34,555 bases of DNA from an uncultured Methanomicrobiales archaeon (lineage in GTDB: Archaea > Halobacteriota > Methanomicrobia > Methanomicrobiales > Methanospirillaceae), in contig CAIYHQ010000085.1 of assembly GCA_903926075.1 (NCBI GenBank), positions 1 through 34,555 of the forward strand, in the 5' to 3' direction. The translations under genes were made by a program, and so were the position numbers. The notes under the pieces are model-generated. The model saw nothing but the letters and a program-made list of their open reading frames with translations. It had not been told where the DNA came from and made no database searches. Positions 1 through 34,555 of this stretch are shown here, piece after piece. Position 1 is the first letter of the stretch, and every line of letters begins with the position of its first letter.

Positions 1-1
1 G

Positions 2-2172
2 CTCGATAGGATTCGGGCTGATTTCGATGGGTTAAAGATCTTTTTTACTGATCCTATTCTCCCGGATAACGGATACGAAGGACAAAACTGGCAGGATGAT
101 TTTCAACTTACTTTGCATATCCAGGACGAAGTCAATATCACAAGAAAAACAGGGAATATCTTCCTAACCAACATTCACCGTGTCTATGACAGCAACACCA
201 AAACACCTACCTTTGATGATGAAGACACGATGGCATATTTCCTGGGTCCAAAACCCGTGGGAGCAACCACTGATTCAAAACTGGATCTCGGTGACATTGT
301 AAGAAATATCGATGAATTAATGGTTCTAAATGACGAGGCTCATCATGTCCACGATGAAACGCTCGCGTGGTTCAAATCAATTCAGGACATCCACAACCGC
401 CTTCTTCAAAAAGACAGCAGACTCTCCATGCAGATAGATGTTACTGCTACTCCTCGCCATAATAATGGAGCTATATTTGTCCAGACTATATCTGATTACC
501 CTCTCGTTGAGGCAATTTATCAGAACATAGCAAAACATCCGGTTCTTCCTGATTCTGCAAGCCGAGCGAAACTTTCGGAAAAAAAGAGTTACAAATATTC
601 TGAAAAATATGAAGATTACATCCATCTTGGATATCTTGAATGGAAAAAGTTTATGATGAACACCTAAAACTTGGAAAAAAAGCTGTCCAATTCATAATGA
701 CCGATGATACCAAGAATTGCGATGAAGTAGCCGGGTATCTTGAAAATCAATATCAGGAATTGAAAGATGCGGTTCTTGTTATTCACACCAAAAACAATGG
801 AGAGATATCGGAATCAAGTTCCGGGAAGAAGAATGAAGAATTGGAGAAGCTAAGAAAAGCAGCGAATGAAATTGACTCTCTTGATAATCATTACAAAGCT
901 ATTGTTTCCGTACTGATGTTAAAAGAAGGATGGGATGTAAAAAATGTCACAACCATTGTTGGACTCAGGGCATATAGTTCAAAAAGTAACATCCTCCCTG
1001 AACAGACACTTGGTCTGGGATTAAGACGGATGTACCGCGGTCAGGAAGATATAACAGAATTTGTGAGTGTGATCGGGACCGATGCATTCATGGACTTCGT
1101 TGAAACTATAAAGAACGAAGGTGTCGAAATTGACCGGAAAAAGATGGGAGAGGGGACAGATCCCAATGCACCGTTAGTAATAGAAGTTGATAAAGAAAAT
1201 ACTAAGAAAGATATTGATAAACTCGACATTCACATTCCTGTTCTATCTCCTCGAATTTATCGTGAATACAAGAACCTCTCTCTTCTGGACATAACAAAAT
1301 TCGGGAATAAAAAATTTCCTGTAATTGCATTTAGTGAAGAAGAACAACGTGAAATAATTTTCAGGGATATCACAACTGAGGAAATTACCCATAAGACCAT
1401 ACTTGATAGCAACATTGTTGCAAATTATCAAAGTGTTATTGGGTATTTCGCCCAGGTTATAATGAAGGAGCTTCGACTGGTAAGCGGATACGATATCCTT
1501 TATGGAAAGTTCAAATTATTTATTACAACGCAATTATTTGAACAGGATATTGACCTTAATAGTCTGAATATATTGAGAAATCTTTCTGAGATGGAGGTCA
1601 CAAAAAACTTAATTGAAACATTCAAGAAACAGATCAATCTATTAACTATCTTGCAGAAGGGCGAGGCACAAATCCGGGATTATATTAAGATCAGTAAATG
1701 CAGACCCTTTGTTACAAAAGACCAGGGCTATCTCGTCCCAAAGAAAAGTGTTTTCAATAAAATAATTGGAGATAGCAAATTAGAATTGGACTTTGCTAAC
1801 TTCCTCGAGAATTGTGATGATATCATTTCCTATGTTAAGAATTACTTTGCAGTGAATTTCAAGATCGATTACCAAAATAACAAAGGAGATATTTCTAATT
1901 ATTATCCAGATTTCATTGTGAAGAAGACTGATACCGAAATATATATTGTTGAGACAAAGGGTCTTTTAGATCTTGATGTGCCTTTGAAGATAGGGCGGCT
2001 AAATCAATGGTGCAAAGATATTAACGCCCTTAAAACCGGAATAGAATACCATTGGTTATTAGTTAAACAAGATGAATTTGAAGCATATACTCCGAAAAGT
2101 TTTGATGAATTAGTAAAGAACTTCTCAATGCAAAAAAGGGATGTGCAAAGAGACACACAATTTTTCAGATAG
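2..2172 (+). pseudogene. res: Type III restriction enzyme Res subunit, 5'-truncated by window edge and frameshifted
   Basis: ATP-dependent helicase/nuclease subunit of a type III restriction system. The reading frame is already open at base 2, so the start and Walker A motif lie outside the window. The first piece (to 667) carries the DEAH box in LNDEAHHVHDE and the TATP motif. The second piece (frame of 640-2172) carries the motif V/VI region (KEGWDVKNV, GLGLRRMYRG) and a C-terminal PD-(D/E)xK nuclease motif (YPDFIV followed by IVETKG). Family alignment reads straight across if one A is added to the A5 run at 644-648 (YLEWKK joined to VYDEHLK), so a one-base deletion explains the break. No Mod methyltransferase is in the window; it would be expected upstream. 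Either a real pseudogene or a sequencing error in one homopolymer. Confidence 0.85.
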
Positions 2173-2174
2173 CC

Positions 2175-2435
2175 ATTGAATTCGGCCCGATAGCTTTCTC
2201 GAAGGATTATCAGAACCTCGGAATGAAATCACCGGGATTGCTGAATATATCTGATTTGATTGGAAAAGCTGCTAACCCCGCAATTCAATTTACTGTTGAT
2301 ACCAAAAATCCCACGGTATTTGGAGATCCACTCTTTGAAAAAGGGATGTATTCTCTCACAGATTATCAACGAAATATTTCATCATTTTTCTCAAATAGTC
2401 AGGATCATAATTCAGATCGTGATTTTTGTTTGTAA
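2175..2435 (+). pseudogene. Unidentified coding remnant after res
   Basis: After the res stop, frame 3 reads from IEFGPIAFSKDYQNLG to about DPLFEKGMYSLT (to about 2370) with protein-like composition. It then runs into the 3' end of the opposing peptidase gene. An ATG exists at 2223, but the protein-like sequence begins about 16 codons earlier with no start codon or ribosome site. This fits the C-terminal scrap of a gene whose front was lost. I do not recognise the family. It could also be a chance open frame; the last 80 bases overlap the peptidase and are probably not part of it. Confidence 0.25.
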
Positions 2436-4650
2436 AGACAAACATATCAAAGGTCTTATTTGCTTTATCGAGTGCATCTGCAAGTTGCATTGTCATCGAA
2501 GGATTCACATTGTCATCCATATCTCCTGAAAGAAGGAGGAGATCTCCTGACAGGTTTCCTGCCTTGTATGCAGTGACCTGTTCACGATAGTTATCCCATT
2601 CCGGCATTCCCTCATATTTTTCTCCCCAGAAAGACGCATATAACCTGCTGTCATGATTTCCAGATGCTGCCACTCCTACTTTGAAAAAGGCAGGGTATGA
2701 GAGCATTGCCTGGGCAGCCATGAATCCTCCTGCGGATTTTCCATATATACCAACACGGCTAAGGTCCATGAACGAGTTCTTTGATGCGAGCTGCTTTAAA
2801 CCAGTGATATGATCAGGAAGGCCGCAATCACTCAAATGACCATAACTAACGTCATGAAATGCTTTTGAGCGGTATGCAGTCCCAAGACCATCCATATTCA
2901 CAACAACAAACCCAAGTTCTGCCAGCATCTGGCTTGTCCAGAATATCTTCGAGTTCCAGCTCAGGTCAGCTGGAAACCGTGTCGTTGTGATAATTGTGTA
3001 TGGACCCGGGTAGACGATATCAACCACCGGGTATTTTTTATCTTTATTGAAATTTGTCGATCTGAAGATAAGTCCACTGAGCTCAGTTATTCCATCCCTC
3101 GCTTTAAATGATACTTGATCAGGGGGCTTCCATCCCTTTTCTTCAAGGTAGGTTATATCAGCCTCTGCAATATTCATTAGGAGTTTCCCATCCGAGGATT
3201 TGAGTTCCGTAACTGGGGGAAGATCTACACGCGAGTAGGATTCAACAAAAGTTTTCCCATCTGGTGAGAAAGAGATCGTTCGATCTCCATTTTCATGAGT
3301 CAACAGTTCAAGCCCGGTTCCATCAGGGTGGATTCGGTACAGGTACTGGTAATAGGGATTTCCAGCTTCTTTTCCAGACCCTGTAAAGTACAGGTATGAA
3401 TTTTCTTCGTCAACATAGATGAGCTTTCGAACTACCCAGTCTCCCGAAGTTACCTGATTTTTAAGTACACCGTTACTGCCATATCTGTAAAGATGTCCCC
3501 AACCATCCCTTTCTGAGAACCATATGATGTCACCGCCTTTTTCAAGGACCGCAATGTTCGGTATATCAGCATAATTGAGGTTCGCCTCCCTGTAAGTTGG
3601 CCCTGTTTCGTTGAGGACTTCAATCGTTTCACCCGTCTCAGGGTTTTCCATGAGGAAACGAAGCGTTTTTTCTCCACGTTCAATAAAAAGCGAATAAATT
3701 TCGGTTCCTGCTTTATTCCACCACTGGAGTATATACTGGTCAGTGTCCATCATTGAGGTTTCAGGTTGGGGCTTCCAGTGACCTCGCAGAACTGATTTCT
3801 TCTTTATGTCGATAACCACCGGTTCATACATCGGGATTGAAAGGTCTCCCGGATTTGCAAAACGGTAGCTGTACAGGATCGGTTGCAGGGACCCGTTTTC
3901 AGGGGCTTGCTGCAGGAGGTAGGAAGACCTGACATTTCTCTGGTCTACTTTAAATGTCCTAATCTTCTGCGAATCAGGTGACCAGACAAGATACGACGAG
4001 GGAGATTCGTTCAATCTTGCCTCAGTAACCGGGTAACTGACAGTATCAGAACGCTTTCCATAAAAATAATCGGTAGTTCCATCGGTTGTCAGGGGTGTAT
4101 CAGTCCTGGTTATGACATCATAGAGCCACAGGTTGCTGCCATTTACATATGCAATGTAGTGCCCGTCTGGTGAATGTGTCCCTGTTTTTACTGCTGGCGA
4201 AAGATTAGTTGCGGTTACCTTGTATCTGGAAATATCATAGGACCAGTCATTTCCTAGCGCATTGAATGAAAAGGTCCCGAATTCCGGTGAAAATGACGGA
4301 TTTAAAATCTGTATGCGTGCAGGATCTATTCTTTTTCCTGAGGCATTACCGAGTTCAGTAAGAAAACGGTCAGTATCAAAAAGATGTTTTTTACTTATGA
4401 GTGTTGTATTTACAAGATAATAATCAGTTTTTTCCTTTCCATTATCAGCATACCAGAAAAGGTCGTTTCCAATCCAGTGAGGGATGATATCGGCATGGTA
4501 GATATGTGAAACAATTGAGTCAGGATAAAAAGTCTCGACCATCCCTATTTCTGGTGCAGGAATAGAGTGTTGCGTATCAACTGCTTCACACAACGGAAGG
4601 AAAAATAACACACATATAAGGATAAAATACAAAAGAGACCGGTTTACCAT
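2356..4650 (-). CDS. Secreted S9-family prolyl oligopeptidase / dipeptidyl peptidase IV-like serine peptidase
   Basis: The start at 4650 (MVNRSLLYFILICVLFFLP...) gives a clean signal peptide or N-terminal anchor; a longer frame to 4740 would put a basic extension in front of it and is disfavoured. About 764 residues: an N-terminal beta-propeller with WD-like strands (SPDGHYIAYVNGSNLWLYD, SFSPDGKTF), then a C-terminal alpha/beta hydrolase domain. The catalytic triad is visible: Ser in YGKSAGGF, Asp in SGDMDDNV and His in NKNHDL. The family cleaves short peptides, often after Pro or small residues. The signal sequence places it outside the membrane, so a role in peptide scavenging or cell-surface turnover is inferred. 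It has its own promoter and lies downstream of the ech terminator, so it is probably monocistronic. Confidence 0.88.
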   Translation of the reverse strand: MVNRSLLYFILICVLFFLPLCEAVDTQHSIPAPEIGMVETFYPDSIVSHIYHADIIPHWIGNDLFWYADNGKEKTDYYLVNTTLISKKHLFDTDRFLTELGNASGKRIDPARIQILNPSFSPEFGTFSFNALGNDWSYDISRYKVTATNLSPAVKTGTHSPDGHYIAYVNGSNLWLYDVITRTDTPLTTDGTTDYFYGKRSDTVSYPVTEARLNESPSSYLVWSPDSQKIRTFKVDQRNVRSSYLLQQAPENGSLQPILYSYRFANPGDLSIPMYEPVVIDIKKKSVLRGHWKPQPETSMMDTDQYILQWWNKAGTEIYSLFIERGEKTLRFLMENPETGETIEVLNETGPTYREANLNYADIPNIAVLEKGGDIIWFSERDGWGHLYRYGSNGVLKNQVTSGDWVVRKLIYVDEENSYLYFTGSGKEAGNPYYQYLYRIHPDGTGLELLTHENGDRTISFSPDGKTFVESYSRVDLPPVTELKSSDGKLLMNIAEADITYLEEKGWKPPDQVSFKARDGITELSGLIFRSTNFNKDKKYPVVDIVYPGPYTIITTTRFPADLSWNSKIFWTSQMLAELGFVVVNMDGLGTAYRSKAFHDVSYGHLSDCGLPDHITGLKQLASKNSFMDLSRVGIYGKSAGGFMAAQAMLSYPAFFKVGVAASGNHDSRLYASFWGEKYEGMPEWDNYREQVTAYKAGNLSGDLLLLSGDMDDNVNPSMTMQLADALDKANKTFDMFVFTNKNHDLNYDPDYLRKMMKYFVDNL

Positions 4651-4717
4651 AAATAATAAGGTATTAAATATGGTATAAAAGTAGCGAGAATAATATTTCA
4701 GGTTGTAAACCCTATGA

Positions 4718-4728
4718 TGATATATAAA
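4718..4728 (-). promoter_or_regulatory. TATA box of the S9 peptidase gene
   Basis: On the minus strand the sequence reads CCGATTTATATATC, a strong archaeal TATA element about 70 bases upstream of the ATG at 4650. It predicts a transcription start near 4693 and a short leader. No clear Shine-Dalgarno site is seen before the ATG. Confidence 0.55.
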
Positions 4729-4800
4729 TCGGCTTGTCAAAGATTAGACAAATATTTTTTCATTCCTGAAGTTAAATTTTCTTTATTCTAAACAGATTTT

Positions 4801-4828
4801 AAAAGTAAAAAAAAGACAAGAAAAAAAT
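4801..4828 (-). terminator. Poly-T terminator behind the ech operon
   Basis: On the coding (minus) strand there are T7 (4821-4827) and T8 (4807-4814) tracts about 25-50 bases after the echF stop. Archaeal RNA polymerase terminates at such tracts without needing a hairpin. This separates the ech operon from the peptidase gene. Confidence 0.55.
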
Positions 4829-4852
4829 ATGTTTGTTTTGAATTGGACGAAA

Positions 4853-5245
4853 TTATTCTTCTGTTTTACTGTTATCTACCGTTTCTTTTTTTCTCTCCGG
4901 TTTTGGAGGAACAGTATATATTTCGATACCTTCCCGGACCGTCATCGGGTTTGTATAGATATTCTCAGTTGAAAGACAGTTCGTAGGGCAGTCTTCAACA
5001 CAGCAATTGCATATGATACACCTGAGCCTGTCAATCTGCCATGTCCTCACTTTCACGTCTACTGTGATTGCCTGAGTCGGACATGACTTTTCACATTTCC
5101 GGCAGGCAATACATTTAAGCGGTTCAATAAGGATCCTGCCCCTGAATGCAGCGGCTGATTTCGCAGGCCTGACCGGATACATAAGGGTTGCAGGTTTCCT
5201 GCTGACGCTACGAAACACCATTTTTGTCATTGAAAAGAGTCCCAT
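4853..5245 (-). CDS. echF: Ech hydrogenase subunit F, 2[4Fe-4S] ferredoxin-like
   Basis: 130-residue NuoI-like polyferredoxin subunit that passes electrons from reduced ferredoxin into the hydrogenase. Two classic cluster motifs are seen: C45-x2-C48-x2-C51-x3-C55-P and C76-x2-C79-x2-C82-x3-C86-P. The start at 5245 was chosen because GGAGAGGTGA lies a few bases upstream, spanning the echE stop; an in-frame ATG at 5266 inside echE has no such site. The tail is charged (PKPERKKE...), as often seen in this subunit. Last gene of the echABCDEF operon, followed by T tracts. Confidence 0.93.
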   Translation of the reverse strand: MGLFSMTKMVFRSVSRKPATLMYPVRPAKSAAAFRGRILIEPLKCIACRKCEKSCPTQAITVDVKVRTWQIDRLRCIICNCCVEDCPTNCLSTENIYTNPMTVREGIEIYTVPPKPERKKETVDNSKTEE

Positions 5246-5250
5246 TCTAT

Positions 5251-6330
5251 TCACCTCTCCGCACAACCGATACAGGGATCAATCGAAAGTACAATAATTG
5301 GGACATCGGCAAGTTCACAGCCCTTTAATATTGTAACTAGTGGGGTGATATTTGCAAGTGTAGGGGTCCTGACTCTGTGCCTCGCAAGAAATTTAGTCCC
5401 ATTTCCCTTGATGTAATGGATTACCTCTCCTCTTGGTTGTTCTGACCGTGCGAAATACTCTCCGTCAGGTGCTCCGGTTACCTTCATGTCAATAGGGCCA
5501 TCGGGTATCTTTTTTACCGCCTGTTTCACAATATCAATTGAAGTGAACATCTCTTTTGCCCTGACTTCACACCTTGCATATGAGTCACCTGCACTGGCAA
5601 CGACCGGCTCAAATGATAAATCGCCATATGCAGCATACCCGATCTTCCGAGTGTCGTATGAGTGACCACTTGCCCGTATGGTCGGGCCTACTGCTCCCTG
5701 GAGATATGCATCGTCTTTTGAAAGTATACCAGTCCCCTTAAGACGGTGACGGACAGAGGAGTCTCTTAAAAAGACATTAACCAGGTCGTGCAATTCTCCC
5801 TGCATTGAATCGAGCCCGGATGCCATTTCATCAAGCTTTTCAGATGAGATGTCCCTCCTAACTCCGCCCACTTTGCATGAGCCCTGAATAACCCTGCCCC
5901 CTGTTGTTGCTTCAAGGTCATCAAGAATGTGTTCACGGAGTCGCCATGCATTCATAAAAAGACTCTCAAATCCCATGGCATCTGCAAACAAGCCCAGCCA
6001 CAGGAGGTGAGAATGCATCCTTGAGTATTCAGACCAGATAGTGCGTAAGTAATCTGCCCGTTTTGGTATTTCCAGGTTCATAATTCCTTCAATTCCCTGG
6101 CAATAGGTCATCCCGTGGATAAAACTGCAGATACCACAGATCCTTTCGGCAATATATACGTATTGGGGATATTCGCGCTTTTCAACGAGTTTTTCAAGGC
6201 CACGGTGAACATATCCGATGGTAGGAATAGCATCCACTACCTTTTCATCTTCCAGAACAAGGTCCAGATGAAGTGGTTCAGGGAGCACAGGGTGCTGGGG
6301 CCCGAATGGAATTACAACTTGTTTTGACAT
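5251..6330 (-). CDS. echE: Ech [NiFe] hydrogenase large subunit
   Basis: 359-residue NuoD-like catalytic subunit holding the Ni-Fe centre. Both ligand motifs are intact: RICGIC (C65, C68) and the C-terminal DPCIGC (C353, C356). This separates a true hydrogenase from a complex I NuoD. The protein ends three residues after C356, so there is no C-terminal peptide to be removed by a maturation protease; from family knowledge this is a trait of some group 4 enzymes. GAGGAGG lies a few bases before the ATG. The start overlaps the echD end by 19 bases, which suggests translational coupling. It also resembles Mbh/Coo large subunits, but the six-gene order matches Ech. Confidence 0.95.
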   Translation of the reverse strand: MSKQVVIPFGPQHPVLPEPLHLDLVLEDEKVVDAIPTIGYVHRGLEKLVEKREYPQYVYIAERICGICSFIHGMTYCQGIEGIMNLEIPKRADYLRTIWSEYSRMHSHLLWLGLFADAMGFESLFMNAWRLREHILDDLEATTGGRVIQGSCKVGGVRRDISSEKLDEMASGLDSMQGELHDLVNVFLRDSSVRHRLKGTGILSKDDAYLQGAVGPTIRASGHSYDTRKIGYAAYGDLSFEPVVASAGDSYARCEVRAKEMFTSIDIVKQAVKKIPDGPIDMKVTGAPDGEYFARSEQPRGEVIHYIKGNGTKFLARHRVRTPTLANITPLVTILKGCELADVPIIVLSIDPCIGCAER

Positions 6331-6695
6331 GCATCCTCCTCTTTTGAACTGACTACACCAAACGGATACTTTATGCTCGTCCTGATAAACGTCCCTTTGA
6401 AATCAATTGCAATTCCAGTAATTTCAATCCCATAAAGGTCATGAATTTCGTTTTCATAGACAAATGCGCAGGTATATATTCCAGAAACACTGGGGACCTC
6501 AAGCCCGGAAGGGATTGTAAGTTTCAGGTTCTCGAAATTATAATCTTTATCAAACGAGTAATTAATCTCGAATATATCGCCAATCCTGGCACATCCTATC
6601 TGAACAAGCCTTTTTCCCCCATCCTTCATCGCCTGAACTGACCTAATAAGGGAGTCAGGCGTTATATCCTGCATTTTCTGCTCTTCGCGTATCAT
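6312..6695 (-). CDS. echD: Ech hydrogenase subunit D (NuoC-like)
   Basis: 127-residue hydrophilic NuoC-type subunit. It includes the conserved YENEIHDLYGIEITG stretch, equivalent to the E-x-xD-(L/M)-(Y/F)-G signature of NuoC/Ech D proteins. The start at 6695 is set by an ATGA overlap with the echC stop and an upstream GGAGG; a longer frame to 6722 would lie wholly inside echC. It has a structural role in the peripheral arm, beside the large subunit. It lacks the fused NuoD seen in some complex I forms. Confidence 0.9.
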   Translation of the reverse strand: MIREEQKMQDITPDSLIRSVQAMKDGGKRLVQIGCARIGDIFEINYSFDKDYNFENLKLTIPSGLEVPSVSGIYTCAFVYENEIHDLYGIEITGIAIDFKGTFIRTSIKYPFGVVSSKEEDACQNKL

Positions 6696-7129
6696 TTCTT
6701 CCCTGCCTCCATCTTCGCCCACTTTTCTTCAAGGATTCCTAGCGCCTTTACAACACCATCAATTATCATCTCAGGCCTTGCTGCACAACCTGGAACATAA
6801 ACATCCACCGGAATCATAGTATCGATCCCACCCATGACATTGTAACATTCACGGAATACGCCACCAGATGTTGCACATATTCCGATTGCAACAACGACCT
6901 TCGGCTCAGGAATCTGGTTATAAATATTTTTGATTACTTCTTTGTTCTGTTCGTTGATCGACCCGGTTACAAGGAAAACGTCTGCGTGTTTCGGATTTCC
7001 GGTATTAATTATTCCAAATCTCTCTATGTCGTATAGGGGAGTAAGGCAGGCAAGGACTTCAATATCACAGCCATTGCAGCTTGATGCATCATAATGGATT
7101 ACCCATGGAGACCGTGCGAGATATGTCAT
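6692..7129 (-). CDS. echC: Ech hydrogenase small subunit (NuoB-like)
   Basis: 145-residue small subunit carrying the proximal [4Fe-4S] cluster. Ligands are visible as C18 and C21 (SSCNGCDIE), C85 (GICATSGG) and C115 (VPGCAARP). It pairs with EchE to form the hydrogenase core. The start at 7129 was chosen because the ATG follows the echB stop by two bases and AGGTGGTGGTGA is an adjacent ribosome site. The longer open frame to 7219 is inside echB. The short length is typical of group 4 hydrogenases, as opposed to the larger uptake enzymes. Confidence 0.94.
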   Translation of the reverse strand: MTYLARSPWVIHYDASSCNGCDIEVLACLTPLYDIERFGIINTGNPKHADVFLVTGSINEQNKEVIKNIYNQIPEPKVVVAIGICATSGGVFRECYNVMGGIDTMIPVDVYVPGCAARPEMIIDGVVKALGILEEKWAKMEAGKK

Positions 7130-7131
7130 AT

Positions 7132-7989
7132 TCACCACCACCTGAAGAACAGAATACCTATATTCACAATTCCCAATACTGCCGTAATTATCCATGCACT
7201 TTTCAATGCAAAAGACCACCTGACACGTGCCGAGACATTATCGATATAGATCTCAAGAAGATAGATAACGATAAGAGCAATAATACCAATTACGGGATTG
7301 AAAGCAAAGAAAAGATAGATGAACCCTAACAAAAATACGGTCTCGTACCAATGGGCAATTTCGGTTATTCCAAGGACCGACCCTGAAAAGTCTGTTGTAA
7401 GTCCTTTTATCAATTCCTGATGTGCATGGTGCGAAGTTGAAATATCAAATGGCGATTTCCTCAGTTTCATTGTAAAAACATAGAGGAATGCAAAGAATAA
7501 TCCTGGAATTAAGAGAATTATCGCCCCATTGTAACTGATGATGTCTCTGACAAAAAAACTCTTACTTACGAGATACATCCCGGCTGCACAGAGAATAATT
7601 GCCGGTTCAAACGCCATGAGCATGATTAATTCACGTTCCGCACCAATAACACTGTACGGAGAACGGGAAGCATATGCACCCATTATTAAAAAGACATGCG
7701 CAAGCGTAAGCGCAAAAACAACGAGCAGGATATCTCCTCCTGAAAAAAAGAGGGCTCCAGTGAACGCGATGAATACAATGTATGCAACGACATAAACGTA
7801 CTGAGTCGTTGTAACTACCATTGTTTCCTTCTCGAAAAGTTTACTTACGTCATAAAAAGGCTGAAGAAGAGGGGGTCCAACCCTCCCCTGCATCCTTGCT
7901 GTTACAATTCTGTCAGCACCTGCAATAAGTCCTCCAATAAGCGGGGCTAATATTAGAAAAATTATTCCGGTTATGATATTCAGATTCAT
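7132..7989 (-). CDS. echB: Ech hydrogenase membrane subunit B (NuoH-like)
   Basis: 285-residue integral membrane protein of the NuoH/HycD family, which anchors the hydrogenase core and joins it to the ion-translocating subunit. The family signature appears near the N terminus as GADRIVTARMQGRVGPPLLQ, followed by PFYDVSKLFEKE. About eight hydrophobic segments can be seen. The start at 7989 forms an ATGA overlap with the echA stop (7986) and has GGAGGGG upstream. The conserved loop with KSPFDISTSHHAHQELIKG sits near the middle, as in other family members. Confidence 0.93.
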   Translation of the reverse strand: MNLNIITGIIFLILAPLIGGLIAGADRIVTARMQGRVGPPLLQPFYDVSKLFEKETMVVTTTQYVYVVAYIVFIAFTGALFFSGGDILLVVFALTLAHVFLIMGAYASRSPYSVIGAERELIMLMAFEPAIILCAAGMYLVSKSFFVRDIISYNGAIILLIPGLFFAFLYVFTMKLRKSPFDISTSHHAHQELIKGLTTDFSGSVLGITEIAHWYETVFLLGFIYLFFAFNPVIGIIALIVIYLLEIYIDNVSARVRWSFALKSAWIITAVLGIVNIGILFFRWW

Positions 7990-9890
7990 AGAATAACCCC
8001 TCCAATAAGCATTGCGGCAAATGAGATCAGGATGAGAACTACACCCGCTGCACATCCAACCGGGACAAGTTTTGCCTCTCCAAACCAGGAATCGAGGTAA
8101 TAATTGGAAATGACAAGTTCTCTTCTTATACCAAGAGACCCTTCAAAGGCATATGCATCATTCACAGGTCTGCCGCACATATACGGTCCGGTATGCTTCT
8201 TATCTTTACGATAATGCAGGAAGGTAAGCGGCAGAATAAGCACAAGGACAAGCATCAGGATCATTATGACGACATTTTCAAATGGCAGGGAAGTTGTCAT
8301 CCCATAGGTAGTTTTCAGGAACCTTTCGACAATTACCGAGGAAATTACAGGGATAAGGAAACATACAACAATCGTCAGTGCAGACAGAGAGTAGAGAGCT
8401 GCCCATTCCGATATACTTACTCTTTTTTCAATTGTCTCACCGGACGAGGGAGGTACTGAAATTATCTTTCCCATCCATTTTGACCAGAAGAAAACGGTTA
8501 CTGCACTTCCGAATGCAAGGATGAGAATAAGGAGGAAACCACCGGGTGTGTCGAGAAATGCTCTCATTGTTGCATATTTACTCATTAACATACCAAATGG
8601 AGCAAGGAACATACCTGCAATTCCGATAAGGATCATTCCAGCGACTTTGGGCATCTTTAACACAAGGCCGTCCATGTCCTCAATATCCCGGCTGTTAAGG
8701 CTGTGTTCGGCAGTACCGACGCACAGGAAGAGAAGTGACTTCGCTATGGCATGGAATATAATCAGGAATATTGCAGCCCACATCGCTTCGTACGTACCTA
8801 TTCCTGCACAAGCTATGATTAACCCGAGATTTGCAACAGTCGAATATGCCAATACCCTCTTTGCGTTGCTTTGAGAGATAGCTATCATTGAGGCTATAAG
8901 AAAGGTAACTGCACCCACAAGTGCTATCGCATAGCCTGCATATGTATGCTCAAATACAGGAGCGAAACGGACAATTATGTATACACCCGCTTTCACCATT
9001 GTGCTGGAATGAAGCAGTGCAGAGACCGGAGTCGGAGCGACCATTGCTCCAAGAAGCCAGGATGAAAAAGGGAGTTGTGCTGATTTGGTAAGGCCCGCAA
9101 AACCTATTAAAACCGCCGGGATTAATGCAATTGCTGGCCCGGTTGTTATAAGGGTCATAAGTTCAAAGGAGCTTCCTTTGATAAAGGTAAGGGCAATAAG
9201 GGCAATAACAAAACCAAGACCTCCTAGCAGGTTCATCCATAGGGCACTGAATGCATTTTTTTTCGCGTCTTCAGTCCCTGAGTATCCAATAAGGAGGAAT
9301 GAACACAGAGTTGTGACTTCCCAGAAGAAAAAGATCCAGACAAGGTTATTCGAAAAAATAAGTCCGAACATTGCAGAAAGAAAGACAAGGATCAGGCAGA
9401 AAAAGAGAGGTCGTCTGTCCCTTGCTTCTTTATGCTGCAAGTGGTACTCACGCATATAACCTGTTGCATAGATTGCTATCAGCCCGCCAATGACACCAAC
9501 TATCAATGCCATTATAAGAGTCAACTCATCAACAAACAGGTTTTTTGTAATCTCACTCACAGGGTGAGCCATTTCAAGCCAGATAACAAGAGCAGTCTGT
9601 ACAATTACAAGACCAATCACCAGATATTGCCGGTTTTTTATACCTATATATAACAGGAATATGGCAATCAGGAGTTCAATCAGGAATATCAGCTGCCCTG
9701 TCGGTTCCGATGCAAGGGAATAAATCTGGATGCCTTTATTCCATTCTGCTGCAAAAAGCACAACCGATACAATGGCAACAATTAATGCTGAACATTTTAC
9801 CACTGCACCATGTAGGAAGTCTTTTGGAAGCAGGAGCACAAGGAGTCCGGCAAGTGCCGGGAATAAAATCAGGAAGATCAATAGCTCCAC
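7986..9890 (-). CDS. echA: Ech hydrogenase membrane subunit A (NuoL/Mrp antiporter-like)
   Basis: About 634 residues with 14 or more hydrophobic segments; the ion-translocating subunit of Ech. The antiporter-like core is plain: FFFWEVTTLCSFLLIGY (key Glu in TM5), GLTKSAQLPFSSWLLGAM, PTPVSALLHSSTMVKAGVY and an HAIAKSLLFLCVG stretch. I chose the GTG at 9890 because AGGTGG stands 8-10 bases upstream and the protein then begins directly with a membrane helix. An ATG at 9950 would add 20 polar residues and place the ribosome site inside the gene. First gene of the operon. Confidence 0.92.
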   Translation of the reverse strand: MELLIFLILFPALAGLLVLLLPKDFLHGAVVKCSALIVAIVSVVLFAAEWNKGIQIYSLASEPTGQLIFLIELLIAIFLLYIGIKNRQYLVIGLVIVQTALVIWLEMAHPVSEITKNLFVDELTLIMALIVGVIGGLIAIYATGYMREYHLQHKEARDRRPLFFCLILVFLSAMFGLIFSNNLVWIFFFWEVTTLCSFLLIGYSGTEDAKKNAFSALWMNLLGGLGFVIALIALTFIKGSSFELMTLITTGPAIALIPAVLIGFAGLTKSAQLPFSSWLLGAMVAPTPVSALLHSSTMVKAGVYIIVRFAPVFEHTYAGYAIALVGAVTFLIASMIAISQSNAKRVLAYSTVANLGLIIACAGIGTYEAMWAAIFLIIFHAIAKSLLFLCVGTAEHSLNSRDIEDMDGLVLKMPKVAGMILIGIAGMFLAPFGMLMSKYATMRAFLDTPGGFLLILILAFGSAVTVFFWSKWMGKIISVPPSSGETIEKRVSISEWAALYSLSALTIVVCFLIPVISSVIVERFLKTTYGMTTSLPFENVVIMILMLVLVLILPLTFLHYRKDKKHTGPYMCGRPVNDAYAFEGSLGIRRELVISNYYLDSWFGEAKLVPVGCAAGVVLILISFAAMLIGGVIL

Positions 9891-9913
9891 AGGTAATCTC
9901 CACCTATATTGAT

Positions 9914-9931
9914 AGAACGTTATTGCGTTCT
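9914..9931. promoter_or_regulatory. Inverted repeat in the ech leader, possible operator
   Basis: AGAACG-N6-CGTTCT forms a perfect 6+6 palindrome about 24 bases before the echA GTG start, inside the 114-base gap behind pdxT. Its place in the presumed start region of the ech transcript fits a repressor or activator site. A short hairpin in the leader is the alternative. Confidence 0.35.
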
Positions 9932-10004
9932 GCCTTTTATCATATCTCAATCACTATTAAAAAACTACACGATTTAACATGAACAATTAAAATGAGGAAT
10001 ATAG

Positions 10005-10607
10005 TTATAAATCCAAAATATTTTCGAGGAAAATTCGATGTATCCGTGTATCGTTCGACAATTCCGGATGAAATGCAAGAGCCATATGTTTTCCTGACCG
10101 AACTGCTACTATTCCCCTGCCGATCTGCGAAATGACCTCAACTCCATTATCACATTCTATCGCCACTGGTGCCCGGATAAAGATCGCGTGATAAGGGAAA
10201 TCTAATCCTTTTACATTGATATCTGCTTCAAAAGAGTCCTTTTGACTGCCAAATGCGTTTCTTTCTATCTTCATCCCGATTAAGCCAAGAGAGACAATAC
10301 GAGGATCGCCCGGATCTGTGGCAATAATCACCATCCCGGCACATGTTGCAAAGATACCGCCCTTGAACCTGCAAATCGATTCAAAAAGGCCTGTTTTAAT
10401 GATAAGTTTTGATATTGTAGTGGATTCTCCACCAGGTATAGCGAGACCTGCGAGACCAGTGAGATCATTGGGAGATTTTACAGGTCTGATTTCGCCCTGA
10501 AGCCCTAGCTCCTGCCCTGCACGCTCAAATGCCTTGATATGCTCACTTACATCACCCTGGAGGGCTAATATCCCGATATTACCAGCCACGGTTCTGGAGT
10601 AATTCAT
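10005..10607 (-). CDS. pdxT: Pyridoxal 5'-phosphate synthase glutaminase subunit
   Basis: 200-residue class I-type glutaminase that feeds ammonia to PdxS for de novo vitamin B6 synthesis. Seen: the substrate loop PGGESTT, nucleophile C89 in FATCAGM, the family motif RNAFGSQ and the His-Glu pair H180/E182 in AFHPELS. The start at 10607 lies 29 bases inside pdxS, so the two are coupled. A GTG at 10589 would give the more usual short N terminus ([13 protein letters not shown]) and cannot be excluded. The ratio and partner are given by the adjacent pdxS. Confidence 0.94.
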
Positions 10608-11475
10608 CTTCCTTCAGGGTATGGACGTCAATTCCACGCATCGGATCGCCAATTCCTTTTGAGACTTCCATAATTACAGCCGGGTCATTGAAGTTATGAA
10701 CCGCATCTACAATAGCTTTCGCCATTTTTTGCGGCATTGAAGAGTGAAAGATACCTGAACCAACAAATACTCCGTCTGCTCCCATCTGCATCATGAGCGC
10801 AGCATCGCAAGGTGTTGCAATTCCACCCGCTGAAAAGTTTACAACCGGTAATCTTCCAAGTCTGACTGTCTCAACGAGGACTTCCGCCGGTGCTTCTATT
10901 TCCCTCGCAAAAGAAACCAGCTCCTGTTCAGAGAGGCCGGAAAGAGCACGTATTCCACCCATTATCGCATGCATATGACGGACTGCCTCAACAACATTTC
11001 CGGTTCCTGCTTCCCCTTTGGTTCTAATCATGGCAGCTCCCTCATTGATCCTTCTCATGGCTTCACCAAGATCCCTCGCACCGCAAACAAATGGAACAGT
11101 AAACTCCTTTTTCACTATATGGTACTCTTCATCGGCAGGGGTAAGGACCTCACTCTCATCGATCATATCCACGCCGATTTCCTGCAGGACCTGTGCCTCA
11201 ACAAAATGTCCAATCCGGACTTTAGCCATAACCGGAATTGATACAGCATCAATTATTGAGAGCACCCGCTCAGGATCAGCCATACGGGCTACGCCCCCTG
11301 CCTTTCTGATATCGGCAGGGACCCTTTCAAGGGCCATAACCGCTACAGCACCAGCTTCTTCAGCTATGAGGGCCTGTTCGGCATTAACAACGTCCATTAT
11401 AACGCCTCCCTTCTGCATTGATGCGAACCCCCTTTTCAGGAGCTCGGTGCCATACCTGAGTTCCTCAAGTTTCAT
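10579..11475 (-). CDS. pdxS: Pyridoxal 5'-phosphate synthase subunit PdxS
   Basis: 298-residue (beta/alpha)8 enzyme building PLP from ribose 5-phosphate, glyceraldehyde 3-phosphate and ammonia. The two catalytic lysines are visible: K85 in [11 protein letters not shown] and K153 in [10 protein letters not shown]. The phosphate-binding segments [14 protein letters not shown] and [12 protein letters not shown] are also intact. The start at 11475 ([16 protein letters not shown]) matches the family N terminus; the frame continues upstream to 11526 but that part lies in cbiB. It follows cbiB by 11 bases and overlaps pdxT, so it is part of the purA-pdxT operon. Confidence 0.96.
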
Positions 11476-11486
11476 GTTCTTAACTA

Positions 11487-12401
11487 TTACACAAGAACGG
11501 ACAATAAAAGTAGTGTGAAGAGGCAAAGTCCTGTTGAAAGGAATACTGTTGCCCTGAATGCTGAGATTATACGCTTTCCGGATTCAGGGTCCGGTAATTC
11601 CCCTTCTCCGATGATATATACACCCGGCTTTTCAAACCGTATTCCATTTCCACCTGCCATGACTGCCATCACGAGTCCCCCATTCATTCCAGGCCTTTTA
11701 TAACGGTCTTTTTGAAAACAATTGTATGCGGGAGTGAATCTTCCCTTTAGCGAAAAGTACACTAGAAGGAGGCAGGCCGTAATCCTTGCCGGGATATATG
11801 TAAGTATATCATCAATTCTCGCCGAAAACTTTCCAATCTTTTCTCTTTCATCCCTGTATCCAAGCATTGCGTCCATTGTATTTGCGGCCCTGTACAATCC
11901 TGCCCCAAGAATTCCAAAGACAAGAAAAAAGAAGAGAGGAGCAGTGATACTATCAACAAGGTTCTCAGTAAGTGATTCATATGCTGCAGAACGTACCTGA
12001 CTTTCACTAAGATTTGAAGTGTTTCTGCTCACAAGCATCCCAGCCTTTTTTTTTCCTTCGTACAGCCCGAAATTTAGTCCATACTCTACAGAATAAACGT
12101 GTTCTTCTAGTGCGCGCCAGCTGAAAGTTATCTTTAGAAGTACAGGCAATAAGAGAATTCCGATTGATGGAAGAGTTGAAATTAAAAAAAACGGGACCAG
12201 GAATATAACAACTGTTACAAACCAGAATACGATTCCTGCAAAAATCTGAAATTGCGATGAAAATTTTTCAGGTCTTCCCCAGACTCCGATAAATTTTCCA
12301 AGAAGGGCTACAGGGTGCAGTGATGTTTTTGGATCACCAATAATCCTGTCAATGATAAGTGCTGCAATTATTACTAGAATTGAGATTTGAAATGAATTCA
12401 T
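11487..12401 (-). CDS. cbiB: Adenosylcobinamide-phosphate synthase (CbiB/CobD)
   Basis: 304-residue membrane enzyme of corrinoid synthesis that attaches the aminopropanol (phosphate) arm to adenosylcobyric acid. Family motifs: D18 with GDP at 22-24 and HPV at 29-31 in the first helix-loop, [14 protein letters not shown] (142-155), and [15 protein letters not shown] (170-184). Several hydrophobic segments are present. Methanogens need much cobamide for Mtr methyl transfer. The start ATG overlaps the stop of the Trm112-like gene by 4 bases (ATGA) with AGGAT upstream. Confidence 0.93.
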
Positions 12402-12571
12402 ATCCTGGGAAGAAGGTTTGGTATTCCCTCTTCAATAGGATAGTCAACATTGCAGGCCTTACATGTAAGTTTTCCACATATTATCTCTTCAGGATTTTCT
12501 TCTTCAACTTCTAATTGAAGGTCGCCTTTACACACAGGACAACAGATTATGTCAAGGAGCGAACGTCTCAT
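12398..12571 (-). CDS. Trm112-family small zinc protein
   Basis: A 57-residue protein too short for a usual ORF cut-off. It begins MRRSLLDIICCPVCKGDL and ends [11 protein letters not shown], the Trm112/YcaR pattern of a zinc-ribbon-like fold followed by a 'Y-P-I-x-x-G-I-P' tail. Zinc ligands are probably C11, C14, C37 and C40. In archaea and eukaryotes, Trm112 activates and stabilises several methyltransferases that act on tRNA, rRNA and release factor. The ATG overlaps the purA stop (ATGA), with AGAGGGG as ribosome site, and the stop overlaps the cbiB start in the same way, which supports it as a real gene. Confidence 0.85.
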   Translation of the reverse strand: MRRSLLDIICCPVCKGDLQLEVEEENPEEIICGKLTCKACNVDYPIEEGIPNLLPRI

Positions 12572-13578
12572 ATTTCCCCTCTTATGTCAATAATCTGGCT
12601 GAGCTCGGGTCCTGTAGAGATAAGAGTTATTGGACTTCCAATATCTTCTTCTGCCTGCTTCAGGAAATCTTTTGCAATTTTTGAGAGTTTTCCATACTCT
12701 TTTACACCAAAACAGTCCTTATCTATTTTGTCAATACCCGTTATTGCCGCCTGTGTACATCCATTGATCATTGCCGAGTACCTTGCCATCCCTCCGTCCC
12801 ATTTTCCAATCCTGCGCTGTCGGTGTGTGACTGTTCCAAACTCCTGGATGCCCATATTATCGGATTCAACAAGGCTCATCTCGGTGGAAAATGGACCTTC
12901 ACCTACCCTTGTGGGATAAGCTTTGAAGACTACCACTACATCATCAATCCTTGTTGGACCTACCCCGTTATCAGCTGCTATTTGGGAGGCAGAAGTGTCT
13001 TTACTTGTTACAAACGGATAGGTCCCATAATAAAGTGAGATTCCGAATCCCTGCGTCCCTTCAAGCAGAACAGTCTCCCCTTTATCTATTGCCGTATTTA
13101 GTTCAAGAGGGACATCAATAAGGAACTCCTGCAACTCAGGGACATCTTTTGCAAGCCTTGAGACCCTCATTACCCTGTCAGAATTTGCAGGGCCGCATCC
13201 GCTTCCTGTAGTCCCTATCTTCTTTGAGAGGTATACATCCCCTTTATCACGCGCAATATGATCTTCTTCAATTATTCCGCATCGTTTATCAAGAAAAATT
13301 CTGTGTCTGACATCAAGCTGTTCGATCTCCTGCTCAAGTATCCTTGGATTTACTAGAACACCCGTTCCAATGAACAGTCTTGCATCCGGGTAAACAAATC
13401 CGGACGGGATCATCCTTACACCGTATTCTTTTTCCCCTACTACCACGGTATGGCCAGCGTTTGGGCCAACGCCACCACGCGATATAATGGACGGATGATC
13501 TTCCTGGGCGATATGTGCAACAATTTTTCCTTTTCCTTCATCCCCAAAAAAACCACCAACAATGATTGTACAGCTCAT
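12568..13578 (-). CDS. purA: Adenylosuccinate synthetase (archaeal short form)
   Basis: 336 residues; joins IMP and aspartate with GTP to make adenylosuccinate, the first AMP-specific step. The P-loop GDEGKGK is at residues 12-18, followed by GGVGPNAGHT, GTTGSGCGPANSDR and LLEGTQGFGISL. At about 336 residues it is the shorter archaeal type; bacterial enzymes have about 430. A GTGAAAGAGA stretch precedes the ATG. It leads the operon purA / Trm112-like / cbiB / pdxS / pdxT and sits 48 bases behind the aminotransferase gene, so it may have its own promoter or be read through. Confidence 0.96.
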   Translation of the reverse strand: MSCTIIVGGFFGDEGKGKIVAHIAQEDHPSIISRGGVGPNAGHTVVVGEKEYGVRMIPSGFVYPDARLFIGTGVLVNPRILEQEIEQLDVRHRIFLDKRCGIIEEDHIARDKGDVYLSKKIGTTGSGCGPANSDRVMRVSRLAKDVPELQEFLIDVPLELNTAIDKGETVLLEGTQGFGISLYYGTYPFVTSKDTSASQIAADNGVGPTRIDDVVVVFKAYPTRVGEGPFSTEMSLVESDNMGIQEFGTVTHRQRRIGKWDGGMARYSAMINGCTQAAITGIDKIDKDCFGVKEYGKLSKIAKDFLKQAEEDIGSPITLISTGPELSQIIDIRGEI

Positions 13579-13626
13579 TCTCTTTCACTCAGTATTTGAT
13601 GATAAAAGCAATAAAGGTGCGCTGTT

Positions 13627-14787
13627 TTATTTTAGTCCCTCAATGAAAGACTCTATTCTCCTTAATGACTCTGCCAGGTCTTCCCTTGATACTGCATACG
13701 CACACCTGATATGATCTTTTCCTTTTTCCCCAAAGACACTTCCTGGAACTACAGCCACACGGGACTCCTTCAGAAGTTGTTCCGCAAAATCAGTGTCAGA
13801 GAGTCCGGTTTCTTTCACTGACGGAAATGCATAAAATGCACCTTCCGGAACGTGACAGGGAAGACCTATTCTGTTAAGACCCTCTACAAAGAGATTTCTT
13901 CTCATCCTGTATTCCCTTACCATCTCTTCCTTGTCCTCATTTCCACTCTTCAAAGCTTCGTTTGCTGCCATCTGGCCCATTATCGGGGCGCATAACATAA
14001 CATACTGGTGGATCTTAAGGGCAGCTTCACAAATCTCGTCAGGTGCACAGAGATATCCGATTCGCCAGCCAGTCATTGCATATGATTTCGAGAACCCGTT
14101 AAGTGTGATAGTCCTTTCCCATAGATCTCCTATTGTCGCTGCAGGAACATGTTTTCCTGAATATGTAAGATCTGAGTAGACTTCGTCACTAATGAGGAGA
14201 AGATCATGATCGGTTACAATATCAGCGATACCTTTGAGATCAGACTTTTCCATTACAGCCCCACTTGGATTATTGGGAAAGTTCATGATGAGGGCTTTAG
14301 TTTTAGGAGTAACTTTTTCTATAAGCGTTTCAGAGAGTAGTTTAAACTGGTTTTTCTCATCACAGGGCACAGGTATTGCTTTTCCACCTGATAGTGTAAC
14401 ACAGGGGGGATATGACACATAAATCGGGTCTGTAACGAGCACTTCGTCTCCAGGATTTATTACTGCACGAATAGCAATGTCAAGTGCTTCACTCACGCCT
14501 GCCGTAATTATCATCTGCGAATCCGACTCATACATGAGATTATATTCAGTTTGAAGGTACCTCGAGAGAGAGATTCTCAGTGACTCAATTCCTTTGTTTG
14601 ACGTATAAGATGTAAATCCCTGCTCAATTGCATATATCCCAGCTTCACATATCTTCCATGGAGTGACATAATCCGGTTCACCAACACCAAGAGAGATAAC
14701 ATCATCCATCGAGAGAACCAGATCAAAAAACTTTCTGATTCCGGACGGTGGAATTATTCTCGCCCTGTCTGAGATGAAATTTCGCAT
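13627..14787 (-). CDS. PLP-dependent class I/II aminotransferase (aspartate/aromatic type)
   Basis: 386-residue fold type I aminotransferase. Seen: NNPSG (172-176), D201 in ISDEVY (pyridine N contact), PLP lysine K234 in NGFSKSYAMTGWRIGYL, and the substrate-carboxylate Arg R361 in HIRCAYAVS. GEPDYVTP and GFTSYTSNKGIESLR are typical of the aspartate/aromatic/MalY-related Iγ group. The exact amino acid substrate cannot be read from sequence. It follows the Lrp-type regulator by 9 bases with GAGGTAAT as ribosome site. The regulator-aminotransferase pairing suggests control by an amino acid. It needs PLP, made by the pdxST genes just downstream. Confidence 0.93.
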   Translation of the reverse strand: MRNFISDRARIIPPSGIRKFFDLVLSMDDVISLGVGEPDYVTPWKICEAGIYAIEQGFTSYTSNKGIESLRISLSRYLQTEYNLMYESDSQMIITAGVSEALDIAIRAVINPGDEVLVTDPIYVSYPPCVTLSGGKAIPVPCDEKNQFKLLSETLIEKVTPKTKALIMNFPNNPSGAVMEKSDLKGIADIVTDHDLLLISDEVYSDLTYSGKHVPAATIGDLWERTITLNGFSKSYAMTGWRIGYLCAPDEICEAALKIHQYVMLCAPIMGQMAANEALKSGNEDKEEMVREYRMRRNLFVEGLNRIGLPCHVPEGAFYAFPSVKETGLSDTDFAEQLLKESRVAVVPGSVFGEKGKDHIRCAYAVSREDLAESLRRIESFIEGLK

Positions 14788-14796
14788 TATATTACC

Positions 14797-15288
14797 TCAG
14801 AATGAGAACGGGAGTCTTTCACCGACTTCACGTTCAAAAAAAATATCTCCATTTTCTTTATAGACTTTCATGACAATATGGGTTGCAGTCTCACGTATCC
14901 GGTCCATTGGAGCTATATGCTCTGCAACAAACCTTGCAATCTCCTGCATACTTTTTCCGCTGACAAGCACTTCCAGATCATATGCCCCGGTCACCAGACG
15001 AAGTGCTTTTACTTCTGAAAATCGTGCAATCCTGTCAGCAATTCGGTCATATCCAAAATCACGTTCAGGACTGACTTTCAGGTCCAGAACTGCAAGAACC
15101 GGTGTGTAGCCTGTCTGTTCCCAGTTGATTACTGCACTGTAACGTCTGATTATTCCCTCTTTTTCCATTACTTTAATTCGTGATTCTGCCTCTACAGTTG
15201 GAATTTCTGTCATTATAGCAAGGTCCTGAGTATCAATCTTTGCATTTTCTTCTAGCAGTTTAAGGATTAAGAGGTCAGTTTTGTCCAT
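14797..15288 (-). CDS. Lrp/AsnC-family transcriptional regulator
   Basis: 163 residues: an N-terminal winged helix-turn-helix (MDKTDLLILKLLEENAKIDT to IIRRYSAVINW, about 1-55), then a RAM (amino acid-binding) domain with the DLKVSPE and LVTGAYDLEVLVSG patterns. Family members form octamers and respond to amino acids. It lies between orc1 and an aminotransferase with gaps of only 4 and 9 bases, so the neighbouring aminotransferase is the obvious target or effector source. GGTGA precedes the ATG. Autoregulation is likely from family knowledge, but no operator was identified. Confidence 0.92.
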   Translation of the reverse strand: MDKTDLLILKLLEENAKIDTQDLAIMTEIPTVEAESRIKVMEKEGIIRRYSAVINWEQTGYTPVLAVLDLKVSPERDFGYDRIADRIARFSEVKALRLVTGAYDLEVLVSGKSMQEIARFVAEHIAPMDRIRETATHIVMKVYKENGDIFFEREVGERLPFSF

Positions 15289-15292
15289 TTTT

Positions 15293-16585
15293 TCACCTTA
15301 GTAAACTTCTGAGTTCTGCAAGGTCAGGTTCAGAAAGTTCATGATGGGAAAGACGCATATCACTCATGATAACATCCATTATTTTCTGTGAGTTCCCATC
15401 AAACCACATCTCTTTTGTCCGGCCATATCTTCCTCTGCTGACGACACGCGTATTAATTACTCCAAGCATATTCAGTTCAGAGATAAGATCTGTAATCCTT
15501 CTGGAGGTAAGGACATCCAGCTCCATTTTAGGGGCGACTTTTTTATATATCCTGATAACTTCCCCACTTGTGAAGATATTAAGCCCCATCTGATCAAGGA
15601 TTAACATGCAATAGAGTATTACTTTACTCTGAGTTGGAAGAGTTGAGACGCATTCACTCATACTATCAGTTTCAATCTTCGCCTGAGCCAATTTAACATG
15701 TAATTCTTTAACTGCTGACGAATCTTCGCGGTCTGCAAGTTCACCCGAAACCCTGAGGAGGTCCAGTGCTCTCCTGGCATCTCCATGTTCATGTGCTGCA
15801 AGAGCTGCGCATAGCGGGATTACTCCTTCTTCAAGAGCTGAATCGAAAAAAGCTTCTTTTGCTCTTTGCTTGAGGATATCAACCAGCTGGAGGGCATTAT
15901 ACGGTGGAAAAACAAGTTCTTCTTCAGAAAGGGATGAGAGGACACGTGGATCAAGGAAATCCTTGAAACTTAAATCGTTTGAAATTCCTATCATACTTAC
16001 CTTTGATCTGACAAGGTCAGTGTTAATGCGGGTCAGATTGTAAAGGGTATCGTCACCACTTTTCTTTACGAGTTTGTCTATTTCATCAAGAATAATAATT
16101 AAAACTCCGTTAATGGATTCAATCTGATTTTTTAGTTCCTGATATACCTGATCTGTTGGCCATCCAGTCATGGGTATATGCGAGTGAGCTTTATCACTTG
16201 CAATTTCATCAACTCCTAGAAGGAGTTTCGCTATCTGTGCGAGAACTCTGTATTGAGTATCGATAAGTTCACAGTTTAAATGAACAACTCTGCAGCAGGT
16301 TCCCATCTGACTACTTGCATGTTCAAGTTCGATACCTACATACCTAACAACAACTGTCTTTCCAGTACCTGTTTTTCCATAAATAAGTATATTTGACGGT
16401 GTTTCAGTTCTAAGAGCTGGAGCTAGAATGGAAGCTACCTGCTCAATTTGGGACTGTCTGTGGGGTAAATTCAGAGGTCTATAGGAGTGCCGCAAGACAT
16501 CTCTATTCCGAAATATCCTATTGTTTATGAGATACTTCTTGAAAAGTCCGGTTGGACCTTCAAGAATATCTTCGGAAGATTCCAT
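15293..16585 (-). CDS. orc1: Orc1/Cdc6 replication initiator
   Basis: 430-residue AAA+ initiator. Walker A GKTGTGKT is at 70-77, Walker B ILDEID at 165-170, and sensor 1 is in SMIGISNDLSF. A C-terminal winged helix runs from about residue 330, with GRYGRTKEMWFDG in the wing. Family members bind ORB repeats and load MCM. The gene begins at the edge of an intergenic region containing ORB-like repeats, as expected for a cognate initiator. There is no clear Shine-Dalgarno site before the ATG (CCGTTCATATGG), so the message may be leaderless. It heads an unusual operon with the Lrp regulator and the aminotransferase. Confidence 0.96.
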   Translation of the reverse strand: MESSEDILEGPTGLFKKYLINNRIFRNRDVLRHSYRPLNLPHRQSQIEQVASILAPALRTETPSNILIYGKTGTGKTVVVRYVGIELEHASSQMGTCCRVVHLNCELIDTQYRVLAQIAKLLLGVDEIASDKAHSHIPMTGWPTDQVYQELKNQIESINGVLIIILDEIDKLVKKSGDDTLYNLTRINTDLVRSKVSMIGISNDLSFKDFLDPRVLSSLSEEELVFPPYNALQLVDILKQRAKEAFFDSALEEGVIPLCAALAAHEHGDARRALDLLRVSGELADREDSSAVKELHVKLAQAKIETDSMSECVSTLPTQSKVILYCMLILDQMGLNIFTSGEVIRIYKKVAPKMELDVLTSRRITDLISELNMLGVINTRVVSRGRYGRTKEMWFDGNSQKIMDVIMSDMRLSHHELSEPDLAELRSLLR

Positions 16586-16694
16586 ATGAACGGAAAAATT
16601 AGTGAGTTTTTGTTATTAACGTCATCGGTATCACAATAATACTTAACTTTGAACTTTTTATGTTTATATTAACTAAACTGTGTATTTCACCCAC

Positions 16695-16716
16695 ACCCCT
16701 TTACTTCCATTGGAAT
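16695..16716 (-). repeat. ORB-like origin recognition box, left
   Basis: Read on the minus strand: ATTCCAATGGAAGTAAAGGG followed by GT. It has the dyad TTCCAnTGGAA and the AAAGGGGT tail of archaeal ORBs. It is inverted relative to the right box, with its G-rich tail pointing towards orc1. Confidence 0.75.
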
Positions 16717-16768
16717 GTATGTGTAAAGGGAAAAAAATGAAAATTTAAAGTAAAAATGAATAAAAAAT

Positions 16769-16787
16769 ATCCCTGTTTCCATTAACA
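16769..16787 (-). repeat. Partial mini-ORB
   Basis: On the minus strand TTAATGGAAACAGGGAT contains the TGGAAAC core and a shortened G tail, but the left half of the dyad is lost. It has the same orientation as the left ORB and lies inside the AT-rich core. This resembles the mini-ORBs known from other archaeal origins. Confidence 0.5.
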
Positions 16788-16853
16788 TTTATTTGAATAT
16801 AAATCTTATTATTTCATAAAAAAAAAGAAGGAAAGGTGAAACAATAATTTTTC

Positions 16854-16880
16854 GTTTCCAGTGGAAACAAAGGGGTCTCC
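16854..16880 (+). repeat. ORB-like origin recognition box, right
   Basis: GTTTCCAGTGGAAAC is a 15-base palindrome around a single central base, followed by AAAGGGGTCTCC. It is nearly identical to the ORB consensus known from euryarchaeal origins and is the best copy in the window. Confidence 0.85.
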
Positions 16881-16968
16881 CAAAAAAACATCAACGTTTT
16901 TGTCAGCCTTTCAATTATTACTTTTAACAACCAATAAAAACTTAGGAATTTATGGGCAGAGGGAAAAA

Positions 16969-17457
16969 ATGAAAAAAAATCATGAAAAAATCTTTCCTAT
17001 CTCTTTAGGAATCATTACAGTTTCAAGTACAAGAACAAAAGAAACAGATATAAGCGGCTTGATAATCAAAGATTTACTTAGTAAAGTAAATATTACATGT
17101 AATTATTATGATATAGTTCCTGATAAAAAAGAATTGATAATAGAAAAATTAAAACAAGCTTTAAAATCAGTAAATTGTATAATTACTCATGGAGGAACTG
17201 GTCTTACTTATGATGACTGCACCATCGAAGCTATCCGACCACTATTTGAAAAAGAAATTGAAGGATTTGGAGAAATTTTTCGATATCTTAGTTTTCTGGA
17301 AATAGGCAGTGCAGCAATGTTATCGCGGGCAACAGCAGGTATTTTTGAAAATAAATTAATTTTTTGTATTCCCGGCTCTCAAAAAGCAGTTCAACTGGCA
17401 ACAGAAAAACTGATAATTCCGGAAATACGTCATATCTTATCTCATATTTTACCTTAA
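16969..17457 (+). CDS. moaB: Molybdenum cofactor biosynthesis protein MoaB/MogA-like
   Basis: 162 residues; adenylylates molybdopterin before metal (Mo or W) insertion, needed for formylmethanofuran and formate dehydrogenases in methanogens. The MoCF fold motifs are clear: THGGTGLTYDDCTIEAI (the GGTG/D signature), AMLSRATAGI and FCIPGSQKAVQLA. The start at 16969 was chosen because GCAGAGGG precedes it by about 5 bases and the protein then begins with a usual N terminus. The longer frame from 16861 would include the right ORB. The gene is markedly more AT-rich than its neighbours, with many AAA, AAT and ATA codons. Confidence 0.92.
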   Translation: MKKNHEKIFPISLGIITVSSTRTKETDISGLIIKDLLSKVNITCNYYDIVPDKKELIIEKLKQALKSVNCIITHGGTGLTYDDCTIEAIRPLFEKEIEGFGEIFRYLSFLEIGSAAMLSRATAGIFENKLIFCIPGSQKAVQLATEKLIIPEIRHILSHILP

Positions 17458-17475
17458 TTGGAAAAGGACTCCAAT
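17457..17475. terminator. Hairpin between convergent moaB and cgi121
   Basis: ATTGGA-N7-TCCAAT forms a 6-base stem starting at the last base of the moaB stop codon, in the 34-base gap between two converging genes. It could serve as a two-way terminator, though no strong T tract follows on the plus strand. Confidence 0.35.
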
Positions 17476-17491
17476 AAAGCAAAAAGAAAAA

Positions 17492-18025
17492 TTACCTGTC
17501 AAGTTCAAGCATAGCAATTCTTTCAACAACAAGTTCAGTAAGTCGTAAATTTCCAGTTAATAAAAGTTCAGGAGGAGTAATTTTATATTGGCCAATAATT
17601 TTCTGGAATCTTTCTTCTGAAATTAACTCCCAGTCCTCATCAACTTTTGTCATAAAATTCATCAGTTCCTGGGAAATTTTGGATTTATCATAACCTTCCG
17701 AAATAATACATAAGTAACAATTATTCAATCCTTTATGGACTCCAAAATTTACAGCTTCATGACATTGCCGGGTTGCAGCTGCAGATAGAAGTACTTCCAT
17801 TTCTAGGGATTGTGCTATCATCCTTCTCTCTTTAAAAGCTCTAAGTGCCTGGCAAACCGCTGTTTTGACATGAATCCTGCCAGTTATAAGTTTATTATTT
17901 ATGCAGATTATATGGACTCCGTTTCTCCCGGCTATCTTTCTTAATTCTTTAAGCCATTCCTTTTCATCAATAATTTCAAACTGGACTTTTTCTATGAGCA
18001 AAGTCATTTCTGTGATTGCCTCCAT
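17492..18025 (-). CDS. cgi121: KEOPS complex subunit Cgi121
   Basis: About 177 residues of the Cgi121 family, the KEOPS subunit that binds the tRNA 3' tail and helps Bud32/Kae1 make t6A. Supporting stretches: IHVKTAVCQALRAFKERRMIAQSLE, then LLSAAATRQCHEAVNFGVHKG, matching the family's '(A/S)(A/G)xRQ(I/C)xxAxxxxG' motif and GLN(N/D) region. The ATG at 18025 follows the hel308 stop by two bases. Other possible starts are a TTG at 18031 and an ATG at 18007, which has GGAGG 11 bases upstream. The gene is coupled to hel308. No other KEOPS gene (kae1, bud32, pcc1) is in the window. Confidence 0.85.
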   Translation of the reverse strand: MEAITEMTLLIEKVQFEIIDEKEWLKELRKIAGRNGVHIICINNKLITGRIHVKTAVCQALRAFKERRMIAQSLEMEVLLSAAATRQCHEAVNFGVHKGLNNCYLCIISEGYDKSKISQELMNFMTKVDEDWELISEERFQKIIGQYKITPPELLLTGNLRLTELVVERIAMLELDR

Positions 18026-18027
18026 AT

Positions 18028-20193
18028 TCAAAGGAGCTCTGTCTGTTTCGGCTCTTTATTGATCCTATCCTTCTTTATTAACCGCCTTTTTTGTGAATCG
18101 TATCCTGCTTTATCTTCAATTGTGCTCCATATATCTTCCCCAACACCCTTTCCTATAATATTTACAAGGGTCTCCTTTCCTGCTTTTTTTATTGCCTGCT
18201 CGTCCTTTATTCCATGGTTATAAAGTTTTCTCGCTCTAACCCTGCCGATATTGTGAATCCTGACTAATGGAATAAGTTCACGACTGCACCCATACTTCAT
18301 GCATAGTTCTATCTCACCTAATTTACGACTGAAATCTATCCGGAACATCCGGGAGAGCCTTAGGGCACCATGAACAAGCCATGTCATGCTTTCAACAAGG
18401 TTGTAAATATCACCTGGACCGATGTTGAAATATTCACAGATATTTTTCTCCTCGGTTTCTCTAAGCCAGAAATCAAGAACTGCAGCAGTTTTAATGATTC
18501 TAAATACCTCTTCATCCTCTTCTGAATAGTCAAAAGAACTCCAGAAATCTTTATTTTTCTCCTGAATAAACTTTAAAATGATATGAAGGTCTTTTTGGTT
18601 TGCAAACAAGCGTGGCATATCATATGTCGAGCATATTGTTTCAAGGAGCCCGATATCGCTGTATTCATCTGCATTTCTTAAAGCGTATACGATTGTCTCT
18701 GCAGTACGAGGAGTGACGTATAACTGTGATACAAGCGACCCATAATCTGTTGGTGCAATATCATTCCCTATGCTGACTATCATTTCATATGACAAAAGAA
18801 GTGCAAGTACTTTGTCAATTGTCTTAATGAGTAATCGGGCCTCTTTATTTTCGTGCTGATAGAATGTGCCCTTCATAAACTCCAGGAGTTCTTCACGTGA
18901 ATTTACAAAACCTGAAGCAAAAAGGGAAAGGATATGGGAAGAGAGTGCCTGCTCCTGGGCACATTGGGAGTGTATTTTTTCTGGATCAGAATCTATATAC
19001 CATTCTTTCAGGGCACTAAGCCCCTCACGATCTTTTGCTAATAGAATTGCTTCTCCATATGGATCCAGATGAGGCCTTCCTGCCCTTCCCGCCATCTGAT
19101 GGTATTCTGAAACAGGAATGGGTAACATTCCCTGTCCTGAAGTGAAACGAAGGTAATCACGGATTATGACTCTTCTTGCTGGAAGATTCAGTCCTGCAGC
19201 CAGGGTGGGAGTTGATGATATTACTTTAATAATTCCTTTTCTGAACGCCTGTTCAATTATTTTCCTCTCTTTTCTTTGAAGTCCGGCATGGTGAAAGGCA
19301 CTTCCGTAAGCAACACAATCGGCAAGTGTGTTTCCCTGGTCTGTAACCGCTATAGCTTTGAGCATAGCCGCAGCAGCCCTTGCCTCCTCTGTATTCAGTT
19401 TAAGACTTGAGGCAGCCCTCTTTGCGAAGGCCTCGGCATTTCTGCGTGATGATACAAAAACAAGGCATTGACCTCCTTCACGAATTGTATCAAGGCAGAG
19501 ATTCAGATCGTCATGTTTAGACGTTTGCAAGATTTTTTTTTCTGAGTCCTTGAAATAAATCCTGTCAAGGAAAAAAACTCCCTGCCTTAAGTCAACCGGT
19601 CTCCAGGTACTTGTAACAAGCTCGGCCGAAAGCCAGCCAGCTAACATTTCAGGATTGCCAATTGTTGCAGAGAGACCAATAATCTGTAAGTTGGGAGTTT
19701 TTGTGCGGATTTTTGTTATAACAAGTTCGAGGGTTGCACCTCGTGAATCAGAATCGATTAGATGAATTTCGTCAACTACCAGTAGTGAAACTTCATTAAT
19801 CCAGCTCGTATTGTTTCTCAATAAAGAATCAACTTTCTCACTTGTAGCAACAATAATGTCATTTTTTCCGAGATATTCATCTTTCTGGTCAAGATCACCC
19901 GTTGAGATACCGATATTCACTCCCTTTTTGCTAAATTCATCGTACTTTTCACTGGCAAGGGCTTTAAGAGGTACGATATAAAGACATTTCCCCCCTTTTG
20001 CAATCTGGTAGTGCATAGCCATTTCTGCAACAAGCGTCTTGCCACTTGCTGTTGGAATCGATATGAGAAGGTTTTTTCCTTCGAATAAACCTTTTTTAAC
20101 ACAATCAGCCTGAGGCGGATAAAGAAGTGTAATTCCTCTGGCCTCATAATAACTTTTTAGTTCATTGGACACTGGCAGGCTTGATATCTTCAC
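18028..20193 (-). CDS. hel308: Hel308 (HelQ-type) 3'-5' DNA helicase
   Basis: 721-residue superfamily 2 helicase acting at stalled replication forks. Q-motif region YPPQAD (25-30), Walker A IPTASGKT (46-53), DEIH (141-144), LSATIGNPEMLAGWL (motif III), SSTPTLAAGLNLPA (motif V) and QMAGRAGRPHLD (motif VI) are all intact. The C-terminal ratchet and HhH region (LVRIHNIGRVRARKLYNHG) follows. The start codon is GTG at 20193, with AAAGGGGT six bases upstream and a TATA box at 20241-20248. It is the first gene of a two-gene operon with cgi121. Confidence 0.96.
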   Translation of the reverse strand: MKISSLPVSNELKSYYEARGITLLYPPQADCVKKGLFEGKNLLISIPTASGKTLVAEMAMHYQIAKGGKCLYIVPLKALASEKYDEFSKKGVNIGISTGDLDQKDEYLGKNDIIVATSEKVDSLLRNNTSWINEVSLLVVDEIHLIDSDSRGATLELVITKIRTKTPNLQIIGLSATIGNPEMLAGWLSAELVTSTWRPVDLRQGVFFLDRIYFKDSEKKILQTSKHDDLNLCLDTIREGGQCLVFVSSRRNAEAFAKRAASSLKLNTEEARAAAAMLKAIAVTDQGNTLADCVAYGSAFHHAGLQRKERKIIEQAFRKGIIKVISSTPTLAAGLNLPARRVIIRDYLRFTSGQGMLPIPVSEYHQMAGRAGRPHLDPYGEAILLAKDREGLSALKEWYIDSDPEKIHSQCAQEQALSSHILSLFASGFVNSREELLEFMKGTFYQHENKEARLLIKTIDKVLALLLSYEMIVSIGNDIAPTDYGSLVSQLYVTPRTAETIVYALRNADEYSDIGLLETICSTYDMPRLFANQKDLHIILKFIQEKNKDFWSSFDYSEEDEEVFRIIKTAAVLDFWLRETEEKNICEYFNIGPGDIYNLVESMTWLVHGALRLSRMFRIDFSRKLGEIELCMKYGCSRELIPLVRIHNIGRVRARKLYNHGIKDEQAIKKAGKETLVNIIGKGVGEDIWSTIEDKAGYDSQKRRLIKKDRINKEPKQTELL

Positions 20194-20240
20194 ATTTAAC
20201 CCCTTTAATTCCAGTCTAATATCAGGATAACGGGTTGGTA

Positions 20241-20248
20241 TTTATAAA
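20241..20248 (-). promoter_or_regulatory. TATA box of hel308-cgi121
   Basis: On the minus strand TTGTTTATAAATACC contains a good archaeal TATA element about 50 bases upstream of the GTG start. This places transcription start about 25 bases before the ribosome site. Confidence 0.55.
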
Positions 20249-20273
20249 CAAGAGATAAAGCGCGCTTGAAAAC

Positions 20274-20293
20274 TCTCCAGTTGAAACGAGGGT
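20274..20293 (+). repeat. ORB-like sequence upstream of hel308
   Basis: CTCCAGTTGAAACGAGGGTT resembles the right ORB at the origin (TCCAGTGGAAAC plus a G-rich tail), with one core change (T for G in the dyad) and a shortened G tail. It lies in the 123-base gap between hel308 and the KH gene, about 3.4 kb from the candidate origin. It may be an outlying Orc1 site or a chance match. Confidence 0.3.
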
Positions 20294-20316
20294 TATGTAT
20301 GATTCTCCGGGTATTA

Positions 20317-20856
20317 TCAATAATAATACGAGATCATATCCTTCTTTGCTTCACGACGTTTCTTTTCAAGGAATGAAAAGACTGCCTCGTGAGGAATACC
20401 CTGGATAAGCATTTCAATAGCTGTCTTTACTGGCTTTATCTGTTCAGGAAGTCCGATGATTGCAACTGTCTTTCCAAATATCGAGATCTCGGTATCTGTC
20501 ATATCTTCAAGCTGTTCGCGTGCCTTTCCATCTTTACCTATAATTCGTCCCCTAATCCTGTCTAACTGGCGTGGGTTTTCAATAACGAGTGAGAGATCGA
20601 TAATATCGAGGAGCAGATCCTCATCATCTAGAAGGCAGAAAGATCGTTCTGGAGAAAACCCTCTGTTTATAGCATTAATAACCTGTATCGCTCTCAGGAG
20701 TTTATCAGTATCCTCTCCCCCGACTGTAGCAGTTCCCTCTTCAGAATCTATATGAATCTGCGTTCCGGTCTTTTCTTCTATCTCTTTTTTTGTGGCGCCA
20801 CCTTTTCCGATAAGGACGCCTATTCTGGTATTGTTAAGTTTAAGCTCCTGTAACAT
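20317..20856 (-). CDS. Archaeal Pno1/Dim2-like KH-domain RNA-binding protein
   Basis: 179 residues with two KH domains, each with its GxxG loop: VLIGKGGATKKEIEE (GKGG at 17-20) and RIIGKDGKAREQLED (GKDG at 107-110). From the family, it binds the 3' end of 16S rRNA precursor during small-subunit maturation and works with Rio1 and Nob1. It starts 3 bases after the rio1 stop, with GGAGGTGA as ribosome site. The rio1-KH pairing is common in archaea. The lysine-rich C terminus is usual. Confidence 0.92.
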   Translation of the reverse strand: MLQELKLNNTRIGVLIGKGGATKKEIEEKTGTQIHIDSEEGTATVGGEDTDKLLRAIQVINAINRGFSPERSFCLLDDEDLLLDIIDLSLVIENPRQLDRIRGRIIGKDGKAREQLEDMTDTEISIFGKTVAIIGLPEQIKPVKTAIEMLIQGIPHEAVFSFLEKKRREAKKDMISYYY

Positions 20857-20859
20857 ATT

Positions 20860-21654
20860 TTAATTCACCTCCATTCCGGATTTCCGGTCTTCAAAGGTTG
20901 CCAATAGACTGTCAATAAACTTCTCGGGATCAACAACCTCACAAGATTTCATAAAATATCTGTTTATATTTGTGATATCCCTTTTCAAATAAAAGAGTGC
21001 ACGAGGGTGATCAATCTGTAACGATTGTCCCATATCTATAAAGACAGGACCCCCTCCAATCAGAATATTGTATTCGGATAGATCTGCATGAATAAGTCCT
21101 GCTTTGAGATAAAGATCTTCAATAAACTGAATAATTTGATTGTATGTCATGGATGGATCAGAGAGGAAGGAATTACGCATCTGGGGATATGATACCTCAT
21201 CTTCACCAATAAACTCCATAATCAGGATATTCCTATCCCATTTCAGGGGTTCAGGAACCCGGATTCCAGAAGCAAATGCGCGGGAAAGATTGCTGTATTC
21301 TTTTTTTGTCCACGCAAAGATGAGATCTCTTCTCTTCCTCTTAATCTGGGAGAACCGACGGTCACCAATGATGTACTCACTCATGTTTTTAAAGTCCGCA
21401 GTCTGGATGCGATAGATCTTTATTGCAATTGCTCTGTCTGTTTGTTCCCCATAAAAGACATTTGCCTCTTTTCCAATGCTTATTGAACCTCCGATTGCGG
21501 TAATCATCCCTTTTTTTGCAAGTTTATAAAGAGCAAGATATGTACTCTCATCAAATACGTCATTTCTAACCTTAAAAATAGATTTATCTTTTATCCTGAC
21601 TCCAAAGTCTTCAATTTTTCGATCAAATGAATCCTGTAATTCATCTAATTTCAT
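20860..21654 (-). CDS. rio1: Rio1-type atypical serine kinase/ATPase
   Basis: 264 residues. The Rio1 flavour of the P-loop (SISIGKEANVFYG, about 57-69), ATP lysine K79 in AIKIYR, catalytic D191 in HADLSEYNIL and metal-binding D207 in FIDMGQ are all present. An N-terminal helical region precedes the kinase fold. It acts in late maturation of the small ribosomal subunit, probably as an ATPase switch. The ATG at 21654 is preferred over the adjacent upstream TTG (21657), with GGGGTGA just upstream. It lies between tyrS (58-base gap) and the KH gene (3-base gap). Confidence 0.94.
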   Translation of the reverse strand: MKLDELQDSFDRKIEDFGVRIKDKSIFKVRNDVFDESTYLALYKLAKKGMITAIGGSISIGKEANVFYGEQTDRAIAIKIYRIQTADFKNMSEYIIGDRRFSQIKRKRRDLIFAWTKKEYSNLSRAFASGIRVPEPLKWDRNILIMEFIGEDEVSYPQMRNSFLSDPSMTYNQIIQFIEDLYLKAGLIHADLSEYNILIGGGPVFIDMGQSLQIDHPRALFYLKRDITNINRYFMKSCEVVDPEKFIDSLLATFEDRKSGMEVN

Positions 21655-21712
21655 CAATCACCCCGAATTATTCTTTGAAGCAATATTTCTTCCTTTTCAT
21701 TTTTTATTTTTT

Positions 21713-22657
21713 TTATTTTTCAATATAATCTCTTACTGGTGCGAGTATCTCATTTAATTCGCGTCCGAGAGTCTTTTTAAGATCAAGAGGGTGTATTTCA
21801 TTTTTACCATAAGCAGACTCAAGTTCAGTATATGAATAAAATTCTCTGTCACCCCCAAATTTTTCTGGTCTTTTTACTGTAACGCATTGTATCCTTGGAA
21901 AGATATGGTGATGAAATATCTGCAGGACCGGGTTCTCTAGGATATCAGGGGGACAAAAAGCCTTTTCGCATTTTTTACGGACAATGTCTTCAGGATCAGC
22001 TACAGAGATGTAATTTCCACTGGAAGATGACATCTTCTTTCCATCAAGCCCGTTAAGGATTGGAGTGTGGATGCATACTGGAGCTTTATACCCTACACCA
22101 GGCAGGTGCTCACGAGCCAGCATGTGAATCTTGCGCTGGTCAATACCACCAACTGCGGCATCAACTCCCAGAAGAGCTATATCTACCATCTGCATTATCG
22201 GATAAATCATCTGAGAGACCATTGGGGCTTCCATCTGTCTGCCGACTTCATCCATACTCCTTGTTGCACGGTTCAGAGTTATCTGCTGCGAGAGTTTCAG
22301 TACCAGGAGTTCGTATTCACGTTCCAGCTGGAGGTCAGTTCCCAGAACATAACGGACATCCCTGAGTCCAAGCCCGCGAAAACATTTTTTATTATACTCT
22401 GCAAGTTCGCGGACCTCGTCCAGAGTTCCTTTCCGGTTCAGGAATGCGTGAAGGTCGGCGAGAAGGACTGTCACCTCAAAACCAGCATTATTAAGATCAA
22501 TAAGCTTGTTGACAGTGACCATATGGCCAAGGTGGATTTCGCCACTGGGTTCATAGCCTGCATAGACACTTTTTTTATCTTTTGCAAGAAGTCCTGTAAG
22601 CTCATCCTCTGTTACGACCTCGACTGCATTTCTCATGGCGAGGTTTTTTTCATCCAT
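21713..22657 (-). CDS. tyrS: Tyrosyl-tRNA synthetase (archaeal type)
   Basis: 314-residue class I synthetase of the short archaeal/eukaryal type, lacking the bacterial S4-like C-terminal domain. The HIGH motif appears as HLGH (42-45) and KMSKS as KMSSS (208-212). Other tyrosine-pocket landmarks are AGYEPSG and GGIDQRKIHMLARE. The ATG at 22657 gives a seven-residue lead before a second ATG; either could be used. It leads a tyrS-rio1-KH run and is divergent from the radical SAM gene across 140 bases. Confidence 0.95.
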   Translation of the reverse strand: MDEKNLAMRNAVEVVTEDELTGLLAKDKKSVYAGYEPSGEIHLGHMVTVNKLIDLNNAGFEVTVLLADLHAFLNRKGTLDEVRELAEYNKKCFRGLGLRDVRYVLGTDLQLEREYELLVLKLSQQITLNRATRSMDEVGRQMEAPMVSQMIYPIMQMVDIALLGVDAAVGGIDQRKIHMLAREHLPGVGYKAPVCIHTPILNGLDGKKMSSSSGNYISVADPEDIVRKKCEKAFCPPDILENPVLQIFHHHIFPRIQCVTVKRPEKFGGDREFYSYTELESAYGKNEIHPLDLKKTLGRELNEILAPVRDYIEK

Positions 22658-22752
22658 TACTTAGAATTGAGATTAAAATGCGTTAATGGTTACCCCCCCA
22701 AAAAAAAAAATTGTACTCATGCTAAGTTTGGTCGTATAACAGCTCTTATTCA

Positions 22753-22760
22753 TTTATACA
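22753..22760 (+). promoter_or_regulatory. TATA box of the radical SAM gene
   Basis: TTTATACA lies about 40 bases upstream of the ATG at 22798, and GAGG stands 4-5 bases before it. The rest of the divergent tyrS gap holds a C run followed directly by a long A run near 22693-22710; no small gene was found there. Confidence 0.45.
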
Positions 22761-22797
22761 AAAGATACATAGAACACAGTGGAAAATCCGAGGCAAC

Positions 22798-23955
22798 ATG
22801 AAGAGTCCGTTTCATATAATGCTTATCCCAACCCTGGGCTGCCCATCAAACTGTAGTTATTGCTGGAGTTCAGAGGAAAATTCTTCGGTAATGAACCTTG
22901 AAACAGTAAATGATGTTGCACTCTGGCTTAAGGATTTCCAAAAGGATCAAGTGACAGTAACATTTCATGGCGGTGAGCCACTTCTCGCAGGCGCAGATTT
23001 TTATCGTAAAGCACTACCACTCATTTCTGACGAGTTAACTGAATTAAGGCCCTCTTTTGCAATTCAGACGAATCTCTGGAGAATGACAAGGGAAATTGCC
23101 GAAATTTTTTCAGAATATTCCATCCCTGTCGGTTCAAGCATTGATGGTCCAAAGGAAATAAACGATCTTCAGAGGGGTGAAGGATATTTTGAAAAAACAA
23201 TGCGGGGCTATAAAATTGCACAGGAATCCGGATTATCAGTGAGGTTCATTTGCACGTTCACTTCGTATTCAATAGAATATAAAAAGAAGATATTCGAATT
23301 TTTCCTCAATAATAACTTAGTCCTCAAACTTCATCCTGCTTTACCATCGATGAAGGGAGACAATCCGAATAAGTGGGCACTTTCACCTGAACTTTATGGG
23401 GAACTACTTGTATATCTGCTTGACAGGTACCTTGAGAACCTGGGAAAAATTGAGGTCATGAATATCAATGATCTATTCAGGTGTGTATTTACCCGGAGAG
23501 GATCGGTATGCACGTTCGTTGACTGCATGGGAAATACATTTGCAATAGGGCCTGAAGGTGATATTTATCCCTGCTATCGCTTTGTCGGGATGCCAGACTT
23601 TGTAATGGGACATGTAAGAACTCACCCCTCAAAGGAAGAACTGCTCGCCTCTGAAGCAGGTCAGCGTATGCTACGGTTTAAAGAATATGTTGATAAAAAC
23701 TGTCAGGATTGCACTCATATAAGATATTGCCGAGGAGGGTGTCCTTATAATGCAATTGCCCTGACAAATGGGGAAGTGAAAGGTGTTGACCCTCATTGTA
23801 TTGCTTATAAACGGGCATTTAACGAGATTAATGAACGTCTTAATGAGGAGATGTTTGGTTCATCCTCGATAGATATGCTCGGAGCAGGGAAGGGTATAGT
23901 TGAGGGTGGAAGACCAGGGATTATGGCATTAATGCAGAAGATAATGTCAGGTTAA
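22798..23955 (+). CDS. Radical SAM/SPASM protein, putative peptide- or protein-modifying enzyme
   Basis: 385 residues. The radical SAM cluster motif is C15-x3-C19-x2-C22 (LGCPSNCSYCW), with a GGEP motif (FHGGEPLLAG) for SAM. The C-terminal third is a SPASM-type domain with many Cys (CTFVDC, IYPCYRF, CQDCTHIRYCRGGCPY, DPHC), able to hold auxiliary [4Fe-4S] clusters as in anaerobic sulfatase-maturating and peptide-maturing enzymes. It resembles a group of methanogen enzymes predicted to modify peptides. A glycine-rich tail ends the protein. No obvious Cys-rich or leader-type precursor peptide is encoded on either side, so the substrate is unknown. Confidence 0.85.
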   Translation: MKSPFHIMLIPTLGCPSNCSYCWSSEENSSVMNLETVNDVALWLKDFQKDQVTVTFHGGEPLLAGADFYRKALPLISDELTELRPSFAIQTNLWRMTREIAEIFSEYSIPVGSSIDGPKEINDLQRGEGYFEKTMRGYKIAQESGLSVRFICTFTSYSIEYKKKIFEFFLNNNLVLKLHPALPSMKGDNPNKWALSPELYGELLVYLLDRYLENLGKIEVMNINDLFRCVFTRRGSVCTFVDCMGNTFAIGPEGDIYPCYRFVGMPDFVMGHVRTHPSKEELLASEAGQRMLRFKEYVDKNCQDCTHIRYCRGGCPYNAIALTNGEVKGVDPHCIAYKRAFNEINERLNEEMFGSSSIDMLGAGKGIVEGGRPGIMALMQKIMSG

Positions 23956-24025
23956 TGAAATTCTTCTGGATGAGTAATGATAGCAGGCAACATTAATTGC
24001 AGAAATAAATGAATTTAAATTATTA

Positions 24026-25048
24026 TCATCTGATTGCCACAAAACCCATTGCTTCATTTGTCATTTTGATTGAAGTATCAGGATCAGTAACCTCTCCTGA
24101 AATTGCACGGATAGCATCGATGTTCTCAACAACTACATCGGCTTCCTGATGAATAGCCTGAAAGAGATAGAGATCTTTGCCCACCACTTTAACTGATTCA
24201 AGAAAAACTCCATTCTCCCACAGATCTGCTCTCGGCCTTCCTAAATCCATCACATATTCCTTTAATTGTGCTGTACTCTTTATTCCTGTCTCTTTTGTTA
24301 TGAGTCCTATTCTGGGATTTTTCCTGAATAATTCGATAATCTCTTCAGTTTTAACCTCTTTTTTCAGGTCCATCTGGACAGAATGCATATGCATCATCGT
24401 TGCAGGGACAATCATTGCAGAAGTAACAATTGAAATGTGAGGGAGGACCGTCTGGACATCCGGGCCATGGTGGCTTGGAATCTCTACCGGGTCAAGGACT
24501 ACTGCATCTATCGGGCCTTTCTTAATCTCACCCGGGTCTGAACCACGCCTGACCATAACTGCCCTGACTTTTTCAACACCAATAGCCGAATCAATCGTGT
24601 TAATAACTCTACATAGACCTGTAGTGTTACAGGAAACTACACGTACAAATTGTTTTCCAATCGCGCTACGATAATTACACTGTGAATTGAAGGAAAAGTT
24701 AGCAACTTCGTGTTTCTCTCCTCCCTGCCAGAGGGCTTTTACATGTGCTTTTTCGTATAGGGCACGGTTCTTTTGTCCAACGCCACCTGGTGTTGCATCA
24801 ACGACAACATCAGCAGATGCAATCATTTCATCAACACTACCTTCAACCCGGATACCTGCGCTTTCAAATTCAGACCTCTTTTCGAGGTCAGCGATATAGA
24901 GTGGATATCCTTTTGATTTTGCTACAAAAGCCTCTGCGCTAATTTTTGTTTTTGAAACCCCTATAAGTTTCATGTCTTTCTGAAGAGTTACAGCGTCAGC
25001 AACTCGTTTTCCGATGGTGCCGTATCCATTGATCGCAACCTTGATCAT
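24026..25048 (-). CDS. gap: Type II glyceraldehyde-3-phosphate dehydrogenase
   Basis: 340-residue archaeal-type phosphorylating GAPDH (NAD(P)-dependent), mainly gluconeogenic in methanogens. The Rossmann loop is GYGTIGKR (8-15), and the active-site cysteine is C140 in VVSCNTTGLCR. The SHHGPDVQTVLPH and MHMHSVQMDL stretches are hallmarks of the type II family. The ATG at 25048 follows an ATTATAACC element that may be the TATA box. It converges with the radical SAM gene with 70 bases between; the region behind tsr3 (25049-25162) is AT-rich and holds a T7 tract likely to end the tsr3 message. Confidence 0.96.
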   Translation of the reverse strand: MIKVAINGYGTIGKRVADAVTLQKDMKLIGVSKTKISAEAFVAKSKGYPLYIADLEKRSEFESAGIRVEGSVDEMIASADVVVDATPGGVGQKNRALYEKAHVKALWQGGEKHEVANFSFNSQCNYRSAIGKQFVRVVSCNTTGLCRVINTIDSAIGVEKVRAVMVRRGSDPGEIKKGPIDAVVLDPVEIPSHHGPDVQTVLPHISIVTSAMIVPATMMHMHSVQMDLKKEVKTEEIIELFRKNPRIGLITKETGIKSTAQLKEYVMDLGRPRADLWENGVFLESVKVVGKDLYLFQAIHQEADVVVENIDAIRAISGEVTDPDTSIKMTNEAMGFVAIR

Positions 25049-25162
25049 GATGATGCTGTGCTCTATGTAAGGTTATAATCGTTTCGAAAAAAATTTTAAA
25101 ATTTTTGAATATTGAAAAATTAATTTGATTAAATCTGATTAAAATAGATAAGTTTAGTCAGT

Positions 25163-25657
25163 TTACATGTATCCAGATTGTATTTCAATTATCTCTGCAC
25201 TGTCCTTCGCATTTTTATATAAAGTAAGTGGTTCTTCATTAAGCTCATAGAATCTGATTCCCCATGAAATCTTTGAAAGTACATGCATAGCCTGTTCTTC
25301 TTCTCCAAATATGTAGAGGGCTGCTGCCAGTGCTTCCAATGACGAGAGTACGCATGGTTTGCCAAAATTTACCGGGTTTGCAGCAAAAAGGAGTGGAAGG
25401 GCTCGCTTGAGACGCCAGTTCCTGATCGCTTTTGATTCAAGGACTGCCCATGAGCAGTCAAGTACTGCAAGAGAATGAACCATGTGTTTATCTGCCGGTG
25501 AGAGCGCCTGAGGAACAGTAGGGTCAAGGAGCATTGAGCCCTTGGGAATTGCACGAATTTTTGGTACAATTGTAAGTAGACCTGCACGTTCAAGTCTTTT
25601 AACCGAGCACTTTTTTGGGTCGCAGGTATTGTCCCGGTATGCATAAAGCGGGATCAT
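25163..25657 (-). CDS. tsr3: Tsr3-family rRNA aminocarboxypropyltransferase (DUF367)
   Basis: 164 residues. The protein opens with a short Cys-containing lead (NTCDPKKCS, typical of Tsr3), then LDCSWA and LLFAANPVNFGKPCVLSSLEALAAALYI, the family's most conserved block, which forms the SAM-binding trefoil-knot core. Tsr3 transfers the aminocarboxypropyl group of SAM to a hypermodified uridine in small-subunit rRNA; archaeal members act on the equivalent 16S position. It is divergent from the next gene with only 30 bases between start codons. Confidence 0.9.
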   Translation of the reverse strand: MIPLYAYRDNTCDPKKCSVKRLERAGLLTIVPKIRAIPKGSMLLDPTVPQALSPADKHMVHSLAVLDCSWAVLESKAIRNWRLKRALPLLFAANPVNFGKPCVLSSLEALAAALYIFGEEEQAMHVLSKISWGIRFYELNEEPLTLYKNAKDSAEIIEIQSGYM

Positions 25658-25687
25658 CTATCATCGTTGAGAGAGAATATCTTATGA

Positions 25688-26635
25688 ATGTACGTTCTGG
25701 TATGCCCTTGCTGTATACATCCTCATCTCAGGGCTGATGGAATAACCAGTGAGATAGATTTGAAAAATTATATTAAATCTCTAAATCGTTGCAAGGAATT
25801 CGGGCTTGAAGTAATCTCGCTACCCTGTCCGGAGACGGAATACCTGGGTAATAAAAGAAAACCCGGAACCTATCTTGAAAGGCTGAACACCCCTGAGTTT
25901 CATGCAATCCTCGAGACCCTCACAATGAATGTGAGAGAAATTATAAAATCCTGTGGCCTACCCCTCTGTATTCTGGGTGTGAACTCCTCACCAACGTGCG
26001 GTGTTACAAGTACCTACTATGGCATTGAAAAAAAAGAAGTTGAAGTTCAAAAAAACGATAATTCTTTAAATATAGGTAAATTTGTCAAGAATACTGGAAA
26101 AAAGGAAGGGAGAGGAGTATTTCTTAACAGGTTTCCGGACATTCCTGCCTTTGATGTTGCACATTTCGCTGCATACAAAATATATCTTGCTGCTCCCCTG
26201 TTTACCCTGGCTGAAAAAAAATTTAACAGTTTCATTGCAAATATCCTGAAAAAGTCCTTTTTCAAAGTCTATATCCCTCAGGAATCAGGAGATACCTCAG
26301 AGTTATTCACAAAAGAAGGTCACAAAAAAATTTTTTCGCAGCATGTGAAAGCATTACATGAATGTGACCTTGTTATTGCAATTGTTGATGGTTCAGATGC
26401 TGATTCAGGAACATCCTGGGAAATGGGCTATGCGTTCGCGTTAGGAAAACGAATTATTTCACTACGGACTGATTTCAGAAGATTTGGATTATATGAACCT
26501 GTAAACCTGATGCTTTCTGAGTCTTCTGAACTTGTAAAGTCTGAATCTGAATTACTATCTCTCCTTAACCCGCCAATTAACTCTGTAGATGATATAGATT
26601 TTGTTAAGTATCCTGCAGATCAATACTGTTTATAA
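25688..26635 (+). CDS. Fusion of TudS-like thiouracil desulfidase domain and nucleoside 2-deoxyribosyltransferase-like domain
   Basis: 315 residues in two parts. Residues 1-155 resemble DUF523/TudS: three cysteines fall where TudS binds its [4Fe-4S] cluster, C8 (with RADG nine residues on), C47 in LPCPE and C104 in NSSPTCGV. Residues 163-265 are a COG3613-type deoxyribosyltransferase/N-glycosidase: KIYLAAPLFTLAEKKF, CDLVIAIVDGSDADSG and TSWEMGYAFALGK, with E245 the likely nucleophile. TudS removes sulfur from 2-thiouracil; the second family splits or exchanges the base of (deoxy)nucleosides or nucleotides. The fusion suggests stepwise breakdown of thiolated nucleosides (inference). The two domains are recognised with more confidence than the combined role. 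Confidence 0.78.
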   Translation: MYVLVCPCCIHPHLRADGITSEIDLKNYIKSLNRCKEFGLEVISLPCPETEYLGNKRKPGTYLERLNTPEFHAILETLTMNVREIIKSCGLPLCILGVNSSPTCGVTSTYYGIEKKEVEVQKNDNSLNIGKFVKNTGKKEGRGVFLNRFPDIPAFDVAHFAAYKIYLAAPLFTLAEKKFNSFIANILKKSFFKVYIPQESGDTSELFTKEGHKKIFSQHVKALHECDLVIAIVDGSDADSGTSWEMGYAFALGKRIISLRTDFRRFGLYEPVNLMLSESSELVKSESELLSLLNPPINSVDDIDFVKYPADQYCL

Positions 26636-26692
26636 AATTAAAGGTAAAGAATAAAAAACAGTATAATTTTACAATTTTTACGGATTGATATT

Positions 26693-28171
26693 ATGAAGAA
26701 TTCTCGAATAGGAACAGACAGCACAAAAAAATTTCCAGATGCCTGTGTTGGACGCATCAAAGCCTTTCGTGAAGAGTTGAAGACTGACAGATATACGCAG
26801 ATTGCAGTTATAATAACATTTATTGCAGCATTCTTACGATTTTTCCACCTGGATTTCAACTCTCTATGGCTTGACGAAGCAGTCACCTACAATATTGCAC
26901 AGAACTCGTTCATTGGGATATGGAAGACGACAGCAGGAGGAGAGTTCAATCCTCCACTCTTCAACTGGATAGAACATCTGATCTCTTTTGTTGGCACTAG
27001 TGAATGGGCTTTAAGGTTTATTCCGGCACTCCTGGGAACACTGACCGTCTTTCTCTTTTATTGGATTGGGAGAGAATACGGAAGCAGGGGTGTAGGAATT
27101 ATTGCTGCCGCTTTTCTTGCAACCTCCCCATTTCACATCATGTGGTCACAGGATGCAAGGGCATACACCACGATGCTCTTTTTCCTCTCACTTGCATTCC
27201 TCTTTTATGGGAAGGCAATAGATAAAAATGATTGCGTTAACTGGCTTATTTTCGGATTTTTTTCAGCTCTTGCTTTCTGGACTCACTTCTATGCACTGAT
27301 AATTGTTGCAGTACTGTTCTTGTTCTCACCCTATCTATTAAGTGCCGCAAAAGGCGGGATAGGTGTATTGCGAAATACATTCTATGCCCTTATTTTATTT
27401 TTCATCCTTACTCTTCCACTAATTGTTGTAATGATAGATCTCTTTATTCTCCGCACTGGTTCTTCACCGACATATGGAATTCAGGGACTTGACGTAATAA
27501 CCTACTCTCTCCTGGACCTCGCTGGTTTCAATATTATTGCTCTTGTTGTATTGGCAGTCCTCTTCTTTTCAGGAGTATGGTACATGATTTTACGAAACCG
27601 GAAGATAGCGGCACTTACTCTCGGTACGGTTATTATCGCATTTCTCGTGAGTATGTTTCTCTCATACCGGATGCCGATGGAGCCTAGATATTTAATAATA
27701 CTTCTCCCATTCCTGTTCCTGGGTATAGGGTATTCAAGTTGCACTTTTTCGAAATACGTTAAAAAAGAGACAGTTTTAATGGTCCTTCTTATTTTCGCTG
27801 TTTTATTGAATGCTTCAACTTTGGAAGGCTATTACACCTCGTATACCAAAGATGACCTTCGGACCCTTTCACAGGAGATACACGGATTCTCTCAGAATAA
27901 TGATATTATCGTCCTGATGCCCGCATATATGACACAACCATTCAATTACTATTATGATGCTAAAAAAGACGGAACAACTGTTGTGGGTGCATCGTCGACA
28001 GATGATCTGATGAAAATTTTCTCGAAAAAGGGAAACTCAAGAATATTATTCATTATATCTGAAAGTGATCTACCGGCTGCAGATCCACAAGGCACCACTA
28101 TTGCATGGATTAAGGAAAAAGCTGTGCCTATTGGAAGGTTTATGGGTTATATAATTCTTATAGCCGCATAA
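26693..28171 (+). CDS. Membrane glycosyltransferase, PMT/ArnT (GT39/GT83-like) family
   Basis: 492 residues with 10 or more hydrophobic segments. The first extracytoplasmic loop carries the catalytic acidic pair in LWLDEAVTYN (D61, E62), and SPFHIMWSQDARAYT with RFIPALLGTLTVFLFYW are standard for this family. It uses a lipid-phosphate-linked sugar to glycosylate proteins or lipids at the outer face. The C-terminal soluble part is short. First of three consecutive membrane proteins on the plus strand, followed by a 24-base gap. The glycan and acceptor cannot be read from sequence. Confidence 0.85.
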   Translation: MKNSRIGTDSTKKFPDACVGRIKAFREELKTDRYTQIAVIITFIAAFLRFFHLDFNSLWLDEAVTYNIAQNSFIGIWKTTAGGEFNPPLFNWIEHLISFVGTSEWALRFIPALLGTLTVFLFYWIGREYGSRGVGIIAAAFLATSPFHIMWSQDARAYTTMLFFLSLAFLFYGKAIDKNDCVNWLIFGFFSALAFWTHFYALIIVAVLFLFSPYLLSAAKGGIGVLRNTFYALILFFILTLPLIVVMIDLFILRTGSSPTYGIQGLDVITYSLLDLAGFNIIALVVLAVLFFSGVWYMILRNRKIAALTLGTVIIAFLVSMFLSYRMPMEPRYLIILLPFLFLGIGYSSCTFSKYVKKETVLMVLLIFAVLLNASTLEGYYTSYTKDDLRTLSQEIHGFSQNNDIIVLMPAYMTQPFNYYYDAKKDGTTVVGASSTDDLMKIFSKKGNSRILFIISESDLPAADPQGTTIAWIKEKAVPIGRFMGYIILIAA

Positions 28172-28195
28172 ATTTTACAAAATTGGAAATTTGTA

Positions 28196-29293
28196 ATGAA
28201 TTATCTTCTTTGTGCCATTTTTTTTGAAGACCCTGTTGAAACATTAATAGACGAGATAGAAAAATTAAGAACAATTTTTTCTGAAAAAAATATCAGAGTT
28301 AAAATTTTTATACTGGTTCGGCCCGGGACTAAACATAGTCCAAATAAACATTTGAATGAGGATTTTCCTGGGAGTGAACAGGAAGTTATAAAGATCTTTA
28401 ATGAACCAGAATTGTATTCCGTTGAATTAAACCAAGCCATACAGGATAATTCCTGTAAATGGATGTTGATGACCCATGAAAAAGAGAGGGTACAATCTGA
28501 AAAATATTTCGTATTATTATCTCACATTAATACCGGATATGAAATAATTATACTTGGGAGAAAGGTAAGTGAAAATAATGAAAACAAAATTGAAAAATTA
28601 AATAATAAACATGATCTAGCATCCATCTTTGCAAGGATGGTATTTCCGGATGTGTATTCGCCATTGAGTGAAGATTTTCTAATTAATACAGAAGTGCTTC
28701 ACCAGGTATCTCTTGATGTAAAACCAAATCTTCTCCTTGAAATTCTTGCAAAGGGGCATTGGAGAAGAGTTCTGGATATTCCATATATTCATGGACAAGA
28801 GACTTACAAAAAACTTCATTTTGTAAGGATTGGAGAAATCGCGGTTCGAATTTTAAAATTCTTTATTTACTCCCTGCACCACCACGATTCACGTATATGG
28901 ATTGAATCAATCTATGCAATAAAATTTATTATTGTGGGTTTATCTGGTGTCATTTTAAATATGGGTTTGTTATTCGCTCTGACGGAATATGCCGGGGTGT
29001 ATTATCTATACTCGAGTATTTTGGCAATTGAAGCCTCAATATTGAACAATTTTTTTTGGAATGAAGTCTGGACATTTAAAAAGAAAGAAAGTACATTAGT
29101 CGGAATATGGTGGAAAAGACTGGTTTCTTATCACATTTTTTCAATTGTCGGCATCGTTTTGAACATCACTCTCTTGTATATTCTCACCGAGAAGTTTGGG
29201 GTCTATTATCTAATTTCGAACATTATTGGAATATTGGCTGTTTTTCTCTGGAATTACCTTATAAACCGGAGAGTTACTTGGAGGAGTATTTGA
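28196..29293 (+). CDS. DPM1-like (degenerate GT2) and GtrA fusion membrane protein
   Basis: 365 residues. The first 215 or so align in outline with polyprenyl-phosphate sugar transferases (DPM1-type GT2). The later blocks are recognisable: ASIFARMVFPD, then KPNLLLEILAKGHW and IPYIHGQETYKKLHF. The metal-binding DAD/DxD position, however, reads LMTHEKER, and the N-terminal nucleotide-binding motif is also absent. Residues 230-365 form a GtrA domain of four helices (IKFIIVGLSGVILNMGL, FFWNEVWTFKK, NYLINRRVTW). Intact homologues make polyprenyl-phosphate sugars and GtrA helps move them across the membrane. Here catalysis is doubtful and a flippase or scaffold role is inferred. Confidence 0.75.
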   Translation: MNYLLCAIFFEDPVETLIDEIEKLRTIFSEKNIRVKIFILVRPGTKHSPNKHLNEDFPGSEQEVIKIFNEPELYSVELNQAIQDNSCKWMLMTHEKERVQSEKYFVLLSHINTGYEIIILGRKVSENNENKIEKLNNKHDLASIFARMVFPDVYSPLSEDFLINTEVLHQVSLDVKPNLLLEILAKGHWRRVLDIPYIHGQETYKKLHFVRIGEIAVRILKFFIYSLHHHDSRIWIESIYAIKFIIVGLSGVILNMGLLFALTEYAGVYYLYSSILAIEASILNNFFWNEVWTFKKKESTLVGIWWKRLVSYHIFSIVGIVLNITLLYILTEKFGVYYLISNIIGILAVFLWNYLINRRVTWRSI

Positions 29294-29372
29294 GCAAGAA
29301 GTAAATTTGCACTTACTACTTAAAGAGTGAGAAGGTACTTTTTTCTCAATTCAAAAATAACTATATAATAAT

Positions 29373-30689
29373 ATGACAATTAATTTTTCACAAGAAATTC
29401 ATTCTCTTTTTGATAGAGTTATCAACTCTTCAGATTGTCCAAAAAAGCAGATAAAAATTGACATTATCAGCCTTGTATTCTTATCCCTGACAGTTAAAGT
29501 GCTAATTACCATTATTACAACTGACATTTTTCATACATTTATTGATATGTACGATCTCTCAATTTACTTAAGCTACGCAAAAAATATAATATCCAATGGC
29601 TTGATACCATACGTAAATTTTCCTGTAGAATACCCCCAGCTCTTTTTCATTCCCGTTTTACTCGCAATGATCCCTGCCTGGTTTCTAAATAATAGTATTG
29701 TATTTATTTTATCATTTCAGGGCCTGATGGTATTATTTGACCTTTTTACCGGAATTTTTGTCTATTTTATCGCCATGAAACTATATGGACGTCAGTTTGC
29801 TTGGTTATCTGGGATAATGTATGCTACTGCTTTTGGATCCGCATATTTTACTCTTACAAAATATGATGCGTTTGCAGTTTTCGTACTTATGCTTTCCATT
29901 TTTTTATTCATTTACAGGGTCAATCTTGGGGCATATCTTACATCTGTGGTGGGTTTTCTCATTAAATGGTTCCCAGGACTTGTTCTGCCTTATTACATTA
30001 TATATGATCTTAAGAATAATGAAAGACCTGATAAAATTAAAAGGAATATTTTTTACGCATTTATTCTTTTTTTGCTTATAATCCTGCCTTTTCTCCTTAT
30101 GAATCTCAATGGATTCCTTAATACTTACCTTTTTCATATATCCCGGAGTCCTCAGGCCTCAAGTTTTGTGTATTTTCTTGATTTTTCATTTTACAATCTT
30201 ATTGGTGTAGCGTTTGTGAGTAAAGTATCATTTTTAATCTGTGTTCTTCTTGAACTACTCCTTCTTTACATATTCTACCGCAGTAAATCAGTGAGCGAAA
30301 AAGATCTTCTGGTTTATATTTCACTGTCCCTCTTTGTATTTATCATTACAAATCCAATATTCAGTCCTCAATATCTATTATGGCTAACTCCATTTTTAGC
30401 GCTCTTTCTTGTTTCCTCTTTATATAAACGAATACTTTTTTACGCTGCACAAGTCTTACTATATCTTGAGTTTCCAGTGCTTTTCAATGTTCTATGGGAC
30501 AATGGCAAATTCATTATTAAGGGAACCAGTCTTTTTTTATCTCCGAGTTACATTTTTTTTACCCTTAAATTCATGGTTCTTTTCCTAATTTTATTTAGTT
30601 TCATCACTAGTCTGAATAATCGGAACGAAAATCAAAATATAAATAAAAATTTTGTACAGATAATACAGAACGGCAAAAAGAGAGGGTAA
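29373..30689 (+). CDS. Polytopic membrane glycosyltransferase, GT87/mannosyltransferase-like
   Basis: 438 residues with about 10 hydrophobic segments. The first loop after the leading helix has the D-x-x-x-Y...G-x-x-PY-x-x-F-x-x-EYPxLF pattern (DLSIYLSYAK, GLIPYVNFPVEYPQLFF), which is typical of the GT-C superfamily (GT87/DUF2029 and GPI mannosyltransferase-like groups). A later NPIFSPQYLLWLTPFLAL motif is also common there. The likely donor is a polyprenyl-phosphate sugar and the site the outer membrane face. It follows the GtrA protein by 79 bases and has a T6 tract and a TATA-like CTATATAATAAT in front, so it may have a separate start. A T8 tract follows the gene. Confidence 0.75.
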   Translation: MTINFSQEIHSLFDRVINSSDCPKKQIKIDIISLVFLSLTVKVLITIITTDIFHTFIDMYDLSIYLSYAKNIISNGLIPYVNFPVEYPQLFFIPVLLAMIPAWFLNNSIVFILSFQGLMVLFDLFTGIFVYFIAMKLYGRQFAWLSGIMYATAFGSAYFTLTKYDAFAVFVLMLSIFLFIYRVNLGAYLTSVVGFLIKWFPGLVLPYYIIYDLKNNERPDKIKRNIFYAFILFLLIILPFLLMNLNGFLNTYLFHISRSPQASSFVYFLDFSFYNLIGVAFVSKVSFLICVLLELLLLYIFYRSKSVSEKDLLVYISLSLFVFIITNPIFSPQYLLWLTPFLALFLVSSLYKRILFYAAQVLLYLEFPVLFNVLWDNGKFIIKGTSLFLSPSYIFFTLKFMVLFLILFSFITSLNNRNENQNINKNFVQIIQNGKKRG

Positions 30690-30730
30690 ATGACCTTCTT
30701 ATAGGTGTATATCTCTCCAGAAAACCGGCA

Positions 30731-30740
30731 CTTTTTTTTA
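30731..30740 (+). terminator. Poly-T terminator of the glycosyltransferase cluster
   Basis: CTTTTTTTTA lies about 40 bases after the stop of the third membrane protein and before the aSelBL promoter region. This is a typical archaeal terminator. Confidence 0.5.
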
Positions 30741-30761
30741 ATCGTAATTAGCCTCTTAAAA

Positions 30762-30781
30762 GATAAGGTCGAAACCTTATC
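30762..30781. promoter_or_regulatory. Perfect inverted repeat just before the aSelBL start
   Basis: GATAAGG-TCGAAA-CCTTATC, 7-base arms with a 6-base loop, ends 4 bases before the ATG at 30786. A TATA-like CTTAAAAG sits immediately upstream (about 30754-30761). The repeat therefore covers either the transcription start (operator) or, in RNA, a hairpin that would hide the start codon region. No Shine-Dalgarno site is visible. Confidence 0.45.
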
Positions 30782-30785
30782 CACA

Positions 30786-31760
30786 ATGCCAAACCTTAAC
30801 GTTGCAGTTATCGGTCCACCAGAATATGCAAAGGAGATTGGGAAAAAAGGGACATCTACTGACATAACATATTACAACCTTAAAAAAGGTGATTTAACCG
30901 TAACTATAATAGAACCTACACGTTATCCTGATAAACTATCTTCTCTATTTTTCGCGGTTTCGCAATCATTAGCGGCAGTTGTCGTAATTGATGCTATCAC
31001 GCCGGAATTTGGCGAATGTGTAGTAATGCTCCATTGCTCCGGTATAAACCATGGGTTTTTAATACTACGTAATTACATCACTGCAGAACAGATTGCACCC
31101 CTGATTCGTGGAACAAATATTGAAAAATACAGGATTGTTCCCGATGATCCCGCCCTTATCCGACAGTCACTGCTTGACCTCGCTATATTGTTGGAAAAAG
31201 AAAGAAAACCTTTGGAATTGCGTGTTGGCAGTGTTTCTATTGACCATTTCTTCAATGTAAAAGGAATTGGTACTGTTATATTAGGGGGCGTGATAGACGG
31301 GATGATTCACCGCCACGATGAAGTGCTGGTCTATCCTGTAAAAAAGAAAGCAATTATAAGGTCTATTCAGAAGCATGATGATGATGCAGAGGATGCAGTG
31401 ATGTATGACAGGGTGGGACTTGCATTAAAAGGAATAGAGGCAGATGAACTTGATAGGGGATATGTCCTTTCTAACGGATCAGGTCTTTGTTCCAGCTTTA
31501 AGATTTCAGGCGAACTGGTGGTCATAAAATACTGGCAGACGACTTTAAAAGAGGGGATGGTAACATATATCGGTCACTGGATGCAGTTTCTACCAGTAAG
31601 GATAGTCTCTGTTCATGGAGACATGAAAAGTGGAAAATTAAGCCTCTCTTTTGAAAGTGATAAGAAACTTGTATATAGAGAGGGGGACTCTGCAGTCCTA
31701 CACTATCTCGAAGGCGGTAAATTAAGGATTATTGGAACCCTTACTCTTTCAAAATTTTAA
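30786..31760 (+). CDS. SelB-like elongation factor homologue with degenerate G domain (aSelBL type)
   Basis: 324 residues. The layout follows an EF-Tu/SelB-like translational factor: a G-domain remnant (1-140), then beta-barrel domains 2 and 3 (VGSVSIDHFFNVKGIGTVILGGVIDGMIHRHDEVLVYP is the standard domain 2 opening; KISGELVVIKYW and GMVTYIGHWMQFLPVRIVSV belong to domain 3). The P-loop is lost (GPPEYAKEIGKKGTST), and neither DxxG nor NKxD can be found. This matches the archaeal SelB-like (aSelBL) family described in archaea lacking selenocysteine. The start at 30786 was chosen over 30705 because the family N terminus begins NLNVAVIG and the upstream region is AT-rich promoter. Function unknown. 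Confidence 0.82.
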   Translation: MPNLNVAVIGPPEYAKEIGKKGTSTDITYYNLKKGDLTVTIIEPTRYPDKLSSLFFAVSQSLAAVVVIDAITPEFGECVVMLHCSGINHGFLILRNYITAEQIAPLIRGTNIEKYRIVPDDPALIRQSLLDLAILLEKERKPLELRVGSVSIDHFFNVKGIGTVILGGVIDGMIHRHDEVLVYPVKKKAIIRSIQKHDDDAEDAVMYDRVGLALKGIEADELDRGYVLSNGSGLCSSFKISGELVVIKYWQTTLKEGMVTYIGHWMQFLPVRIVSVHGDMKSGKLSLSFESDKKLVYREGDSAVLHYLEGGKLRIIGTLTLSKF

Positions 31761-31781
31761 TTTGTTATAATGCGAGTTCAA

Positions 31782-33206
31782 TTATATGCACAGGACCCGC
31801 CTGGGTTCAGTCCTTATAAGGGCAACTTCTGCATCTCTTTTTAAAAATTGGAAAACCTCCTCCCGAAGATCAGATGGTTTTATTATTGCGTCGAGAAAGC
31901 CCTCGTTAATATAATTACTTAAACTGCTCTTCTCTTTGACTTTTTCAACGAAATCATCCTCTTCCTTATCAGTAAGGCAACTGTCCTGCGACAGTTTCCG
32001 AATTGCTTTTTCTCCATAGATTGTAAGTTCTGCCCCTTCGAAAGCCAAGAGCCTGTCAGGATTAAACCCGGTACCTCCCATGGCATAAAGTCCTGCAGTG
32101 TAAGCTTTTCTTACTATAACAGAAATATGAGGCACAGACAGTTGGGCAATTGTTGATAATACGAGGGCCCCTAACTGAACAATTCCCTCCTGTTCTGAAG
32201 TTTTTCCTACCATAAACCCGGGCAGGTCTGCTAGAAAAAGGAGTGGAATATTAAATGAATTGCAAAGCGATGTAAAAGACGCAAGTTTCCTGCAACTTTC
32301 AGGAAACAGGATACCACCTTTGTATATTGAATTATTTGCAATAATACCCAGGGGATATCCACGGACACGAGCGAACGCTGTAATCAGTTCTTTTGCATAT
32401 AGTGACCTGTGGAAAAGGAGAGACCCTTCATCCACGAAATCTAAAAGCAAAGGACACATATCAAAACCGATATAAGGATCATCTGGGATCTTAATTTCAG
32501 CTTTGGATTTTCTTTCAGCCCCCATATCTATTTTGAATACCGGAGGCCTGTCCTTGTAATGTGAAGGGAAATATGTTAGATAATTTCTGGTCCATTCCAG
32601 TGCATCCGCTTCATTATTCGCAAACATGTCACAAAGACCCGATATTTCGGCATGCATACGGGCTCCGCCATATTCTTCATATGAGCTTTTATCCCCGGTC
32701 ATAAGTTTGACCATATCAGGCCGGCCCAGGGACATACCTGAACCTGCGACCATAACCGCGGTATCACATTCAGCAACCGGATAAGTGAGAGTTGTTGCAA
32801 TAGGTGAAAAAACAATAGCAATCCTCGGTACAACTCCTGATAACCTTGCAAATTTTGAAAAAACTCCGCCTGCACCTTCTGGATTTATATATGTAGGGAG
32901 AACACCAAGTGGAATTGTTGTCTTCTCTTTTGCTACCCTTAAGGGACGATCCGCAAGGTGAATAACCGGTGTTTTCATCTTTTCAGCTAAATCCAGAAGA
33001 GAGATCTCTTTTTTCAGGATAGAGACCGGGTCTCTATTGATAATTGACTCAGGGTTTATTGCAATTATGGTCACAGACCTTCCGTTAATTGTACCTGTGC
33101 CGCCTATCAACTCAGTATCGTCATCTTCTTCAATAGAATGAAAACTCCCCTCGTCCAGAAGGAGAGAAATCCGGTTATATACTTTTTTACTCTCTTTCTG
33201 AATCAT
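31782..33206 (-). CDS. Acyl-CoA carboxyltransferase (PccB/MmdA)-like protein with altered N-half active site
   Basis: 474 residues, crotonase-fold carboxyltransferase with two halves. The C half is well conserved (NIPLLFLADLPGFMVGK, ISVIVRKAYTAGLYAMGGTGFNPD). In the N half, the usual SGGAR and GPCAGGA-type oxyanion motifs read ADRPLRV and SPIATTLTYPVA, and the protein is about 40 residues shorter than typical PccB. Family members move carboxyl groups between biotin and acyl-CoA, or decarboxylate methylmalonyl-CoA. No biotin carboxylase, carrier or Na-pump subunit is in the window. The ATG overlaps the phosphatase stop (ATGA), so it is translated from the same message. Activity is uncertain. 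Confidence 0.78.
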   Translation of the reverse strand: MIQKESKKVYNRISLLLDEGSFHSIEEDDDTELIGGTGTINGRSVTIIAINPESIINRDPVSILKKEISLLDLAEKMKTPVIHLADRPLRVAKEKTTIPLGVLPTYINPEGAGGVFSKFARLSGVVPRIAIVFSPIATTLTYPVAECDTAVMVAGSGMSLGRPDMVKLMTGDKSSYEEYGGARMHAEISGLCDMFANNEADALEWTRNYLTYFPSHYKDRPPVFKIDMGAERKSKAEIKIPDDPYIGFDMCPLLLDFVDEGSLLFHRSLYAKELITAFARVRGYPLGIIANNSIYKGGILFPESCRKLASFTSLCNSFNIPLLFLADLPGFMVGKTSEQEGIVQLGALVLSTIAQLSVPHISVIVRKAYTAGLYAMGGTGFNPDRLLAFEGAELTIYGEKAIRKLSQDSCLTDKEEDDFVEKVKEKSSLSNYINEGFLDAIIKPSDLREEVFQFLKRDAEVALIRTEPRRVLCI

Positions 33207-34555
33207 AGGACCTTAACTATTAGAAGTGTTATATCATCAAACTGGGGCATCTTTCCGCTGAAAACATTTACTGCATTTATAATTTTATCTGCTAGATCGC
33301 TTACTGATATTGTTTCCGTGCCTTCTTTTATAAGAGATATCAGCCTTGTTGTGCCAAACATTTCATCCGCAGAATTTATCGCTTCAGTTATACCGTCGGT
33401 ATAAAGTACTAGAATATCTCCGGAAGAGAGGTTAACTTCTCTTTGTTCGAAATCGATGTCATCGATTGCTCCAAGAGCAACTCCGGTAAGTTCAAGTTCA
33501 ACAATACTGGCTGAATCTTTATGATATATAATCGGTGGATTATGCCCTGCATTAACATAAACCATGGACTTTGAAACATTGTTAAGCACTCCATAAAATA
33601 AAGTGACAAACATTCCAGTCTTTGAATCCTTTGAAACAACCCTGTTGGCAAAGGCAATAGCTTTATGCGGGTCTTTATACCACTGCGCACTAATCCTGAC
33701 AACGATTCTTGAAAGTGCCATGAAAAGAGTAGCAGGGACTCCTTTACCTGATGCGTCAGCAATCATGATACTTATCTTTGAAGAGCCGAATGGAATCACT
33801 TCAAAAGGCATTACATCAAAAAAATCTCCGCCAACCTCTTTAGCAGGAATACTCCTTCCGGTTATCTGGAAACCCTCAATCTGCGGGATGACCTCAGGGA
33901 AAAAACCTTTTTGTATCTCAGCTGCAATCTCCAGTTCTGCATCTTTCCGGGTCATCTCCAGTTTTAATTCTTCCTTTTCACTCTGGGTCTTTCTCTCTGT
34001 AAGAAGATTATGTATGATAAATGTGAAAATTCCTACACCTATTGCCGTAAAGATTATCATAGGTAGTGCAATATTCAGAAGAATAGTAATTACCTGGGAT
34101 GCCTGAGAGGAAGAACCGGAAAAAATTCTGATAATAAGAGCTATTGCTGTAATAAATGACTCTATAATAACTGTAATTATTACTGCAGCGCGTGTAGATA
34201 CTAGTGCCCTTTTGTTAACAAGCCAGGCGATACCACTGAGAGAACCAGCCAGAACCGGTCCTATTGCAGCACCGATTACATTTGTCCCTCCAAGGGTCAA
34301 TCGGTAAACCGAACCAATGAGGCCTGCACCAAACCCGATATAAGGGCCGCAAATCAGCCCTGCAAGAATAGGACCAAGGTCCCTGACATTTAATACTGCC
34401 CCCGAAATTGTAATTCCACTATTAAGTCCATAAATTGAAAGGAGACCAAATATAATAATAAGCAAAATACGGGTTGATAAAAGGGGACGGTTTTCCAGTA
34501 CTTCAATAAAAAAGCGACTTCGCGAGAAGAGGTAAGCAAAAACGATAATAAGTGA
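33203..34555 (-). CDS. SpoIIE/RsbU-type PP2C phosphatase with 5TM sensor domain, N terminus outside window
   Basis: The frame stays open to the last base of the window, so the start is missing; a TTG at 34465 is not the true start. The visible N-terminal region is a 5TM-5TMR_LYT-like membrane sensor (LNVRDLGPILAGLICGPYIG, GAGLIGSVYRLTLGG). A coiled linker follows (ERKTQSEKEELKLEMTRKDAELEIAAE-like), then a SpoIIE/PP2C phosphatase domain with metal-binding acids in VGGDFFDV, IADASGKGVPA, LYTDGITEA and FDDITLL. Such proteins dephosphorylate anti-anti-sigma-like STAS proteins in bacteria. No STAS or anti-sigma partner is in the window, and archaea lack sigma factors, so its target is unknown. Confidence 0.88.
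   Translation of the reverse strand, partial: SLIIVFAYLFSRSRFFIEVLENRPLLSTRILLIIIFGLLSIYGLNSGITISGAVLNVRDLGPILAGLICGPYIGFGAGLIGSVYRLTLGGTNVIGAAIGPVLAGSLSGIAWLVNKRALVSTRAAVIITVIIESFITAIALIIRIFSGSSSQASQVITILLNIALPMIIFTAIGVGIFTFIIHNLLTERKTQSEKEELKLEMTRKDAELEIAAEIQKGFFPEVIPQIEGFQITGRSIPAKEVGGDFFDVMPFEVIPFGSSKISIMIADASGKGVPATLFMALSRIVVRISAQWYKDPHKAIAFANRVVSKDSKTGMFVTLFYGVLNNVSKSMVYVNAGHNPPIIYHKDSASIVELELTGVALGAIDDIDFEQREVNLSSGDILVLYTDGITEAINSADEMFGTTRLISLIKEGTETISVSDLADKIINAVNVFSGKMPQFDDITLLIVKVL

Follow-up and report, generated by a model that had tools for sequence, protein, structure and literature searches.

What cells do with the sulfur-modified nucleosides left by RNA decay has only begun to be worked out, with TudS described in 2023 and RudS in 2024. 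In the crystal structure of TudS, a thiouracil desulfidase (DUF523, PF04463; PDB 6z96), the cluster is held by C10, C43 and C104, with E45, S101 and S103 as helper residues, and the enzyme prefers 4-thio-UMP to free 4-thiouracil (PMC10611767). RudS is a TudS-DUF1722 tRNA 4-thiouridine desulfidase composed of an N-terminal TudS-type catalytic domain and a DUF1722 domain, which brings in the tRNA; its authors named DUF1722 as the main fusion partner, and mutation of RudS S113, the match of TudS S103, abolished activity (PMC11417400). The CD3072 family (NF045597) is a further TudS-like group, of solo proteins with frames of about 140-215 aa and without known substrate.

In nucleoside deoxyribosyltransferases (NDTs), a Glu attacks C1' of the nucleoside, an Asp and an Asn bind O5', and a Tyr positions the Glu (PMC10913048, PMC7308715); the Asn, located in the NLM motif, is contributed to the active site of the adjacent subunit (PMC7308715). 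AvNRT, the archaeal PF05014 N-ribosyltransferase of Archaeoglobus veneficus, uses ribonucleosides only and has Phe where the deoxyribosyltransferases have Tyr (PMC7308715). In CtNDT, D62 stands in the way of the 2'-OH; Asn in this place, as in TbPDT, was proposed to admit ribose, and the D62N variant of CtNDT was no better in using ribonucleosides (PMC10913048, PMC12645435). The same variant hydrolysed nucleosides more than the wild type (PMC10913048).

We analysed a window of 34,555 nucleotides, positions 1 to 34,555 of contig CAIYHQ010000085.1 of an uncultured Methanomicrobiales archaeon, in which a single gene joins relatives of these two enzyme classes (Table 1). The frame was intact, with an ATG start and 315 residues, including cysteines at positions 6, 8, 9, 35, 47, 89, 94, 104, 226 and 314, and the AlphaFold model of the full-length protein had a mean pLDDT of 79. 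The original prediction had described it as one protein made of a TudS-like desulfidase and an NDT, and this description held, with the N half being a remote TudS relative. A frameshift, assembly or mis-join artefact was ruled out by the same architecture in about 80 genomes, many of them single-contig. The insertion between the domains was predicted to be disordered and was unique to this protein among the 65 aligned fusions. In a literature search for DUF523 together with nucleoside deoxyribosyltransferase, we did not find such a fusion described.

Table 1. Coordinates of the fusion gene, its domains and predicted active-site residues, and of the loci discussed with it (positions in the window, unless a locus is named)
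Feature	Position	Strand	Basis
Fusion gene, TudS-like domain + NDT domain	25688..26635	+	315 aa open frame; architecture common to 65 distinct proteins of the order
N domain, residues 1-149, TudS-related [4Fe-4S] desulfidase-like (predicted)	25688..26134	+	NF045597, hhalign, AF2 pLDDT 82.8
C8, predicted cluster ligand (TudS C10)	25709..25711	+	65/65
C47, predicted cluster ligand (TudS C43)	25826..25828	+	65/65
E49, predicted catalytic base (TudS E45)	25832..25834	+	65/65
R57, likely counterpart of the Glu-orienting Arg in TudS/RudS	25856..25858	+	64/65; role from PMC11417400
S101 (TudS S101)	25988..25990	+	65/65
C104, predicted cluster ligand (TudS C104)	25997..25999	+	65/65
18-residue insertion between domains, residues 118-135	26039..26092	+	gap in 64/65 aligned proteins; pLDDT <50 at 121-135
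C domain, residues 164-268, nucleoside (deoxy)ribosyltransferase fold	26177..26491	+	PF05014 82.4 bits; Foldseek
Y166, counterpart of LlNDT/CtNDT Y7 and AvNRT F7	26183..26185	+	Tyr 65/65
H219, counterpart of pocket D62 (CtNDT) / N53 (TbPDT)	26342..26344	+	N 35, H 26, C 3, L 1 among 65
D239, sugar O5' ligand (CtNDT D82)	26402..26404	+	65/65
E245, predicted nucleophile (CtNDT E88)	26420..26422	+	65/65
N273 of NLM motif (CtNDT N118)	26504..26506	+	64/64 fusions reaching that position
Tsr3-like ribosome biogenesis protein, divergent neighbour	25163..25657	-	PF04034 140 bits; 30 bp between the two starts
CD3072 loci with CD3073-type neighbour	L150:890-1489, L157:879-1499, L154 ~876-1442		NCBIfam for L150, L157; shared motif for L154

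As judged from its sequence, the N domain is a remote relative of TudS rather than a plain PF04463 member. The N half scored 18.1 bits against PF04463 (cut-off 34.7) and 51.1 bits against the CD3072 model NF045597 (equivalog cut-off 130), which the other fusions also matched, all below 130 bits. In profile comparisons by hhalign, the N domain matched solo CD3072-type relatives with P=7e-24 and canonical TudS, represented by 14 archaeal PF04463 domains, with P=6e-9, whereas the negative control, a comparison with the NDT-domain profile, gave no match (P=0.49); a chance likeness to TudS was thereby ruled out. The nearest relatives, the CD3072 proteins, had the motifs HC...LPCPE...SPSCG in common with the fusion N domain. 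Sequence searches of the PDB with the N-domain profile and with the CD3072 profile did not retrieve TudS. When the N-domain model was compared with the folds in the PDB, no match was significant and TudS was outside the best 50, a result that weighs little against TudS because the alignment behind the model was shallow. In this genome the fusion was the sole TudS-like match, and no PF04463 match exceeded the cut-off.

In the predicted N-terminal active site, C8, C47, E49, S101 and C104, equivalent to C10, C43, E45, S101 and C104 of TudS, were invariant in 65 distinct fusions, and the TudS motifs were also seen in PDB chain 6z92. The fusion thus resembles TudS in the three cysteines, the Glu of the CPE motif, the Ser of the SPxC motif and the Arg after the Glu, but differs from it in the longer spacing between the first and the second Cys and in the attached NDT domain. 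It also differs at TudS Ser103, which is T103 here and variable among the fusions (T 43, A 9, S 6, V 4, C 3; Ser or Thr in 49 of 65). Two further cysteines, C6 and C9, were variable among the 65. The original prediction had picked C8, C47 and C104 as the TudS pattern and had made its case dependent on their conservation: these proved to be the right three, and every fusion retained them.

The C domain clearly belongs to PF05014, for which the cut-off is 28.8 bits. The nearest solved structures by sequence were the Desulfotalea 2'-deoxyribosyltransferase 7o62 (E 8e-14) and its relatives, and 7o62 was also the best Foldseek match of the AlphaFold model (E 7e-9), while the (d)NMP N-glycosidases DNPH1, MilB and BcmB were more distant (E 0.013 to 0.9). 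E245, assigned beforehand to a COG3613-type domain, indeed fell inside the PF05014 domain and was invariant across the 65 fusions, as were Y166, P170, F172 and D239. The fusion shares with the NDTs (Desulfotalea 7o62, CtNDT, LlNDT) the fold, the Tyr, the Asp that binds O5', the nucleophilic Glu and the Asn of the NLM motif, but departs from them in carrying a desulfidase-like domain and in lacking the classical pocket Asp (CtNDT D62, LlNDT D72), which was Asn or His in 61 of 65 fusions and Asp in none. Since these residues are invariant, both active sites are under selection, and this is the strongest reason to regard both domains as probably enzymatic.

With regard to the sugar, the evidence was not one-sided, as Tyr166 and the absent pocket Asp seem to point in different directions. 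AvNRT, likewise archaeal and in PF05014, has its active-site motifs in common with the fusions, whereas its Phe7 and its use of ribonucleosides set it apart from them, as all fusions have Tyr at this position; Phe was found there in an archaeal solo homologue (L111). The constant Tyr argues against ribonucleosides derived from tRNA and, by analogy with the characterised enzymes, suggests deoxyribose. Because D62N raises hydrolysis in CtNDT and the fusions are without Asp in this place, they may lean towards base release, if single mutants of another enzyme are a guide.

The original prediction had called for a search for the domain pair across genomes. We found the fusion, as one frame of 247-526 aa, in 80 of the 83 sampled Methanomicrobiales genomes (counted from the table of matches), and none was seen in sampled genomes outside this order. 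When the N-domain matches in a phylum sample of 393 genomes were sorted by order and frame length, those outside Methanomicrobiales lay in frames of 139-215 aa. In a second sample, of 398 genomes from a bacterial phylum, 21 genomes had N-domain matches, nearly all in frames of at most 216 aa, with one second match in a frame of 288 aa. When about 85,000 species genomes were scanned within the limits of a sequence pattern, full-length relatives came from Methanomicrobiales alone. Outside the order the two domains occurred apart and independently. Three members of the order had no N-domain match, and two of them (L106 and L107, two genera of one family) retained the NDT domain near Tsr3. Both were nested inside the fusion clade in the tree, which indicates that they lost the N domain. 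The presence of a single frame in 80 of 83 genomes, together with conserved synteny, dates the linkage to about the root of the order; the fusion is, on this comparison, old and vertically inherited. In one fusion (G049; L143 / L052) the frame was interrupted around residue 254, the C-terminal end continuing in a different one; this may reflect either a genuine frameshift or an error of sequencing.

ThiI was found in this genome, so s4U is probably made. Neither a uracil phosphoribosyltransferase (UPRTase) nor a thymidine kinase was found here above their cut-offs. The pattern of pyrimidine salvage varied by family: none of the sampled genomes of the fusion-bearing families f1, f2 and f3 had UPRTase (PF14681), whereas most of those of f6 and some of those of f5 did. 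Given this absence, uracil salvage by the usual route would not be possible in most carriers of the fusion; detoxification or the removal of sulfur is therefore the likelier role, or else salvage takes an unrecognised route. In some Bacillota, the solo CD3072 relatives adjoined S components of CD3073-type ECF transporters, suggesting that there the family may serve in the import and desulfuration of a thio-compound.

The best single explanation of these observations, to which we would give slightly less than an even chance, is an anaerobic, bifunctional enzyme acting on nucleosides or nucleobases that bear sulfur. In such an enzyme, C8, C47 and C104 would bind a [4Fe-4S] cluster and leave one of its irons free to take the thio-sulfur, and water, made reactive by E49 with the help of S101 and R57, would attack the carbon to give the oxo-base and sulfide. 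The C domain, as a dimer or tetramer, would use E245 to attack C1' of the nucleoside so that the base leaves, and the sugar would then pass to water or to another base; hydrolysis may dominate, as the pocket Asp is replaced by His or Asn. The two sites would most likely act in succession on the same thio-nucleoside, in detoxification or recycling. For this speaks that the TudS residues were kept in the 65 fusions save position 103 and that the nucleophile and O5' ligands of the C domain were invariant, together with the profile links to TudS and to CD3072, the linkage in 80 of 83 genomes, the absence of another TudS-like match in this genome, ThiI, and the hydrolysis by CtNDT D62N; against it count the loosely kept S103, the missing PDB fold match to TudS, the two genera with the C domain alone, Tyr166, and the lack of UPRTase and thymidine kinase above cut-off. 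Thus, of the original prediction that the protein frees a thiobase and then desulfurates it, the pairing of the domains stood as real and old, with key residues of both sites invariant and ThiI in the genome, whereas its proposed tRNA source (s2U or s4U) is weaker than stated, in view of Tyr166, and uracil salvage did not fit the gene content. Thiouracil is a putative N-domain substrate by homology alone. A narrower form of this explanation, which we offer tentatively, is an order-wide enzyme with two coupled steps, detachment of the base from a (deoxy)nucleoside and then its desulfuration by the iron-sulfur site, dedicated to the detoxification or recycling of thio-nucleosides, possibly for a not-yet-known thiolated 2'-deoxynucleoside.

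A serious rival, although rather unlikely in itself, is that both domains are active but not consecutively: the N domain would desulfurate a small thio-compound of some unrelated kind, the C domain would handle ordinary 2'-deoxynucleosides derived from DNA, the fusion serving only to co-regulate or stabilise them. It draws in part on the CD3072 neighbourhood, since this nearer family is without known substrate and adjoins a transporter component, and it agrees with the deoxyribose suggested by Tyr166 and with the separate, independent occurrence of the domains outside the order. To our knowledge, there is no natural pool of thio-deoxynucleosides, which counts in the same direction. Moreover, the C domain can evidently do without the N domain, as two genera keep it alone. 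Set against this, the linkage persisted in nearly the whole order with the catalytic residues of both domains kept, and the sole characterised TudS chemistry concerns nucleobases and their nucleosides and nucleotides, the same class as NDT substrates (PMC10611767). That TudS prefers 4-thio-UMP over the free base (PMC10611767) also means that base release need not come first. The order could then be reversed, the N domain desulfurating thio-nucleotides or thio-nucleosides and the C domain cleaving or exchanging the repaired nucleoside; we consider this improbable, because N273 and D239, which bind a free 5'-OH in NDTs, are retained in the C domain, and the latter is far nearer to NDTs than to nucleotide N-glycosidases, so a product with 5'-phosphate would fit poorly. 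More improbable still is that the N domain, instead of removing sulfur, binds a cluster as a sensor or structural element and so controls the C domain: its scores under both family cut-offs, the variable position 103 and the missing fold match would agree with this, but E49, S101 and R57, which are not ligands in TudS, were as invariant as the cysteines.

A fusion fixed in a whole methanogen order restricts the candidate substrates to nucleosides and the bases of these. Like RudS, the fusion has a TudS-type domain at the N terminus of a two-domain protein. It differs from RudS in having no DUF1722: its C half gave PF05014-type matches only, and its second domain is therefore of a small-molecule enzyme in place of one that brings in tRNA. 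The fusion is a ready test protein, adds a clue for the CD3072 group, and hints at built-in recycling or detoxification of sulfur-containing nucleosides in nearly all methanogens of one order.

The sole constant neighbour of the fusion across families was the divergent Tsr3-like gene, which was found in this arrangement in 62 of 62 loci examined, with start-to-start gaps mostly of 30-36 bases; a shared promoter region for the two genes seems likely. No operon partner gave a hint of the function, as the downstream membrane glycosyltransferase-like genes varied between families, and repeated upstream ORFs at some loci turned out to be shadows, overlapping Tsr3 on the opposite strand. Elsewhere in the window, a radical SAM protein with a SPASM domain (22798-23955) lies between TyrRS-like and GAPDH-like genes, and two frames that overlap, 113-667 and 640-2172, resemble the pieces of a single helicase-like restriction subunit interrupted by a frameshift.
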